DNA of 64,000 nt from Streptomyces sp. NBC_00154. Its GTDB lineage: Bacteria; Actinomycetota; Actinomycetes; Streptomycetales; Streptomycetaceae. Shown here in pieces: positions 1 through 64,000 of this stretch. The stretch spans positions 1,928,501 to 1,992,500 of the forward strand of contig NZ_JAPEMI010000001.1 of assembly GCF_026342835.1 (NCBI RefSeq), read 5' to 3'. Position numbers and translations under genes: made by a program. How positions within the stretch are numbered: the stretch's first letter is position 1; every line of letters begins with the position of its first letter. The notes below the pieces were generated by a model. It searched no databases and was not told the origin of the DNA. It worked only from the letters and a program-made list of their open reading frames with translations.

Positions 1-1539
1 CGGGATGGTCGGCATGTAGTTGACCAGCTCCTTCTCGATCTCCTGGTACCCCTTGACCGACTCGTCGAGCGTGGCGGCGGAGTCCGCAGCCGCGATCTTC
101 TTGTCGAGGTCCTTGTTGGAGAAGAAGCCGTTGTTGCCGGCCGCACCCGTACGGAACAGGTCGCTGATGAAGTTCGCGTTCACCGGGTAGTCGAGCACCC
201 AGCCGCCGCGGTAGAACGACTTGACCTGCTTGGCGTCACGGGCGTTCAGGTCGGCCTGGAAGTCGGCCTTCGAGTCACCGGCGCACGCGACGCCGGTCGC
301 CTGGGTGATGCTGTTGCAGACAGCCTCGACCCATTCCTTGTGACCGCCGTCGGCGTTGAACTGGATGTAGATCTTGTTACCCGGAACACCGCCGCCCTCC
401 TTGATGAGAGCCTTGGCCTTCGTCGGGTTGTACGTGGTGACGTCACCCGCGACGTTCGGCTGGTAGCCGAGAACACCCTTGGCGACCCAGCCCGTGGCCG
501 GCTCGCGGGTGCCCTGGAGCACCGTCTTGGTGATGGTGTCGCGGTCGATCGCCATCGACAGGCCCTGCAGGACCTTCGGGTCGGTGTTCTTCCACTGCTT
601 GGTGTACATGGCGACACCGAGCGTCTGGATCGCGGAGTACGGCTTGTCCACCGCGCGGTCACCGAGGTCGGACCGGTAGACCGGGAGGTCCTTCGGCGCG
701 ATCTGGCGCAGCACGTCGACGTTGCCGGACTTCAGGTCCTCGTAGGCGGTCTCGAGGGTGGTGTAGTTCTTGAAGATCACACCACCGTTCTTCGCCTTGT
801 CGGGACCCTTGTAGTCGTCGTTGCGGACGACCTTGATCTGCTTCTTGTGGTCCCAGCTGACGAACTTGTACGCGCCGTTGCCGACCGGCTTCTCACCGGC
901 GGCCTTCGGGTCCGCGTAGAAGGACTCCGGCAGCGGCGAGAAGACCGTGTAGCCGAGCTTGTACGCGAAGTACGGCAGCGGGTTGTTGAGCTCGATGGTG
1001 AAGGTGTAGTCGTCGACGACCTTCAGACCCGACATGGCGTCTTTCTTCGGCTTGGCCTTCTCGTCCTCGGGGTGGACGTCGGCGAAGCCCTTGATGTCGG
1101 CGAACCAGGACGCGTTGGTCTGGGCGTTCTTGATGTTCGCGGCCCAGTTCCACGCCTTGACGTAGGACTCGGCGGTGACCGGCGTTCCGTCGTGGAACTT
1201 CCAGTCCTTCTTGAGCTTGACCGTCCAGAGCTTGCTGTCCTTGGTGTCGACAGACTCGGCGTTCACCATCACGAGCTTGCCGGCCGGGTCGTAGTCGACC
1301 AGCTGCGAGAAGATCGCGTCGGTGACGATGCTGCCGTTCGACTCCATCGTGTTCGCCGGCTGCAGCGGGTTCTGCGGCTCGCCGACCTCGACGGAGAAGA
1401 TGCCGTTGGCGTTGACAGCACCCTTGCCGCTGTCGCCCCCCTTGCCCTTGCCTTCGTCACTGCCGCCACCACAAGCGGTCGCAGCCAGGGCGATGATGGC
1501 CGCTCCCGCGACCCACTTGGCGCTCTTGGCACCACGCAT
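1..1539 (-). CDS. Oligopeptide ABC transporter substrate-binding lipoprotein (SBP_bac_5), 3' end beyond window
   Basis: Periplasmic-type peptide-binding subunit of an Opp/Dpp/BldK-class ABC importer, anchored outside the membrane. The N-terminus is a lipoprotein signal (MRGAKSAKWVAG, lipobox LAATAC, Cys22), followed by a Gly/Ser/Lys linker and the family-5 binding fold: WTVKLKKDWKFHDGTPVTA near residue 105, and WVAKGVLGY and YNPTKAKALI further on. The ATG at 1539 is chosen because a strong GAGGAGG lies just upstream. 513 codons are present and the reading frame runs off base 1, so only the last few dozen residues should be missing. It has its own 400-base upstream region, so it probably heads an operon whose permease and ATPase genes lie outside the window. 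Orthology to BldKB is possible from locus memory but cannot be shown here. Confidence 0.93.
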   Translation of the reverse strand, partial: MRGAKSAKWVAGAAIIALAATACGGGSDEGKGKGGDSGKGAVNANGIFSVEVGEPQNPLQPANTMESNGSIVTDAIFSQLVDYDPAGKLVMVNAESVDTKDSKLWTVKLKKDWKFHDGTPVTAESYVKAWNWAANIKNAQTNASWFADIKGFADVHPEDEKAKPKKDAMSGLKVVDDYTFTIELNNPLPYFAYKLGYTVFSPLPESFYADPKAAGEKPVGNGAYKFVSWDHKKQIKVVRNDDYKGPDKAKNGGVIFKNYTTLETAYEDLKSGNVDVLRQIAPKDLPVYRSDLGDRAVDKPYSAIQTLGVAMYTKQWKNTDPKVLQGLSMAIDRDTITKTVLQGTREPATGWVAKGVLGYQPNVAGDVTTYNPTKAKALIKEGGGVPGNKIYIQFNADGGHKEWVEAVCNSITQATGVACAGDSKADFQADLNARDAKQVKSFYRGGWVLDYPVNANFISDLFRTGAAGNNGFFSNKDLDKKIAAADSAATLDESVKGYQEIEKELVNYMPTIP

Positions 1540-1945
1540 GGGTTTCCTCCTCATGAGTCCACTTTTGACTACAAGAAAGGCACTGGCTTGATACACCGAC
1601 ACCCCTGACGGTGATCGTTTCAGTGCCTCGAGTGTGCTCGTGAGTCGGCACTCCCCACAGTGCGTGACCCATTGACCCGAGCTCAATGGAGCCAACTATT
1701 AAGTACGCCCGGGCTGTAAACCACACTTAAAGGGTCTCGGTTTGACAACATCGACCAGGCATGGTTGACCGAAATCCGGACAAAGCGATCCCAGACAGAC
1801 ACCCGCGAAACGGACCGTTAACACATGTTCCGGAGAGCGACGCCCGATATCCGGACACCTCGGGCAGGAAAACGAGTTGACGAAAAACCCGGGCCCCCAC
1901 AGTGTCTGCGGGGGCCCGGGCCCTGTGTCAATGGGTCGTACGGGG
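1540..1945. other. Intergenic region between typA and the peptide-binding protein gene
   Basis: No credible gene is seen. The part at 1680-1800 is AT-richer than its surroundings and should hold the minus-strand promoter of the binding-protein gene. The part at 1888-1920 holds the typA terminator hairpin. Long open frames crossing it lack coding character and are antisense shadows of the flanking genes. Confidence 0.6.
1883..1920 (-). terminator. Rho-independent terminator of typA
   Basis: Two 13-base arms (1888-1900 and 1908-1920, one mismatch) form a very GC-rich stem with a 7-base loop. On the minus strand it is followed by a run of five T (1884-1888 read in reverse). It lies 26 bases past the typA stop. 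Confidence 0.85.
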
Positions 1946-3817
<1,872 letters not shown>

Positions 3818-3955
3818 GGGTGGCTTGCGCTTCTCTCGGATCGTGGGATCAGGCGTCTTAGTCGGTCTCAAGTCCTGGTACGCCCGCCGGGCGGACGCGC
3901 CACGGCTACCCCCCATGGTACGGGGCTGGCGCCGTAGCGGCTTCCCGGGCAGGTG

Positions 3956-4642
3956 TTACCAGTGACAGGAGAGGCGCACCGCTTCACGGGCCGCTGCCGA
4001 TGCGTGCTTGGTCAGCGGCGTTTCACACCTGATGTCTCCGCCGCCCGAAGAGGTCCGGTTCACCACGTGCCCGACGGCCTCTTCCCTCTGCTTTCCAGGA
4101 CCGCAGGAGTGGCGGAAATCGGTCTCGATCAGCTGTACCGAGCTGAACTCCACAAGGTGTCCGGCAGCGCCGCTGAATTCACCGCCGGCGTTGTCGACAG
4201 GCGCATATTCTCCCGGTTCGCCCAGCCCCGACGTCTCGTCCCGCTTCTCCGCCAGACCGAGGTGAACGCCGAGCGCGAGCAGCACGGCGTCGTTGTCCGG
4301 CGAGGTCCCGTCGGTTCCTTCGGTCCGTACGGACGCCATGTCCGTACGCAGGCGGCGCATCGGCTGGGTGAACCCGGCGCCCTTGGCGCCGGTGAGGTGC
4401 TGGGGCTCGGTGACCCCGTTGAGCACCCACCGATGCCGGGCGTCAAACCAGGTGCAAGTGCCACCTTTGCCGGGCCGGGGCCGTGATTCCGTAACGGGAA
4501 CGTTGCCCTTGCCGGTCCTGGCGGCCGTCGGCGAACCGTCCGACCGCGGCTGCTCGCGGGTGGTTCCGTCACTCGACGTACAGGCGCTCACGCCCGTCGC
4601 CATGACGGCAGCGACCGCTACGGCTGCCGGTGTCCTCTTCAT
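3956..4642 (-). CDS. Putative secreted lipoprotein of unknown function
   Basis: 228 residues beginning MKRTPAAVAVAAVMATG with lipobox VSAC (Cys21) and a Ser/Thr/Arg-rich linker, so it should be lipid-anchored outside the membrane. The body has four further Cys (CTWFDARHRW, HSCGPG, IRC, LSC), compatible with two disulfides as in DUF3558-like Streptomyces lipoproteins, but I do not recognise the family with confidence. The ATG at 4642 is preferred over the upstream ATG at 4681 because it starts the signal peptide and has GGGGGCGG upstream. Same strand as its neighbours but separated from both by more than 130 bases, so probably transcribed alone. Confidence 0.75.
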   Translation of the reverse strand: MKRTPAAVAVAAVMATGVSACTSSDGTTREQPRSDGSPTAARTGKGNVPVTESRPRPGKGGTCTWFDARHRWVLNGVTEPQHLTGAKGAGFTQPMRRLRTDMASVRTEGTDGTSPDNDAVLLALGVHLGLAEKRDETSGLGEPGEYAPVDNAGGEFSGAAGHLVEFSSVQLIETDFRHSCGPGKQREEAVGHVVNRTSSGGGDIRCETPLTKHASAAAREAVRLSCHW

Positions 4643-4931
4643 GTTTCCGCCCCCGTGGTCATGTCTTCCGGTGAATTTCACCGGTGGTCATGGCCATGGT
4701 CCCCGGGGCGGGACGGCTGCATTCGGGACTTGAGCAGCTTCAGAGGTGGGGCTCCGAAGCTGCGGGACTCTGAGGTGCGGGCTAGGAGTTGGGGCTCCGG
4801 GGTGGGGGCTCTCAGAGGTGGGGAGATGGAGCGGCTACCCGGGTCAACAGGTGCTCATGACCTTGCCCGCCGGGACCGCGGCGGGCAAGAGACTTGAGCC
4901 AGTTCTGAGCTTCAGTTGAGGTTCTGACCTG
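4643..4931. other. Intergenic region with G-rich imperfect repeats
   Basis: Between 4740 and 4830 there are several imperfect copies of a GGTGGGGCTC-like unit. No gene was recognised. The 3' hairpin of the next minus-strand gene lies at 4862-4889. Confidence 0.5.
4862..4889 (-). terminator. Hairpin terminator of the second peptide-binding protein gene
   Basis: Perfect 10-base arms CTTGCCCGCC / GGCGGGCAAG (4862-4871, 4880-4889) with an 8-base loop, about 40 bases past the stop codon of the minus-strand gene ending at 4932. No T-run, as is common in high-GC actinomycetes. Confidence 0.65.
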
Positions 4932-7271
4932 CTACTTCTTACGATTCGCGGGGGAACCGGCCGCTTGCTGCTTCTTGAAACCGATGTCCTGGTAGTGGGG
5001 CACTCCGAAGCCGAAGGCGCCGACGTTCACGAGCTTCCTGTCGGTGGCCACCAGCTGCGGACGCTGATAGAGCGGAATCGACGCTGCGGCGGCCCAGATG
5101 CGGGCGTCGGCCTGCTTCATCAGATCCTGGGCGGCGCCTTCGTCGAGCTCGGAGAGCGCCTGGTCGAAGAGCTGGTCGATGTGGTCCGTACCGACGCGGG
5201 TGTAGTTCTGCTCGACGAGCAGCGAGCCGTCGGTGGCGGGCACGGGCTTGGCGAAGATCGGCCGGTCGTCGGTGGCCGGGTAGGCGGTGGCGGGCCAGGA
5301 GTACAGCGCCAGGTCGTAGGCGCCCGAGGCGACATGGTCCTTGAAGTAGCCGGCGTCCGCCACCTTGATGATCTCCGTGCGGATGCCGATCGAATCGAGC
5401 ATGGCCGAAATCTTCTCCCCGACGGTCCGCAGAGACTCCGAGCCGGGACCGGACGGCAGGACGAAACGCAAGGTCAGCGGCTTGCCGTCCTTGCCCAGCG
5501 TGTCGCGGACGGAGTCGGCGGCCTTGGCCGGAGCCGCGGGGGCCGCGGTGCCCATGGGGGCATAGGCGCCGGCGGCACCTCCCGGCCCGCGGTTCTGTCC
5601 GGTGACCTTGCCGCGGGAGCTCTCGGCGGTGCTGGTGTCGGCGACGGCAACGGCGGACGTGAAGGCGTCCGCCTGGCGCAGCAGGGCGGCGCTCTGGACG
5701 GCGGCGGCCGGGGCGGGGGCGAGGACGTGGCCGGGGCTGGTGTCCTCGTCCACGCGCGGCTTGTTGTCGTCGCCGGGCTTGTTGTCGTCGCTCTTGTCGG
5801 CCTTCGTGGCCTTGTCGGCCGTCTCCGCCTTGCCGTGCTCGCCTCCCTTCACCTTCTCGCCCTTGCTGCCCGCCTTCGTACCGTCGGACTTCTTCTTCGT
5901 CGCACCGCCCGGCGTCCAGCCGGCTTCGGCCAGCAGCGCCTGCGCCTTCTTGGTGTCCTGCTCGCCGAGTGCGGCGCTGTTGTCCTGATATCCGGGCTGC
6001 CCGGCCAGCGCCAGGTGGCTGCCGAGCGGCGCGGCGGGCAGGCCGAGCGGCCCCAGTACGGTGTCGACGAGCTCCTGACGGTTGAGGGCGCGGGCCACCG
6101 CGCGGCGTACCCGTTCGTCGGCGAGCGGCCCGGACTCACCGTTCAGCGCGAGCTGCGTGTAGGCGGGCTCCAACGACTTGCGTACGACATAGGCGCGCAG
6201 CCCGTCCTGCTCGGTGGCGTACACCTCCGCCGCTTTCCGGGTCTTCTCCCGACTCGCCCGGGCGGCCGCCGCGGCCTTCTCGTCGGAGCCGTGCGCCAGG
6301 GCCCAGGAGCGCAGTGCGGCGGCGGGGCCGATCTCGGAGCCGGGGCCGTGGGTGAGCGGCTGGCCGTTCTCTCCCTTGTCACGCGCCGCGGCCACGATCC
6401 GGTGCGCCGCTGCGGCGTCGATGTCGGCGATGTCGACCTTGCCGCCGACCAGTGCCTGGACTCGGTCCTGCGGCTTGACCGCCCGGAAGACCAGCGAGTC
6501 GAGCTTGGCCGGGCTGCCCCACCAGTGCGGGTTGCGGGTCAGGGTGACGGCGCCCGCGCTCTTGTTCACGCTGCGCAGCCGAAACGGTCCTGAGGTGGCC
6601 GCGAGGGTGGTGCGCGCCCGGTCGTTGAAGGCGGTCGGGGAGCTGGTGACCTGCTTCGGGTACAGCGGGGAGAAAAGGGAGCGCCAGTCCCCGTACGGCT
6701 TGGCAAAGGTGACCCGGACCTCCAGGTCGGTCTTGCCGCGCTCGATCCGCTCGATCCGGTCGTAGCCGGCGTTGCGGGCGGTCCAGAACGCCGAGTCCTT
6801 GCCGCTCAGCGCGCGCCACTGGGCGACGAAGTCGGGGGCCCCGATCTCCCGGCCGTCGCTCCAGACGGCCTGCTGGTTGAGCCGGTAGAGCACGACCTGC
6901 TTGGGCTCGCGCTCGATGACCTTCGCCGATTCCAGATAGTCGGAGTTCATGTGGGGGGTGCCCTTGGTGTCCAGCGGGAAGAGCGTCGGCAGCAGGGCCC
7001 CGGTGATGCGCGTGGTCGTGGCGTCGGCGTCCGCCTGGAAGGCGTTGAAGGTGGTGGGCATCGCATCGATCGCCCAGTTGACCGTTCCTCCGTCGGCGAC
7101 CAGGTCCCGGCCGGCGGGGGCGACATCCTGCGGCACCACGATGGCGACGGTGGTCACTCTGTCCGAACTGGTGCACCCGGCCAGCGCGGGGATCGTGAGC
7201 ACACCCGTCGCGAGGAGCGCGAGCGAGCGGCGCTTTCGGACTGTCCCGCGCGGGACGCCGACGTGGGACAT
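4932..7271 (-). CDS. Large ABC transporter family substrate-binding lipoprotein (peptide-binding, SBP_bac_5)
   Basis: 779 residues, longer than the usual 530-600 for this family. Sec lipoprotein signal MSHVGVPRGTVRKRRSLALLA with lipobox LAGC (Cys32). The two halves of a family-5 binding fold are visible: GGTVNWAIDAMPTTFNAFQ through SPLYPKQV and RVRRAVARALNRQELVDTVL, then LTLRFVLPSGPG through LYSWPATAYP near the C-terminus. They are separated by about 140 residues of Lys/Asp/Gly-rich low-complexity sequence (KKKSDGTKAGSKGEK onward, then AAAVQSAALLRQ). The insertion most likely loops out of the second lobe. No permease or ATPase gene is adjacent, so it either serves a transporter encoded elsewhere or has a sensing role. 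The ATG at 7271 is the first plausible start before the signal peptide. Confidence 0.88.
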   Translation of the reverse strand: MSHVGVPRGTVRKRRSLALLATGVLTIPALAGCTSSDRVTTVAIVVPQDVAPAGRDLVADGGTVNWAIDAMPTTFNAFQADADATTTRITGALLPTLFPLDTKGTPHMNSDYLESAKVIEREPKQVVLYRLNQQAVWSDGREIGAPDFVAQWRALSGKDSAFWTARNAGYDRIERIERGKTDLEVRVTFAKPYGDWRSLFSPLYPKQVTSSPTAFNDRARTTLAATSGPFRLRSVNKSAGAVTLTRNPHWWGSPAKLDSLVFRAVKPQDRVQALVGGKVDIADIDAAAAHRIVAAARDKGENGQPLTHGPGSEIGPAAALRSWALAHGSDEKAAAAARASREKTRKAAEVYATEQDGLRAYVVRKSLEPAYTQLALNGESGPLADERVRRAVARALNRQELVDTVLGPLGLPAAPLGSHLALAGQPGYQDNSAALGEQDTKKAQALLAEAGWTPGGATKKKSDGTKAGSKGEKVKGGEHGKAETADKATKADKSDDNKPGDDNKPRVDEDTSPGHVLAPAPAAAVQSAALLRQADAFTSAVAVADTSTAESSRGKVTGQNRGPGGAAGAYAPMGTAAPAAPAKAADSVRDTLGKDGKPLTLRFVLPSGPGSESLRTVGEKISAMLDSIGIRTEIIKVADAGYFKDHVASGAYDLALYSWPATAYPATDDRPIFAKPVPATDGSLLVEQNYTRVGTDHIDQLFDQALSELDEGAAQDLMKQADARIWAAAASIPLYQRPQLVATDRKLVNVGAFGFGVPHYQDIGFKKQQAAGSPANRKK

Positions 7272-7554
7272 GGCTGATACCTCCGGGGCCGGCCCGGCCC
7301 ACCCGCAGACGGATGGGCCGGATTGTGCTTTTTAGTGGCATTTGCAGTTGATCACACTGGTTCCGCTCATCCACTGAAGGTGCCCACGCGCGAGAGTCGG
7401 CGCCGACACGGCGCACCGGCCCCGAACCTCACCCGGGCGGCGGAGCGTCCGATCAAGACGGAACGGCCCGCTCTCTTCCCAAAGGAGATGTGACGCGCGA
7501 CACTCGCATGCGCATGAGCATTGCCACCCGCGACTGCGGAAGTGAGAGCAAGTC

Positions 7555-7821
7555 ATGTCACTGAAAGACGAGTTGACAGCTGTTCAGCACTGTCTCGACG
7601 ACCTGGCCCGCACCGTCGGACGGCTGGAGCGGAGCCTTGCGCAGCTGCGCACGGCCGAAGCCGGTCCGCGGCCGCCCGGCGCCGCCGGTGGCACCGACCC
7701 CGCCGACGGCGCCGTCACGGTCACCGACGTCATCACGATCACCGAGGCGCCGTACGACGCCACCCTGTGGACGGACTCGGACGACGAGGGTCTGGGCGTC
7801 CGCGGCAGGCACGCCCCCTAG
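7555..7821 (+). CDS. Small acidic protein encoded upstream of succinate dehydrogenase
   Basis: 88 residues. The N-terminal 40 residues form a predicted amphipathic helix or coiled coil (MSLKDELTAVQHCLDDLARTVGRLERSLAQL, shown in part). The C-terminal half is acidic and disordered, with TVTDVITITEAPYDATLW as its only ordered-looking stretch. No domain was recognised. It ends 9 bases before the TTG start of the membrane subunit, so it is probably the first cistron of the sdh operon and could be an assembly or regulatory partner, which is inference from position only. GGAAGTGAGAG upstream serves as ribosome-binding site. Confidence 0.75.
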   Translation: MSLKDELTAVQHCLDDLARTVGRLERSLAQLRTAEAGPRPPGAAGGTDPADGAVTVTDVITITEAPYDATLWTDSDDEGLGVRGRHAP

Positions 7822-7830
7822 GAGAGTTCC

Positions 7831-8709
7831 TTGGCCACCGGAACGGAACCAAGTGCGGAACCAGGTACGGAACCACCACAACTGAAGGGGCCGGCCCGGC
7901 GCGGCGCACGCGCCCGGCCGTCCGGTGTGCACGGCGCCTCGCGGGCCGCCATCGCCGCCCGCCACCTGCGGACGGACCGCTGGTGGCTGGCGCCCGCGGT
8001 GACCGCGGGCGGGCTCCTCGCCTTCATCGTCTACTCGACGTGGCGGGCCTTCTCGAACGCGGACTACTACGCCGCCCCTTATGTGTCGCCGTTCTACTCG
8101 CCCTGCCTGGCGGAGAACTGCGCCCCTATGCGGCACGGCCCGAACTGGGAGATCTTCGGCAGTTGGTGGGGCCTCTCCCCCGCTCTGCTGATCCTGATCT
8201 TCCCGCTCGGCTTCCGGCTGACCTGCTACTACTACCGCAAGGCCTACTACCGGGGCTTCTGGGCCTCGCCCCCGGCCTGCGCGGTCGCCGAGCCGCACAC
8301 GACGTACACCGGCGAGACCCGCTTCCCGCTGATCATGCAGAACATCCACCGGTACTTCTTCTACGCCGCACTGCCGGTCGCCGGGATCCTCACGTACGAC
8401 ACCGTGCTCTCCTTCCGCGACGAGCACTACGCCTGGGGCCACATGGGCCTCGGCTCCCTGATCTTCCTCGTCAACATCGTGCTGATCTGGGCGTACACCC
8501 TGTCCTGCCACTCCTGCCGGCACATCATCGGCGGCCGGCTGCGGCACTTCTCCAAGCACCCCGTGCGCTACCGGCTGTGGGGCTGGGTGGGCCGGCTCAA
8601 CGCCCGGCACATGCTGCTGGCCTGGTCCTCCCTGATCAGCGTGGCGCTCGCCGACTTCTACGTGTATCTCGTCGCCTCCGGCGCCTTCGACGATCCGAGG
8701 TTTTTCTGA
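7831..8709 (+). CDS. sdhC: Succinate dehydrogenase/fumarate reductase membrane (cytochrome b-like) subunit
   Basis: 292 residues with a basic, Pro/Arg-rich N-terminal tail of about 45 residues and five hydrophobic segments: around APAVTAGGLLAFIVYSTW, SPALLILIFPLGFRL, FFYAALPVAGILTYD, GSLIFLVNIVLIWAY and LLAWSSLISVALADFYVYL. Several His near membrane faces (MQNIHRYF, YAWGHMGLG, SCHSCRHIIGG, NARHMLLAW) could ligate haem or bind quinone. The single five-helix subunit between the small protein and sdhA resembles type B enzymes, and there is no separate sdhD. The start is TTG, inferred from AGGAGAG at 7820-7826. Function comes mainly from context, because the sequence itself is divergent. Confidence 0.8.
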   Translation: MATGTEPSAEPGTEPPQLKGPARRGARARPSGVHGASRAAIAARHLRTDRWWLAPAVTAGGLLAFIVYSTWRAFSNADYYAAPYVSPFYSPCLAENCAPMRHGPNWEIFGSWWGLSPALLILIFPLGFRLTCYYYRKAYYRGFWASPPACAVAEPHTTYTGETRFPLIMQNIHRYFFYAALPVAGILTYDTVLSFRDEHYAWGHMGLGSLIFLVNIVLIWAYTLSCHSCRHIIGGRLRHFSKHPVRYRLWGWVGRLNARHMLLAWSSLISVALADFYVYLVASGAFDDPRFF

Positions 8710-10623
8710 ATGACAGAGCTCGAACGGCAGCAGTGGGACGTCGTCGTGGTCGGTGCCGGAGGCGCCGGGCTGCGCGCCGCCATCGAGGCACGGGAGCGCG
8801 GCGCCCGTACTGCGGTGATCTGCAAATCGCTCTTCGGCAAGGCGCACACCGTCATGGCGGAGGGCGGAATCGCCGCCTCGATGGGCAACGTGAACTCCGG
8901 GGACAACTGGCAGGTGCACTTCCGCGACACCATGCGCGGCGGGAAGTTCCTCAACCAGTGGCGGATGGCGGAGCTGCACGCCAAGGAGGCACCGGATCGG
9001 GTCTGGGAGCTGGAGACCTGGGGTGCGCTCTTCGACCGTACGCCGGACGGAAAGATCTCCCAGCGCAACTTCGGCGGCCATGAGTACCCGCGGCTCGCAC
9101 ACGTCGGGGACCGTACCGGCCTCGAACTGATCCGCACCCTCCAGCAGAAGATCGTCTCGCTGCAGCAGGAGGACTATCGCGAACACGGTGACTACGAAGC
9201 CCGGTTGAAGGTCTTCCAGGAGTGCACCGTCACCCGGGTGCTGAAGGACGGCGAGAGGGTCAGCGGTACCTTCTGCTACGAGCGGGAGTCCGGTCGCTTC
9301 TTCGTCCTCGAAGCCCCCGCGGTCGTCCTCGCCACCGGCGGCATCGGCAAGTCCTTCAAGGTGACGTCGAACTCCTGGGAGTACACCGGCGACGGCCACG
9401 CCCTCGCGCTGCTGGCGGGCGCACCCCTGCTGAACATGGAGTTCGTGCAGTTCCACCCGACCGGCATGGTCTGGCCCCCGTCGGTGAAGGGCATCCTCGT
9501 CACCGAGTCGGTGCGCGGCGACGGCGGCGTACTGCGCAACTCCGAGGGCAAGCGGTTCATGTTCGACTACGTCCCCGATGTGTTCAAGGAGAAGTACGCG
9601 CAGTCGGAGGAGGAGGGCGACCGCTGGTACGAGGATCCGGACCACAACCGCCGCCCGCCCGAGCTGCTGCCGCGCGACGAGGTCGCCCGCGCCATCAACT
9701 CCGAGGTGAAGGCGGGCCGCGGCTCTCCGCACGGTGGAGTGTTCCTGGATGTGTCGACCCGGATGCCCGCAGAGACGATCCGGCGGCGGCTGCCCTCGAT
9801 GTACCACCAGTTCAAGGAGCTGGCGGATGTCGACATCACGGCGGAGGCGATGGAGGTCGGCCCGACCTGCCACTACGTGATGGGCGGGATCGCCGTCGAC
9901 TCGGACACTGCGGCGGCCGTCGCCGTGCCCGGTCTGTTCGCCGCGGGCGAGGTCGCGGGCGGCATGCACGGCTCCAACCGGCTCGGCGGGAATTCCCTCT
10001 CCGACCTGCTGGTCTTCGGCCGGCGGGCCGGACTGCACGCCGCCGAGTACGCGGCCGGACTGTCCGCCACCCCCGAGGTGGATGACGAGCAGATCGACGA
10101 GGCAGCGGCGGAGGCCTTGCGCCCGTTCAGCGCGGAGGGCCTGGAGGACGGGGCGACGGCAGAGAATCCGTACACCCTCCACCAGGAACTCCAGCAGACG
10201 ATGAACGACCTGGTCGGCATCATCCGGCGGGCACCCGAGATGGAACAGGCCCTGGAGAAGCTGGCCGCCCTGCGGGTACGGGCGCACCGCGCCGGAGTCG
10301 AGGGGCACCGGCAGTTCAACCCCGGCTGGCACCTCTCGCTGGACCTGCGGAACATGCTGCTGGTCAGCGAGTGCATCGCCCGGGCGGCCCTGGAGCGCAC
10401 GGAGAGCCGCGGCGGTCACACCCGCGAGGACTGTCCGACGATGGAGCGCTCCTGGCGGCCGGCCAATCTGCTGTGCCGGCTGTCCGACGACGCCGTCATG
10501 AAACCGGGCGGCCAGATCGAACTCGTCCGGAGGACGACCGAACCCATCCGCCCGGATCTGCTCTCCCTCTTCGAGAAGGAGGAGCTGGTCAAGTACCTCG
10601 CCGAAGAGGAGCTGTACGAGTGA
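8710..10623 (+). CDS. sdhA: Succinate dehydrogenase/fumarate reductase flavoprotein subunit
   Basis: Catalyses succinate/fumarate interconversion with covalently bound FAD, in complex with the iron-sulfur subunit at the inner face of the membrane. 637 residues. Rossmann motif VVVGAGGAGLRAAIEA at residues 12-27, and flavin-linking region KAHTVMAEGG, where His46 matches the 8-alpha-histidyl-FAD position. It also has ATGGIGKSF, the substrate-loop ESVRGDGGVLRN, and HGSNRLGGNSLSDLLVFG near the second FAD contact. The C-terminal domain is the usual helical cap. The start ATG directly follows the sdhC stop (TGA-ATG), indicating translational coupling. Confidence 0.96.
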   Translation: MTELERQQWDVVVVGAGGAGLRAAIEARERGARTAVICKSLFGKAHTVMAEGGIAASMGNVNSGDNWQVHFRDTMRGGKFLNQWRMAELHAKEAPDRVWELETWGALFDRTPDGKISQRNFGGHEYPRLAHVGDRTGLELIRTLQQKIVSLQQEDYREHGDYEARLKVFQECTVTRVLKDGERVSGTFCYERESGRFFVLEAPAVVLATGGIGKSFKVTSNSWEYTGDGHALALLAGAPLLNMEFVQFHPTGMVWPPSVKGILVTESVRGDGGVLRNSEGKRFMFDYVPDVFKEKYAQSEEEGDRWYEDPDHNRRPPELLPRDEVARAINSEVKAGRGSPHGGVFLDVSTRMPAETIRRRLPSMYHQFKELADVDITAEAMEVGPTCHYVMGGIAVDSDTAAAVAVPGLFAAGEVAGGMHGSNRLGGNSLSDLLVFGRRAGLHAAEYAAGLSATPEVDDEQIDEAAAEALRPFSAEGLEDGATAENPYTLHQELQQTMNDLVGIIRRAPEMEQALEKLAALRVRAHRAGVEGHRQFNPGWHLSLDLRNMLLVSECIARAALERTESRGGHTREDCPTMERSWRPANLLCRLSDDAVMKPGGQIELVRRTTEPIRPDLLSLFEKEELVKYLAEEELYE

Positions 10624-11396
10624 GCAGCTACGACGCACGGTTCAGGGTGTGGCGCGGGGACCCCGACGGCGGCGGCCTGGAGGACTTCACGGTCGAGGTG
10701 AACGACGGGGAGGTCGTCCTCGACATCATCCACCGGATCCAGGCCACCCAGGCGGGCGATCTGGCGGTGCGCTGGAACTGCAAGGCGGGCAAGTGCGGCT
10801 CGTGCAGCGCGGAGATCAACGGGCGGCCGCGGCTGATGTGCATGACCCGCATGTCGGTGTTCGGCCGGGAGGAGACGATCACCGTCACTCCGCTGCGGGC
10901 GTTCCCGGTGGTCCGCGATCTGGTGACGGACGTGACGTTCAACTACACCAAGGCGCGGGAAGTGCCCGCCTTCGTACCGCCGAAGGGCGTGAAGGCGGGC
11001 GACTACCGGATGCAGCAGGTCGATGTGGACCGCTCGCAGGAGTTCCGCAAGTGCATCGAGTGCTTCCTGTGCCAGGACACCTGCCATGTGGTCCGCGACC
11101 ACGAGGAGAACAAGACGGCGTTCGCCGGACCGCGCTTCCTGATGCGGGTCGCCGAACTGGACATGCACCCCCTGGACGCCGCTGCCGAGTCGGGACTCGA
11201 CCGGAAGGCGACGGCGCAGGAGGAACACGGGCTGGGCTACTGCAACATCACCAAGTGCTGTACGGAGGTGTGTCCCGAGCACATCAAGATCACGGACAAT
11301 GCGCTGATCCCTCTGAAGGAGCGGGCGGTGGACCGCAAGTACGACCCGCTGGTCTGGCTGGGGAACAAGATCGGCCGACGCCGGGACGCTCCGTGA
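10620..11396 (+). CDS. sdhB: Succinate dehydrogenase/fumarate reductase iron-sulfur subunit
   Basis: 258 residues. It relays electrons from FAD to quinone through three Fe-S centres. The N-terminal ferredoxin fold has the [2Fe-2S] ligands Cys54, 59, 62 and 74 (CKAGKCGSC..LMC). The C-terminal helical domain has CIECFLCQDTC (Cys145, 148, 151, 155) and a second cluster set CNITKCCTEVCPEHI. The start is GTG at 10620, overlapping the sdhA stop by four bases (GTGA). An ATG upstream inside sdhA is rejected because it would prepend unrelated sequence. With sdhC and sdhA it forms the operon core. Only one membrane subunit is seen. Confidence 0.96.
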   Translation: MSSYDARFRVWRGDPDGGGLEDFTVEVNDGEVVLDIIHRIQATQAGDLAVRWNCKAGKCGSCSAEINGRPRLMCMTRMSVFGREETITVTPLRAFPVVRDLVTDVTFNYTKAREVPAFVPPKGVKAGDYRMQQVDVDRSQEFRKCIECFLCQDTCHVVRDHEENKTAFAGPRFLMRVAELDMHPLDAAAESGLDRKATAQEEHGLGYCNITKCCTEVCPEHIKITDNALIPLKERAVDRKYDPLVWLGNKIGRRRDAP

Positions 11397-11397
11397 C

Positions 11398-11416
11398 CGG
11401 GCTCGGGCCGAGCCCG
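11398..11416. terminator. Short hairpin between convergent sdhB and the isochorismatase-like gene
   Basis: 8-base arms CGGGCTCG / CGAGCCCG with a 3-base loop, immediately after the sdhB stop and 17 bases from the end of the convergent gene. It could work in both directions. No T-tract, so it is a moderate candidate only. Confidence 0.4.
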
Positions 11417-11432
11417 TCCGGCTCGACGGGGC

Positions 11433-11984
11433 TCAGCCGAGCAGCTTGACGATCGCCTCGGTGGTGTCCGTCTCGCCGAGCCGCGGGAAGATCTTCTCGA
11501 TGCTGTTGTCGTGGGCGCCGCCGTCCATGTCGGTGACCGCGTCCGTGACGACGGTGACGTTGTAGCCGTGCTCGTTCGCGGCCCGGGCGGTGGACTCCAC
11601 GCCGATGCTGGTGGCGATGCCTGTCAGTACGACCTGCGTGACACCGCGGCGGCGCAGCTGAAGGTCGAGGTCGGTGCCGTAGAAGGCGCCCCACTGCTGC
11701 TTGGTGACCACGATGTCGCCGTCGCGCGGGCCGAGCTCGGGGACGATGTCGGCCCAATCGGCAGCCGGCTGCCCGGAACGGGGGGCGCCCTCGGTGCGGC
11801 CGGGGGCGCCGCCGGTGACGCGGACCAGGACGACCGGGAGACCCTTGGCGCGGAACGCGTCGGCGAGGGTCGCGGAGTTCGCGACGATGTCGGCGGCGGG
11901 GTGGGCGGTGGGGAGGTCGACGATGCCCTTCTGAAGATCGACGACGACCAGGGCGGTCTTCTGGTCGAGGGTGGTGGCGGTCAT
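11433..11984 (-). CDS. Isochorismatase-like cysteine-hydrolase-fold protein
   Basis: 183 residues of the isochorismatase/nicotinamidase fold: Asp16 in ALVVVDLQKGI, Lys95 in VVTKQQWGAFYGTDLDLQLR, and the signature VVLTGIATSIGVESTARAA. In nicotinamidases and related amidases the signature has a catalytic Cys where this protein has Gly128. True isochorismatases (EntB, PhzD) also lack that Cys, so an amidase role is unlikely and an ether-type or unknown hydrolase is more likely. The ATG at 11984 follows AGAGGAG. It lies 41 bases downstream of the MFS gene and is probably the third gene of the marR operon. Confidence 0.85.
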   Translation of the reverse strand: MTATTLDQKTALVVVDLQKGIVDLPTAHPAADIVANSATLADAFRAKGLPVVLVRVTGGAPGRTEGAPRSGQPAADWADIVPELGPRDGDIVVTKQQWGAFYGTDLDLQLRRRGVTQVVLTGIATSIGVESTARAANEHGYNVTVVTDAVTDMDGGAHDNSIEKIFPRLGETDTTEAIVKLLG

Positions 11985-12025
11985 GATGGCGCTCCTCTTG
12001 GGGGGACGGGTGGTGCCGGTGGTGG

Positions 12026-13546
12026 TCAGGTGCGGGTGCGCAGGGCGCGGTCGGTGAGGGTCAGGACGATCAGCAGCAGGCCGAGTACGACGGAGACCGC
12101 TGCCATGAGATGGAGCCCGCCGTCGCTCGCCGACCGACCGTAGGCGAGGGCGATCAGGCTGGACGCGGCGATCGCCCCGATGTACTGGGCGGTGCGCTGG
12201 AGTCCGGCGGCTGACCCGATGCTCTCGGGCGGCGCGTACGCCTGGACGGCGGCCTGGTTGCTCGTACCGATCAGCCCCTGCGGGATGCCGAAGCAGGCGC
12301 CGGCGAGCAGCAGTACGGCGAGCGGCGTGGAACCGGAGAGGAACGCCAGCATCGCGGCCCCGACGGTGAGCAGCACACAGGCCAGTGCGAGCGGGCCGCG
12401 GATGTCCTTCGTCCGGGCTCCGAGCAGCGAACAGGCCAGTGCGGCGAGTGACATCGGCAGCATCAGCAGTCCGGTGTGGCCGGAGGAGTAGCCACGTACC
12501 TCCTCCAGCCACTGCGTATAGCCGTACATCACGCAGTAGATCAACAGGTAGCTCAGTCCGTGCCGCAGATACGTGCGGGCGAGCGCTGCGTTGCTCGCGA
12601 GCATCCGCAGGTCGATGACGGGCCGCGGGCGGCGCAGCTGCCACCACACCAGCACACCGGTCAACACGGCGAAGGGCGCGAGCAGCCACCACATCGGGTG
12701 GGCGAGATCGAGCAGGAAGAAGACCAGCACGGTCAGGACGGTGGAGAAGAGGCCGATGCCGAGCGGATCCAGGTCGAGCCGGGGCGCACGACCGTCGGCT
12801 CCACGCGTGCGCGGCGGATCCGCCGGGATCCAGAGCAGCGCGAAGCCGAACGCGATGAGGGCGACGGGCACATTGACGGCGAAGATGCCCCGCCAGCCGA
12901 CGACCATGACGAGCAGCCCGCCGAGCGTGGGCCCGACGGCGGCGCTGCCGAGCGCGGCGAAGGAGAGCCGGGCCAGGACGGGACGTGGGGTGGCGCGGCC
13001 GACCCGCCGGGACTCGTCGCGCAGCACCGCCATGGCGGCCGGGTAGGCGGCCGACGTACCGATGCCGAGCAGCAGCCGGGATGCGATCAGCCAGCCGAAA
13101 CTCGGCGCGAACGTCCCGACGAGGCCGGAGGCGATCACGACGACCAGACCGGCGAGGAAGACGCGGCGGGGGCCGATGACGTCGGCGAGCTTGCCGAGAA
13201 CGGGCTGGGCGACGGCGCTGGCGAGGTAGAGGACCGAGATGAGCCAGGCGGTGTCGGCGGCACCGATGCCGAAGGTGTGGGCGATCGCCACCAGGGCGGT
13301 GGAGATCATGGTGGTGTTGAGCGGGTTGAGCAGGGAGCCGAGGAGCAGCGGTGCGGTGAGGCGCGCACTGAAACCGGGGCAGGCGGCTGCGGGGTGCCCG
13401 GAGGAAGTGGCCGCAAGACGGCCGAGGCCGGTAGAGGTGGCCGTCGCGGTCGCTTGCGGGGCCGGCCGGTCGCTTGTCACTTTCACTTCGACTTTCACCG
13501 TGTCCGCCTCCGCCGCCGGTGTCGGCATCGGCTCCGGGGCGGTCAC
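12026..13546 (-). CDS. MFS drug:H+-type efflux transporter
   Basis: 506 residues with about 13-14 hydrophobic segments, matching the DHA2 (14-helix) layout. Motif-A-like GKLADVIGPRRVFLAG lies after the second helix, and PVLGKLADVIG and GTSAAYPAAMAVL fit drug:proton antiporters. A 60-residue Ala/Thr-rich N-terminal tail precedes the first helix. The GTG at 13546 overlaps the marR stop (GTGA), so translation is coupled. An ATG six codons later (13528) is the alternative. Placement behind marR suggests substrate-inducible efflux of a small aromatic or antibiotic-like compound, and the substrate is unknown. Confidence 0.88.
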   Translation of the reverse strand: MTAPEPMPTPAAEADTVKVEVKVTSDRPAPQATATATSTGLGRLAATSSGHPAAACPGFSARLTAPLLLGSLLNPLNTTMISTALVAIAHTFGIGAADTAWLISVLYLASAVAQPVLGKLADVIGPRRVFLAGLVVVIASGLVGTFAPSFGWLIASRLLLGIGTSAAYPAAMAVLRDESRRVGRATPRPVLARLSFAALGSAAVGPTLGGLLVMVVGWRGIFAVNVPVALIAFGFALLWIPADPPRTRGADGRAPRLDLDPLGIGLFSTVLTVLVFFLLDLAHPMWWLLAPFAVLTGVLVWWQLRRPRPVIDLRMLASNAALARTYLRHGLSYLLIYCVMYGYTQWLEEVRGYSSGHTGLLMLPMSLAALACSLLGARTKDIRGPLALACVLLTVGAAMLAFLSGSTPLAVLLLAGACFGIPQGLIGTSNQAAVQAYAPPESIGSAAGLQRTAQYIGAIAASSLIALAYGRSASDGGLHLMAAVSVVLGLLLIVLTLTDRALRTRT

Positions 13547-14013
13547 TGCTCGACCAGGCGGTCCAGGAGGGCCGTGGCCTCGGCGACGGTACGGCGCTCG
13601 GCCCCGTCGAGCTCGGCAGCGATCGCTTCGGCGAGCCAGTTGTGCTTGGCGGCGCGGACCGCGTCGAGCGTGGTCCGGCCGACATCTGTGATGGACATGA
13701 CCGACTTCCGGCCGTCGACAGGATCCGGCGCCCGCTCGACGAGCCCCTGACTCTCCAGCGCCCCGAGGGTCAGCCGCATGGACTGGGGCCGTACGTACTC
13801 GGCGCGGGCCAGCGCGGCCGTGGTGGCCGGGCCCTCCCGGCCGAGGCGGGAGAGCACCGCGCGCTGGGTCGGGGTGAGCAGGCTGTCCGACGATGTGGTG
13901 CGCAGTCGACGCAGCAGGCGGCTGACGACGGACGCCAGCTGCGTCGCGACCTGCTCCGCGCTGGGCTCGCCGCCCGGCTCGGCGGTGGTGGCTTCGGACG
14001 ATGGTTCCCGCAT
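13543..14013 (-). CDS. MarR-family transcriptional regulator
   Basis: 156 residues with the winged-helix fold of MarR: helices around ATQLASVVSRLLRRLRTT, recognition region TTAALARAEYVRPQSMRLTLGALESQGLVER, and the wing DPVDGRKSVMSITDVGR. It probably represses its own operon (marR-MFS-hydrolase) and is released by a small ligand. The ATG at 14013 is chosen over the one at 14070 because a 26-base palindrome that looks like its operator sits at 14034-14059, inside the longer frame. No redox Cys is visible, so it is unlikely to be of the OhrR type. Confidence 0.88.
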   Translation of the reverse strand: MREPSSEATTAEPGGEPSAEQVATQLASVVSRLLRRLRTTSSDSLLTPTQRAVLSRLGREGPATTAALARAEYVRPQSMRLTLGALESQGLVERAPDPVDGRKSVMSITDVGRTTLDAVRAAKHNWLAEAIAAELDGAERRTVAEATALLDRLVEQ

Positions 14014-14033
14014 GAGTCCATCGTAAAAGATGC

Positions 14034-14059
14034 ACAGGCCATCTTGCAAGGTTGCCTGT
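14034..14059. promoter_or_regulatory. Probable MarR operator palindrome
   Basis: Dyad ACAGGC-3 nt-CTTGCAAG-3 nt-GCCTGT, perfect except for the spacers. Outward extension keeps ATG.. / ..CAT matches, giving roughly 10-base arms. It lies 20-46 bases upstream of the marR start, where it would cover the promoter. The divergent lacI-type gene begins about 100 bases away. Confidence 0.7.
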
Positions 14060-14105
14060 CCATTTTCCATGCGGCCTTGCTCGCGGCGTGGCGTGCGATC
14101 TAGGG

Positions 14106-14119
14106 TGAATGCGCTTTCA
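14106..14119. promoter_or_regulatory. LacI-type operator in front of the lacI-family gene
   Basis: TGAATGCGCTTTCA is a near-palindrome with the central CG step typical of LacI-family sites, one mismatch from TGAAAGCGCTTTCA. It lies 43 bases before the regulator's GTG start, suggesting autoregulation. A close relative occurs at 16555-16568. Confidence 0.65.
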
Positions 14120-14161
14120 AAGTGTGTAGGTACGGGAAGAAGAAGCGGACGGTCGGTTCGG

Positions 14162-15232
14162 GTGAGTGCCCCAACGGTGTACGACGTCGCAGAGCGGTCG
14201 GGCGTCTCGATTGCGACGGTCTCGCGGGTCTACCGCAACCCCGACTCCGTGCGCGCCCAGACCCGCGAGCGGGTCCTCGATGCGGCCCGCGAGCTCGGGT
14301 ACGTACCCAGCGGGAACGCGCGAGGCCTGGCCAGCCGCACCACCGGGGTGCTCGGGCTCTGCTTCCCCGACTACGCCGACCCGGACGCCGAGGCCGACGC
14401 GGAGGCGGACAGCGACGCCGACGACGCGGTGATGCTCTACTCCGACCAGATCATCCGCGGCATGGAACGCGCGGCACGGCGACACGGGTACGCGCTGCTG
14501 ATCGCCGCGTCACTGGAGGGCGGGCCCGAGAGCCTTGTCGCGAAGGTGGCCGGCCGGGTCGACGGCTTCGCGGTGCTTGCACAGACCGTGCCGACCGAGG
14601 ATCTCGAAGTGATCTCGCGCCGGCTGCCGGTGGTGATGCTCGCCGGGCCGCGCGAGATCGACCACCTCGACCACATCGTCGTGGCCAACGCCGACGGCGA
14701 ACGCGAACTGGCCCGTCACCTGATCGATGACCACGGGCTGCGCAGACTCGCCTTCATCGGGGGCGAGGTGGCGTCACCGGACGCCGAGGCGCGGTTCCGC
14801 GGCTTCCAGGAGGCCTGCCGCGACGCCGGACTCCCGGTGCCGGACGCACCGGACATGCGGGCCGAGATGATGACGCAGGCCGAAGGCGCCCGGACGGCGG
14901 AAGCCATGCTCGACCGGTACGCAGGCCTGAGTGACACCGAACGTCCGCAGGCCATGCTGTTCGCCAACGACCAGATGGCGGTGGGCGCGCTGCGCGCGCT
15001 GGAACGGCGCGGGGTGCGGGTGCCCGAGGACCTCGCCGTGACCGGGTTCGACGGGATCCCGCTGAGCCGGATCGTACGACCGCCGCTGACGACCGTACGA
15101 CAGCCGATCCGGCAGCTGGGCGAGCAGGCGGTGGAACTGCTCGTGCAGCGCCTGGGCGACCGGGAACGCGAGCCGGTATCCCTGATGCTCCAGGTATCCC
15201 TGGCCCGCCGGGCGAGCTGCGGCTGCGTCTGA
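14162..15232 (+). CDS. LacI-family transcriptional regulator
   Basis: 356 residues. N-terminal LacI helix-turn-helix at residues 5-24 (TVYDVAERSGVSIATVSRV) and hinge helix SGNARGLASR. The periplasmic-binding-protein-like effector domain runs from TTGVLGLCFPDY to SVARRAS-like LARRASCGC. An unusual acidic run of Asp/Glu/Ala at about residues 80-98 sits in the first lobe. The GTG at 14162 is the start that gives the canonical N-terminus. Shared operators upstream of this gene and of the sugar importer (16555) imply that it represses the CUT1 importer/beta-glucosidase operon, probably released by a di- or oligosaccharide. Confidence 0.93.
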   Translation: MSAPTVYDVAERSGVSIATVSRVYRNPDSVRAQTRERVLDAARELGYVPSGNARGLASRTTGVLGLCFPDYADPDAEADAEADSDADDAVMLYSDQIIRGMERAARRHGYALLIAASLEGGPESLVAKVAGRVDGFAVLAQTVPTEDLEVISRRLPVVMLAGPREIDHLDHIVVANADGERELARHLIDDHGLRRLAFIGGEVASPDAEARFRGFQEACRDAGLPVPDAPDMRAEMMTQAEGARTAEAMLDRYAGLSDTERPQAMLFANDQMAVGALRALERRGVRVPEDLAVTGFDGIPLSRIVRPPLTTVRQPIRQLGEQAVELLVQRLGDREREPVSLMLQVSLARRASCGCV

Positions 15233-15254
15233 GCCCGCCGAACGGGCTGCGGCT

Positions 15255-15305
15255 GCCTCATGCGCCGGACGAGCCGCGAAGCCCGGACCGTCCGGCGCAT
15301 GAGGC
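15255..15305. terminator. Long hairpin between convergent lacI and esterase genes
   Basis: Perfect 16-base arms (15255-15270 and 15290-15305) containing GCGCCGGAC / GTCCGGCGC, with a 19-base loop. It sits between two convergent stop codons and should terminate both. The arm sequence resembles a dispersed intergenic hairpin common in Streptomyces, so it may also be a repeated element. Confidence 0.75.
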
Positions 15306-15381
15306 CGAGCCGACCCGGCAGTTGTGCGTGCCTGGACGCGCGAGCCCGGCCCGACCGGCCCGACGCCCCCTCCGGACACCC

Positions 15382-16374
15382 CTAGCCCATATGCGCCCCG
15401 AAGAACCGCTCCCGGTTCCCCCGCAGCTGGGCCACCTCCCCGACGAGCCCCTCGTACTCGAAATGCCCCGCGCTCAGCACCTGCAGTTCACGCGGTCCGG
15501 CGAGCGCATTGTGTACGGCGAACTGGCCGGGCGGCGGCACCGAGGGATCGAACAGCGCTGCCGCCACCAGCGTCGGCAGCTCCAGCTGCGCGGCGGCCGT
15601 CGCAGCGTCGAAGTACCGCAGCACTTCGGTGACTTCGGGATGGTCCCGGTGGTACGCGCGCAACGACTCACCGCTGCCGACGCACCGCAGCGTGAGCCGC
15701 AACGGGTGGTTGCCGAACGTGGGCACCGTCAGCTGCGCGGCGCCGAACCGGTCGTCCCACGGCAGGGCCAGCGCACCGAGCCCGCCGCCGAAGCTCTCCC
15801 CGAGATAGCCGAGCCGGGGAGCCCCCGGACCACCCCCGGGGGCCAGCTCCGGAACGAGTTCGTGCAGCGCCGACGCGGCACACCACAGATCCGCCACGCA
15901 CTCGCCGATGACATACGTGTCACGCGACCCGATGCCGTGACGGACATGCGCGTCGGCCACATCGGGGATTCCCGGCCACAGACCGCGGCTGCCCATGCCG
16001 CGCACACAGGGCAGGATCGCGGCGGACCGGGGCAGGGGCAGCGGCAGATCGGGCCCCGGCTCCTGCCGGCCCCCGTACCCGTGGCCGATGACGAATCCGT
16101 GCTCCGCGACACCCTCGACGGGCAGGGCGAGCCAGCCGCCGATCCGGACCCCGCCCACGGAGGTGAACGTCACACCGTGGATCCGCAGTCCGTCCCGCTC
16201 GTCCTCCAGCCGTCCGATCTCCGGTTCCGCGGCGACCTTGCGGGCCTTGTCGTGGCGGGCTCGCCAGAAGGCCGCGAAATCGTCCGGGGCGGCGGGCGCG
16301 GGGACGCTCAGCAGCTCGTCCCGCGTGTACCCGTAGGACGTATCGAACGGGAAATCATGCGCAAACGAAGACAT
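15382..16374 (-). CDS. Acetylxylan esterase/cephalosporin-C deacetylase family (AXE1) alpha/beta hydrolase
   Basis: 330 residues with no signal peptide, so intracellular. Alpha/beta-hydrolase fold with nucleophile Ser194 in GYLGESFGGG, acid Asp276 in ALFDPSVPPPGQ and His304 in AGHFEYEG, all in the order and spacing of the AXE1 family. RGMGSRGLWPG and HGYGGRQ contribute the oxyanion region. The family removes acetyl groups from imported acetylated (xylo-)oligosaccharides. The ATG at 16374 is preferred over 16395. It is divergent from the sugar importer operon across a 230-base promoter region, suggesting co-function in saccharide use. Confidence 0.85.
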   Translation of the reverse strand: MSSFAHDFPFDTSYGYTRDELLSVPAPAAPDDFAAFWRARHDKARKVAAEPEIGRLEDERDGLRIHGVTFTSVGGVRIGGWLALPVEGVAEHGFVIGHGYGGRQEPGPDLPLPLPRSAAILPCVRGMGSRGLWPGIPDVADAHVRHGIGSRDTYVIGECVADLWCAASALHELVPELAPGGGPGAPRLGYLGESFGGGLGALALPWDDRFGAAQLTVPTFGNHPLRLTLRCVGSGESLRAYHRDHPEVTEVLRYFDAATAAAQLELPTLVAAALFDPSVPPPGQFAVHNALAGPRELQVLSAGHFEYEGLVGEVAQLRGNRERFFGAHMG

Positions 16375-16552
16375 GATCACGACAATATCGCCCAACCTCG
16401 GGCGGCGCGGTGCCCTACAAAATGGGTCACATCCTCTTCATATTCGCAAACACACCGCCTACCGTTCCAAAGTTGAACATTTAGATGACGAGCACGTTGC
16501 ACGAGTGTGACCTAGCACCCCCTTGCGCATCTCCGAACCCGTGTCGCAGAGT

Positions 16553-16583
16553 GATGTATGCGCTTACAGGCAGCGCATACATC
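16553..16583. promoter_or_regulatory. Operator/inverted repeat in front of the sugar importer operon
   Basis: TGTATGCGCTTACA at 16555-16568 matches the site before the lacI gene in 12 of 14 bases, keeping the core ATGCGCTT. A larger inverted repeat surrounds it: arms GATGTATGCGC and GCGCATACATC (16553-16563, 16573-16583) with a 9-base spacer, so the minus strand carries a second half site. It ends about 10 bases before the ribosome-binding site of the importer's first gene. Confidence 0.7.
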
Positions 16584-16608
16584 CGGATTGCTCGAGGAGG
16601 AGCCCTCC

Positions 16609-17850
16609 ATGTCCCGCACCGCCAGAACCGCCTCGGTCGGTATCGCAGTCGCGCTCGCATTCGGTATCACTGCATGTGGCAGTTCCGGTGCCGACGTCGC
16701 CGCGGACAAGAAGCAGACGCTCACCGTCTGGGCCATGGGGGCCGAGGGCGAGAGGCTCGCGGATGTGGCAAAGGTCTACGAGAAGTCGCACCCGAACATC
16801 ACCGTCAAGGTGACCCCGGTCGGCTGGGACGTCGCCCACCAGAAGCTCGTCTCCGCGGCCGCCGCCGGCACCATGCCGGACGTCGCGCAGATGGGCGGCA
16901 GCTACATGGGCGAGTTCTCCGAGCTCGGTGTCCTGGAACCGGTGGACACCAAGACCTTCGACAAGAAGGACTTCTTCCCGTCCGGCTGGAACCAGGGCGA
17001 GGTGGACGGCACCGCGTACGGCGTGCCGTGGTACGTCGACACCCGCGTCCTCTACTACCGCACCGATCTGGCCGAGAAGGCCGGCATCGACAAGGCTCCG
17101 ACCAACTGGAAGGAGATGCAGGATCTCGCCACCGCGTACCAGAAGAAGGCCGGTACCAAGTGGGGCCTGTCCATCCAGCCCAGCGGCCTGGACACCGTGC
17201 AGAACTTCTACTCCTTCCTGTACTCGGCCGGCGGCGAGATCGTCAATGACAAGGGCGAAGCCGTCATCGACAGCCCCGAGGCCGTCAAGGCGCTCAAGGA
17301 GTACGGCTCGTACTTCGACAAGGGACTCTCCAACAAGTCCGTGGCGCCCGGCTACGACGTGGTGAAGGACTTCGGCAACGGCCGCGTCCCGATGTTCTTC
17401 GGCGGCCCCTGGCACGTCACCCTGCTGAACGAGGGCCAGCCGCAGATCAAGGGCAAGTGGGCGGTGGCCAACGTCCCCGCCGACAAGTCCTCCGTCTCCA
17501 TGGCGGGCGGCTCCTCGCTGGTGGTTTCCAAGGACAGTGAGCACAAGGCCGCTGCCACGGAGTTCATCAAGTACCTGACCGACGCCAAGGGCCAGGCCGA
17601 CTGGTACGAGCGCACCAAGGACCTGCCCGCCAACACCGCGGCCTGGACCTCCGGAGCACTCGCCGACGACGCCAACCTCCAGGTCTTCAAGAAGCAGATG
17701 GACACCGCCAAGGCCGCTCCCTCGCTCGCCAAGTGGACCGAGATCACCGACAAGGTCGACCAGGCCATCGCGAAGGTCACCCAGGGCAAGGCTTCCGCCC
17801 AGGACGCGCTGAAGACGGCGCAGTCCCAGATCGAAGGCCTCGTGAAGTAG
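16609..17850 (+). CDS. Sugar ABC transporter (CUT1) substrate-binding lipoprotein
   Basis: 413 residues, MalE-like (SBP_bac_1). Lipoprotein signal MSRTARTASVGIAVALAFG with lipobox ITAC (Cys24). Characteristic stretches are LTVWAMGAEGERLADVAKVYE, VGWDVAHQKLVSAAAAGTMPDVAQMGGSY, YGVPWYVDTRVLYYRTD and FFGGPWHV, with many Trp/Tyr for sugar stacking. The ATG at 16609 has GAGGAGG 8 bases upstream. An earlier ATG at 16558 lies inside the operator and is rejected. It is the first gene of a four-gene operon with two permeases and a GH1 enzyme, so the ligand is probably a beta-linked gluco-oligosaccharide. Confidence 0.95.
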   Translation: MSRTARTASVGIAVALAFGITACGSSGADVAADKKQTLTVWAMGAEGERLADVAKVYEKSHPNITVKVTPVGWDVAHQKLVSAAAAGTMPDVAQMGGSYMGEFSELGVLEPVDTKTFDKKDFFPSGWNQGEVDGTAYGVPWYVDTRVLYYRTDLAEKAGIDKAPTNWKEMQDLATAYQKKAGTKWGLSIQPSGLDTVQNFYSFLYSAGGEIVNDKGEAVIDSPEAVKALKEYGSYFDKGLSNKSVAPGYDVVKDFGNGRVPMFFGGPWHVTLLNEGQPQIKGKWAVANVPADKSSVSMAGGSSLVVSKDSEHKAAATEFIKYLTDAKGQADWYERTKDLPANTAAWTSGALADDANLQVFKKQMDTAKAAPSLAKWTEITDKVDQAIAKVTQGKASAQDALKTAQSQIEGLVK

Positions 17851-17855
17851 GAGCC

Positions 17856-18848
17856 ATGAGCACCATGACCGGAAAGGCCGCACAGCCGGCCAAGGTGCAG
17901 GCCGGGCCGGGGACCTCCCAGTCCCCGGCCGCCGGGCCCCAGGAGCGCCGGGGTCGCAAGAGGCCGTCGATGGGTGTGCAGAACGCGGCCGGCTGGCTGT
18001 TCTCCACCCCCTTCCTCGTCCTCTTCACCGTCTTCATGGCGTTCCCGATCCTCGCCACTCTGCTGATGAGCTTCACCGACTTCGGGCTGCGCAATGTCAC
18101 GCACCCGCTGGACGCGAATTTCATCGGCTTCGAGAACTACGCCAATCTGTTCGGCGACGAGAAGTTCCTCAAGTCGCTCTTCAACACGGCGTACTTCGTG
18201 GTCATCGGCGTCCCCCTGACGATCTTCCTCGGACTGGTCGTCGCGGTGCTGCTGAACAACGGCATCGACCGGGCCCGGACCTTCTTCCGGGTCGGCTTCT
18301 ACGCCCCGGTGGTCACCACCATCGTCGCCGTCGCCGTGGTCTGGCGGTTCGTCCTGGACCCGAGCGACGGACTGATCGCGGGCCTCTTCACCGAAGTGGG
18401 TCTCACCCCGCCGGACTTCCTCGGCTCCGAGACGCTGGCGATGCCCTCGATGATCGCTATGGCGGTATGGCGCAACCTCGGCACGGTCATGGTGCTTTTC
18501 ATCGCCGGACTGCAGGCCATTCCCACCGAGGTACGGGAAGCCGCGAAGCTCGACGGCGCCGGTGTCTGGCACGAGTTCCGCAGGATCACCGTGCCCCTGC
18601 TCCGGCCGACGCTGCTCTACGCCACGGTCATCACCACCATTGGCTACCTCAACGTCTTCGAGGAACCATTCGTGATGACGCAGGGCGGACCCTCGGACTC
18701 CACCCTCACCGTCTCGCTGAACATGTACCGCGAGGGCTTCAACTTCTTCCACATGGGCTACGCGAGCGCCATGGCGTATGTCCTCTTCGTAGTGATCATG
18801 GGCATCACTGTGCTCCAGCTCCGACTGCTGAAGGACAACACGAAATGA
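17856..18848 (+). CDS. Sugar ABC transporter permease (MalF-like)
   Basis: 330 residues. A Pro/Arg-rich cytosolic tail is followed by six membrane segments, starting with GWLFSTPFLVLFTVFMAFPI and ending YVLFVVIMGITVLQLRLL. The EAA loop that contacts the ATPase is VREAAKLDGAGVWHEFRRITVPLLRP. The ATG at 17856 lies 5 bases after the binding-protein stop, with GTAGGAG as its ribosome-binding site. No MalK-type ATPase gene is in this locus. In Streptomyces a shared ATPase (MsiK) usually energises such CUT1 importers. Confidence 0.95.
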   Translation: MSTMTGKAAQPAKVQAGPGTSQSPAAGPQERRGRKRPSMGVQNAAGWLFSTPFLVLFTVFMAFPILATLLMSFTDFGLRNVTHPLDANFIGFENYANLFGDEKFLKSLFNTAYFVVIGVPLTIFLGLVVAVLLNNGIDRARTFFRVGFYAPVVTTIVAVAVVWRFVLDPSDGLIAGLFTEVGLTPPDFLGSETLAMPSMIAMAVWRNLGTVMVLFIAGLQAIPTEVREAAKLDGAGVWHEFRRITVPLLRPTLLYATVITTIGYLNVFEEPFVMTQGGPSDSTLTVSLNMYREGFNFFHMGYASAMAYVLFVVIMGITVLQLRLLKDNTK

Positions 18849-19747
18849 GCGCCACCCGTGCACCCGGCGCCGTCCCGGCGGCGCCGTCGAAGGAGCCGAT
18901 CAGGCCCCAGGGCGTGAAGAGGACCCGGAACCCGAAGCGGCTGCTGATCTACATCCTGCTCGCGGTCGGCCTGTTGGTCATGTCCGCCCCGTTCCTCTGG
19001 ATGGCATTCTCGGCCTTCAAGACGTCGAGCGAACTGTCGGCCAGCCCGCCCGTGTGGATCCCCACCGAGTGGACCCTGGACAACTTCCGGGACCTGCTCG
19101 ACAAGCTCGATCTGCCGCTGTACTTCATGAACTCCGTCATCGTGGCGGTGCTGGTCACCGTCTCGAACCTGGTGTTCTGCTCGATGCTCGGCTACGCCCT
19201 GGCCAAGCTGAACTTCGTCGGGCGCAACAAGATCTTCGGGCTGGTCCTGGGCGCCCTGATGGTGCCCGGCAACCTGATGCTGCTGCCGCTCTTCGTGCTG
19301 ATGAGCAAGCTCCAACTGATCGACAGCTACGCGGGTCTCGTACTGCCCTTCGCCGCGGGAGCCTTCGGTGTCTTCCTGATGCGGCAGTTCATGCAGTCGA
19401 TCCCGGACGAGCTGCTGGAAGCAGCCCGGATGGACGGCGCCGGCGAGTGGTACATCTTCTGGCGGATCGTGATGCCGCTGGTGAAGCCCGCCCTCGCAAC
19501 GCTCTCGATCTTCGCCTTCCTCGGTTCCTGGAACAACTTCGTCTGGCCGCTGATCGCGACCAACGACCCGGACAAATACACGCTTCCGGTCGCGCTCGCG
19601 ACGTTCGCCACGGACCCCAACAAGGCCGGTGGCTCCAACGGCATGCTGATGGCCGGAGCGTTCCTGGTCGTGCTGCCCGTACTGATCCTGTTCATCGCAC
19701 TGCAGCGGCACTTCACCCAGGGCATCGCCACGGCGGGCATGAAGTAG
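18845..19747 (+). CDS. Sugar ABC transporter permease (MalG-like)
   Basis: 300 residues with six membrane segments (IYILLAVGLLVMSAPFLWM, MNSVIVAVLVTVSNLVFCS, FGLVLGALMVPGNLML and others). The EAA motif is DELLEAARMDGAGEWYIFWRI followed by VMPLVKP. Its ATG overlaps the preceding stop (ATGA), so the two permeases should be made in equal amounts. The C-terminal QRHFTQGIATAGMK is typical of MalG partners. It completes the transmembrane part of the importer. Confidence 0.95.
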   Translation: MSATRAPGAVPAAPSKEPIRPQGVKRTRNPKRLLIYILLAVGLLVMSAPFLWMAFSAFKTSSELSASPPVWIPTEWTLDNFRDLLDKLDLPLYFMNSVIVAVLVTVSNLVFCSMLGYALAKLNFVGRNKIFGLVLGALMVPGNLMLLPLFVLMSKLQLIDSYAGLVLPFAAGAFGVFLMRQFMQSIPDELLEAARMDGAGEWYIFWRIVMPLVKPALATLSIFAFLGSWNNFVWPLIATNDPDKYTLPVALATFATDPNKAGGSNGMLMAGAFLVVLPVLILFIALQRHFTQGIATAGMK

Positions 19748-19826
19748 CCCGCCCCACCGACTCGTACGAGGCCGCACCCCGCACCCCCGCCGGCCCCCCC
19801 TTCACGCACCAGAAAGACATTTTGCG

Positions 19827-21029
19827 ATGACTCACACCCAGGTCCCGTTCCCCGAAGGCTTCCTGTGGGGTGCCTCCACGGCCGCCCACCAGATCGAGGG
19901 CAACAACACCAACAGCGACTGGTGGGTCAAGGAACACGCCGCGGGCACCCACATCCAGGAGCCCAGCCTGGACGCCTGCGACAGCTACCACCGCTGGCAC
20001 GAGGACATGGACGTGCTCGCCGGACTGGGCTTCACCGACTACCGGTTCTCCATCGAGTGGGCGCGCATCGAGCCGGCCGAGGGCCGGTTCTCCCGGGCCG
20101 AGCTCGCCCACTACCGCCGCATGGTCGAAGGCGCCGTTTCGCGCGGCCTGCGTCCGATGATCACGCTGCACCACTTCACCGTGCCGCAGTGGTTCGAGGC
20201 GCGCGGCGGCTGGACCGCCGAGGGTGCCACCGAGCTCTTCGCCCGCTACGTCGCCGCCTGCGCACCGGTGATCGGCCAGGACGTCAGCCACGTGTGCACC
20301 ATCAACGAGCCCAACATGATCGCCGTGATGGCCGGCCAGGCCAAGCGTGGCGACAACAGCTTCCCGCCGGCGGGTCTGCCGACCCCGGACGACGAGACCA
20401 CCCAGGCCGTCATCGCCGCCCACCACGCGGCCGTCAAGGAGGTCAAGGCGATCAACGCCGACATCCAGGTCGGCTGGACCATCGCCAACCAGGTCTACCA
20501 GGCCCTGCCCGGCGCCGAGGACGTCACCGCCGCGTACCGCCACCCGCGCGAGGACATCTTCATCGAGGCCGCCCGCGGCGACGACTGGATCGGCGTCCAG
20601 TCCTACACCCGTACCAAGATCGGCGCAGATGGCCCGATCCCGACGGCCGACGGCGTCGAGCGCACTCTTACCCAGTGGGAGTACTACCCGTCCGCGGTGG
20701 GCTACGCGCTGCGCCACACCGCCGAGGTCGTCGGCCGCGACGTACCGCTGATCGTGACCGAGAACGGCATCGCGACCGATGACGACAGCCGTCGCGTCGA
20801 CTACTACACCGGGGCGCTGAACGAGGTCGCCGCCGCGCTGCAGGACGGCCTCAACATCACGGGCTACCTGGCGTGGAGCGCCCTCGACAACTACGAGTGG
20901 GGCTCCTACAAGCCCACCTTCGGCCTGATCGGCTGGGACCCGGAGACTTTCGAACGGCTGCCGAAGCCGTCCGCCGTCTGGCTGGGCGAGATGGGCCGCA
21001 CCCGCACGCTGCCGCGCATCGCCGACTGA
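19827..21029 (+). CDS. Beta-glucosidase, glycoside hydrolase family 1
   Basis: 400 residues with no signal peptide. A (beta/alpha)8 barrel with N-terminal signature FPEGFLWGASTAAHQIEG, acid/base Glu161 in TINEPN and nucleophile Glu312 in IVTENG, plus the aglycone Trp in LAWSALDNYEWG. It hydrolyses imported beta-glucosides inside the cell. Shorter than the usual 440-480 residues, as in several actinobacterial members. It lies 79 bases after the permease gene with no terminator between, so it is probably co-transcribed. A strong hairpin follows at 21124-21155. It supports a beta-gluco-oligosaccharide as the import substrate. Confidence 0.94.
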   Translation: MTHTQVPFPEGFLWGASTAAHQIEGNNTNSDWWVKEHAAGTHIQEPSLDACDSYHRWHEDMDVLAGLGFTDYRFSIEWARIEPAEGRFSRAELAHYRRMVEGAVSRGLRPMITLHHFTVPQWFEARGGWTAEGATELFARYVAACAPVIGQDVSHVCTINEPNMIAVMAGQAKRGDNSFPPAGLPTPDDETTQAVIAAHHAAVKEVKAINADIQVGWTIANQVYQALPGAEDVTAAYRHPREDIFIEAARGDDWIGVQSYTRTKIGADGPIPTADGVERTLTQWEYYPSAVGYALRHTAEVVGRDVPLIVTENGIATDDDSRRVDYYTGALNEVAAALQDGLNITGYLAWSALDNYEWGSYKPTFGLIGWDPETFERLPKPSAVWLGEMGRTRTLPRIAD

Positions 21030-21123
21030 CGGCAACCCACAGACCGGGAGCCACCTGACGGCCCCGTTCAGTACGGGAGCCGACGGAACCTGACGGCCGC
21101 CGGTCCCCGTGCTGCTCCGTTCA

Positions 21124-21155
21124 GCGCGGCCGAAGCCCCACGGCTTCGGCCGCGC
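21124..21155 (+). terminator. Terminator of the importer/beta-glucosidase operon
   Basis: Perfect 14-base arms GCGCGGCCGAAGCC / GGCTTCGGCCGCGC with a 4-base loop (CCAC), about 95 bases after the GH1 stop and before the next gene, which therefore needs its own promoter or read-through. Confidence 0.75.
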
Positions 21156-21278
21156 CGACGGACACACCCGAAAACGGCGCCACCGCCGCAGCCACACCCG
21201 CGGCAGTTTCTCCACCGCCGCGTCGAGCACGCCACGAAATTCCCCCTTCCCCCTTCTGCCACTGGGAGCTGGATCTTC

Positions 21279-22817
21279 ATGGACCGTCGCACATTCGTCA
21301 CCGCCGCCGGGACCGGGGCTGCCGCCCTGTCCCTGGGGGCCATATCCGCGTCCTCCGCGAGCGCCGCGCAGTCCGTGGCCGCCTCGCCGGGCGCTCGTTC
21401 CGTTCCATCCGCGCATGCCGCGCAACCTGTTCATGCTCTTGATACACCGCTGCTGCTGCGCTGGTTCCGCGATACGTATCACTCGATCGAGGCCATGACG
21501 ACCGACCTCGGTCTGGCCACGGACAAGATCGATGTCAGCGGCTCCGGCGGCCCCGTCCAGTCCCGCCAGACGTCGCCCACCAATATCGGCTGCGGCCTCT
21601 GGTCGACCGTCGCCGCCGCCGGTCTCGGCGTGATCAGCGAAGCCACGATGCACCGCAGGCTGGAGCGCACCGTCCGGACCGTGGAGAAGCTGGAGCGCCA
21701 CCACGGCTTCTGGCTCAACTGGTACGACGCGCACGACGGTTCGGTGCTGACCGAGTGGCCCGGCACCGGGGACCCGGTCCGTCCGTTCCTCTCCTCCGTC
21801 GACAACGCCTGGCTGATCACCGGCCTGCGCATCGCCGCCGACGCCTCAGCCGCGCTGCGCCCCCGCGTCGCCCGGATCCTGGCGACCGCCGACTGGTCCT
21901 ACTACTACACGCCCTACGACGCTGCCGACCCGGTCGCCGGCCCCGGTCAGCTGCGCGGCGGCTTCTGGCCCGACACCGAGGAGCCCACCGGGCACCACTA
22001 CGGCGCGCTCAACACCGAGCCCCGCATGGCCAGTTATCTGGGAATCGCGGACGGCTCGCTGCCCGCCGACCACTACTGGCACCTGCTGCGCACGATGCTC
22101 CCCGAGCACGAGCACGAGCAGGAGCAGGAGCAGCATCCGCAGGGTGCGTACGTCGCCATGGACGGCGTCCGGGTGTGGCAGGGCCACTACACGCACCGCG
22201 GCCGGAAGATCGTTCCCAGCTGGGGCGGTTCGATGTTCGAGGCGCTCATGGTGCCGCTGTTCGTGCCGGAGGCGGAGTGGTCGCCGCGGTCCTGGGGTCT
22301 CACCCACCAGCGTTACGTCCGCAGCCAGATCGAACACGGTATGAAGGAAGCAGAGTACGGGTACTGGGGCTTCTCCCCCGCCAACATCCCCGAGGGCGGG
22401 TACCAGGAGTACGGCGTCGACGCCATCGGCATGCAGGTCGGCGGCTATGCCTCCAACACCGATCGCACGTACACCGCGGACGGCGCTCCGCTGCCGCCCG
22501 CGTCGGCCTTCACCAATGGTGTGGTCACCCCGCACGCCTCGTTCCTCGCCCTGCCGTACGCACCGGGCGAGGCGGTCGCCAACCTGCGGGCGCTCGACCG
22601 CGACTTCGGGGCCTACCACGAGGGCTACGGCTTCCGGGATTCCGTCAATGTCCGCACGGGACGGGTCAGCGACTACATGCTCGCCCTCGACCAGGGCATG
22701 ATCGCCGCCGCGCTGGCCCAGGCAATCCGCCCCGGGCTGCTGCAACGGCCGTTCCGGACCAGTGGGTTCCGGTCGAAGGTGCGTCCTCTGCTCGCCAAGG
22801 AGCAGTTCTCCATCTGA
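21279..22817 (+). CDS. Tat-exported PF10091-like (glycoamylase/GH144-type) glucan hydrolase
   Basis: 512 residues. Tat signal MDRRTFVTAAGTGAAALSLG with an AXA site (SASA-A) near residue 29. The body matches the glycoamylase (PF10091) pattern, an (alpha/alpha)6 barrel family that includes GH144 endo-beta-1,2-glucanases: SPTNIGCGLWSTVAAAGLG, GFWLNWYDAHDGS, SSVDNAWLITGLRIA, SWGGSMFEALMVPLFVPE and EYGYWGFSPAN...GYQEYGVDAIGMQVGGY. A short Glu/His/Gln run lies near residue 275. It would cut an extracellular glucan into oligosaccharides for the adjacent importer. The family call is from remembered motifs, and beta-1,2 specificity is inference. Confidence 0.78.
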   Translation: MDRRTFVTAAGTGAAALSLGAISASSASAAQSVAASPGARSVPSAHAAQPVHALDTPLLLRWFRDTYHSIEAMTTDLGLATDKIDVSGSGGPVQSRQTSPTNIGCGLWSTVAAAGLGVISEATMHRRLERTVRTVEKLERHHGFWLNWYDAHDGSVLTEWPGTGDPVRPFLSSVDNAWLITGLRIAADASAALRPRVARILATADWSYYYTPYDAADPVAGPGQLRGGFWPDTEEPTGHHYGALNTEPRMASYLGIADGSLPADHYWHLLRTMLPEHEHEQEQEQHPQGAYVAMDGVRVWQGHYTHRGRKIVPSWGGSMFEALMVPLFVPEAEWSPRSWGLTHQRYVRSQIEHGMKEAEYGYWGFSPANIPEGGYQEYGVDAIGMQVGGYASNTDRTYTADGAPLPPASAFTNGVVTPHASFLALPYAPGEAVANLRALDRDFGAYHEGYGFRDSVNVRTGRVSDYMLALDQGMIAAALAQAIRPGLLQRPFRTSGFRSKVRPLLAKEQFSI

Positions 22818-22851
22818 CCTGCGGCGGCGTGAAGCAAGGGCGGTTCCGGGG

Positions 22852-23922
22852 TCAGTTCCATCCCTCGCGGTAAGCCGCCCAGTCGCCCTCCCGCGCCGCG
22901 AAGTCGACATAGAGCGCGACTCCGAACCGTTCCCGGCCGCGGTCCGTACGCGCCAGACCCAGTCTGGTGCCTCGGACCGCAGCCGCGACCGTCTCCGCCG
23001 CCTCATGGTGTCCGAGATCGTCCTCGTGGAAGAAGGGCAGACCCATCAGGAGATCGGTTCCCGGGGGTGTCACCTCCAGGGCGAGCGCGGTCTGCTCGGC
23101 GACGTAACCGCCGTACATGCCCTCCAGCGGCATCCAGGTGTCGTACGACATGACGGCGATCTGGTCGACGCGCCGCGCCACCTGCCCGAAGAACTTCTGC
23201 GACCACCACTTGGGACTGCCGCTGAGTGTGCCCACGACACTGTGCGCGGCGGGCAGCGGGTCGATCTGGTGAGCGGCGACGGAGAGCGGGGCCCTGCGGG
23301 CCTTCGTGAGGGCGTGCAGGTCGTCGAGGAGCGAGAGGTAGTGCCGGTCGCCGGAGTGCAGAGGTTCGAGGTCGAAGTGCACACCGTCGAAACCGGCATC
23401 GAGGATCTGCCTCGCGGAGTCGACCACGGCGGTGCGGGAAGCACCCCGTTCAAGGTGCAGACCAGTGGGTCCCTCCGTGGCGAGTACGTCCCCGAGCCAG
23501 GCCTGCACCCGGATGCCGGGCAGGGTGCGATGCACGGCATCGACCAGCCACCGAACCTTCGGGTAGCGGGTCGCGGGCAGTGTGCCGTTGTGCTCCAGAG
23601 GCCCCGCATGCACGTACAGGTCCTTGATCCCCGTCCCACGGATCCGGTCGGCGAACGCGGCCAGGTCCCTGCCGTTCTTGCGCCCGTCGACCCAGGCGTG
23701 CCCGAGCCAGACGGCATCACGGCCGCGGGTACGGGTGCCGGCGCCCGGGTCGCCGGAGTAGTTGAGCCGCAGGGTGACACCCGCGGTGAGCAGCGGAACC
23801 ACGATCACCAGGACGAGTCCCGGCGCGATCCGCCGCGGCCAGGTCCGCCACAACCGATTCCAGCGGAACCGGGCCGCCCAGTTCCGCACAGCGCCGGCCA
23901 TGCCCTTCATGTGCGAACGCAC
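22852..23922 (-). CDS. Membrane-anchored TIM-barrel (GH18/GH114-like) protein of unknown function
   Basis: 356 residues. Basic cytosolic N-terminus, one transmembrane helix (IAPGLVLVIVVPLLTAGVTL at about 31-50), then an extracellular (beta/alpha)8-like domain: DAVWLGHAWVDGRKNGRDLAAFAD, IKDLYVHAGPLEHNG, AWLGDVLATE, GFDGVHFDLEPLHSGD, QIAVMSYDTWMP. The DGVHFDLEP strand resembles the DxxDxDxE active-site strand of GH18 proteins but has Asp-Leu-Glu in place of DxE spacing. Catalysis on glycans is plausible but unproven. The GTG at 23922 has AGGGGG 8 bases upstream and is preferred to the ATG at 24042. Confidence 0.7.
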   Translation of the reverse strand: MRSHMKGMAGAVRNWAARFRWNRLWRTWPRRIAPGLVLVIVVPLLTAGVTLRLNYSGDPGAGTRTRGRDAVWLGHAWVDGRKNGRDLAAFADRIRGTGIKDLYVHAGPLEHNGTLPATRYPKVRWLVDAVHRTLPGIRVQAWLGDVLATEGPTGLHLERGASRTAVVDSARQILDAGFDGVHFDLEPLHSGDRHYLSLLDDLHALTKARRAPLSVAAHQIDPLPAAHSVVGTLSGSPKWWSQKFFGQVARRVDQIAVMSYDTWMPLEGMYGGYVAEQTALALEVTPPGTDLLMGLPFFHEDDLGHHEAAETVAAAVRGTRLGLARTDRGRERFGVALYVDFAAREGDWAAYREGWN

Positions 23923-24556
23923 TCCGGTTACCCCCTGATTGTCGGTGTGCCGTGGCAGTATGACCGGCATGATGTCCCACCGCCGAAAGGCCGATGCCGC
24001 GTAAGCGGCCCGGCGCGCTGCACACCGCCCTGCGGAGGACACCCGGATGACTGTCCGACCCGGGCAGAATTCATCGGCTCTCCCTCCTCACCGGCGCCGC
24101 GATCCGTCGCGTGGAGCGTGAGAGCGATCTGTACGGGATCTTCCCGGGGTGAACCGCAGCGGCCCTGCACCACAACTGCTCCCTCTTCTGCCTCCCCCGG
24201 CCGCACGCTGTGTCCCTCGCCGGCTGACCCTGCCATGGCTTCCCGCTCGAACGTGACCCGTGCCCGGGACGTGCTGGGCGACATCCTGTCCGCATTCGCA
24301 CCACGGCCGCAGGCCGAGCTGGGACGTCGGATCACCCGGCTCGACGCGCAACTACTGCGCCGGCCCCCGGCCGATCCGCGCGCGCCCGGTCATCCGTGGC
24401 GCCCCGAGGCGGGGTGGGGGATGCGCCTGAACGACGGGGTCGTCGATCCCGCACGGCGTCTGCGGTAGGACCGTCGGCGGGTCCGGCCTCGTGACGGTCC
24501 CCCGGTGGATCGCCGGGTCGCGGGTGACTGAGGGTGGACATAGCCTCACACATGTG
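23923..24556. other. Long intergenic region with one doubtful small ORF
   Basis: It lies between divergent genes. Apart from the possible gene at 24235-24468 nothing could be assigned. Promoters for both flanking genes must lie here. Minus-strand frames across it have mixed third-position composition and look non-coding. Confidence 0.5.
24235..24468 (+). CDS. Possible small hypothetical protein
   Basis: 77 codons starting MASRSNVTRARDVLGDILSAF and ending PARRLR, with third-position GC of about 80% and a plausible N-terminal helix, which is why it is listed. No recognised domain and no clear ribosome-binding site. It could be a degenerate remnant of a larger gene. It stops 88 bases before the TPM-domain gene on the same strand. 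Confidence 0.3.
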   Translation: MASRSNVTRARDVLGDILSAFAPRPQAELGRRITRLDAQLLRRPPADPRAPGHPWRPEAGWGMRLNDGVVDPARRLR

Positions 24557-26677
24557 ATGCAGCTCGTGAGCCGTACCCGGATTCTCATACCGGGCCGGGC
24601 CCTCGTCGCCGTGCTGATGGCGGTGTGCTGGCTGGCCCTTCCCGCTGCGCCGGCCGCTCGTGCCGACGACCCCGTCACGTTGTCCCGGGACGGGCAGATC
24701 ACCGACAAGGTGGGTGCGCTCGGCGACCGCCGGGGCCAGGTGGTCGCCGCACTCGACCGTCTCTACGCAGACCGGCGCATCCAGCTCTTCGTCGTGTATG
24801 TACGGGACTTCTCCGGCCGTTCCGCGCAGAACTGGGCCGATGCGACGGCCGACAAGAACGGTCTCGGTCTCGACGACGTGCTGCTCGCCGTCGCCACGCA
24901 CGACCGGCAGTACGCGTACACCGTGGACCCGGGCTCCCGCCTCACCGACGCCCAGCTGCGGGACGTGGCGAGCACGGCCATCGAGCCGGCCCTCAAGCAG
25001 AACGACTGGGCGGGCGCCGCGATCGGGGCGGCCAACGGCTATGCCGCCGTAGTGGCCGGGAAGCCTGTGCCCACCCCTACCATCACACCCGGCATCGCCG
25101 ATCCCGGAACAGGCAGTTCCGGCGGGACGAGCACCGGGGACCTGATCCTTCCCGTGGTCCTCATCGGCGGGGCGGGAGCGGTCGCCGCCTATGCGTACAC
25201 CCGCCGGAAACGACGCACCACGACCCGCACCACACCCGGATCGGCCGCCTGGGGACACGGCGCCGCACCGTCGGGTGGGCCGCCCCGGCCACCGACTCCG
25301 CTGCCGGGGCTCGATGCCCGTGCCAAACAGGCGCTGGTCGAGACGGATGACGCGGTCCGCACCAGTGAGGAGGAACTCGGTTTTGCCACCGCGCAGTTCG
25401 GGGAAGAGGCCGCCACCCCGTTCACCGAGGCCGTCACGTTCGCCAAAGGCGAGCTGACTGCCGCGTTCCGGTTGCGTCAGCAGCTGGACGATGCAGTCCC
25501 GGAGGACGATGCGAAGCGTCGCCGGATGCTGGACGAGATCACCAACCGCTGCACGGGGGCCAATGCCCGTCTCGATACCGTCTCCGAGGACTTCGACCGG
25601 CTGCGCGCGCTGGAACGCAACGCTCCACAGGCGCTTGCGACAGCCGAGACCGCGTTCCGTGCACTCGCGGTCCGGGCTTCGGCGGCCGAGACCGCCCTCG
25701 CCTCGATGCGCAGCCGGTACGCGGATTCGGCCTCCTCCTCCGTCGCGGACGACATCGAGCAGGCGAAGGACCGCCTCGTCTTCACGACCTCCAGCCTGAA
25801 CCAGGCGAGGCAGGCGGTGGACAAGGGAAACAACGCGGCAGCGGCGGTGTATGTACGGGCGGCCGAGGGTGCGGTCGACCAGGCGACCACGCTCGTCGAC
25901 GCCGTGGACCGGCGTGCCCGGGAGCTCGCGGAGGCAGCGGCGGCACTGCCGGCCGCACTCACCGAGACGGAGACCGATCTGGCCGATGCGGGCGGGCTGC
26001 TGGAAGGCACCTCGGAGGGGGTGTCGACCGCGGATCTGCGCGGCCGGATCGCCCGCGCACAGTCGGTACTGGGCGACGTGAGCAGGGAGATGCAGGCCGG
26101 CCGCTACGACCCGATCGATGTGCTGCGCAGGGTGGAGGAGGCCGATGCCGCGCTGGACGAGGCGCTGGCCGGGGCCCGCGAACGGGAGCAGGGTGACCGT
26201 CGGGCCCGGTCCCTGCTCGACCAGGCGATGCTCACCACGCGCTCGGCAATCGCTGCCGCTGCGGACTACATCACAACGAATCGGGGGGCCGTCGGCAGCC
26301 AGGCCCGGACCCGGCTCGCGGAGGCCCAGCGGCGGCTGGAGCGGGCCCGGGAGCTGGCAGGCACGGACGATCCACAGGGTGCGCTGGCCGAGGCTCATCA
26401 GGCCGACTCACTGGCCGGACAGGCGCGGAGCCTGGCCGAAGAGGATGTGCGGGCGTACGGGAACCGGAACGGCCCGGGCGGTGTACAAGGAGGGGGCGGC
26501 GGGGTTGGCGGCGCGGTCCTCGGCGGGATCATCCTCGGCGGACTCCTGGGCGGCGGGGGCGGCAGTGGTTACGGAGGGGGGTTCGGCGGCGGATTCGGCG
26601 GGGGCGGAGGCGGCGGCCCCGGCAGCTTCGGCGGCGGGGGCACTCGCGGCCGGCGGGGCGGCGGCGGCCGCTTCTGA
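24557..26677 (+). CDS. TPM-domain membrane protein with long coiled-coil region and Gly-rich tail
   Basis: 706 residues. Signal peptide to about residue 37 (PAAPAARADD), then an extracellular TPM (YgcG-like) domain: ITDKVGALGDRRGQVVAALDRLYADRRIQLFVVYV...VATHDRQYAYTVDP. A transmembrane helix follows at about 195-215 (LILPVVLIGGAGAVAAYAY), then about 400 residues of Ala/Glu/Arg helical, coiled-coil-prone sequence inside the cell. The C-terminal tail is almost only Gly with Ser/Phe/Tyr, as in the human-like TPM family ending in GGG..F. The ATG at 24557 is chosen because the signal peptide starts there. A PspA homologue follows 78 bases downstream, suggesting a membrane-stress module. Confidence 0.85.
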   Translation: MQLVSRTRILIPGRALVAVLMAVCWLALPAAPAARADDPVTLSRDGQITDKVGALGDRRGQVVAALDRLYADRRIQLFVVYVRDFSGRSAQNWADATADKNGLGLDDVLLAVATHDRQYAYTVDPGSRLTDAQLRDVASTAIEPALKQNDWAGAAIGAANGYAAVVAGKPVPTPTITPGIADPGTGSSGGTSTGDLILPVVLIGGAGAVAAYAYTRRKRRTTTRTTPGSAAWGHGAAPSGGPPRPPTPLPGLDARAKQALVETDDAVRTSEEELGFATAQFGEEAATPFTEAVTFAKGELTAAFRLRQQLDDAVPEDDAKRRRMLDEITNRCTGANARLDTVSEDFDRLRALERNAPQALATAETAFRALAVRASAAETALASMRSRYADSASSSVADDIEQAKDRLVFTTSSLNQARQAVDKGNNAAAAVYVRAAEGAVDQATTLVDAVDRRARELAEAAAALPAALTETETDLADAGGLLEGTSEGVSTADLRGRIARAQSVLGDVSREMQAGRYDPIDVLRRVEEADAALDEALAGAREREQGDRRARSLLDQAMLTTRSAIAAAADYITTNRGAVGSQARTRLAEAQRRLERARELAGTDDPQGALAEAHQADSLAGQARSLAEEDVRAYGNRNGPGGVQGGGGGVGGAVLGGIILGGLLGGGGGSGYGGGFGGGFGGGGGGGPGSFGGGGTRGRRGGGGRF

Positions 26678-26755
26678 ACCATCGGCAGAGCATGCGCGGG
26701 GAGCGTTCCCACGGTCCGTAACGGCGTTCGTAGTGTCATACAAAGGAGAGGTGCC

Positions 26756-27469
26756 ATGACCAAGCAGACCATCCTCGGCCGCGTCACTCAGCTGGCGAAA
26801 GCCAATATCAACGCCCTGCTGGATCAGGCGGAGGATCCGCAGAAGATGCTGGACCAGCTGATCCGCGACTACACGGCGAACATCTCGGAGGCCGAGCAGG
26901 CGGTGGCGGCGACCATCGGCAATCTGCGGCTCATGGAACAGGACCACCGCGAGGATGTCGACGCGGCCAAGGAATGGGGCGACAAGGCCCTCGCCGCCAG
27001 TCGCAAGGCGGACGAGCTACGGGCCGCCGGATCAGGGGCGGAGGCCGACAAGTTCGACAACCTGGCCAAGGTCGCGCTCGGCCGGCAGCTCCAGTCGGAG
27101 AAGGAGGCGAAGACCGCGGAGCCGACGATCGCGTCGCAGACGGTGGTGGTGGACAAGCTCAAATCCGGCCTGGATCAGATGAAGTCGAAGCTGAAGGAGC
27201 TGAAGTCCAAGCGGGACGAGCTGGTCGCGCGCGCCAAGTCGGCCCAGGCACAGAATCAGATGATGGACTCCGTCAAGAACATCAATGTTCTCGACCCGAC
27301 CAGTGAGCTCAGCCGATTCGAGGACAAGGTCCGGCGGGAGGAGGCGAAAGCGATGGGCAAGCAGGAGCTCGCCGCATCGTCCCTGGACGCCCAGTTCGAG
27401 CAGCTGGACAGCGTGGGCGACAGTGCGGAGGTCGAGGCCAGGCTCGCCGCCCTGAAAACGTCCTCATGA
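26756..27469 (+). CDS. pspA: PspA/IM30 (ESCRT-III-like) membrane stress protein
   Basis: 237 residues, almost entirely helical, typical of PspA/Vipp1. The N-terminal amphipathic helix that binds stressed membranes is visible (TILGRVTQLAKANINALLDQAEDPQKM), followed by coiled-coil hairpin helices with VAATIGNLRLMEQDHREDV and VVVDKLKSGLDQMKSKLKELKSKRDE (shown in part). It forms oligomeric scaffolds on damaged inner membrane. AAAGGAGAGG precedes the ATG by 6 bases. It is probably co-transcribed with the TPM gene. No RsmP/PspB/PspC genes are nearby. Confidence 0.92.
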   Translation: MTKQTILGRVTQLAKANINALLDQAEDPQKMLDQLIRDYTANISEAEQAVAATIGNLRLMEQDHREDVDAAKEWGDKALAASRKADELRAAGSGAEADKFDNLAKVALGRQLQSEKEAKTAEPTIASQTVVVDKLKSGLDQMKSKLKELKSKRDELVARAKSAQAQNQMMDSVKNINVLDPTSELSRFEDKVRREEAKAMGKQELAASSLDAQFEQLDSVGDSAEVEARLAALKTSS

Positions 27470-27514
27470 CCACCGCACCCGGAGCGCTCACCGCACTCGC
27501 ACCACGTCCGGGTG

Positions 27515-30097
27515 TCAGAACATACTCAGCAGCTGCTCGACCGTGCGCTCGGCGGCCGGCTGCCCGTCGGGCAGCGGCAGTTCGAACCAGACGGTCTTGC
27601 CGCGCGGTGTCCGCCTCGAACCCCAGGCCGCGCTCAACAGCCCCACCAGCTGCAGCCCTCGACCGCCCTCGTCCGTGTCGCGCGCCCGGCGTCGTCGTGG
27701 CTGGACGAGACCCGCGTCCCATACCTCGCACACGAGCGTACGGTCACGCAGCAGCCTGAGCCGAATCTCGCCCTCGCCGTACCGCAGGGCGTTGGTCACC
27801 AGCTCGCTGACGAGGAGTTCGGTGGTGTCCACCAGGTCGTCGAGGTCCCAGGCGATCAGTTGGCTGCGGGCCAGTTCGCGGGCGCGACCGACGGAGCGGG
27901 GTTCGCTCGGCAGCCGCCAGTCGCCGACCGCGTCGGCCGGCAGGCCCTGGATGCGGGCCATCAGCAGGGCGATGTCGTCCTCGCCGTGCCGGGTGTCGAG
28001 GGTGGTCAGGACGTGGTCACAGACGTCCTCCAGGGGGAGTTCGGGTTCGACGAGGGCGTCGCGCAGAGCCTGCAGTCCTTCGTCGAGCGGGTGATCGCGG
28101 GATTCGACGAGTCCATCGGTGTAGAGGGCGAGGAGGGCGCCCTCCTTGAGTTCGACCTCGACTTCCTCGAAGGGTTCGCCGCCGACGCCGAGCGGCATCC
28201 CGGGCGGGACGTCGAGCAGCAGGGCCGGTTCGCCCGGCTCGACCACAACAGGGGGAAGGTGACCGGCGTTGGCGAAGGTGCACCGCCGGGTGACCGAGTC
28301 GTAGACGGCATAGACACATGTCGCCAGGTAGACCTCGGACAGGTCAGCGTCGCGGGACTTGTGGGAGGCCCTCGAGGGCCACTGGGCGCCACCGCCGAAG
28401 CCGTCGGAGGCCGTGCTGCCACCGGGGGTGCCGAGGCCGCGGGCGACCTCATCGAGCGCGGAGAGCACTTCGGCGGGTTCCAGATCGAGGAGGGCCAGGG
28501 TCCTTACGGCAGTGCGCAGTTCACCCATGGCGACGGCGGCCCGCAGCCCGCGACCCATGACGTCGCCGACGACCAGGGCGGTGCGATGCCCGGGGAGTTC
28601 GATCACATCGAACCAGTCGCCACCCACCTCGGTCGCCGCGTTGCCGGGCAGATAGCGGCAGGCGATGTCGAGGCCCGCGGCCTCGGGGTCACCGGGTGGC
28701 AGCAGGCTGCGCTGGAGGATGAGTGCGCGTTCGTGCTCGCGCCGGTAGAGGCGGGCGTTGTCGATACAGACGGCGGCGCGGGCGGCCAGTTCGGTGGCGA
28801 GGGCACGGTCGCGCTCGCCGAAGGGTTCGCTGCCCTTCGTACGGGAGAACTGGACGAGGCCGACGACGGTGTCATGGGCGACCATCGGCACGGCGAGGGT
28901 GGACTGGACGAAGCCACGGTCGTCCCCGGGGACGTTCTTGACCCGGCCGGTGCGCAGAGCCTTGGCGCAGGGGGAGTTGAAGGGGTAGCGGTGGACGGCG
29001 CCCAGTACCGGCGGGTCGGTGTCCCCGTCGGTCGCGGTGCTGTCCGGGACGGCGTCCGAGACGGCGCTGGCGAAGCCGACGCGGCGCAGTTCGGCGGAGC
29101 CGCCGACGGGCTCCTGGCGGAGCGAGCCCCAGCTGCCGGGCGGTGCCTCGTCGCCGGTGAGCAGCCCCTGGTAGAGGTCGACGGAGGCGAGGTCGCAGAA
29201 GCCGGGTACGGCCACGTCGAGGAGTTCGCGGGCGGTGGTCTCCAGGTCGAGCGAGTTGCCGATGCGGGCGCTGGCCTCGTTGAGGAGGGCGAGGTTACGG
29301 CGGGCGCTGGCGGCCTCGCGGGCGGCAATATGGCGGCGGGTGACATCGGTGGCCAGTCCGGCGATGCCGATGGGCCGGCCTGCTCCGCTGTGCACGCGGT
29401 AGAGGTTCATCGACCAGTGACGGCTCTCCGCGTCGCCGGGTGCGGTGCCGACGAGCTGGAGATCGGTGACGGAGTCTCCGGTCTCCAGGACCCGCTTGAG
29501 GGTGGCGGTGAGCCGCTCGGCCTCGGGGCGGGCGAGATAGTCGTCGACCGTGCGGCCGCGGTGGTCGTCGGCCTGGCCGCCGAAGACGGTGGCGAAGCGC
29601 TGGTTGGCTCGTACGACCGTGAAGTCCGTGCCGAACAACACGAAACCGAAGGGAGATTGGCCGAAAATGGCCTGCGAAGCCGCCAGGTCCGTCTCGATAC
29701 GGCGCAGGGCGCGGACATCCACGACGATGCAGAGCGCGGCCCGTTCCCCGCTCCCCGTCTCACTGGGCATCACATAGAGCTCGGCGAGCCCGTGGACGGC
29801 ATTTTCGCCCGGGATGCGGAAGGGGACGAGGCCCGTCCACTCCTTGCCGTCGAGTATCTCGCCGACCCGGCGATGGCCGTCGGTGCGCAGCTCGGAGGGC
29901 ATGAAGGCCTCGACCGGATCCCTGCCCACCGCTTCGTCTGCGGCAATGCCGAAGAGACCGGCGGCCCGGCGGCTCCACTGCTCGATCAGCCCGTCGGGGC
30001 CGATCGAGAAGGAGGCGACCCTGATGTAGTCATAGATCGAGCCAGGCGGGCTGCTCTGCCACACGACGTTGCCCGCTGTCCCAGGTATTTCGCTCAC
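27515..30097 (-). CDS. Multidomain PAS-PAS-GAF-SpoIIE phosphatase with C-terminal HATPase (anti-sigma kinase-like) domain
   Basis: 860 residues, cytosolic. PAS domain 1 at about 25-130 (VASFSIGPDGLIEQWSRRAAGLFG) and PAS 2 at 140-265 (GQSPFGFVLFGTDFTVVRANQRF). A GAF domain at 285-455 (LALLNEASARIGNSLDLE..AARAAVCIDNARLY) and SpoIIE/PP2C phosphatase at 470-715 (EVGGDWFDVIEL, VVGDVMGRGLRAA, LLALYTDGLVESRD, GEDDIALLMAR). A HATPase_c_2 domain covers 735-850 (LLVSELVTNALRYG, DEGGRGLQLVGLLSAAWG). Such proteins sit in partner-switching networks that set anti-anti-sigma phosphorylation, and phosphatase and kinase-like halves are fused here. Convergent with pspA (45-base gap). Confidence 0.93.
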   Translation of the reverse strand: MSEIPGTAGNVVWQSSPPGSIYDYIRVASFSIGPDGLIEQWSRRAAGLFGIAADEAVGRDPVEAFMPSELRTDGHRRVGEILDGKEWTGLVPFRIPGENAVHGLAELYVMPSETGSGERAALCIVVDVRALRRIETDLAASQAIFGQSPFGFVLFGTDFTVVRANQRFATVFGGQADDHRGRTVDDYLARPEAERLTATLKRVLETGDSVTDLQLVGTAPGDAESRHWSMNLYRVHSGAGRPIGIAGLATDVTRRHIAAREAASARRNLALLNEASARIGNSLDLETTARELLDVAVPGFCDLASVDLYQGLLTGDEAPPGSWGSLRQEPVGGSAELRRVGFASAVSDAVPDSTATDGDTDPPVLGAVHRYPFNSPCAKALRTGRVKNVPGDDRGFVQSTLAVPMVAHDTVVGLVQFSRTKGSEPFGERDRALATELAARAAVCIDNARLYRREHERALILQRSLLPPGDPEAAGLDIACRYLPGNAATEVGGDWFDVIELPGHRTALVVGDVMGRGLRAAVAMGELRTAVRTLALLDLEPAEVLSALDEVARGLGTPGGSTASDGFGGGAQWPSRASHKSRDADLSEVYLATCVYAVYDSVTRRCTFANAGHLPPVVVEPGEPALLLDVPPGMPLGVGGEPFEEVEVELKEGALLALYTDGLVESRDHPLDEGLQALRDALVEPELPLEDVCDHVLTTLDTRHGEDDIALLMARIQGLPADAVGDWRLPSEPRSVGRARELARSQLIAWDLDDLVDTTELLVSELVTNALRYGEGEIRLRLLRDRTLVCEVWDAGLVQPRRRRARDTDEGGRGLQLVGLLSAAWGSRRTPRGKTVWFELPLPDGQPAAERTVEQLLSMF

Positions 30098-30195
30098 GCG
30101 ACCGTCCCCTCCAGCTCACACACCGGACCGGTCCTGCCCGCAGTATTCAGCACTACGGCGCTTACCGACACGGCGTTCACGATCACAGCACGGTC

Positions 30196-30220
30196 TCAGT
30201 CCCTTTCAGCCAGGGACTGA
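30196..30220 (-). terminator. Hairpin downstream of the stand-alone HATPase gene
   Basis: Perfect 9-base arms TCAGTCCCT / AGGGACTGA with a 7-base loop, 46 bases after the minus-strand stop at 30267 and about 100 bases before the SpoIIE gene. It may terminate the upstream gene or act as an operator for the downstream one. Confidence 0.45.
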
Positions 30221-30266
30221 CAGGCACTGCCCGAGCTTTGTGATCGCTGTGCGTCCCACCCCACTC

Positions 30267-30695
30267 CTAACCAGGGAGGGCCAGCTCGAACCACACCGTC
30301 TTGCCACTATTTCCGTGCCGCGTCCCCCAGCGGCGAGCAGAACGGGCCACGAGCTGCAACCCTCGGCCCCCTTCGTCATCGGGTCCGGCAGCGCGTTCGG
30401 TGGGCGGATCCGGAAGCGGATCGGAGACTTCCACAAGCAGTCCGGGGCGGGTGTCCGGACCTTCGCCGTTGGGTTGGGGCCGCACGAGTCGTACGCCGAT
30501 GGGGCCTGAGGTGTAGCGCATGGAATTGGTCACCAGCTCACTGACCAGCAGAACGGTCACATCACCGACCGTCGCGTCGAGCCCCCAGCCGCGCAGTGCC
30601 TCGTGGACCGCATGCCGAGCGGTGCGCACGGCCCCCGGCACAGCCGGAAAGGTCCACTCGGCGCAGTCGCCTTCGGTATCGATCACGCCGATCAC
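30267..30695 (-). CDS. Stand-alone HATPase_c_2 ATP-binding (RsbW/SpoIIAB-like) regulatory protein
   Basis: 142 residues of the GHKL ATPase fold: N-box LLVSELVTNSMRYTSGP, G1-like region LLVEVSDPLPDPPTERAAGPDDEGGRGLQLVARSARRWG and closing GKTVWFELALPG. It is closely similar to the last 110 residues of the SpoIIE protein encoded 170 bases downstream on the same strand, so the pair probably arose by domain duplication. Proteins of this class bind or phosphorylate anti-anti-sigma factors or act as anti-sigma factors. ATG start at 30695. An AAACAG/CTGTTT inverted repeat lies just upstream. Confidence 0.9.
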   Translation of the reverse strand: MIGVIDTEGDCAEWTFPAVPGAVRTARHAVHEALRGWGLDATVGDVTVLLVSELVTNSMRYTSGPIGVRLVRPQPNGEGPDTRPGLLVEVSDPLPDPPTERAAGPDDEGGRGLQLVARSARRWGTRHGNSGKTVWFELALPG

Positions 30696-30709
30696 TTCCC
30701 AAGACGAGC

Positions 30710-30728
30710 AAACAGGGAACGTCTGTTT
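30710..30728. promoter_or_regulatory. Inverted repeat AAACAG-7-CTGTTT in an AT-richer promoter region
   Basis: The site lies 15-33 bases upstream of the HATPase gene start, in the least GC-rich stretch nearby (30695-30780). Position and symmetry suggest an operator or promoter element. The cognate factor is unknown. Confidence 0.4.
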
Positions 30729-30873
30729 AAGGGGACTAATCAGCCCATACCCGATATTTGGGGTGGACTATCGCTGGAATCGACATGTGGGGCGTACGGG
30801 TGTAGGGCGGCGTGCGCGCACGGAGGGGGCGCACGCTCACTGGCGCGCGCAGTCCGACAGAGGCCCGGTCGGG

Positions 30874-30965
30874 GCGTCCCGATCAGGGGCGGTTCCGGTC
30901 GGAGGCGGCTCCGGTCGGGGCGTCCCGATCAGAGGCGGTTCCGGTCGGATGCGGCTCCGGTCGGC
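30874..30965. repeat. 46-bp tandem repeat, two copies, crossing the NUDIX stop codon
   Basis: Copies 30874-30919 and 30920-30965 share about 43 of 46 bases, and a partial third copy may precede them. Each copy contains two GG(C/T)TCCGGTCGG units. The second copy encodes the last dozen residues and the stop of the minus-strand NUDIX gene. Confidence 0.8.
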
Positions 30966-31348
30966 AGGCGGCGCATGGCCTCGGCCACAGCGGGCCGGTC
31001 CTGGTCGAGCCAGTCGACCACGTCGCTCTCACCCGGTCCGAGCCATCTCAGTTCGTCATGGTCCTGGAGCGGGGCGGGCACACCGGACACCAGCCGCGCC
31101 GTCCATACCCGGAGCACATAGCCGGGCGCCAGTGGCCACTCGCCGGGGATGCGCTCCAGCGGCTCCGTCTCCACACCGAGTTCCTCGCGGAGTTCACGCA
31201 CGAGCGCCTGCTCGCCGGTCTCCCCCGGCTCCAGCTTCCCGCCGGGCAGCTCCCACCGCCCCGCCAGCTCAGGCGGGGCGCTACGGCGCGCGGCCAGCAG
31301 GCGCCCCTGGTCGTAAACGGCTCCGGCCACCACCACGCGATCGTTCAT
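30929..31348 (-). CDS. NUDIX hydrolase (MutT/NudG-like)
   Basis: 139 residues. Nudix box [28 protein letters not shown] (given in part: [12 protein letters not shown] and RELREELG) matches GX5EX7REUXEEXGU with all acidic metal ligands. N-terminal [22 protein letters not shown] and WELPGG are like small CTP/8-oxo-dGTP pyrophosphohydrolases that sanitise the nucleotide pool. ATG at 31348. A longer open frame upstream is Arg/Gly-rich and unconvincing. The last residues ([10 protein letters not shown]) come from the tandem repeat that ends the gene, so this tail is unlikely to be functional. Confidence 0.92.
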
Positions 31349-31467
31349 ACGCCGGAGCGTAACCCCCGGCCCACGACGCTCCGGCCCACCCACCGCGACC
31401 ACTCCGACCCGCCCGCTCGCGCGCCACCGGCCGGCCCGCTCCCCGAGGCGGCGGTCGAGGAAGGCGG

Positions 31468-31650
31468 TCAGGGACGGGCGCTCTGCCCCAGACGCTCGAC
31501 CCAATAGAGCTGCTTGTGGCCGCGGCTGTCGAGCTTGTCGGCGATCTTCTGCGCCTCGGCCTGCGTGGCATACCTGCCGACGCGGTACCTGTTGCCGTTG
31601 TCGTCCTGCCTTATCACCAGCCAAGGGAGCACGGCCCCGCCGTCGCTCAT
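31468..31650 (-). CDS. Small SPOR-like domain protein
   Basis: 60 residues beginning [19 protein letters not shown]. The [20 protein letters not shown] segment followed by LYWVERL fits a minimal SPOR-like beta-alpha-beta unit. No signal peptide. Such short proteins are widespread in Streptomyces with no known role. GGGAGGG stands 5 bases before the chosen ATG. An ATG six codons upstream (31668) also has a good ribosome-binding site and cannot be excluded. Confidence 0.75.
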
Positions 31651-31861
31651 CGTGTCCCTCCCGAGCATTGCGCCCCTCCCCTGAACGGCCTGCACGACTC
31701 TAAGGATCCCCAGGAAACCGCAGTACGCATATGCCCGAGCGTACGCCTGACCTTCACGCAACGGATACGTAATTACACAAAGAGGCACCGATCCGGCCAG
31801 CACAAAGGGGGCGCACTCATCCTGATGCGCCCCCCTGTGCCACACGGATCACTTGCGTCGC

Positions 31862-33682
<1,821 letters not shown>

Positions 33683-33838
33683 CGGTGACTTCCCGTTCGT
33701 CAGTCCGGCGTGCGGGTACGAACGGGAAGGTAAGAGCAGGACATGACAAGCCGTTACGGCCAGTGATTGCCCATCGGTTACGAGAACTGAGTGGGCGTTA
33801 ACTCGTCATCACGGGCGCCGGACTGGCCGTCCGAGTAT

Positions 33839-33913
33839 CGGTCATCCGACAGGAACTCGACGCACCGGTCGCCCGGCAGGAGCAAGACGTACCGGTCACC
33901 TGACGGGAAGGTG
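33839..33913. repeat. 27-bp imperfect tandem repeat at the 3' end of gntR
   Basis: Units start at 33839, 33866 and 33893 (CGGTCATCCGACAGG, CGGTCGCCCGGCAGG and CGGTCACCTGACGGG). The third unit contains the stop codon of the GntR gene and its last codons. 27 bases equals nine codons. Confidence 0.65.
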
Positions 33914-34648
33914 GTAGGAGATCCGGTAGCGGTCGCCGGGCACCACCACGTCCGCCGTCTCGACCGGCCGACCCGATGCGTAGTACGTACGCCCGATCAC
34001 CATCACCACATGGCCCGGCACACCACCGAGCGCCAGGAGCTCCTCCGCAAGCCCCGGGCGCGCGCCGACCTGCTCGACCACGTTGTCCACGACGACGTCG
34101 ATCGCGGCCATCCGCTCGACCACCCCACAACCGCCCAGCGGGCCTTCCTCCGGCAGCATCACCGGCGTGCGTCCCGTGATCGCGAGGGGTTCCCAGGAGG
34201 TGGAGAGCATCATCGGCTCCCCCGCTTCCCGGAAGATGTATCTGGTGCGCATCACCCGGTCCCCCGGGTCGATATCAAGGCGGTCGGCGATCTCCGGGCC
34301 CGCCTCCTCCTGTTCGCTGCGGGACTCCCAAGTCCCTCGCACCCCTTCCGCCGCCTGCTCCTGGCGGAACGGGCTGGCTCCCGCGTCCGGCCGGTAGCCG
34401 GAGCGGGCGATGCGACGCGGGACCGGGCGTGCACGCACATACGTACCGGAGCCGGAGCGTCCCTCGACCAGACCTTCTGCCATCAGCACCTTGCGCGCCT
34501 CCAGCGCGACGGTGTCCGAGACCCCGTACTCCTCGCGGATACGGGCCTGCGACGGCAGGCGCGTGTGCGGCGGCAGCGAACCATTGACGATCTTCTCTCG
34601 CAGATCGCTCGCAACGCGCAGATAGGCGGGCTGCTCACCGAATGTCAC
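33896..34648 (-). CDS. GntR-family (HutC/UTRA) transcriptional regulator
   Basis: 250 residues. N-terminal winged helix: AYLRVASDLREKIVNGSLPPHTRLPSQARIREEYGVSDTVALEARKVLMAEGLVEGRSGSGTYV (in part: SQARIREEYGVSDTVALEA). The C-terminal UTRA ligand domain runs from about 85 to the end (DRVMRTRYIFREAGEPMMLSTSWEP, VVERMAAIDVVVDNVVEQVGARP, VIGRTYYASGRPVETADVVVPGDRY). The GTG at 34648 has GGGAG 7 bases upstream and gives the usual short N-terminus. The neighbouring NCS1 permease lies downstream on the same strand, so a permease substrate may be the ligand. Not DasR itself on present evidence. Confidence 0.92.
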   Translation of the reverse strand: MTFGEQPAYLRVASDLREKIVNGSLPPHTRLPSQARIREEYGVSDTVALEARKVLMAEGLVEGRSGSGTYVRARPVPRRIARSGYRPDAGASPFRQEQAAEGVRGTWESRSEQEEAGPEIADRLDIDPGDRVMRTRYIFREAGEPMMLSTSWEPLAITGRTPVMLPEEGPLGGCGVVERMAAIDVVVDNVVEQVGARPGLAEELLALGGVPGHVVMVIGRTYYASGRPVETADVVVPGDRYRISYHLPVR

Positions 34649-34854
34649 AGGCCACTCCCAACAGGTTGACAGTCTGCAACAGACTGGCAACCGTCGGTCG
34701 TGAACCGCAAGCACAGGCCAAAGTTTCACCCGAAGTGATGACTTGGCGCCGCCCTGCGCATATCGAGGCCCCGGCCACCACAGCAATCTCGGTCACGCTC
34801 GGCCCGGTACGGCGCCATGAAGCCCCTCGATCACCCCCAACCCCTTGACCCGTT

Positions 34855-34868
34855 TTGGTCCAGACCAA
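34855..34868. promoter_or_regulatory. DasR-responsive element (dre) before the chitinase gene
   Basis: TTGGTCCAGACCAA is a perfect 14-base palindrome matching the core TGGTCTAGACCA of known dre sites. It lies 63 bases upstream of the chitinase ATG. DasR represses chitin/N-acetylglucosamine genes in Streptomyces and is released by amino-sugar phosphates. Confidence 0.85.
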
Positions 34869-34930
34869 TAGTTTCCTCACCACACAGCACGGCTCTCGCA
34901 CCTCTCAGCGCACCCACAGGAACGGGCCCC

Positions 34931-36304
34931 ATGCGTCGAAGAACCCTGTCCAGACTGGCCATTGCCGCCTGCGCCCTCTCACTGGCGGCCGGGATCGCAC
35001 CCGCCGCCTCCGCCTCCGGAGGCTCCGCCTCCCCCGCCCACGCCTCCGGTTCCGCCGCCTACAAGCGCGTCGGCTACTTCACCCAATGGGGCGTCTACGG
35101 ACGCGACTTCCAGGTCGAGGACCTGGACACGAGCGGCACCGCGGCCAAGCTCACCCACATCAACTACGCCTTCGGCAACGTCAGCGCCGACGGCAAGTGC
35201 TTCACCGGCAATGTGCCGGGAGAGGCCGACGCCTGGGCGGACTACGTCCGTCCGCTGGACGCCGCAGGGTCGGTCGACGGCGTCGCGGACACCGACACCC
35301 AGCCTCTCGCGGGCAACTTCAATCAGCTGCGCGAGCTGAAGGCCAAGCACCCCGGCCTCAAGGTGATGATCTCCCTGGGTGGCTGGAGCTGGTCCACCCA
35401 CTTCTCGGACGCGGCCCGCACCGCCGCCTCCCGCAAGGCGTTCGTCTCCTCCTGCATCGACCTGTACATCAAGGGCAATCTGCCGGTGGACGGGGCGCGC
35501 GGCGGCGAGGGCGCGGCGGCCGGTCTCTTCGACGGCGTGGACATCGACTGGGAGTGGCCCGGCTCCGCCGGCGACACGGACACGGTCTACCGCCCCGAGG
35601 ACAAGCGGCACTTCACCGCTCTGGTGCACGAATTCCGCACCCAGCTCGACGCGTACGCGAAGAGCACCGCCAAGGAGGGCAAGGGCCACGGGCACAACAG
35701 CAAGCCCAAGCACTACGAGCTGACGGCGTTCGTCCCCACCGCTCCGGTCAAGATCGACGCAGGCTTCGACGTTCGTCGCATCATGCGGGACTTCGACTTC
35801 GTGAACCTGCAGGGTTACGACTTCCATGTGTCCGGCGAGACGACCACGGCGCAGCAGTCCGCGCTGTACGCGAAGAACGACTTCAGCGTCGACCAGACCG
35901 TGCGCGAATGGATCGGGCGCGGCGCCCCCGCCCGCAAGCTGGTCATGGGCATGCCGTTCTACGGTCAGGGCTGGACCGGCGTGACGGGCGGCGGCGACGG
36001 TCTCGGCCGGCCCGCCGCGGCCCCCGCACCCGCCACCTGGGCTGCAGGCTACGAGGACTACAAGGCCCTCAAGAAGCTGGCCGAATCCGGTACGTACAAG
36101 ATCCATCGGGATCTCAGGAACGGCCACGCATGGCTGTTCGACGGCACGACCCTGTGGACGTACGACGACCCACAGGTGCTGCGCACCAAGACGTCGTACA
36201 TCCGTCAGCACGGTCTGGGCGGCGCGATGTTCTGGTCGCTGGACGGGGACACGGGCGATGGCGAGCTGATGACCGCCGTCGACCAGGGCCTCGGTCGGCG
36301 CTAG
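34931..36304 (+). CDS. Secreted chitinase, glycoside hydrolase family 18
   Basis: 457 residues. Sec signal MRRRTLSRLAIAACALSLAAGIAPAASA, then a Ser/Ala linker and a GH18 barrel: RVGYFTQWGVYGRDF, KLTHINYAFGN, KVMISLGGWSWS and catalytic FDGVDIDWEWP, with proton donor Glu208. Further on are FDFVNLQGYDFH and GGAMFWSLDGD. No carbohydrate-binding module or fibronectin domain is present, so it is a single-domain enzyme that probably acts on soluble or swollen chitin. The ATG at 34931 begins the signal peptide. An earlier in-frame ATG at 34817 lies upstream of the dre operator and is rejected. Regulation by DasR is indicated by the dre site. Confidence 0.95.
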   Translation: MRRRTLSRLAIAACALSLAAGIAPAASASGGSASPAHASGSAAYKRVGYFTQWGVYGRDFQVEDLDTSGTAAKLTHINYAFGNVSADGKCFTGNVPGEADAWADYVRPLDAAGSVDGVADTDTQPLAGNFNQLRELKAKHPGLKVMISLGGWSWSTHFSDAARTAASRKAFVSSCIDLYIKGNLPVDGARGGEGAAAGLFDGVDIDWEWPGSAGDTDTVYRPEDKRHFTALVHEFRTQLDAYAKSTAKEGKGHGHNSKPKHYELTAFVPTAPVKIDAGFDVRRIMRDFDFVNLQGYDFHVSGETTTAQQSALYAKNDFSVDQTVREWIGRGAPARKLVMGMPFYGQGWTGVTGGGDGLGRPAAAPAPATWAAGYEDYKALKKLAESGTYKIHRDLRNGHAWLFDGTTLWTYDDPQVLRTKTSYIRQHGLGGAMFWSLDGDTGDGELMTAVDQGLGRR

Positions 36305-36346
36305 GGGGGGTAACCCGCAGACGCCCCCAGGGCACGGTCAGCGAGG

Positions 36347-36382
36347 GTGTGGGGGTGACCGCCGATGCGGTCGCCCCCACAC
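36347..36382. terminator. Terminator after the chitinase gene
   Basis: 16-base arms (36347-36362 and 36367-36382) with one G-T-type mismatch and a 4-base CGAT loop, followed by TTTC on the plus strand. It can also close the minus-strand relic that ends at 36418. Confidence 0.75.
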
Positions 36383-36417
36383 TTTCAGCAAGTCGCGAAT
36401 GCCCTACGGACGCGGCA

Positions 36418-36912
36418 TCAGAACTGCAGTGCCCAGGAGTTGATCCTCCCGGTGTCGGCCGCCGCGTTGTCGCTGACCCGCAGCTTCCAGGTGCCGTTCG
36501 CCACCTCCGACGAGGCGTTCACCGTGTAGGTGGTGATCACGTTGTCGCTGCTGCCGCCCGTTCCGTACGCCTTCAGGTTGTAGACCGAACCGTCGGGCGC
36601 GACCAGGTCGATCCTCAGGTCGCCGATGTACGTGTGCGTGATGTCGACGGGCACGCTCAGCGCCGCCGGCGCGTTGCCGGTGACGCCGGTGACGGTGACC
36701 GGCGACTCGACGGTGGAGTTGTCGCTGATGGTGTAACTCGTCGTGTTCTCGAACTTCGGTCCCGGCGGAGTCGTGGTGCCGGTGCCGACATTCAGCAGCC
36801 GGTTCGGCGAACCCGTGCCCGGGCTGGTCACGACTCCGGTGGCGGCCGCGGCGACCAGTCCGGCCATAGGAATCCCACAAGGGCCCCGTGGGCTGTGCCA
36901 TACCTTCGCCAT
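36418..36912 (-). pseudogene. Truncated relic of a subtilisin-family protease with C-terminal P domain
   Basis: The intact part is a P/Homo-B (proprotein convertase) domain of about 115 residues: KFENTTSYTISDNSTVESPV, VDITHTYIGDLRIDLVAPDGS and NGTWKLRVSDNAAADTGRINSWALQF. It is preceded by AAAATGVVTSPGTGSPNRLLNVG, which matches the end of S8 peptidase catalytic domains just before the P domain. The whole catalytic domain and the signal peptide are missing. The sequence before MAGLVAAAATG is unrelated, and the neighbouring threonine-synthase-like gene starts 22-33 bases beyond. A small functional P-domain protein is possible but would lack an export signal. Confidence 0.7.
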
Positions 36913-36944
36913 TCGCCCGCCACACGCCTGACATGCTGGCGGTC

Positions 36945-38042
36945 ATGGCCACCTATCTCTGCCCGCAGGACGGCACCCGCGCCGAGACCACCAGCCTGAC
37001 CTGGCGCTGCCCGGTCTGCAGCGGCCCTTGGGACCTCGACTTCGAAGTCGCCGGGCGGCTCTCACTCAACTCCCTGGCCGGACGCGTCAATTCACTGTGG
37101 CGTTACGCGGAGGCACTACCCCTCTCCTCACCCGCCACCAGCCTCGGGGAGGGCCGCACGCCGCTCGTGCCGCTCACTCGCGCGGTCTCGGCCAAGCTCG
37201 ACTTCCTGATGCCGACGCTCTCCTTCAAGGACCGAGGCGCCGTGATGCTCGCCGAACTGGCCCGCCGCCTCTCCCCCGAGCGCGTCGTCGCGGACAGCAG
37301 CGGCAACGCGGGAACAGCCGTCGCCGCCTACTGTGCGCGGGCCGGACTGCCCTGCACGGTGTACGTCCCCGAGGGCACCTCCCCGAAGAAGACCGAACAG
37401 ATCCGGGCCCACGGCGCCCGCCTGGAGATCGTCCCCGGCGACCGCGAGGCCGCCGCACTCGCTGCCCGGGCCGCCGCCGACTCCCCCGGCACCTTCTACG
37501 CCTCGCACGTCTTCAACCCGTACTTCCTGCACGGCACGAAGACATACGTCTACGAGATGTGGGAAGACCTCGGCGGCCGGCTCCCCGACGCCATCGCCGT
37601 ACCGGTCGGCAACGGCACGTTGCTCCTCGGCGCGGCCCTGGCCACCGCGGAACTCCACGCCCAGGGCCTGATCGACGAACGGCCGGCGCTGATCGCCGTA
37701 CAGGCCGAGGCCGTCTCACCGTTGGCCGCCGCCTTCCACGCGGGTACGGACGGCCTGCTCGACGAGTCCGGCCGGGCGGCCGCCCCCACACTCGCCGAAG
37801 GCATCGCCATCCCCCGCCCGCCGCGCGCACGCCAGATCCTGACGGCGGTGAGGGAGTCCGGCGGCACATTCCTCACGGTGACGGAGGATCAGATCCGCAA
37901 GGCGCAGCTGGATCTGGCGGCCCGCGGCTTCTACGTCGAGACGACCGGCGTCGCCTGCTGGGCGGCGGTCGGCGACTGGACGGACCGCAGCGTCGTCGTA
38001 CCGCTGTGCGGCGCGGGACTCAAGACGGGCCTGGCGCGCTGA
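36945..38042 (+). CDS. Threonine synthase-like PLP-dependent enzyme
   Basis: 365 residues, fold type II PLP enzyme. The N-terminal CPQDGTRAETTSLTWRCPVC is a zinc-ribbon-like pair as in archaeal/actinobacterial threonine synthases. PLP lysine in LSFKDRGAVML, phosphate-binding SSGNAGTAVAAYCARAG, and YVPEGTSPKKTEQIRAHGARLEIV. Canonical threonine synthase is usually encoded with hom-thrB, which are absent, so this may be a paralogue with another substrate. The start is uncertain: ATG 36945 is used and ATG 36933 is the alternative. Neither has a good ribosome-binding site, so the mRNA may be leaderless. Convergent with the cupin gene. Confidence 0.88.
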   Translation: MATYLCPQDGTRAETTSLTWRCPVCSGPWDLDFEVAGRLSLNSLAGRVNSLWRYAEALPLSSPATSLGEGRTPLVPLTRAVSAKLDFLMPTLSFKDRGAVMLAELARRLSPERVVADSSGNAGTAVAAYCARAGLPCTVYVPEGTSPKKTEQIRAHGARLEIVPGDREAAALAARAAADSPGTFYASHVFNPYFLHGTKTYVYEMWEDLGGRLPDAIAVPVGNGTLLLGAALATAELHAQGLIDERPALIAVQAEAVSPLAAAFHAGTDGLLDESGRAAAPTLAEGIAIPRPPRARQILTAVRESGGTFLTVTEDQIRKAQLDLAARGFYVETTGVACWAAVGDWTDRSVVVPLCGAGLKTGLAR

Positions 38043-38052
38043 CCTCGCATGC

Positions 38053-38088
38053 GGTCACCTGCACGCCATGACCGGCATGCAGGTGACC
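38053..38088. terminator. Bidirectional hairpin between threonine-synthase-like and cupin genes
   Basis: Perfect 11-base arms GGTCACCTGCA / TGCAGGTGACC (38053-38063, 38078-38088) with a 14-base loop, filling the 57-base gap between convergent stop codons. Confidence 0.65.
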
Positions 38089-38099
38089 CGCCATGCCGA

Positions 38100-38582
38100 T
38101 CAGTCCGTCCAGTACGTGTCGTGCTTGATGAAGAACTCGACCCGCTCCTCCTGTGACCACTCGGCGGCCTGAGCGACCTTCTCGAAGTACTCCTCGCGCG
38201 GCGCACCCGGCGTGAACAGCAGCAGCATCGACGCCGGCGCGTCGGAGTCGTTCCGGAATGCATGCAGCCCGCCCTGCGGTACGTACACGAAGTCGCCCTG
38301 CTTGGTGTCGATCCATCGCTCACCGTTGTAGATCCGCACCGCCCCGTCGAGGATGAAGAACGATTCCGAGATCGACCGGTGGAAGTGCGTGGCCGGGCCG
38401 CCCGCTCTGGGCGCCATGTCCATCCGGTACAGCCCGAACTCGCCGTGCGTGGTGTGCGTGGTCGCCAGATAGTGGGTGGCGCTGCCGGTGCGGGACTGCA
38501 GGTTCGGCACCGTGTCCGCCGGCCTGTACGTGGCGCTGATCTCTCCCTTGCCGTCCCCGTAGATCGGCTCCGGATACGACAT
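38100..38582 (-). CDS. Cupin-domain protein
   Basis: 160 residues. A single cupin barrel with motif 1 ATHFHRSISESFFILDGAVRIY (His, His and Glu metal ligands) and motif 2 GDFVYVPQGGLHAFRN (His ligand), so a metal-binding cupin of the quercetinase-like or sugar-binding type. The C-terminal extension EREYFEKVA-like REEYFEKVAQAAEWSQEERVEFFIKHD is common in uncharacterised actinobacterial members. GAGAGGAG stands 6 bases before the ATG at 38582. The neighbours give no pathway clue. Confidence 0.88.
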   Translation of the reverse strand: MSYPEPIYGDGKGEISATYRPADTVPNLQSRTGSATHYLATTHTTHGEFGLYRMDMAPRAGGPATHFHRSISESFFILDGAVRIYNGERWIDTKQGDFVYVPQGGLHAFRNDSDAPASMLLLFTPGAPREEYFEKVAQAAEWSQEERVEFFIKHDTYWTD

Positions 38583-38591
38583 GCCGTTCTC

Positions 38592-38648
38592 CTCTCGATG
38601 CTGCCGGTGCTCTCGGTAGGGTCGGTGCTCTCGATGCTGCCGGTGCTC
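38592..38648. repeat. 21-bp direct repeat with 36-bp period upstream of the cupin gene
   Basis: Identical 21-base copies at 38592-38612 and 38628-38648 (core CTCGATGCTGCCGGTGCTC), immediately upstream of the cupin start and covering its ribosome-binding site. It may reflect slippage or tandem regulator binding. Confidence 0.7.
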
Positions 38649-38732
38649 GGTGCGGCAGCATCGGGTGACGATCGAGGCCGCTGATGTGTCGAAGCCGGGC
38701 GGTGGTACCCGGCCTCTCGTCGGATCCGCGGC

Positions 38733-39233
38733 TCAGCCCTGTGGCTGGAAGTAGCGAACACCCTTCTCGATGCGGCGCCCGGCATAGGCGCGCCCGATGG
38801 CCGGCTTCCCCCGGTACATCCCCACGTACCCCTGGGCACTGTCGACGACGACCGGTCGGGCGAAACAGGCGAACCGATTGCGCTGCTTCTCCTCCGCCCA
38901 GGCCATCGCGGCCGGGTCGATCCGGTCGCTGACCAGCACGGGGAAGCAGGCGACGCCGGTCTGCATGCCGACGGGCAGCCCGCCCTTGTTCTTCTTGGCG
39001 TACGTGAGCACCTGTGTGGTGAACGTGTCGACGACCGGGACGGTGATCTCGGGCACGGCGGCGGCCACGGTGAACAGATGAAGATTGGTGGCCGCCCAGC
39101 GCATCCGGAAGTCGGCCCTTCGGCCGACGAGCACAGGCGCGCCCGCCCAGTCCTCCCAGCGCGGCCCGCAGCCGTCGCCCGCCAGTCGGCTCTCGACCGA
39201 TGCCAGGTAATTCCGTATCGACTCTTGGCTCAT
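38733..39233 (-). CDS. Conserved hypothetical protein
   Basis: 166 residues starting MSQESIRNYLASVESRLAGDG. Recognisable patterns are APVLVGRRADFRMRWAATNLHLFTV, GLPVGMQTGVACFPVLVS and RFACFARPVVVDSAQGYVGMYRGKPAIGRAYAGRRIEKGVRYF. Similar Streptomyces proteins exist to my recollection but without a proven function, and I do not assign one. Mixed alpha/beta, soluble, no signal peptide or membrane segment. ATG start at 39233. Confidence 0.75.
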   Translation of the reverse strand: MSQESIRNYLASVESRLAGDGCGPRWEDWAGAPVLVGRRADFRMRWAATNLHLFTVAAAVPEITVPVVDTFTTQVLTYAKKNKGGLPVGMQTGVACFPVLVSDRIDPAAMAWAEEKQRNRFACFARPVVVDSAQGYVGMYRGKPAIGRAYAGRRIEKGVRYFQPQG

Positions 39234-39653
39234 GGCCGCGATTGTCCACGGGCCGGGCACGGTCCGGAAGCCGACACCGGCTGCCGAAGCCGCGCAGGGC
39301 CGACTCGGGCAGCACGGGCTCCATGACGGACTCGCGGAACGCGGAGCCGGCGAAGCGCACACTGCCGGGAATCGTGGTGCCGGGCGGGTGGCGGACGTCT
39401 CGGCCGACGGCCTGACGGTACGTCGGGAGGGAGGGGCCCGGGCTGCGGTGCAGGAGAGCCCCGAGGAGTGGTGCCACTCGGGCCCACCTCGCGCATCAGG
39501 CGCTCAAGCAACTGCCCGAAGCCGGCCCTGTGGGCCGTCGGTGGCAAAGCAGCCCATGTCCTCGTGCGCCTGCCGTCGGGTTCCCACGCCGCGCTGAACA
39601 ATCGCCCTGGTCAAGACGTAGGACGTGGCTCAGCGGACCGAGGGGAACGACCG
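39234..39653. other. Intergenic region with a possible minus-strand coding remnant
   Basis: There is no complete gene. On the minus strand around 39290-39420 one frame has about 90% GC at third positions and reads PGTTIPGSVRFAGSAFRE and PVLPESALRGFG. A different frame at 39480-39520 reads FGQLLERLMREV. This looks like a frameshifted, decayed gene fragment. The promoter of the carbonic anhydrase gene must also lie in the right part. Confidence 0.35.
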
Positions 39654-40406
39654 ATGGACAGAACGGCACATCCGGATCGCAGAGCTCTGCTCACCGGCGG
39701 ACTTGCGGTCGCCACGGTTGCGCTTGCGGGGTGCTCGTCGACGAGCGCCACCCCGTCGACGAACAGCGCTCCGTCGGCGAGCAGCGCTTCGCCGGAGGCG
39801 CGGCCGGCCACGCCCGCCGCAGCATTCGCGAGACTGATGGACGGCAACAAGCGCTGGGTGAGCGGAGATCTGCAACATCCCGACCGGGATCCGGACCGGC
39901 GCCAGCTCGTGGCCCAGACGCAGGAGCCTTTCGGGTCGATCCTTGCGTGCATCGACTCCCGGGTACCGCCTGAACTCCTCTTCGATACCGGGCTGGGCGA
40001 CCTTTACGTGATGCGCACCGGCGGAGAGGCCGTCGGCCCGGTGGTCACGGGTTCCGTGGAGTACGGCCCCATGACGAGTGGCACTCCGCTCATCGTGGTC
40101 CTCGGGCATCAGCGCTGCGGCGCCATCGAGGCGGCGTACAAGTCCATCCGCGACGGCAAACCGCTGCCAGGAAACCTGGAGGCGATCGCCAAGGCTCTAC
40201 GGCCGGCGTACGAGCTGGCAGTCCGCGAAGGCGGTGCCGATCCGGTGGAGACCATGGCCCGCGCCCAGGTCAGGCTGACCGCGGCCGACCTGCGCTCCAA
40301 CCAGGACCTGGCCCCACTCGTGGCAAAGGGCGCCCTTGCCGTGGTCGGCGCCTACTACTCGCTCGACACCGGCAAGGTGGAAGTCCTGGCCGGCGCGCCT
40401 TCCTGA
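39654..40406 (+). CDS. Exported beta-carbonic anhydrase lipoprotein
   Basis: 250 residues. Twin-arginine lipoprotein signal (MDRTAHPDRRALLTGG, lipobox ALAGC, Cys27) and a Ser/Thr/Ala/Pro linker to about residue 55. It is followed by a beta-class carbonic anhydrase with zinc ligands Cys99, His152 and Cys155 and the Asp101-Arg103 dyad (ACIDSRVPPELLF, VVLGHQRCGAI). It interconverts CO2 and bicarbonate outside the membrane, which is an unusual location because most bacterial beta enzymes are cytosolic. AGGGG precedes the ATG at 39654, and an in-frame ATG at 39468 would add non-coding-like sequence. Monocistronic. Confidence 0.92.
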   Translation: MDRTAHPDRRALLTGGLAVATVALAGCSSTSATPSTNSAPSASSASPEARPATPAAAFARLMDGNKRWVSGDLQHPDRDPDRRQLVAQTQEPFGSILACIDSRVPPELLFDTGLGDLYVMRTGGEAVGPVVTGSVEYGPMTSGTPLIVVLGHQRCGAIEAAYKSIRDGKPLPGNLEAIAKALRPAYELAVREGGADPVETMARAQVRLTAADLRSNQDLAPLVAKGALAVVGAYYSLDTGKVEVLAGAPS

Positions 40407-40436
40407 CCTGGCCGGACCGGACGGATGCGCGTGGTC

Positions 40437-40467
40437 AGGGGCGGTGCGGATGAACGGGACCGCCCCT
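40437..40467. terminator. Hairpin between carbonic anhydrase and a convergent hypothetical gene
   Basis: Perfect 9-base arms AGGGGCGGT / ACCGCCCCT with a 13-base loop, 31 bases after the carbonic anhydrase stop. The convergent gene ends at 40541. Confidence 0.5.
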
Positions 40468-40540
40468 TGGAGGCGCCTCGAAACAGCCGAAAGCACCTTG
40501 CGGCGGACCGCCGGACCGGGAGTTTCGTCGGACGACGCGG

Positions 40541-40945
40541 CTACGCCAGATCCTCGAAGGAGTCCTCGCCCGGACGCCAGACCGTCCAGTCTGCAAAGTC
40601 CTGGGTCCGGTACGACGCGATCTCCGGGCCGACGAGCTCGTCCCATTCCGGATGCAGGACGACGGTGCCGGACGGCAGCCGGATCCGCAGGCCGATGCCC
40701 GTGGCCTCGGCAGTGTCGACGACCTCCTCGCCGGCCAGGGCACGCAGGGCGTCGGCGTAACCGAGCCGACCGTCACGGTAGACCTCACCGTCGGGTGTCT
40801 CGACGCACGGCATCACGAAGTACGTGAGGATCTGCTCGTCCGGCGAGCCGAAGTGGAGCTCCAGGTGGTCCAGAACGAAATGCACCGCGTCCAGCCGGCA
40901 CCCGACGAGCCTCGACAGCAGCTCGTTCGGCACATACGCCGCCAT
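40541..40945 (-). CDS. Conserved hypothetical protein
   Basis: 134 residues, acidic and soluble. MAAYVPNELLSRLVGCRLDAVHFVLDHLELHFG, then YFVMPCVETPDGEVYRDGRLGYADALRALAG and SGTVVLHPEWDELVGPEIA. Alternating strands suggest a small beta-rich domain like those annotated as hypothetical immunity-type proteins, but no family is recognised. Third-position composition matches the neighbours. ATG at 40945 with a GGGGAG-like site upstream. Confidence 0.72.
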   Translation of the reverse strand: MAAYVPNELLSRLVGCRLDAVHFVLDHLELHFGSPDEQILTYFVMPCVETPDGEVYRDGRLGYADALRALAGEEVVDTAEATGIGLRIRLPSGTVVLHPEWDELVGPEIASYRTQDFADWTVWRPGEDSFEDLA

Positions 40946-41131
40946 TGCATTGCTCCCCTACACCCGTCGCCCCAGGATCCGCACAGCGGCATCCGGGTGC
41001 CGCAAGCCCTCGGGGCGTACCAACAAACACCCCCTGACCTGCAAAAATAATCCAGAGGACGCCTTGCGCGGACACAAGCCGGCTGCGGGTCCTGCCGGGG
41101 GTGCACCGACTCCGCAAGTGACGAAGGACTA

Positions 41132-41167
41132 CGCAAAGGGCTCGCCTGCTCAGGCGAGCCCTTTGCG
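41132..41167 (-). terminator. Terminator of ychF
   Basis: Perfect 16-base arms (41132-41147 and 41152-41167, containing AAAGGGCTCGCCT) with a 4-base loop, 40 bases after the ychF stop on the minus strand. It is a classic strong hairpin. Confidence 0.85.
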
Positions 41168-41206
41168 AAATTCCGCTCCACCGGAAGCGGGTAATTCAAG
41201 TCTCAA

Positions 41207-42295
41207 TTAAACGTTGAAGCGGAACTCCACCACGTCGCCGTCCTGCATCACGTACTCCTTGCCCTCCATGCGGGCCTTGCCCTTCGCGCGGGCCTCGGCG
41301 ACCGAGCCCATCGTCACCAGGTCGTCGAAGGAGACGATCTCCGCCTTGATGAAGCCCTTCTGGAAGTCGGTGTGGATGACACCGGCCGCCTCGGGGGCCG
41401 TGGCGCCCTTCTTGATCGTCCAGGCGCGGGCTTCCTTCGGGCCTGCCGTGAGGTAGGTCTGCAGCCCCAGCGTGTCGAAGCCGACGCGGCCGAGGGTGGC
41501 CAGGCCGGGTTCCTCCTGGCCCATGGACTGCAGGAGTTCGAGGGCCTCGTCGTCGTCGAGTTCGATCAGCTCGGACTCGATCTTGGCGTTGAGGAAGATT
41601 GCCTCGGCGGGAGCGACCAGGGCACGCTGTTCGTTCTTGAAGTCCTCGTCGACCAGCTCGTCCTCGTCGACGTTGAAGACGTAGAGGAAGGGCTTGGTGG
41701 TGAGGAGGTGCAGCTCGTGGAGGAGCTTGCCCTTCTCCGTGCCTGCGGTGATGCCCGCGGCGAAGAGCGTCTCGCCGGACTCCAGGATCTGCTGGGCCTC
41801 CTCGACCGCGGCGAGGACCGCGACCTTCTCCTTCTGGAGGCGGGACTCCTTCGTGAGGCGCGGGACGGCCTTCTCGATGGACTGGAGGTCGGCGAGGATC
41901 AACTCGGTGTTGATCGTCTCGATGTCGTCCTTGGGCGAGACCTTGCCGTCGACGTGGACGACGTTCTCGTCCTTGAAGGCCCGGATGACCTGGCAGATCG
42001 CGTCCGACTCGCGAATGTTCGCGAGGAACTTGTTGCCCAGGCCCTCGCCCTCGCTCGCGCCGCGGACGATGCCCGCGATGTCGACGAAGTCGACGGTGGC
42101 CGGGAGCAGGCGCTGCGAGCCGAAGATCTCGGCCAGCTTGTTCAGGCGGGCGTCCGGGACCCCGACGACGCCGACGTTCGGCTCGATCGTGGCGAACGGG
42201 TAGTTGGCCGCCAGCACGTCGTTCTTGGTCAGGGCGTTGAACAGGGTCGACTTGCCGACATTCGGCAGACCGACGATTCCGATCGTGAGCGACAC
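41207..42295 (-). CDS. ychF: Redox-regulated ATPase YchF (Obg-related)
   Basis: 362 residues, the standard size. P-loop GLPNVGKSTLFNALT, DFVDIAGIVRGASEGEGLGNKF (G3 region) and the ATP-selective NxxE-type region YVFNVDEDEL. It is followed by a coiled-coil insertion and the C-terminal TGS domain (LQTYLTAGPKEARAWTIKKGATAPEAAGVIHTDFQKGF). Binds 70S ribosomes and hydrolyses ATP. ATG at 42295 gives the universal MSLTIGIVGLPN start. Alone between hairpin and intergenic region. Confidence 0.97.
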   Translation of the reverse strand: MSLTIGIVGLPNVGKSTLFNALTKNDVLAANYPFATIEPNVGVVGVPDARLNKLAEIFGSQRLLPATVDFVDIAGIVRGASEGEGLGNKFLANIRESDAICQVIRAFKDENVVHVDGKVSPKDDIETINTELILADLQSIEKAVPRLTKESRLQKEKVAVLAAVEEAQQILESGETLFAAGITAGTEKGKLLHELHLLTTKPFLYVFNVDEDELVDEDFKNEQRALVAPAEAIFLNAKIESELIELDDDEALELLQSMGQEEPGLATLGRVGFDTLGLQTYLTAGPKEARAWTIKKGATAPEAAGVIHTDFQKGFIKAEIVSFDDLVTMGSVAEARAKGKARMEGKEYVMQDGDVVEFRFNV

Positions 42296-42490
42296 GTTGG
42301 CGACTTCCTGGAGTAAGGACGGGTGGGCCGATTCTCCAGTTTACGGGCGGGGGCGAGCGGGTAGTCACGCGTCCGGTCGGGGGCCGATGCGGTTCCCGTT
42401 CGACCATGTGGCATCGAACTCACCGCCAAGGTCACCCAAAGGGCGTGTCCAACGCCTCCTCCCTCCCGCCTCGCGACCTACGTTGTCCCG

Positions 42491-43087
42491 GTGGAGCAGC
42501 CCAGAACACGTCCCCCTCAGCGCCAGCAGTCGTCGCAGCAGGCCCCACTGTCCCCGCAGAGCACCATCGACGAGGCCACCACCGTCTACCGGGTGGTGGC
42601 CACGCCCGACGGGCGGGCACGACGGGTGCCGCCCGCCCTGCTCGCGCTGCGCAGGCTGCCCAATCCGCGACTGACCGGCATCGGTGCGGGGCTGTTCGCC
42701 GCCGCCGTCATGTTCGCGCTGGCCTGCCTCGACTGGCTGCTGTTCGATGGATCGTCGATCCTGTACGGGGTGCTGTTCCTGCCGGTCAGCGCGCTGACCG
42801 CGCTCTGGGTGCGGCCCGCCGATCTGGTGACCGCACCGATCAGTGTGCCGATCGCGTTCGCCGTCGGTGTGATTCCGATCGCCGGTGGCACGGGCGGCTT
42901 CGGCGGACAGACCATGGCGGTGGTCACGGCGCTCGCCGTCCACGCCGGTTGGCTGTACGGCGGCACGCTCATCGCCGGGCTCATCGCCACCGTGCGCAAG
43001 GTCCGGCTGATGCGTCAGCGGCGGCGGATGCGGTCGGCCACGAAGGCGGCGCGCCCCGCCCGGCGTCCCCGGCGTCCAAGGCCCTGA
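42491..43087 (+). CDS. DUF6542-like membrane protein
   Basis: 198 residues. A basic, Gln/Pro-rich N-terminal tail ([13 protein letters not shown]), then four hydrophobic segments ([57 protein letters not shown] and [23 protein letters not shown]) and a very basic C-terminal tail. The pattern fits small actinobacterial DUF6542-type proteins next to ychF/ppgK. Function unknown. GTG start at 42491, set by the conserved N-terminus as I recall it. A GGGGCA repeat tract lies directly after the stop. Confidence 0.72.
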
Positions 43088-43093
43088 GGCCGT

Positions 43094-43133
43094 GGCAGGG
43101 GCAAGGGCAGGGGCAGGGGCAGGGGCAGGGGCA
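43094..43133. repeat. (GGGGCA)n tandem repeat between convergent genes
   Basis: Six to seven GGGGCA or GGCA units in a row, four of them consecutive perfect hexamers with G-runs of four. The tract is G-quadruplex-capable on the plus strand and sits between the DUF6542-like gene and ppgK, where no ordinary hairpin was found. Confidence 0.85.
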
Positions 43134-43141
43134 CAAAAGGG

Positions 43142-43879
43142 CTATCTGCCTGCCGCCGCCATCGCCGCGCCCACGATGCCCGCGTTGTTCTGCAGCTCGG
43201 CCGGCACCATCTCGGCCCGCACGTGCTCGATCAGCGGCAGGAACTTGTCGGCCTTCCGGCTGACTCCGCCGCCGATGATGAAGAGCTCGGGCGTGAACAG
43301 CATCTCCAGATGGGCCAGGTACTTCTGCACCCGGTGCGCCCAGTGGTGCCAGCTCAGCTCCTCGTCCTCCTTGGCCTTCGTGGAGGCGTGCTTCTCCGCT
43401 TCGTGGCCGCCCAGCTCCAGATGCCCGAGCTCGGTGTTGGGTACGAGCTGCCCGTCGGTGAAGACCGCGCTGCCGATCCCCGTACCGAGCGTCAGCATGA
43501 TCACGGTCCCCTTGCGGCCGCGCCCCGCGCCGAAGGTCATTTCGGCGATTCCCGCCGCGTCGGCATCGTTGAGGACGGTCACCGGAAGGCCCAGCTTCTC
43601 GCCGAGCAGCGTCCGGGCGTCATGGTCGATCCAGCTCTTGTCGACATTGGCCGCGGTGCGGGTGACACCGCCGGTGACGACGCCCGGGAAGGTGACGCCG
43701 ACCGGGCCCGACCAGTCGAAGTGGCCGACCACCTCGGCCACGGAGTCGGCCACGTCCTTGGGCGTGGCCGGCTGCGGTGTCAGTACTTTGTGGCGCTCCT
43801 GCGCCAGGTCTCCGCGGTCCAGGTCCACGGGAGCGCCCTTGATCCCGGATCCGCCGATGTCCACGCCGAAGATCTGCAT
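43142..43879 (-). CDS. ppgK: Polyphosphate glucokinase (ROK family)
   Basis: 245 residues. Phosphorylates glucose with polyphosphate or ATP. N-terminal phosphate motif [13 protein letters not shown], glucose-binding [38 protein letters not shown] (in part: [14 protein letters not shown]) and [17 protein letters not shown], the actinobacterial PPGK variant of the ROK zinc region, without its cysteines. ATG at 43879 gives [10 protein letters not shown]. The upstream ATG at 43930 is rejected. It probably follows ispH on the same strand (gap 82 bases). Confidence 0.95.
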
Positions 43880-43961
43880 GCGATCCACCGTACGGGCTGG
43901 CGCCGTACCCCGCTCACCTTCCCGGAGCACGGGCCACTCCCCCCGGGGAGGACGGAAGGCG

Positions 43962-44993
43962 TCACTCGGCGGTGAGTGCCGCCGCCTCTGCGCGCAGGTC
44001 CCGGCGGAGCTCCTTGGGCAGCGAGAAGGTGATCGACTCGTCGGCCGTCTTCACCGTCTCCACGTCTCCGTAGCCGCGCTCGGCCAGCCACTCCAGTACG
44101 CCGTCCACCAGCACGTCGGGAACCGAGGCGCCGGAGGTGAGGCCGACCGTGGTGACACCTTCCAGCCAGGCCTCGTCGATCTCGCTCGCGAAGTCCACCA
44201 GGTGCGCAGCGGGGGCGCCCGCGTCGAGGGCGACCTCGACCATGCGGATCGAGTTCGAGGAGTTCTTGGAGCCGACGACGATGACCAGTTCGGCGTCCTC
44301 GGCGAGCTTCTTCACCGCGATCTGACGGTTCTGCGTGGCGTAGCAGATGTCGTCGCTGGGCGGCGAGACCAGCTGCGGGAACTTCTCCTTCAGCGCGTCC
44401 ACCGTCTCCATCGTCTCGTCGACCGAGAGCGTGGTCTGGGAGAGCCAGACGACCTTCGACTCGTCGCGCACGGAGACACTGGCGACGTCCTCGGGGCCGT
44501 CGACCAGCGTGATGTGGTCGGGCGCCTCACCGCTCGTGCCGATGACTTCCTCGTGGCCCTCGTGGCCGATCAGGAGAATGTCGTAGTCCTCCTTGGCGAA
44601 CCGGACGGCTTCCTTGTGGACCTTGGTCACCAGCGGGCACGTCGCGTCGATCGTGGCGAGCTTGCGCTCGGCGGCCTCGGCGTGCACGGTCGGCGCCACG
44701 CCGTGCGCGGAGAACATCACGATGGAGCCCTCGGGCACCTCCGCCGTGACGTCGACGAAGATCGCGCCCTTCTTCTCCAGGGTCTGCACGACGTACTTGT
44801 TGTGCACGATCTCGTGGCGGACATAGATCGGGGCCCCGTACTGCTCCAGGGCCTTCTCGACGGCGATCACGGCACGGTCCACGCCCGCGCAGTAGCCGCG
44901 GGGCGCGGCAAGCAGGACACGGCGGGTGTCACTGCGGCGCGAGGTGCCCGCACTCGGGGCGGCGGCGGGTGACGGGCTGGGCGTAGCAGTCAT
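43962..44993 (-). CDS. ispH: 4-hydroxy-3-methylbut-2-enyl diphosphate reductase
   Basis: 343 residues. Last step of the MEP isoprenoid pathway (HMBPP to IPP/DMAPP) with a [4Fe-4S] cluster. The cluster Cys are in [24 protein letters not shown] and [10 protein letters not shown], and the catalytic region has SAHGV and [13 protein letters not shown] Ser/Ala-rich N-terminal extension of about 22 residues precedes [13 protein letters not shown] 44993 is used; ATG 45002 three codons earlier is equally possible. Divergent from an APC permease across 136-145 bases that carry short GCCACGT repeats. Confidence 0.96.
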
Positions 44994-45138
44994 GCGTCCC
45001 ATCGTAAGGCCGTACCGAACAGGCGCGGGATCGGCCGTGTCGGGAGACTGAGCCGTACGCGACGTTCGCCACGTGTACGCCCTGCAATGCCACGTATGCC
45101 ACGTACGCGACCGTGTCCGTGCGACCGACGGAGGGTTC

Positions 45139-46488
45139 ATGGCGGGCAGCAGTACGGCGGACCGGGCGACCTTGCGGCGGACACTCGGGTTCCGGGATCT
45201 GGTCGTCTACGGGCTGCTGTTCATCGCCCCCATGGCTCCCGTCGGCGTCTTCGGCACGCTCGACGCGAAATCGGACGGCGCGGTCGCGCTGGTGTACGTC
45301 GCGGCGACCGTGGTCATGGGCTTCACCGCGTTCAGTTATGCGCAGATGGTGCGCGTCGCCCCACTGGCGGGTTCGGTCTTCACGTATGCGCGCAAGGGGC
45401 TCGGGGAAGGGCCCGGGTTCATCGCCGGGTGGATGGCGATGCTCGACTATCTGCTGATCCCGGCGGTCGCCTATCTCTTCTCCGGGATCGCGATGAACTC
45501 GCTGGTCCCGGAGGTGTCGCGATGGGTGTGGACGGCGCTCGCGGTGGTCATCACCACGCTGCTCAACCTCTGGGGTGTACGGGCTGCGGCGCGGGTCGGC
45601 TTCGCGGTGCTCGCGATGGAGATCGCGGTGCTGCTGGTCTTCCTGGTGTCGGCGGTGGTGGTTCTCGTGCGGGACGGGGCACAGCGCGGCTGGTGGACGC
45701 CGCTCACCGGTGACTCCGGCTTCTCCGTGAACGCGGTACTGGCTGCGGTGTCGGTGGCCGTGCTCTCGTATCTGGGCTTCGACGCCATCGCCTCGTTCGC
45801 GGAGGAGGCCACCGGCGGCTCGGAGAAGGTCGCGCGGGCGCTGCTGTTCTGTCTGGTCCTCGCGGGGGTGCTGTTCGTTGCGCAGGGCTATCTGGCGTCG
45901 CTGCTGGAGCCGATGACGTCGGCGGATCTGGCCGCCGAACCGGCCAGGCAGGGGTCGGCGTTCTACGACACGGTCGACTTCGCGGTGGGCAGGTGGCTGC
46001 ACGACCTGGTGGCGGTCAGCAAGGCGATCGGGGCGGCGTTCGCGGCGCTGGCCGGGCAGGCGGCCGCAGGGCGGCTGCTCTTCGCCATGTCCAGGGAGCA
46101 GCGGCTGCCCTCGCTGCTGGCCCGGGTCGACCCGCGGTCCGGAGTGCCGCGGGCCGCGATCCTGATCGCCGCGGCCGTGACGCTGGTGGCGGCGGTCTGG
46201 GCGGCCCGCCGCGACGACGGTCTCGACCATCTGGTGTCGGTGGTCGACATCGGCGCGCTGACGGCGTTCGTGCTGCTGCACGCGTCGGTGGTCGGCTGGT
46301 TCGCCGTACGCCGGATGGACGGGCCGCCGAGCTGGTGGCGGCATGTGCTGGTGCCGGTGGTGGGTGCGGGGGTGCTGATCGCGGTGATCCTCAGCGCGGC
46401 GACGAGCGCTCAGGTGGTGGGGGTCTGCTGGCTGGGGGTGGGGCTGGTGGTGCTGGCGATGCAGTGGGGGCGGAGTCCGGCTGTGTAG
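45139..46488 (+). CDS. APC superfamily amino acid/polyamine permease
   Basis: 449 residues with about 12 membrane segments. APC signature near the N-terminus: [24 protein letters not shown], then [31 protein letters not shown] and [18 protein letters not shown] (segment 6, substrate region). Substrate not identifiable; amino acid or amine uptake/exchange is most likely. ATG at 45139 with GGAGGG 5 bases upstream; the ATG at 45073 would lack a ribosome-binding site. It ends 40 bases before xseA. Confidence 0.9.
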
Positions 46489-46528
46489 GGCTGCCTCGTT
46501 GTCCGTGGTGGCGGATACGCTCGCTCGC

Positions 46529-47740
46529 ATGGCTCTCAATACCTCCGCGGAAGCCCCGCTGCCCGTCGGCGAGGTGTCACGGCTCATCGGCGGATGGATC
46601 GACCGGCTCGGGGCCGTCTGGGTCGAGGGGCAGATCACCCAGCTGTCGCGGCGGCCTGGCGCCGGGGTGGTGTTCCTGACCCTGCGCGACCCGTCGCACG
46701 ACATCTCGGTGAGCGTGACCTGCTTCCGGCAGGTCTTCGACCGGATCGCGGACGTGGTGACGGAGGGCGCCCGCGTCGTCGTCCTCGCCAAGCCCGAGTG
46801 GTACGCGCCCCGTGGCCAGCTGTCCCTGCGGGCCACGGAGATACGGCCGGTCGGCATCGGTGAGCTGCTGGTCCGGCTGGAGCTCCTCAAGAAGTCCCTG
46901 GCCGCCGAGGGGCTCTTCGCCCTGGACCGGAAGAAGCCGCTGCCGTTCCTGCCGCAGCTGATCGGCCTGGTCTGCGGGCGGGCGTCGGCGGCCGAGCGCG
47001 ATGTGCTGGAGAACGCGCGGCGCCGCTGGCCCGCGGTGCGCTTCGAGGTGCGCAATACGGCGGTGCAGGGCGTGCACGCGGTGAACCAGGTGGTCCAGGC
47101 GGTGAAGGAGCTGGACGACCTGCCGGACGTCGACGTGATCATCGTGGCGCGCGGCGGCGGCAGTGTGGAGGACCTGCTGCCGTTCTCGGACGAGCAGCTG
47201 ATCCGTACCGTCGCCGAGTGCCGTACGCCGGTGGTGTCCGCGATCGGACACGAGCCGGACTCCCCGCTTCTCGATCTGGTCGCCGATCTGCGGGCGTCCA
47301 CACCCACGGACGCGGCGAAGAAGGTCGTGCCGGACGTGGGAGAGGAGCTGGACCGGGTGCAGCAGCTGCGGGACCGGGCGCTGCGGACGGTACAGGGGCT
47401 GCTCGACCGGGAGGAGCGGGGGCTGGCGCACGCGCTGGGCCGGCCCTCCATGCAGCAGCCGCTGCGGATGGTGGACGAGCGCGCGGCGGAGGTCGACGCG
47501 CTGATCGGGCGCAGCCGCCGGGTGCTGGGGCACCTGCTGGACCGGGCGGACTCGGAGCTCGCCCACACCCGGGCGCGGGTCGTCGCGCTGTCGCCCGCGG
47601 CGACGCTGGAGCGCGGGTACGCGGTGCTGCAGCGGCCGGACGGCCATGTGGTCCGCTCCCCCGCCGACGCCGGGGCACCGGGCGACGAGCTGCGGGCGCG
47701 GGTGTCCGAGGGCGAGTTCACCGTGCGGGTGGCCGAGTGA
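46529..47740 (+). CDS. xseA: Exodeoxyribonuclease VII large subunit
   Basis: 403 residues. OB-fold N-terminal domain ([24 protein letters not shown] and [10 protein letters not shown]) followed by the catalytic exonuclease VII domain ([67 protein letters not shown]). A coiled-coil region and the C-terminal [13 protein letters not shown] complete it. With XseB it degrades single-stranded DNA to oligonucleotides. ATG 46529 starts [14 protein letters not shown], and ATG 46499 is an alternative ten codons upstream. Confidence 0.95.
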
Positions 47741-47836
47741 GCCGGTGCGGCGCCCCTTTTCCTTCGCCCGGACCCCGGCGCAGCCGCGGACGCGGTTCGG
47801 ACCTGGCTGTCGTAGCTCACACATAGGGTGGATCAC

Positions 47837-48085
47837 ATGACGGACGACGCGACAACGGCAGCTGCCGCCACGGACACGCTCGGCTACGAGCAGGCGCGCG
47901 ACGAGCTGATCGAGGTTGTACGGCGCCTGGAGGCGGGCGGCACGACGCTGGAGGAGTCCCTCGCGCTGTGGGAGCGGGGCGAGGAGCTGGCCAAGGTCTG
48001 CCGGCGCTGGCTGGAGGGGGCCCGGGCCCGCCTGGACGAGGCCCTGGCCCGGCCCGGGAAGGACCAGCAGGACGACGCCGGGTGA
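47837..48085 (+). CDS. xseB: Exodeoxyribonuclease VII small subunit
   Basis: 82 residues, the normal size. Characteristic [39 protein letters not shown] forms the helical hairpin that binds XseA in multiple copies. ATG 47837 has AGGGTGG upstream. A GTG nine bases earlier (47828) is possible. It lies 96 bases after xseA on the same strand, so one operon is likely. Confidence 0.94.
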
Positions 48086-48314
48086 CTCCCGAGCCGTAAG
48101 GATCCGGGGCGAGCCGGTCCGCCCCGGCCCGGAATGGATCCGAGCGCGCGGCGGTTGTGAGCCTCGTCGGAAATCGGGGCGGCCCGGCCGGTCATCCACG
48201 CACACGTTTGTGGAGTGGATCACCCAGGTCAGCTTTTAGTTGAAAGTTAACCTATCCCTCGGTTACGGTCGCCGTATCGCTTGATCCCCATCCGCCCGGA
48301 AGGTAATCCGCAAG

Positions 48315-48905
48315 ATGTCCCTCGCTCTTGACCCCGCCGCCCAGGACCTCCTCTTCCGTGAGGCCCGCACCGCCAACACCTTCACCGACGAGCCGGTCTC
48401 CGAGGAGCAGGTCCAGGCGATATACGACCTGGTCAAGTACGGCCCCACCGCCTTCAACCAGTCGCCGCTGCGCATCGTCCTGGTCCGCTCCGACGACGCC
48501 CGCGCGCGCCTCGTGAGCCACATGGCGGAGGGCAACCAGCCGAAGACTTCCACCGCCCCGCTGGTCGCGATCCTGGCCGCCGACAACGAGTTCCACGAGG
48601 AGCTCCCGGCGCTGTTCCCGCACTTCCCGCAGGCCAAGGACGCGTTCTTCTCCGAGCGCCCGGTCCGCGAGTCGGCCGCCACCCTGAACGCCGCCCTGCA
48701 GGCCGCGTACTTCATCATCGGCGTCCGCGCCGCCGGTCTGGCCGCCGGCCCGATGACCGGCTTCGACGCCGCGGGCATCGAGAAGGAGTTCCTCGACGCC
48801 GACCACAGCGTGCTGATGGTCATCAACATCGGCAAGCCGGGCGAGGACGCGTGGTTCCCGCGTTCGCCGCGTCTCGCCTACGACGAGGTCATCAAGACCG
48901 TCTGA
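48315..48905 (+). CDS. RutE/HadB-like malonic semialdehyde reductase family nitroreductase
   Basis: 196 residues, FMN-dependent nitroreductase fold: FREARTANTFTDEPVSEEQVQAIYDLVKYGPTAFNQSPLRIVLVRS (in part: KYGPTAFNQSPLR is the FMN-binding signature), AAYFIIGVRAAGLAAGPMTGFDAAGIEKEF and INIGKPGEDAWFPRSPRL. This matches the RutE subgroup that reduces malonic semialdehyde to 3-hydroxypropionate, though no rut pathway genes are nearby. Therefore the physiological substrate is uncertain. Upstream (48225-48255) is an AT-rich stretch with AGTTGAAAGTTAAC direct half-sites that may bind a regulator. Confidence 0.9.
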   Translation: MSLALDPAAQDLLFREARTANTFTDEPVSEEQVQAIYDLVKYGPTAFNQSPLRIVLVRSDDARARLVSHMAEGNQPKTSTAPLVAILAADNEFHEELPALFPHFPQAKDAFFSERPVRESAATLNAALQAAYFIIGVRAAGLAAGPMTGFDAAGIEKEFLDADHSVLMVINIGKPGEDAWFPRSPRLAYDEVIKTV

Positions 48906-48916
48906 TCCACCCGGTC

Positions 48917-48965
48917 ATACGGAGAAGGCCCCGGAGCACCAAGTGCTCCGGGGCCTTCTCCGTAT
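48917..48965. terminator. Very strong bidirectional terminator
   Basis: Perfect 23-base arms (48917-48939 and 48943-48965) with a 3-base CAA loop. The stem contains GAAGGCCCCGGAGCAC. It lies between convergent stop codons at 48905 and 48980, leaving almost no unpaired spacer. Confidence 0.92.
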
Positions 48966-48979
48966 GCCGTACACCTGGC

Positions 48980-49498
48980 TCAGGACGTCTTGAGTGCGGC
49001 GGCCATCTCCGCCAGCCGCTGCGTCGAGGCCGAGCCCGTGACGACCGTGGTCGCACCGTCGTCGTGGCGCACCAGGGCGTCGTACTTCGGGCCCTTCCAG
49101 TGCTGCCACGTCTCGCCCGCGACCTGCTGCGTGCGCCCGGTGTTCCTCGCGTCCTGACTGACCTCTGACACGTACTTCTTCGCCGGGGACGTGGACTGCT
49201 CCACCGCGACGTACTTGCCGTCCGGGTCGAGGAAGCCCAGGTGCCAGCCGTTGCCCGACTGGCGCTCGTAGCTGACCGAGGTGGGCTTCCATTCCTTGGA
49301 CAGACCGGCCGGAGCGGCCACCGGATAGGGCGCCGCACGCCGCGCCGTCAGGAGCTCCACCCGGTAGTCGACCGCCTTGACCGGGTTGGCCTTGTCGTCG
49401 TGCGGTACGAAAATGTAGACACCCCCGGCGACGGCGGAGATCACCGCCATCGACAGGAACATGTCCCGCACCGTCTGCTTGCCTCGCTTGCTTGCCAC
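48980..49498 (-). CDS. DUF4245-family membrane-anchored protein
   Basis: 172 residues. Basic N-terminus, one signal-anchor helix ([19 protein letters not shown], residues 13-31), then an extracellular domain with [40 protein letters not shown] and [16 protein letters not shown], all typical of DUF4245. Function unknown. In actinobacteria this gene commonly lies beside glpX, as here. Divergent from glpX. Confidence 0.88.
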
Positions 49499-49665
49499 GG
49501 GTCCATGTTCGCATTACGCCCGACGGGTCCGACCGAGGGGCGGCCACCCGTGACAACCGGCCGGCGAGGCCGCTCATACGTGACCCGGTCTGCTCATTTT
49601 ATCGACCTGACGATAGAGTCACAGCACCCTCTTCCGGTCGTCGCCGTACAGAAAGGTGCGTTCCG

Positions 49666-50697
49666 ATGTCCGAACATCACCTACCGTCACAACTAGAGGT
49701 CTCCCCGGAGGCCCCCGACCGCAACCTGGCGCTGGAGCTGGTCCGGGTCACCGAGGCCGCCGCCATGGCTGCCGGGCGCTGGGTCGGCCGCGGTGACAAG
49801 ATCGGTGCCGACGGCGCCGCCGTGAAGGCCATGCGGACCCTCGTCTCCACCGTCTCGATGAACGGCGTCGTCGTCATCGGTGAGGGTGAGAAGGACGAAG
49901 CGCCCATGCTCTTCAACGGCGAGCGGGTCGGTGACGGCACCGGCGCCGAGGTCGACATCGCCGTGGACCCGATCGACGGCACGACCCTGAACGCCAAGGG
50001 CATGCCGAACGCGATCGCCGTGCTGGCCGCCGCCGACCGCGGCACCATGTTCGACCCGTCCGCGGTCTTCTACATGGACAAGCTGGTGACGGGCCCCGAG
50101 GCCGCCGACTTCGTGGACATCAACGCCCCCGTGTCGGTGAACATCCGCCGGGTCGCGAAGGCGAAGAACTCCGCCCCCGAGGACGTCACCGTCGTCATCC
50201 TGGACCGCCCGCGCCACGAGGGCATCGTCAAGGAGATCCGGGAGACCGGCGCCCGGATCAAGTTCATCACCGACGGCGACGTCGCCGGCTCGATCATGGC
50301 GGCCCGGGAGGGCACCGGCGTCGACCTGCTGATGGGCATCGGCGGCACCCCCGAGGGCATCATCTCGGCCTGCGCCATAAAGTGCCTCGGCGGTGTCATC
50401 CAGGGCAAGCTCTGGCCGAAGGACGAGGCGGAGCGGCAGCGCGCACTGGACGCCGGGCACGACCTCGACCGGGTGCTGTCCACCGACGACCTGGTCAGCG
50501 GCGACAACGTGTTCTTCGTCGCGACCGGCATCACGGACGGTGAGCTGATGCGCGGCGTGCGGTACCGCAGCGAGACGGCGACCACCGAGTCGATCGTGAT
50601 GCGGTCCAAGTCCGGCACGATCCGCAAGATCGACTCGACCCACCGGCTGTCGAAGCTGCGCGCCTACAGCGCGATCGACTTCGACCGCGCGAAGTAG
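49666..50697 (+). CDS. glpX: Class II fructose-1,6-bisphosphatase
   Basis: 343 residues. Gluconeogenic FBPase of the GlpX family (lithium-sensitive phosphatase fold): metal-binding [11 protein letters not shown] and [52 protein letters not shown] and [19 protein letters not shown] 49666 after AAAGGTG; the longer open frame is rejected. It should be the main FBPase of the organism. A strong hairpin follows. Confidence 0.96.
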
Positions 50698-50772
50698 ACC
50701 GCGCGAGGCAGGTGACGCGCGGGCAGGTGACGCGCAGCGGCGACACACGGCACTCCGTGCGGAGCCGACAGA

Positions 50773-50818
50773 ACGCGAAGAGGCGCCCCCCATGTGCGGT
50801 GGGGGCGCCTCTTCGCGT
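50773..50818. terminator. Bidirectional terminator between glpX and the WhiB-like gene
   Basis: Perfect 18-base arms (50773-50790 and 50801-50818, including GAAGAGGCGCCCCC) with a 10-base loop, 75 bases after glpX and 79 bases from the convergent whiB-like stop. Confidence 0.88.
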
Positions 50819-50896
50819 CGGTGCGAGGCGTCGGCGCAGGGCTGTCGCGCCGGGTGTCGGTCCGGGGCCGTCTCTTCAGAAGTGCCGTACGGCCGC

Positions 50897-51268
50897 TCAG
50901 CCGGCTGCGGCGATGTGGTCGGCCGAGGCGGCCGCCTTGAGCTCCACCTCGCGCCGCCTGCGGCGGGCGAGCACCACACGGCGCTCGGCAGCCGTGAGGC
51001 CGCCCCACACCCCGTACGGTTCGGGCTGCACCAAGGCGTGTTCCCGGCATTCGACCATCACCGGACAGCGCGCGCAGACCCGCTTCGCGGACTCCTCGCG
51101 GGACAGTCGGGCAGCAGTCGGCTCCTTCGACGGGGCGAAGAACAGCCCGGCTTCGTCCCGGCGGCACACCGCCTCCGAGTGCCAGGGGCCGGCCTGGTCC
51201 TCCCGAGCAGGAGTGCCCTGGGTGGGAACGGCGGCGACCTGCAGGGGCTGATGCGGCAGTTGCAGCAC
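50897..51268 (-). CDS. WhiB-like transcription factor (WblI-type by context)
   Basis: 123 residues. The four iron-sulfur Cys are present (Cys35, then CARC at 65/68 and Cys74 in VECREHAL), followed by the sigma-binding GVWGG turn (86-90) and a basic C-terminal tail RRVVLARRRRREVE for DNA contact. WhiB proteins bind sigma HrdB/SigA and sense redox or NO through a [4Fe-4S] cluster. The N-terminal 30 residues are Gln/Pro-rich and variable. The position beside glpX and fumarase fits wblI (SCO5046) in S. coelicolor, from memory. Confidence 0.93.
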   Translation of the reverse strand: MLQLPHQPLQVAAVPTQGTPAREDQAGPWHSEAVCRRDEAGLFFAPSKEPTAARLSREESAKRVCARCPVMVECREHALVQPEPYGVWGGLTAAERRVVLARRRRREVELKAAASADHIAAAG

Positions 51269-51437
51269 GGTCTACTCCTGACGACGGCTTCGCGAGCGAG
51301 AGACGATGCAGCACTCCCTACCCGCTGTGCGTGCGCCTAAGCACTGAGTGGCACTGAGTTCCGGGTGACGGAATTGCGGTCGACCGGAATTTTGGCCGGA
51401 ACCAGGGCCGTGCGGACCACTGCCGACCGATGCGGGT

Positions 51438-52112
51438 TCAGTGGCCGAGATGTTTGCGCAGCCGGTTGTGGAGATCCGTGATGAGTTTCCCCCGCTTCGG
51501 CTTTGCCTCGACGTTCCCGAAGACGGAATAGCCGTTGACGACGATCACCGGGGCTTCCGGGTCTGCGGATTCCAGTGTGAGGACTTCGAAATTACCGAAG
51601 ACGCCCGTGCCGCTGCCGCGCAGCGAGATGTTCTCCGGGACCTTGATCTCGACACTGCCGAAGATGGAGGTCGCGTTGATGACGGTGAGTCTCTGGCTGA
51701 AAAGCGCCTCGGTCAGATCGATCTCCACGCTGCCGAAGAGCGCGAAGGCGTTCGTACGGCCACCGACTCGCCAGCGGCCCTTGCGGGTGGAGCTGCTGAA
51801 GATTGCCACCAGATTGTCGGCCGGGCCCGCGGGGGCCTCGGGGCCGTACGCGTACGGCGTCGCGGACGACGGCCGGGTGGAGCCGCCGGGGGTCGGCAGG
51901 TCCCGTACCAGCGGCTCGAGTTCGCCTACGGTCTTGGCGCGGTAGACGGCGTCGACCCGCTCGGCGTGCTCCTCGGCGGTCAGCCGGCCCTCGGCCATGG
52001 CCTCCCTCAGGATGTCCGCGATCCGGTCGCGGTCTGCGTCGGAGGCGCGGATACCGGCGGGCGCGGGCGGCGCCGGGGCGGCGGGCTGCTGAGGGTGCTT
52101 TTCGAGGTCCAC
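51438..52112 (-). CDS. DUF1707 protein with LiaF-like beta-helix C-terminus
   Basis: 224 residues. The N-terminal DUF1707 motif is IRASDADRDRIADILREAMAEGRLTAEEHAERVDAVYRAKTVGELEPLVRDLP (core: RASDADRDRIADILREA, LTAEEHAERVDA). The C-terminal part has three repeats of a SIFGSVEIxVPE-type strand pair (NAFALFGSVEIDL, SIFGSVEIKVPE, GVFGNFEVLTLES, YSVFGNVEAK), as in cell-wall-active antibiotic response (LiaF-like) proteins. No membrane segment, so cytosolic or membrane-associated. Probably senses or damps envelope stress, an inference from family. Confidence 0.9.
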   Translation of the reverse strand: MDLEKHPQQPAAPAPPAPAGIRASDADRDRIADILREAMAEGRLTAEEHAERVDAVYRAKTVGELEPLVRDLPTPGGSTRPSSATPYAYGPEAPAGPADNLVAIFSSSTRKGRWRVGGRTNAFALFGSVEIDLTEALFSQRLTVINATSIFGSVEIKVPENISLRGSGTGVFGNFEVLTLESADPEAPVIVVNGYSVFGNVEAKPKRGKLITDLHNRLRKHLGH

Positions 52113-52315
52113 CGGCCCAGCGTACCCAAACGCGATAGATCGCGACTAGGGCCTGTCCGGGGCACACTCCGAGCTGATCCGCGCAGGACGACGAGCACAT
52201 GCGGTGCTCGAACTGAGCCTTACCTCACAGGTTCGTCCCGCTTGCGGCGTTCTACCCTGGTGGGTGCGCTGCCCAAGGGTGGTCAGCCGCTGTCGCCGAG
52301 TGAGGAATGGCCGTA

Positions 52316-53983
<1,668 letters not shown>

Positions 53984-54005
53984 TCACTTCGAGCGTAGGT
54001 GCCCG

Positions 54006-54039
54006 CGGGGGCGTTCCGGCGTCGGCCGGGGCGCCCCCG
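54006..54039. terminator. Terminator after fumarase
   Basis: Outer 8-base arms CGGGGGCG / CGCCCCCG (54006-54013, 54032-54039) with an inner CCGGC/GCCGG pair, in the 78-base gap between convergent fumarase and the LuxR-type regulator gene. Confidence 0.65.
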
Positions 54040-54061
54040 TGGTGCGTCCGTACTGCTTCGC

Positions 54062-55048
54062 TCAGGGATCCAGCAGTCCCGACGTCGCGAGCAGATAGCC
54101 GAGTTGGGCGCGGCTGTTGCTGCCCAGTTGTTCCGAGACCTTCCGCATGTGTTCGGCGACGCTGCGACGGCTCATGCCGAGCCGGCGGGCGATCGACGCG
54201 TCCGTCTCGCCGCCCACGACCGCCAGCAGAATGGTGCGCTGGAGGTCGGACATGATGACCGAGGAGCGCAGCGGCGCGCTGTCGGGGCGGATCGGGACGG
54301 AGCGGGACCAAGCGTTGTCGAATTGCCGGGCGAGCAGGCTGACCAGGGCCGGGTGCTGGACCCGCAGCGCCGTGTGCGGCTCTTCGGGGACGGGTACGAA
54401 CGCGATCTCCCGGTCGCAGACGATGACCCGGTCGACGACTTCGGCGACCGTCCGTACCTCGGCTCCGGCCGACGTCACCTGCTCGATGTAGGAGAGCGTC
54501 GCCCGGTGCGAGCGGACGGTGTGCTGGTAGATCGTCCGCTGCCGCACTCCGCGCCGCAGCATCCGCAGATCGCGGGGCAGCGCCTCGCCGAGGACGTGCG
54601 AGGGGCGGCCGCCGCCGGGCTGTGCGGTGAGCAGCTCCTCCTGGCAACTGCCCACGGCCGCCTCAAGTGCCTTGCTGATGACGGCTCTTCCGACGAGACG
54701 GGTGAGGACGGGCTGTTCGAGCCGGTGCACTTCCGCGTACAGCCCCTCGAACGCGGCGAGACTGGCGCGGACCGCGCGCAGGTTGCGGCGCTGCTGGGCG
54801 ATCTCCTCCTCGATGGGGCCGAGCGCGGCGAACGATGCCGTCTCCGGCGGCACGGGGATCAGCGAACCGGGTGCGTCCCGGTCCGTCACCACCAGCTGCA
54901 GGGCCCGTAGACAGGCGGGCGCCCCGTCCTGCGGAAGGCTTCCCTGCATGAGTGCGCGCCGGTACGCCGCCAGGGCCGTCTCGCAGGGACGGTCGGGCGA
55001 CGATTCGCGGCAATCACATGCCCGTGGGCCGGATTGATCGTCCTTCAC
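54062..55048 (-). CDS. LuxR-family (C-terminal HTH) regulator of the PKS-NRPS cluster
   Basis: 328 residues. The last 65 residues form a LuxR/NarL HTH: DLQRTILLAVVGGETDASIARRLGMSRRSVAEHMRKVSEQLGSNSRAQLGYLLAT (core TDASIARRLGMSRRSVAEHM). The first 250 residues are helical with no receiver, PAS or AAA domain (SFAALGPIEEEIAQQRRNLRAVRASLAAFEGLYAEVHRLE in part), as in short orphan regulators inside biosynthetic clusters. GTG 55048 makes the gene start 4 bases from the divergent MFS ORF, so leaderless transcripts or the ATG at 54949 are possible. Likely a pathway-specific switch for the adjacent cluster. Confidence 0.88.
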   Translation of the reverse strand: MKDDQSGPRACDCRESSPDRPCETALAAYRRALMQGSLPQDGAPACLRALQLVVTDRDAPGSLIPVPPETASFAALGPIEEEIAQQRRNLRAVRASLAAFEGLYAEVHRLEQPVLTRLVGRAVISKALEAAVGSCQEELLTAQPGGGRPSHVLGEALPRDLRMLRRGVRQRTIYQHTVRSHRATLSYIEQVTSAGAEVRTVAEVVDRVIVCDREIAFVPVPEEPHTALRVQHPALVSLLARQFDNAWSRSVPIRPDSAPLRSSVIMSDLQRTILLAVVGGETDASIARRLGMSRRSVAEHMRKVSEQLGSNSRAQLGYLLATSGLLDP

Positions 55049-55052
55049 AAGT

Positions 55053-56525
55053 ATGCAGATTACATTTGTGCAAACGGCTCGACATCAGAGGTCGTGGTTG
55101 CTCGACGAGTATGTCCGGGTGAAGCTCGGCATCGACCAGACCAACAGCCATTCCGACGACGGACCGGACCGCACGGCGCTCGGCGAACGGCGTTATCGAT
55201 TCCTCGTCGCCGGATACGCCATCTCTTCGTACGGCACCTTCCTGAATATGGTGGCGCTCAATCTGTTCGTCTATGAGACGACGGGCCGGGCGATCGCCAT
55301 GGGGCTGTTCATGGCGGTGCGGCTGGGGTCCGGCTTTGCCGCCGGCCTGACGGCCGGCACGCTGCTCGCGCGCTTCACCGCCAAGACCGTGATGCTCTGG
55401 ACGAATGTGGCACAGGCGGCGGTGATGCTGCTGCTGGTCCTTGCACCGGACGGGCTGCGGACGGGCGCACTGGTGGCCGTCTCGGTGGTGGTCGGTTCCT
55501 GCGGCACGCTCTTCATGGTGTCGCTGCGCAGTTCCATTCCCGAGATGGTGGGCGCCGACCGGCGCGGCTGGGCGAACTCCCTTTCCATTAGCGGGCGTTC
55601 GCTGGCAATGGTGGCCGGCTTCGCGTCGGCCGGTGTGGTCGTGTCGCTGGTCGGTTACACCGCCGCGTTCGTGGTGGACATGGCCACCTTTGTGATCTGT
55701 GCCGTGACGGTGGCGCTGCTGCCGATCGCGGGCGGAGGCAGAGGGAAGAACGCTCCGCCGGATTCGGAGGGGGATTCCGGCGGGCGCACCGAACAGGGTG
55801 CGGCGGCCGCGGAGAAGACGGGGCGGCGGCGGATACCCGTCGCGTTCGTCGCGCTGGCCGCCGCGCCCGGTCTCGGCCTGATGGTGGCGCTGCGCGGGGT
55901 GGACGCGTTCGGTTCGTCGTCCCACAACGCCGCGCTGCCGATCTACTCCACGGAGCTCGACGCCTCGCGCCCGGCCGTGTTCGTCAGCGCCTTCTGGTGC
56001 CTGTGGGCGCTGGGGAACGTCCTCGCGCAACAGGTGATCCAGCGGTACGCGAAGCGCACCGGCCGATCGGTGGGTGCGCTGGGCTTCGGTTACGGCACGA
56101 TCGTGATGTCCGGGGCGTTCATCCTCGCGTTCGCGGGGTTCCCGTTGGTGGCGACGGGAGTGATCGCACTGGTCGCGGGAGCGGCCGACGGGCTCACGGA
56201 GGTCTCGTACACCTCGCATCTGCAGACGCTCTCCGCCGATCTGCGCGGGCATGCGTTCGGGCTCTCCGCGACGTTCGAGAATCTTGGCTTCGGCGTCGGA
56301 ATGATCCTTGTCGCAGCGGCACTTGACCGCTACAGCCCGCTGACGGTCGTCGGATGGTCCCATGGCGCTGCGATGGTGGTCGCGGTGGCGTTCCTGCTCC
56401 GGGTGGCGGGGCTGCGGAGGGGAGAGAAGCGCGGTGGTGGAGACGGCGAGGGAGCCGGAGCAGGAGCGGGGGAACGAGAACCGCATCGCGGTGATCGGGA
56501 TGGCGCTGAGGTTCCCGGGAGCTGA
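55053..56525 (+). CDS. MFS exporter of the PKS-NRPS cluster
   Basis: 490 residues at maximum. About 12 membrane segments: RFLVAGYAISSYGTFLNMVALNLFVYETTG, AMGLFMAVRLGSGFAAGLTAGTLLARFTAKTVMLW (motif-A-like region) and others, with a cytosolic loop of Gly/Glu/Arg at about 230-265. This fits EntS-like exporters of siderophores and peptides. The start is uncertain: ATG 55053 has no ribosome-binding site, while TTG 55098 (AGAGG 6 bases upstream) and GTG 55119 are alternatives, and they would leave room for a divergent promoter. The 3' end overlaps the PKS gene by 92 bases, so transport and synthesis are co-expressed. It probably exports or confers immunity to the product. Confidence 0.85.
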   Translation: MQITFVQTARHQRSWLLDEYVRVKLGIDQTNSHSDDGPDRTALGERRYRFLVAGYAISSYGTFLNMVALNLFVYETTGRAIAMGLFMAVRLGSGFAAGLTAGTLLARFTAKTVMLWTNVAQAAVMLLLVLAPDGLRTGALVAVSVVVGSCGTLFMVSLRSSIPEMVGADRRGWANSLSISGRSLAMVAGFASAGVVVSLVGYTAAFVVDMATFVICAVTVALLPIAGGGRGKNAPPDSEGDSGGRTEQGAAAAEKTGRRRIPVAFVALAAAPGLGLMVALRGVDAFGSSSHNAALPIYSTELDASRPAVFVSAFWCLWALGNVLAQQVIQRYAKRTGRSVGALGFGYGTIVMSGAFILAFAGFPLVATGVIALVAGAADGLTEVSYTSHLQTLSADLRGHAFGLSATFENLGFGVGMILVAAALDRYSPLTVVGWSHGAAMVVAVAFLLRVAGLRRGEKRGGGDGEGAGAGAGEREPHRGDRDGAEVPGS

Positions 56526-59500
56526 CACCCCCGAGCAGTACTGGCGCGACATCCGGGCGGGCGTCTCGCACGTGCGCCGGTTCACCGGGGCCGAGTTCGC
56601 CGCCGCCGGGATACCGGAGGCGGAGTACGGGGCGGCGGGGTTCGTCGGGGCGTCGGCGCTGCTGGGCGGCAACGGGCACGACGGCATCGACGGGTTCGAC
56701 GCCGGGTTCTTCGGGATGAGCGGGCGCGAGGCGGCCCTCACCGATCCGCAGCAGCGGCTCTTCCTTGAGTGCTGCTTCCACGCCCTGGAGGACGGCGGCT
56801 ACGCCGGTCGCGACGAGTCGCTACGGACAGGGGTGTACGGGAGCGCCGGTTACCGTCTCTACTCCCTGCACAGCTATCTCGCCGAGAACCTGGCCGCGGA
56901 GGCACGGTCCGGCGACTGGATGACCGTCAAACAGGTCCAGGTCGGCAACTACCCTGATTTCACCGCCAATCGGGCCGCGTTCCGGCTCGGTCTGACCGGT
57001 CCCGCGGTCAATGTGGCGACGGCATGTTCCAGTTCGCTGGTCTCCGTCCATCTGGCCTGTCAGGCGCTGCGCGCCGGTGACGCCGATCTGATGCTGGTCG
57101 GCTCGGCGGCGCTGCATCTGCCGCAGGTGACGGGGCACCGCCATGTGAAGGGTTCCACGCTCTCCCGGACCGGTGCCGTGCGGGCCTTCGACGCGGGTGC
57201 GGACGGCACGGTCGGCGGCAACGGTGTCGCCGCCGTCCTGCTGAAGCCGCTGGACCGGGCGCTCGCCGACGGAGACACGGTCCACGCCGTGATCCTGGGC
57301 TCGTCGGTCACCAACGACGGTGCGGCGAAGACCGGTTTTGCCGCACCGGGTGTCGCCGGGCAGCGAGATGCCGTACTGGGCGCGCTGCGGTCCGCCGGGG
57401 TCCCGGCGGAATCGGTGGGTTACCTGGAGGCGCACGGCACGGGCACGTTCAAGGGCGACCCGATCGAGTTCGCCGCCCTCACGGAGGCGTTCCGCCGCCA
57501 CACCGACCGGACCGGGTTCTGCGCGCTGGGCTCCACCAAACCTGCCATCGGACACCTCGACAGTGCGGCGGGGCTGGCCGGGCTGATCAAGGCGGTCCTG
57601 GTGCTGCGGCACGGGATCGTCCCTCCGCTGGTGAACTTCCGGGCGCCGAATCCGGCGCTCGCCGTCGAGTCGAGTCCCTTTGTCCTGCCGACGCGGGAGA
57701 CGGCGTGGCCGGTGCCTGGGGAGGTACGGCGAGCCGGGGTGCACTCCATCGGGATGGGCGGTACCAATGCGCACGTGATTCTGGAGCAGGCGCCCATGGT
57801 GCGGGAGAAGGAGCGGGGGTGGGCCCCGGGACGGAAGCGGAACGTTTCCTCGGATACTCCGTCTCTGCTGCCGCTGTCCGGCGCGAGCCGCGAAGCGCTG
57901 GTGGCGTACGCCCGCGCATTCCGCGAGCGGCTGGCACACGGGCCCGGGGCCGCTCCCGCCGATCTGCTGGTAACGGCCGCGCTGGGGCGGCGCCATCTGC
58001 GCCACCGGCTGGTCGTGACGTCCGAGGATCCGGTGGCGGGGCTGGACGCGTTCCTGGCGGGGGCGGCCCCGCGCGGCGCGTACGACGCCGGGGTCGTCGA
58101 GCAGGAGCCGGAGCGGCCCGTCTTCCTCTTCAGCGGGCAGGGCGGCGGACATCCGGGCATGGCCGCGGAGCCGGCCGCACGCTTCCCCGTCGTGGCCGAG
58201 GTACTCGCCTCCTGCGCCCGCGTGTACGAGGAGGAGACGGGCAACGGCGACTTCCTCGGCCGGGTCGTGCACGGCCACGGCCCGGCCGCCTGGACCACCG
58301 ACTTCGCGCAGCCCGCCCTGTTCGCCCTCCAGATCGCCCAGGCCCGCCTCTGGCAGCAGCTCGGCGTCACGCCCTCGCTGGTCGCCGGGCACAGCGTCGG
58401 CGAGTACGCGGCGCTCTGCGTGGCCGGGGCGCTGAGCATGGAGGACGGGATGCGGCTGCTGTGCCGGCGCGGCCGGCTGATGCAGGAGCGGTCGGAGACC
58501 GGCGCGATGCTCGCGGCGTTCGTACCGGAGGCGCGAGTAAGCGAGTTGCAGGCCGCCGTCGAGGGGCTGGAACTCGCCGTGGTCAACGGGCCGGCCCACC
58601 ATGTCGTCGCCGGGCCCCCGGAGGCGGTCGAGGCCGCGCGCGCCCTGCTGGCGGCGGGCGGAGAGGCGTACGAGCCACTGGCCGTGGACCGGGCCTTTCA
58701 CACCGCCCTGCTCGATCCGGTCCTCGACGAGCTGCGGACCGCCGCGGAGAAGGCCGGGCTGCTCCCGCTCCGTACGCCGTTCGTCAGCGGGCTCGACGGG
58801 GCGGTGCGGCACCCGGGGTGGCGGCCCGACGCCGACTATCTGGTCAGGCAGGCACGCCGGACCGCCGACTTCCACGCGGTGCTGCGGGCCGTCGGGTCCA
58901 CGGGATCCGCTCGACCCACCGGCCCCACCGGCGTGGTCCTCCTCGAACTCGGCCCCTCCGCCACGCTGACCGGGATGGCGCGCCGGGTGCTGCCGGGTGC
59001 TGCCCCCGTACCGACATCGGCGTTCCGGCACGCGGTGGCCCGGCTGCACTGCGCGGGGGTGGCCGTCGACTGGGCGGCGCTGCTCGCGGGGTGCGGCGGC
59101 CGACGGGTGCCGCTGCCGACGTACCCGTTCCAGCGTCAGTCCCACTGGGCCGGTCCGCCACCGGTCCCCACCACTTCGTACGTACCCGAGCGCACAACGG
59201 AGGATGGCATGACCGAACAGGCCGTACTGGACCGGGTTCTGGCGCTTACCGCCGACCACCTCGGCTATCGGCCGTCAGAGGTCGGCGCGGACAGGACGTA
59301 CGTCGGACTGGGCGCCGACTCCCTCCAACTGATCGGCATGGTGCGACAGTTGGAGGCCGAATTCGGTACGGAGATCGCGATACGGGAGATACTGGAGGAG
59401 GCGGGCACCCCCCGGCTCACGGCTCGCCTGATATCGACGCGTACGGCCCGGGAACCGCAGGTGGCGGACGAGCCGGAACCGGTCTGCGCGACGCGCGCCG

Positions 59501-59631
59501 AGGTAGAGGAACTGACCCGTCAGGTGGCCCAGTTGGCCCGTAACCAGGCCGCGATGCTCACCCAGCTCTCGGATGCCGTGGCCCTGCTGACCGGCATCTC
59601 GGCCACCGCCCCCGAGGGGGACCGCCGATGA
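56434..59631 (+). CDS. Type I polyketide synthase module KS-AT-ACP
   Basis: 1065 residues. KS at about 15-440 with Cys198 in NVATACSSSL, EAHGTGTFKGDP and IGHLDSAAG giving the Cys-His-His triad. AT at about 565-870 with LFSGQGGG, Ser654 in GHSVGEYAAL and RAFHTALLDPVL, whose AFH favours malonyl over methylmalonyl. ACP at about 925-1005 with phosphopantetheine Ser963 in GLGADSLQL. No KR, DH, ER or TE, so the product stays a beta-ketoacyl-ACP, the right substrate for the downstream aminotransferase. A C-terminal helix (EVEELTRQVAQLARNQAAML) looks like a docking element. GTG 56434 is used with GGAG upstream. Confidence 0.95.
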   Translation: MVETAREPEQERGNENRIAVIGMALRFPGADTPEQYWRDIRAGVSHVRRFTGAEFAAAGIPEAEYGAAGFVGASALLGGNGHDGIDGFDAGFFGMSGREAALTDPQQRLFLECCFHALEDGGYAGRDESLRTGVYGSAGYRLYSLHSYLAENLAAEARSGDWMTVKQVQVGNYPDFTANRAAFRLGLTGPAVNVATACSSSLVSVHLACQALRAGDADLMLVGSAALHLPQVTGHRHVKGSTLSRTGAVRAFDAGADGTVGGNGVAAVLLKPLDRALADGDTVHAVILGSSVTNDGAAKTGFAAPGVAGQRDAVLGALRSAGVPAESVGYLEAHGTGTFKGDPIEFAALTEAFRRHTDRTGFCALGSTKPAIGHLDSAAGLAGLIKAVLVLRHGIVPPLVNFRAPNPALAVESSPFVLPTRETAWPVPGEVRRAGVHSIGMGGTNAHVILEQAPMVREKERGWAPGRKRNVSSDTPSLLPLSGASREALVAYARAFRERLAHGPGAAPADLLVTAALGRRHLRHRLVVTSEDPVAGLDAFLAGAAPRGAYDAGVVEQEPERPVFLFSGQGGGHPGMAAEPAARFPVVAEVLASCARVYEEETGNGDFLGRVVHGHGPAAWTTDFAQPALFALQIAQARLWQQLGVTPSLVAGHSVGEYAALCVAGALSMEDGMRLLCRRGRLMQERSETGAMLAAFVPEARVSELQAAVEGLELAVVNGPAHHVVAGPPEAVEAARALLAAGGEAYEPLAVDRAFHTALLDPVLDELRTAAEKAGLLPLRTPFVSGLDGAVRHPGWRPDADYLVRQARRTADFHAVLRAVGSTGSARPTGPTGVVLLELGPSATLTGMARRVLPGAAPVPTSAFRHAVARLHCAGVAVDWAALLAGCGGRRVPLPTYPFQRQSHWAGPPPVPTTSYVPERTTEDGMTEQAVLDRVLALTADHLGYRPSEVGADRTYVGLGADSLQLIGMVRQLEAEFGTEIAIREILEEAGTPRLTARLISTRTAREPQVADEPEPVCATRAEVEELTRQVAQLARNQAAMLTQLSDAVALLTGISATAPEGDRR

Positions 59632-62600
59632 ACCACACGGACGGTGCCGCCGCCGAGGTGGCCCGCGCGGCGGAGCTCTCGCGACGCCTGACCGAGCAGC
59701 TCACAGCCGCTGCTACCCCCTCCCCGTACCGCTCCCCCTCCCCCGCTGCCGCTGGCGCACAGCACGGACCCCGCCTCGTCGTGGATCCCGCCGCCGGCAT
59801 GGCCGGGGCGGGCGCCGACGCCGCTCAGCGCACGCACACCGCGTCCCTCGTCCGGCGGTTCACCGAGCGCACCCGCACCTCGAAGGAGCTGGCACAGCAG
59901 CATCGGCCGGTGCTCGCCGACAGCCGGGCCGTCGTCGGGTTCCGCCGGGCCACCAAGGAGATGCTGTACCCGATCGCCGCCCGGTCCGCGCACGGGTCAC
60001 GGCTCACCGATGTCGACGGCAACGACTACACCGACATCACCATGGGCTTCGGCGCCCTGCTCTTCGGGCACGAGCCGGAGTTCGTCACCGATGCCGTACA
60101 GCGCCATCTCTCGCAGGGTCTCCGGTTCGGTCCCCGCTCCCCCGACACCGGTGAAGTGGCAGCGCTGCTGGCCGAGGTGACGGGGATGGAGCGGGTGGCG
60201 TTCGCGAACTCGGGTACGGAGGCCAACTCGGCCGCGGTCCGGCTGGCCCGGGCCGCGACCGGGCGCGACAAGGTCGTCATGTTCCGCGGTTCGTACCACG
60301 GGCACATCGACTCCGTGCTCGGCCGCCCCGGCGGTCCGGGCGGCCGGGGCGCCGTGCCCGTCTCACGCGGCATCCCCGCGAGCGCCGTCGCCGAGCTGAT
60401 CGTGCTGGAGTACGGCAGCCAGGATGCCCTCGACACCATCGACGCGCTCGGTGACACCGTGGCGGCCGTCCTCGTCGAGCCCGTCCAGTGCCGCAACCCC
60501 GCACTCCGCCCGGCCGACTTCCTGCGGTCGCTGCGCGACCTGACTGCCCGCCGCGGCGTCGTGCTCCTCTTCGACGAGATGCTGACCGGTCTGCGCCCGC
60601 ACCCGCGCGGCGCCCAGCACCACTTCGGCGTCGTCCCCGACCTGGCCACCTATGGCAAAGCGCTCGGCAGCGGCTTCCCGATCGGCGCGATCGCGGGCCG
60701 CGCCGACATCCTCGACGGCGTCGACGGCGGTCTCTGGCAGTACGGGGACGACAGCAGACCCCCGCACGAGACCACCTTCTTCGGCGGTACGTATATGCAG
60801 CACCCGCTCTCGATGGCGGCGGCGCGGGCGGTGCTCACCCACCTCAAGGAGGAGGGCCCCGGTCTCCAGGAGCGGCTGAACGCCCGGACCGACGCGCTCG
60901 GCGACCGCCTCAACCGCTTCTTCCGGGACGAGGAGTTCCCGCTCGAACTGGCCCACTTCGGCTCGATGTTCCGGTTCACGCACCGCGCCGACATGGAGCT
61001 GCTCTACCACCACCTCCTGCTGCGCGGTCTGTACGTCTGGGAGTGGCGCAGCTTCTATCTCTCCACCGCGCACACCGACGACGACGTGGCGGCGGTCGCC
61101 GCCGCCGTGGAGGGTTCGCTGCGCGAACTGCGCGACGGCGGCTTCTTCCCGTCGGCGAAGCGGCCCGCCCGGCCGCTGCCGGCACCGCGCACCCGCCCCG
61201 CCCCCGACCTCGGCGTCTACTTCTTCGGCGACTACCCGGAGACCGCGGACACGGCCAAGGCGTACGACAGCGTCATCGAGACCGCCCGCTTCGCCGACGA
61301 GCGCGGCTTCAGCTCCGTCTGGCTGCCCGAGCGGCACTTCCACTCCTTCGGCGGCCTCTTCCCCAACCCGGCCGTACTCGCCGCCGTCCTCGCCCGTGAG
61401 ACCGAGCGGATCAGGATCAACGCGGGCTCGGTCGTCCTGCCGCTGCACGACCCGATCCGGGTCGCCGAGGAGTGGTCGGTCGTCGACAACCTGTCCGGCG
61501 GGCGGGTCGGCATCGGCTGCGCCACCGGCTGGCACGCGCAGGACTTCGCCCTGCACCCGGACCGGTTCGAGGACCGCCGGGAGATCGCCTTCTCCCACCT
61601 CGACGACGTCCGCCGGTTGTGGGCCGGCGAGTCCGTCGCGCGGCGGACGGGCGAGGGCACCGACATCGGCGTACGCATCCATCCCCGCCCGGTGCAGGCC
61701 GAGCCGCCGATGTTCCTGGCCACCTCCGGGCAGCGTTCCTCGTACGGGGAGGCGGCCCGGCGCGGGCTGGGGATCGTCACCAACCTCATGAGCCAGACCG
61801 TGGCCGAACTGGCCGCGAACATCGACCACTACCGGCGGGTGCGCGCCGACTGCGGACTCGATCCGGACGGCGGCCGGGTGACCGTCCTGGTCCACACCTA
61901 CCTCGGTACGGATCACGCTGCCGCGCGGGCCGAGGCGCTGGAGCCGATGAGTCGCTATCTGCGCTCGTCGCTGCTGATGCGGTCGGCCGCCACCGCGCTC
62001 GGCCGCAGCCCCGAGGACGTGGCGACGGCGAGCGAGGACGACCTGGACTACCTCTTCCGCCGGGCGTACGACCGGTACTGCGACCAGCGGGCCCTGATCG
62101 GCACCCCGGAGAGCTGCGCCCCGCTCGTCGACGCCCTGCACAGGGCCGGGGCTGACGAGATCGCCGCGCTCGTCGACTTCGGGCTGCCCGAGGAGCGGAT
62201 GCGGGCGGGGCTGGAACAGCTGGATCTGCTGCGGCGCCGCACCCGGGAGCGGAAGACGCCGGAGACGCAAGGGTCGAAAGAGGCACAGGGGCCGCAAGAG
62301 GCACAGGACATCACCGCGCCCGCCACCTCCGCGCAGCGGCGGCTGTGGCTCGCGGCCCGGCTGCTCGGCAACTCCGCCGCGTACAACGAGACCCAGGCGG
62401 TCCGCCTGCACGGCCGGCTCGACGAGTCCGCCCTCCGGGTCGCCCTGGACGGGCTGGTCGCCCGCCATGCCGGGCTGCGGACCGTGTTCCGGGCCGGCAG
62501 CGGCGACGAGACCGTGGTCCAGGTCGTCAGGCCCGGGCTGCGCATCCCGCTCCTGGTGACGGACGCCCGGGCGCAGTCCCCCGACGGGGCCGACCGGACG

Positions 62601-64000
62601 ATCGCGGCGGCGCTCGCCGAGGAGAGCGGGCGCGGGTACGACTTGGCCGCGGGACCGCTGTTCACACCCCGGCTGATCCGGCTCGCGGACGACGACCAGG
62701 TGCTGCTGCTCGGCATGCACCACATCGTCACCGACGCCCACTCCGCGGGGCTGATGACGAATGACCTGGAGGAGCTGTACCGGGCGGCGGTGGAGAACCG
62801 TGCGCCGGTCTTCGCACGGCCTGCCGGCACGACGGCCGGTGCACCGGAACCGCCCCGGGACCCGGCCGATCTCACGTGGTGGCGCGAGCAGTTGGGCGAG
62901 AAGCCACCGGTGCTCGAGCTGCCCACCGACCGGCCGCGCGAGCGCCGGGTCGCGGGGCGCGGCAGGGCGGTGGCCGTACGGGTCGACCAGGAGCGGACCG
63001 TGCGGTGGCAGGAGTGGAGCGGGGAGCAGGGCGCCACACTGTTCGCGACGCTGTGCACGGCATGGCAGCTGGTGCTGCGCGGGCGGTCGGGGCAGGACGA
63101 GTTCGTGCTCGGGTCCACCTTCGGGCGGCGCACCCCCGAGACCCGGGACACGGTCGGCTTCCATGTGGCGCTGCTGCCGCTGCGGGTGTCGCTGCCGGAC
63201 GGTACGGACGCTGCCGATGCGGTACGGGCCACCGGGCGCGCCCTGCGCGAGGCGGACGAGCGGCAGCTGGTCGACCTGGACGCCCTGCTCGTCGGGGCGC
63301 ACCCGGACCCGGGCAACCCGCGCCCCCTGATCACCGTGTCGGTGGACCTGGACAACGAGACGCTGTCGCGGATCGACCTGCCGGGACTGCGGGCCGAGGA
63401 GGTGCCCGCCGGGACGGAGTCCGCCCCGCTGGAACTGGCCCTGATGGCGACGCGTACCGCATCGGGCCTGCGGCTGCGGCTGCGCTACGACGCGGATCTG
63501 TTCGACGCGGGGACGGCACGCGGGTATCTCGACGAGCTGGTCGGGACGCTGGAGTCGATGACGGGAGGTGGCAGGGCCACCGGGGACGAACCACCGCGCT
63601 CCACCGCGGACGCGCTCCGGGACGTCTGGGAGTCCGTCCTCGACGTCCGCGGCTTCCCCGCCGAGACCAACTTCTTCGACCTCGGCGGCAATTCGATCAC
63701 CGCGATCCGCCTGGTCAACCGGGTGCGGGACGCGCTCGGTGTCGACTATCCGATGGCGGACTTCTTCTCCGACGCCACGCTGCGGGCGATGACCGACCAG
63801 CTCGCGCCCGAGCCCGCACCCCCCGGGGAGGACGTCGAGATCGTCGACCGAGCGCCGGTCAGCGACCAGCAGGCCCGGATGATCGCCGGACACCACTCCG
63901 TACCGCACTCCGAGTTGTGGAACATCCCGACCCGGATCACCTTCACCGGCGCGCTGGACGTGCCGGCCCTGCGGTCCGCGCTCACCGAGCTGCTGGCCCG
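59628..64000 (+). CDS. Hybrid synthetase AMT-MOX-C-PCP-C (open at window end)
   Basis: 1457 codons, no stop in the window. The ATG overlaps the PKS stop (ATGA). N-terminal helix, then a class III PLP aminotransferase at about 95-510 (MLYPIAARSAHGSRLTDVDGNDYTD, GTEANSAAVRLARAATGRDK, Lys344 in YGKALGSGFPIGA). A luciferase-like flavin monooxygenase follows at about 525-870 (FFGDYPETADTAK, ERHFHSFGGLFPNPA, HDPIRVAEEWSVVDNLSGGRVG, CATGWHAQDF). A condensation domain at about 900-1300 has HHIVTDA at 1031-1037, with Ala for the usual Gly. PCP at about 1325-1395 has Ser1356 in LGGNSI, and a second C domain starts at about 1405. No A domain lies between C and PCP. Likely role: amination of the beta-ketoacyl chain, alpha-oxidation, then peptide coupling. 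Confidence 0.95.
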   Translation, partial: MNHTDGAAAEVARAAELSRRLTEQLTAAATPSPYRSPSPAAAGAQHGPRLVVDPAAGMAGAGADAAQRTHTASLVRRFTERTRTSKELAQQHRPVLADSRAVVGFRRATKEMLYPIAARSAHGSRLTDVDGNDYTDITMGFGALLFGHEPEFVTDAVQRHLSQGLRFGPRSPDTGEVAALLAEVTGMERVAFANSGTEANSAAVRLARAATGRDKVVMFRGSYHGHIDSVLGRPGGPGGRGAVPVSRGIPASAVAELIVLEYGSQDALDTIDALGDTVAAVLVEPVQCRNPALRPADFLRSLRDLTARRGVVLLFDEMLTGLRPHPRGAQHHFGVVPDLATYGKALGSGFPIGAIAGRADILDGVDGGLWQYGDDSRPPHETTFFGGTYMQHPLSMAAARAVLTHLKEEGPGLQERLNARTDALGDRLNRFFRDEEFPLELAHFGSMFRFTHRADMELLYHHLLLRGLYVWEWRSFYLSTAHTDDDVAAVAAAVEGSLRELRDGGFFPSAKRPARPLPAPRTRPAPDLGVYFFGDYPETADTAKAYDSVIETARFADERGFSSVWLPERHFHSFGGLFPNPAVLAAVLARETERIRINAGSVVLPLHDPIRVAEEWSVVDNLSGGRVGIGCATGWHAQDFALHPDRFEDRREIAFSHLDDVRRLWAGESVARRTGEGTDIGVRIHPRPVQAEPPMFLATSGQRSSYGEAARRGLGIVTNLMSQTVAELAANIDHYRRVRADCGLDPDGGRVTVLVHTYLGTDHAAARAEALEPMSRYLRSSLLMRSAATALGRSPEDVATASEDDLDYLFRRAYDRYCDQRALIGTPESCAPLVDALHRAGADEIAALVDFGLPEERMRAGLEQLDLLRRRTRERKTPETQGSKEAQGPQEAQDITAPATSAQRRLWLAARLLGNSAAYNETQAVRLHGRLDESALRVALDGLVARHAGLRTVFRAGSGDETVVQVVRPGLRIPLLVTDARAQSPDGADRTIAAALAEESGRGYDLAAGPLFTPRLIRLADDDQVLLLGMHHIVTDAHSAGLMTNDLEELYRAAVENRAPVFARPAGTTAGAPEPPRDPADLTWWREQLGEKPPVLELPTDRPRERRVAGRGRAVAVRVDQERTVRWQEWSGEQGATLFATLCTAWQLVLRGRSGQDEFVLGSTFGRRTPETRDTVGFHVALLPLRVSLPDGTDAADAVRATGRALREADERQLVDLDALLVGAHPDPGNPRPLITVSVDLDNETLSRIDLPGLRAEEVPAGTESAPLELALMATRTASGLRLRLRYDADLFDAGTARGYLDELVGTLESMTGGGRATGDEPPRSTADALRDVWESVLDVRGFPAETNFFDLGGNSITAIRLVNRVRDALGVDYPMADFFSDATLRAMTDQLAPEPAPPGEDVEIVDRAPVSDQQARMIAGHHSVPHSELWNIPTRITFTGALDVPALRSALTELLA

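Follow-up and report, generated by a model that had tools for sequence, protein, structure and literature searches.

An assembly line in Streptomyces sp. NBC_00154 joins a polyketide synthase (PKS) module to a nonribosomal peptide synthetase (NRPS) protein carrying an aminotransferase (AMT) and a monooxygenase (MOX). Directly downstream lies a gene for an M18 zinc aminopeptidase, which is inherited with the line and is retained in genomes from which the PKS and NRPS genes are gone. We think it probable that the locus encodes an aminopeptidase-inhibitor pathway in which the M18 protein provides self-protection and that former producers have kept this protein. The window is the 64,000-nucleotide stretch that was analyzed; positions beyond 64000 continue its numbering, and contig coordinates are obtained by adding 1928500 (Table 1).

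Table 1 Features of the assembly-line locus
Feature	Position	Strand	Basis or remark
LuxR/GerE-type regulator	54062..55048	-	Pfam PF00196
MFS transporter (likely exporter, predicted)	55053..56525	+	Pfam PF07690, E = 2.7e-26
PKS module KS-AT-ACP, 1065 aa, no reductive domains	56434..59631	+	Pfam
AMT-MOX-C-PCP-C protein, 1876 aa	59628..65258	+	past window edge (64000)
AMT domain, MycA type, Lys344	59970..61034	+	Pfam, PDB match
MOX domain, TIGR04020 (MupA/Atu3671) luciferase-like monooxygenase, PuwE type	61239..62159	+	
C1 condensation domain, HHxxxD intact	62313..63563	+	Pfam
PCP (LGGNS), no A domain before it	about 63609..63797	+	Pfam
C2 condensation domain, HHITADG intact	63843 to about 65177	+	window ends at 64000
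M18 zinc aminopeptidase	65255-66565	+	beyond window
Type II thioesterase	66599-67306	+	beyond window
SDR	67303-68148	+	beyond window
A-PCP, separate gene	68178-70868	+	beyond window
Embedded DNA blocks within the AMT-MOX-C-PCP-C gene	64725-64766, 64970-65072		

Pfam searches and coordinates confirmed the order given in the preliminary description, KS-AT-ACP followed by AMT-MOX-C. In the first protein, KS was placed at aa 16-402, AT at 563-820, and ACP at 933-999, and Pfam found no KR, DH, ER, or TE domain, as had been claimed. In the second, AMT (aa 115-469) and the luciferase-like monooxygenase (538-844) were followed by the expected condensation domain and also by a PCP and, up to the window edge, the first part of another C domain; this PCP and the additional C domain had been overlooked. 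The E values (≤1e-50 for KS, AMT, MOX, and C; 2e-41 for AT; 2e-10 for ACP; 1e-14 for PCP) are so low that these assignments are not due to chance. The GTG start at 56434, the ATGA overlap of the two genes at 59628-59631, and the PLP lysine of the AMT, which aligns with a lysine of the mycosubtilin AMT, had been read correctly. Annotation past position 64000, proposed earlier as a check, added the M18 aminopeptidase, the thioesterase, the SDR, and the separate A-PCP gene. The first reading as a whole was thus borne out in part: the AMT and MOX families hold, but the most informative neighbor, the M18 gene, lies outside the window, and the puwainaphycin protein with the PKS-AmT-Ox-NRPS order is PuwE of Cylindrospermum, not PuwB as had been written (excerpts of PMC4219810). 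The MFS gene is a conserved neighbor upstream of the line, and some class I loci also have the LuxR/GerE-type regulator next to it.

We examined whether AMT and MOX belong to unrelated families and found that they do not. The closest PDB match of the AMT is MycA of the mycosubtilin system (E = 4e-126; next family, 7e-54), with 51% identity to the mycosubtilin AMT over 402 aligned residues. That of the MOX is PuwE (E = 2e-96; next, 1e-25), of which it is a full-length close relative, and it scores 429 bits on TIGR04020, whose curated cutoff is 244. The locus has the features of PKS/NRPS systems for AMT-MOX 3-amino-2-hydroxyacyl units, namely, a nonreducing KS-AT-ACP, a MycA-type class III AMT with its PLP lysine, a PuwE/TIGR04020 MOX, and a C domain after the MOX. 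The AMT-MOX pair is best read as producing a 3-amino-2-hydroxyacyl unit, and the beta-amino, alpha-hydroxy acyl unit described earlier is a well-supported prediction. In the proposed pathway, KS-AT-ACP would extend an acyl starter by one malonyl unit, AMT would swap the beta-keto group for an amine, and MOX would hydroxylate the alpha carbon. C1, PCP, C2, and the separate A-PCP protein would then add amino acids, at least one of them probably threonine, since the code of the cluster's one A domain (DFWSVGMVHK) is one that we take to be threonine-like, and the MFS pump would export a small peptide starting with the 3-amino-2-hydroxyacyl residue. Units of this kind would bind the metal ions of zinc aminopeptidases by chelation. 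The cluster M18, a diverged second copy of the housekeeping enzyme, would guard the producer, whether by standing in for that enzyme as an insensitive form or by soaking up or breaking down the product.

The cluster M18 stands beside a housekeeping M18, which was present in 76 of 76 genomes checked, and the two types form separate clades (support, 100/100; the identical rows L104, L107, and L109 were left out of the last tree). The M18 gene overlaps the NRPS gene by ATGA in all 11 producers checked. In an alignment to the residues given in excerpts of PMC3472314, the metal ligands H87, D237, E272, D317, and H411, the catalytic E271, and the P1 lysine K345 are intact in the cluster M18. Fixed differences from the housekeeping type occur, for example, at positions 318, 387, and 406-407, but class-distinguishing positions were not enriched near the active site (15/68 versus 77/436; P = 0.19). 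Because the key residues are intact and changes are not concentrated there, insensitivity of the cluster M18 stays a candidate property. The same two observations would also fit an M18 that protects by hydrolyzing or sequestering the product instead of acting as an insensitive copy of the target. We regard this as unlikely, since, to our knowledge, the amide after a beta-amino acid is not normally cleaved by aminopeptidases.

The M18 gene lies directly downstream of the line in each of the 34 class I loci whose contigs cover that position (31 distinct, including our own); the contigs of L041, L044, L046, and L051 end before it, and these loci were excluded from M18 counts. Two further loci were placed in no A-type class (L037, whose contig ends after the SDR gene, and L052, in which no A domain was found). 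In a sample of 392 Streptomyces genomes, cluster-type M18 was present in 23/23 genomes with a class I AMT-MOX line and in 19/369 others (Fisher P = 5e-26, uncorrected for relatedness), and M18 distances agreed with AMT-MOX distances (n = 31; r = 0.80; 0/5,000 permutations). The AMT-MOX line is not rare in the genus. In one genome, G323, a similar line, likewise with a threonine-like A domain, occurs without an extra M18. Class II AMTs were recognized by identity (67 to 74%) in 34 genomes; domains were mapped in 13 of these and in 18 of the 23 class I genomes. The class II line has the order MFS, KS-AT-ACP, AMT-MOX-C-A-PCP-C. Among 10 neighbors from seven loci with class II-type lines, no shared resistance candidate was seen. 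The class I loci show the features of a duplicated target, with an extra copy in the cluster, a housekeeping copy elsewhere, and coinheritance with the biosynthetic genes. This coinheritance points to aminopeptidases and so argues against a lipopeptide or other beta-amino product that is not an aminopeptidase inhibitor, with the MOX inactive or acting elsewhere. Iturin-family AMTs do serve beta-amino fatty acids (excerpts of PMC4219810), but the MOX here is full length and close to PuwE, and no FAAL or other fatty-acyl loading part was found in the eight genes from the regulator to A-PCP; we judge such a product improbable.

Former producers are probably represented by orphan M18 genes. Of 20 orphan copies, 13 are flanked by the same pair of fumarase genes and are no longer accompanied by the PKS and NRPS genes; six of these sites retain LuxR-MFS-M18, one LuxR-M18, and six M18 alone. 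The nine key M18 residues are intact in 20/20 orphans, and dN/dS values of 0.10 to 0.24 in 10 pairs indicate purifying selection. This persistence, together with the 19 M18-bearing genomes that have no class I line, speaks against a maturation enzyme that would release the active compound by removing the N-terminal residue of a precursor. The ATGA overlap and the conserved key residues would suit such a role, but no cluster gene was seen to attach an N-terminal cap, and we give it little credence. As a separate matter, the genomes that carry a cluster-type M18 and no line may put the gene to another use.

Upstream of four orphans, we found matches to the 3′ end of the NRPS gene with E values of 8e-15 to 7e-22, compared with 1.4e-5 for the best control. 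Judged by these matches, the four scars are beyond doubt NRPS remnants. Further remnants are weakly indicated: six matches (3e-7 to 2e-4) fall partly within the control range, and a control with an unrelated gene matched the same location in each of six orphans (E = 1.7e-4 to 5.8e-4). Upstream of the six orphans outside the fumarase site, no relic of the NBC_00154 cluster was found at E = 1e-3, and two short PKS matches (L130 and L160) were not counted. The segment matched by the relics genuinely encodes part of C2, and lines without M18 share it (20 to 27 of 51 residues identical; eight loci). We therefore rejected the idea that an M18 promoter was there first and that the NRPS gene extended over it afterward. 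That the M18 gene is an ordinary peptidase gene of the site, joined by the line by chance and with an unrelated job, is very unlikely. In six genomes M18 does stand by itself between the two fumarase genes, but the relics derive from genuine C2 coding sequence, and M18 distances track those of AMT-MOX. Class I lines with M18 also occur at chromosomal sites other than the fumarase site: in 14 loci of class Ib and in six of the other Ia subclade, M18 follows the line and the fetched flanks contain no fumarase gene, contrary to the prediction that lines elsewhere should lack M18.

In the intact NRPS gene, the region that corresponds to the orphan scar is under constraint at the DNA level. A/T is conserved at the wobble position of 17 codon columns, and 14 of these columns fall within the relic blocks (P = 5e-19). 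In this clade the constrained blocks seem to form a putative M18 control element. Its motif (counted without L158, which has too little upstream DNA) is lacking in class Ib loci and in the second subclade of Ia, where the best match has three mismatches, and only a five-mismatch match lies beside the housekeeping M18. In the genome the motif has a single match, no rarer than a reversed control pattern, and no sigma-70-like promoter was found in the element. Because the M18 gene seemingly has its own control element within the NRPS gene, its expression and inheritance could be independent of the biosynthetic genes.

The self-protection reading ties recognizable chemistry to a concrete predicted target and opens to testing a pathway that has apparently not been studied and that occurs in 23 of the 392 Streptomyces genomes sampled. 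Loci ranging from the complete cluster down to a lone immunity gene, together with the scars and the embedded element, would form an unusually clear natural record of producers turning into immune nonproducers. More tentatively, and with some doubt, we suggest that the product could be a natural inhibitor directed at M18 aminopeptidases, the first of its kind known, and that the M18 gene may be an immunity gene with a private promoter in NRPS coding sequence. This layout might have let strains repeatedly drop costly synthesis and keep immunity; the graded remnants (LuxR-MFS-M18 or M18 alone) would then be traces of earlier production and of exposure to the compound today.

Several known systems resemble this one in part. 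MycA, whose AMT is the closest relative noted above, makes a beta-amino fatty acid and has no MOX, whereas the Streptomyces line has one. Puwainaphycin PuwE shares the nonreducing PKS module, AMT, MOX, and NRPS start, but according to excerpts of PMC4219810 it is a single polypeptide fed by FAAL and PuwB; the Streptomyces locus has two proteins, no FAAL, no A domain in the module, and M18 downstream. The tychonamide and floridanemamide systems also use the AMT-MOX pair for 3-amino-2-hydroxy residues but are cyanobacterial and make long peptides (excerpts of the preprint PMC13252402, in whose main text “Streptomyces” does not occur). Among the matches listed, titles and abstract openings of openly licensed papers revealed no bestatin, amastatin, probestin, or phebestin cluster and no M18 or other aminopeptidase in a Streptomyces cluster, which is weak evidence. 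Bestatin, amastatin, and microginin are aminopeptidase inhibitors with the same 3-amino-2-hydroxyacyl start as that predicted here. The likeness to bestatin and amastatin drawn earlier holds for this start but not for the A domain, which would be expected to read Leu for bestatin and Val/Asp for amastatin; with a presumably threonine-like code, we rejected assignment to either. Self-resistance by a duplicated target enzyme is a known strategy, and the extra, diverged, coinherited copy of a housekeeping enzyme within the cluster is of that kind, with insensitivity as a candidate property. What seems unusual is the retention of M18 in former producers, together with the embedded element.

The M18 aminopeptidase gene of the Streptomyces sp. 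NBC_00154 cluster, with the trail of former producers described here, is a larger find than the acyl-unit assembly line itself. The cluster is flanked by one class I and one class II fumarase gene. The window covers bases 1,928,501-1,992,500 of contig C2 in a 10.4-Mb genome, so reading could continue beyond the window edge. The preliminary description had named its domains, Lys344, the start codon, and the ATGA overlap correctly. The HHxxxD motif is intact in both condensation domains of the line, the serine is kept in its ACP and PCP, and these two condensation domains are the only matches to that family in the whole genome at an E value of 0.001 or better. The divergent start codons of the regulator and transporter genes have only 4 bases between them (window 55048-55053), so each promoter must sit within the opposite gene or somewhere else.

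Features of the NBC_00154 cluster (positions past 64,000 are given in extended window numbering)
Feature	Position	Strand	Remark
Class I fumarase gene	52307-53983		one flank of the cluster
LuxR-type regulator	54062-55048	minus
MFS transporter	55053-56525	plus
KS-AT-ACP	56434-59631	plus
AMT-MOX-C-PCP-C	59628-65258	plus	extends past window
Block 1	64725-64766		inside C2 coding sequence of intact cluster
Block 2	64970-65072		inside C2 coding sequence of intact cluster
M18 aminopeptidase	65255-66565	plus	beyond window
Type II thioesterase	66599-67306	plus	beyond window
SDR	67303-68148	plus	beyond window
A-PCP	68178-70868	plus	beyond window
GDSL/ricin-B gene		minus	after A-PCP

The M18 gene encodes a complete enzyme (Pfam E value, 1.4e-129) in which alignment located the metal ligands, the catalytic glutamate, and the P1 lysine, a residue tied to acidic substrates (PMC3472314). 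Lines with a close aminotransferase (AMT) and luciferase-like monooxygenase (MOX) of this kind (class I) were found in 23 of 392 Streptomyces genomes, and lines of a second kind (class II, set by AMT identity of 67 to 74%) were found in 34, with genome G287 harboring both; GTDB genomes, scanned as well, yielded 22 named loci, some from the same strains as loci of the 392-genome set. In domain maps, class I has the layout MFS, KS-AT-ACP, AMT-MOX-C-PCP-C, M18, whereas class II (13 genomes plus Catenulispora, Kineosporia, and genomes G088 and G326) has MFS, KS-AT-ACP, AMT-MOX-C-A-PCP-C, without M18. The M18 gene lies directly downstream of the line in all 34 class I loci long enough to show it (31 distinct; 16 named, 17 unnamed, and the NBC_00154 locus). 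At an E value of at most 1e-200, cluster-type M18 was present in 42 of the 392 genomes (23/23 with class I and 19/369 others); in G126, line and M18 were on separate contigs. Housekeeping M18 was present in 76/76 genomes tested (63 to 69% identity), and the two types separated fully in the tree (100/100). Genome G047, whose only M18 matches come in two separate pieces (G047:C1:4085851-4087224), may carry a frameshift or insertion. M18 distances tracked AMT-MOX distances (r = 0.80; n = 31; 0/5000 permutations). Among class I loci, 14 had visible fumarase flanks, including our own; the 14 loci of class Ib and six Ia loci from the other subclade showed none, although short contigs could hide some. 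Since loci without visible fumarase flanks still have M18, the pairing of M18 with the line is not confined to a single site.

Class I formed a single clade (38 rows; SH-aLRT, 98; midpoint-rooted tree) whose nearest neighbors still have the A domain in the line, which places loss of the in-line A domain and arrival of M18 on the same branch. Genome G323 (locus L114) is a counterexample to the association of A-less lines with M18: its AMT-MOX-C line, outside class I in the tree, has neither an in-line A domain nor M18 and has a threonine-like A domain nearby. Within class I, 12 loci (Ia) have a downstream A-PCP with the threonine-like code DFW[S/N]VGMVHK, 14 (Ib) have an A domain of unfamiliar code DM..LG..., mostly DM[SCA]YLGL[IV][YH]K (e.g., L036, 17833-19302), and six (Ic), two of them identical, lack an intact cluster A gene. 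A separate A protein, 63 to 69% like that of NBC_00154 and counted if it was encoded away from the cluster by an open reading frame shorter than 1,200 aa, was found in 4/4 Ic versus 1/11 Ia genomes tested (Fisher P = 0.004, uncorrected for relatedness), which suggests that a threonine A domain can act in trans. A decayed A-PCP remnant between the thioesterase and GDSL genes of G347 (L097, 15537-15971) points to ongoing loss of the A gene in class Ic. The class II lines L115 to L127 (13 of the 34 class II genomes) are very small, consisting of MFS, PKS, and NRPS genes and ending in C-A-PCP-C, with an A code that is mostly DALILGVVLK; such lines are candidates to make short peptides of the bestatin or amastatin type.

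Twenty cluster-type M18 copies in the 392 genomes, one of them an additional copy in G267, were orphans with no PKS/NRPS line beside them. Thirteen lay between the same two fumarase genes as the NBC_00154 cluster, with LuxR and MFS genes in six cases, LuxR in one, and M18 alone in six; another (L158), at a contig end, had the same downstream genes, and six were at other sites. When the upstream DNA of the 13 and L158 was compared with the NBC_00154 NRPS gene (plus strand), 10 of the 14 regions matched a block beginning at NRPS base 5343 to 5348. Four of these relics are beyond doubt (E values, 7e-22, 7e-16, 2e-15, and 8e-15), and six are weaker (3e-7 to 2e-4); the best control matches were 1.4e-5 (twenty shuffled) and 4.7e-5 (unrelated genes of the same genome). 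One recurrent place in the unrelated-gene control was matched by six orphans because their upstream DNA is itself related, and the shared start base of the relics is thus not independent evidence. The relic segment, part of the C2 domain coding sequence, is recognizable in lines without M18 (20 to 27 of 51 residues identical; eight loci), so the relics derive from an NRPS gene rather than the other way round. These remnants indicate that biosynthetic genes were once present beside the orphan M18 genes and were then lost. The orphans are scattered among cluster M18 copies at several places in the tree. A second group at other sites (L129 and L165 to L168) forms one clade in the M18 tree, and no relics of the NBC_00154 NRPS gene were found upstream of its members.

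In the alignment, the relics appear as short conserved blocks (GCACCGCCNCTTTCNCGCAG, CTTGCG, and GGGTTATCG) amid diverged DNA; intact clusters carry these blocks within the C2 domain coding sequence (blocks 1 and 2 of the table). With at most two mismatches, the first motif was present 188 to 397 bp upstream of M18 in 13/13 producer rows of the NBC_00154 clade (12 distinct) and also in 13/13 fumarase-site orphans whose upstream DNA was long enough. No match better than three mismatches was present in class Ib, in the second Ia subclade, or among the remaining orphans. Background was 2 matches with at most two mismatches in 200,000 bases, and at this stringency the NBC_00154 genome has the motif once and a reversed control pattern once per strand. 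Among 11 aligned producers, only 17/1829 codon columns conserve A or T at the wobble position, and 14 of these columns fall within the relic blocks, which span 63 codons (P = 5e-19; 11/14 and P = 6e-16 excluding the gene-end block). This clustering in intact genes gives independent support for an embedded element, and the simplest reading is that the blocks represent a putative M18 control element inside the NRPS gene. A search of the element for a sigma-70-like sequence gave no match, so a promoter function is putative.

Bestatin, amastatin, and microginin, inhibitors that start with a 3-amino-2-hydroxyacyl unit, act on metal aminopeptidases. A review describes bestatin, actinonin, and amastatin as inhibitors of M20, M17, and M18 enzymes (PMC11078913). 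A diverged aminopeptidase coinherited with the cluster would fit self-protection. Against this, the catalytic residues of M18 are intact, 19 genomes have the gene without a line, and class-specific M18 changes were not enriched near the active site (P = 0.19). Orphan M18 genes have been kept, with low dN/dS (0.10 to 0.24; 10 pairs) and nine catalytic or pocket residues intact in 20/20, which favors protection over a role in making the product.

The core interpretation of the preliminary description, that the line makes a beta-amino, alpha-hydroxy acyl unit, is borne out by homology. Among all PDB sequences, the AMT best matched mycosubtilin AMT (E value, 4e-126), with glutamate semialdehyde aminomutases far behind (7e-54), and the MOX, which scored above the TIGR04020 cutoff, best matched PuwE (2e-96; next, 1e-25). 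A 3-amino-2-hydroxyacyl unit is a well-supported prediction from these matches. Related MOX sequences (about 53 to 58% identity) without the AMT part are found in many Streptomyces genomes (e.g., G018:C6:260876-261964) in very long open frames, mostly of 3,400 to 4,400 aa, and are probably used by another NRPS or PKS family. The puwainaphycin protein, previously given as PuwB, is PuwE in PMC4219810, where it is the proposed maker of the 3-amino-2-hydroxy unit. PuwE, the closest PDB relative of our MOX, carries PKS, AMT, MOX, and NRPS parts in one protein, and our AMT is 51% identical over 402 residues to that of mycosubtilin.
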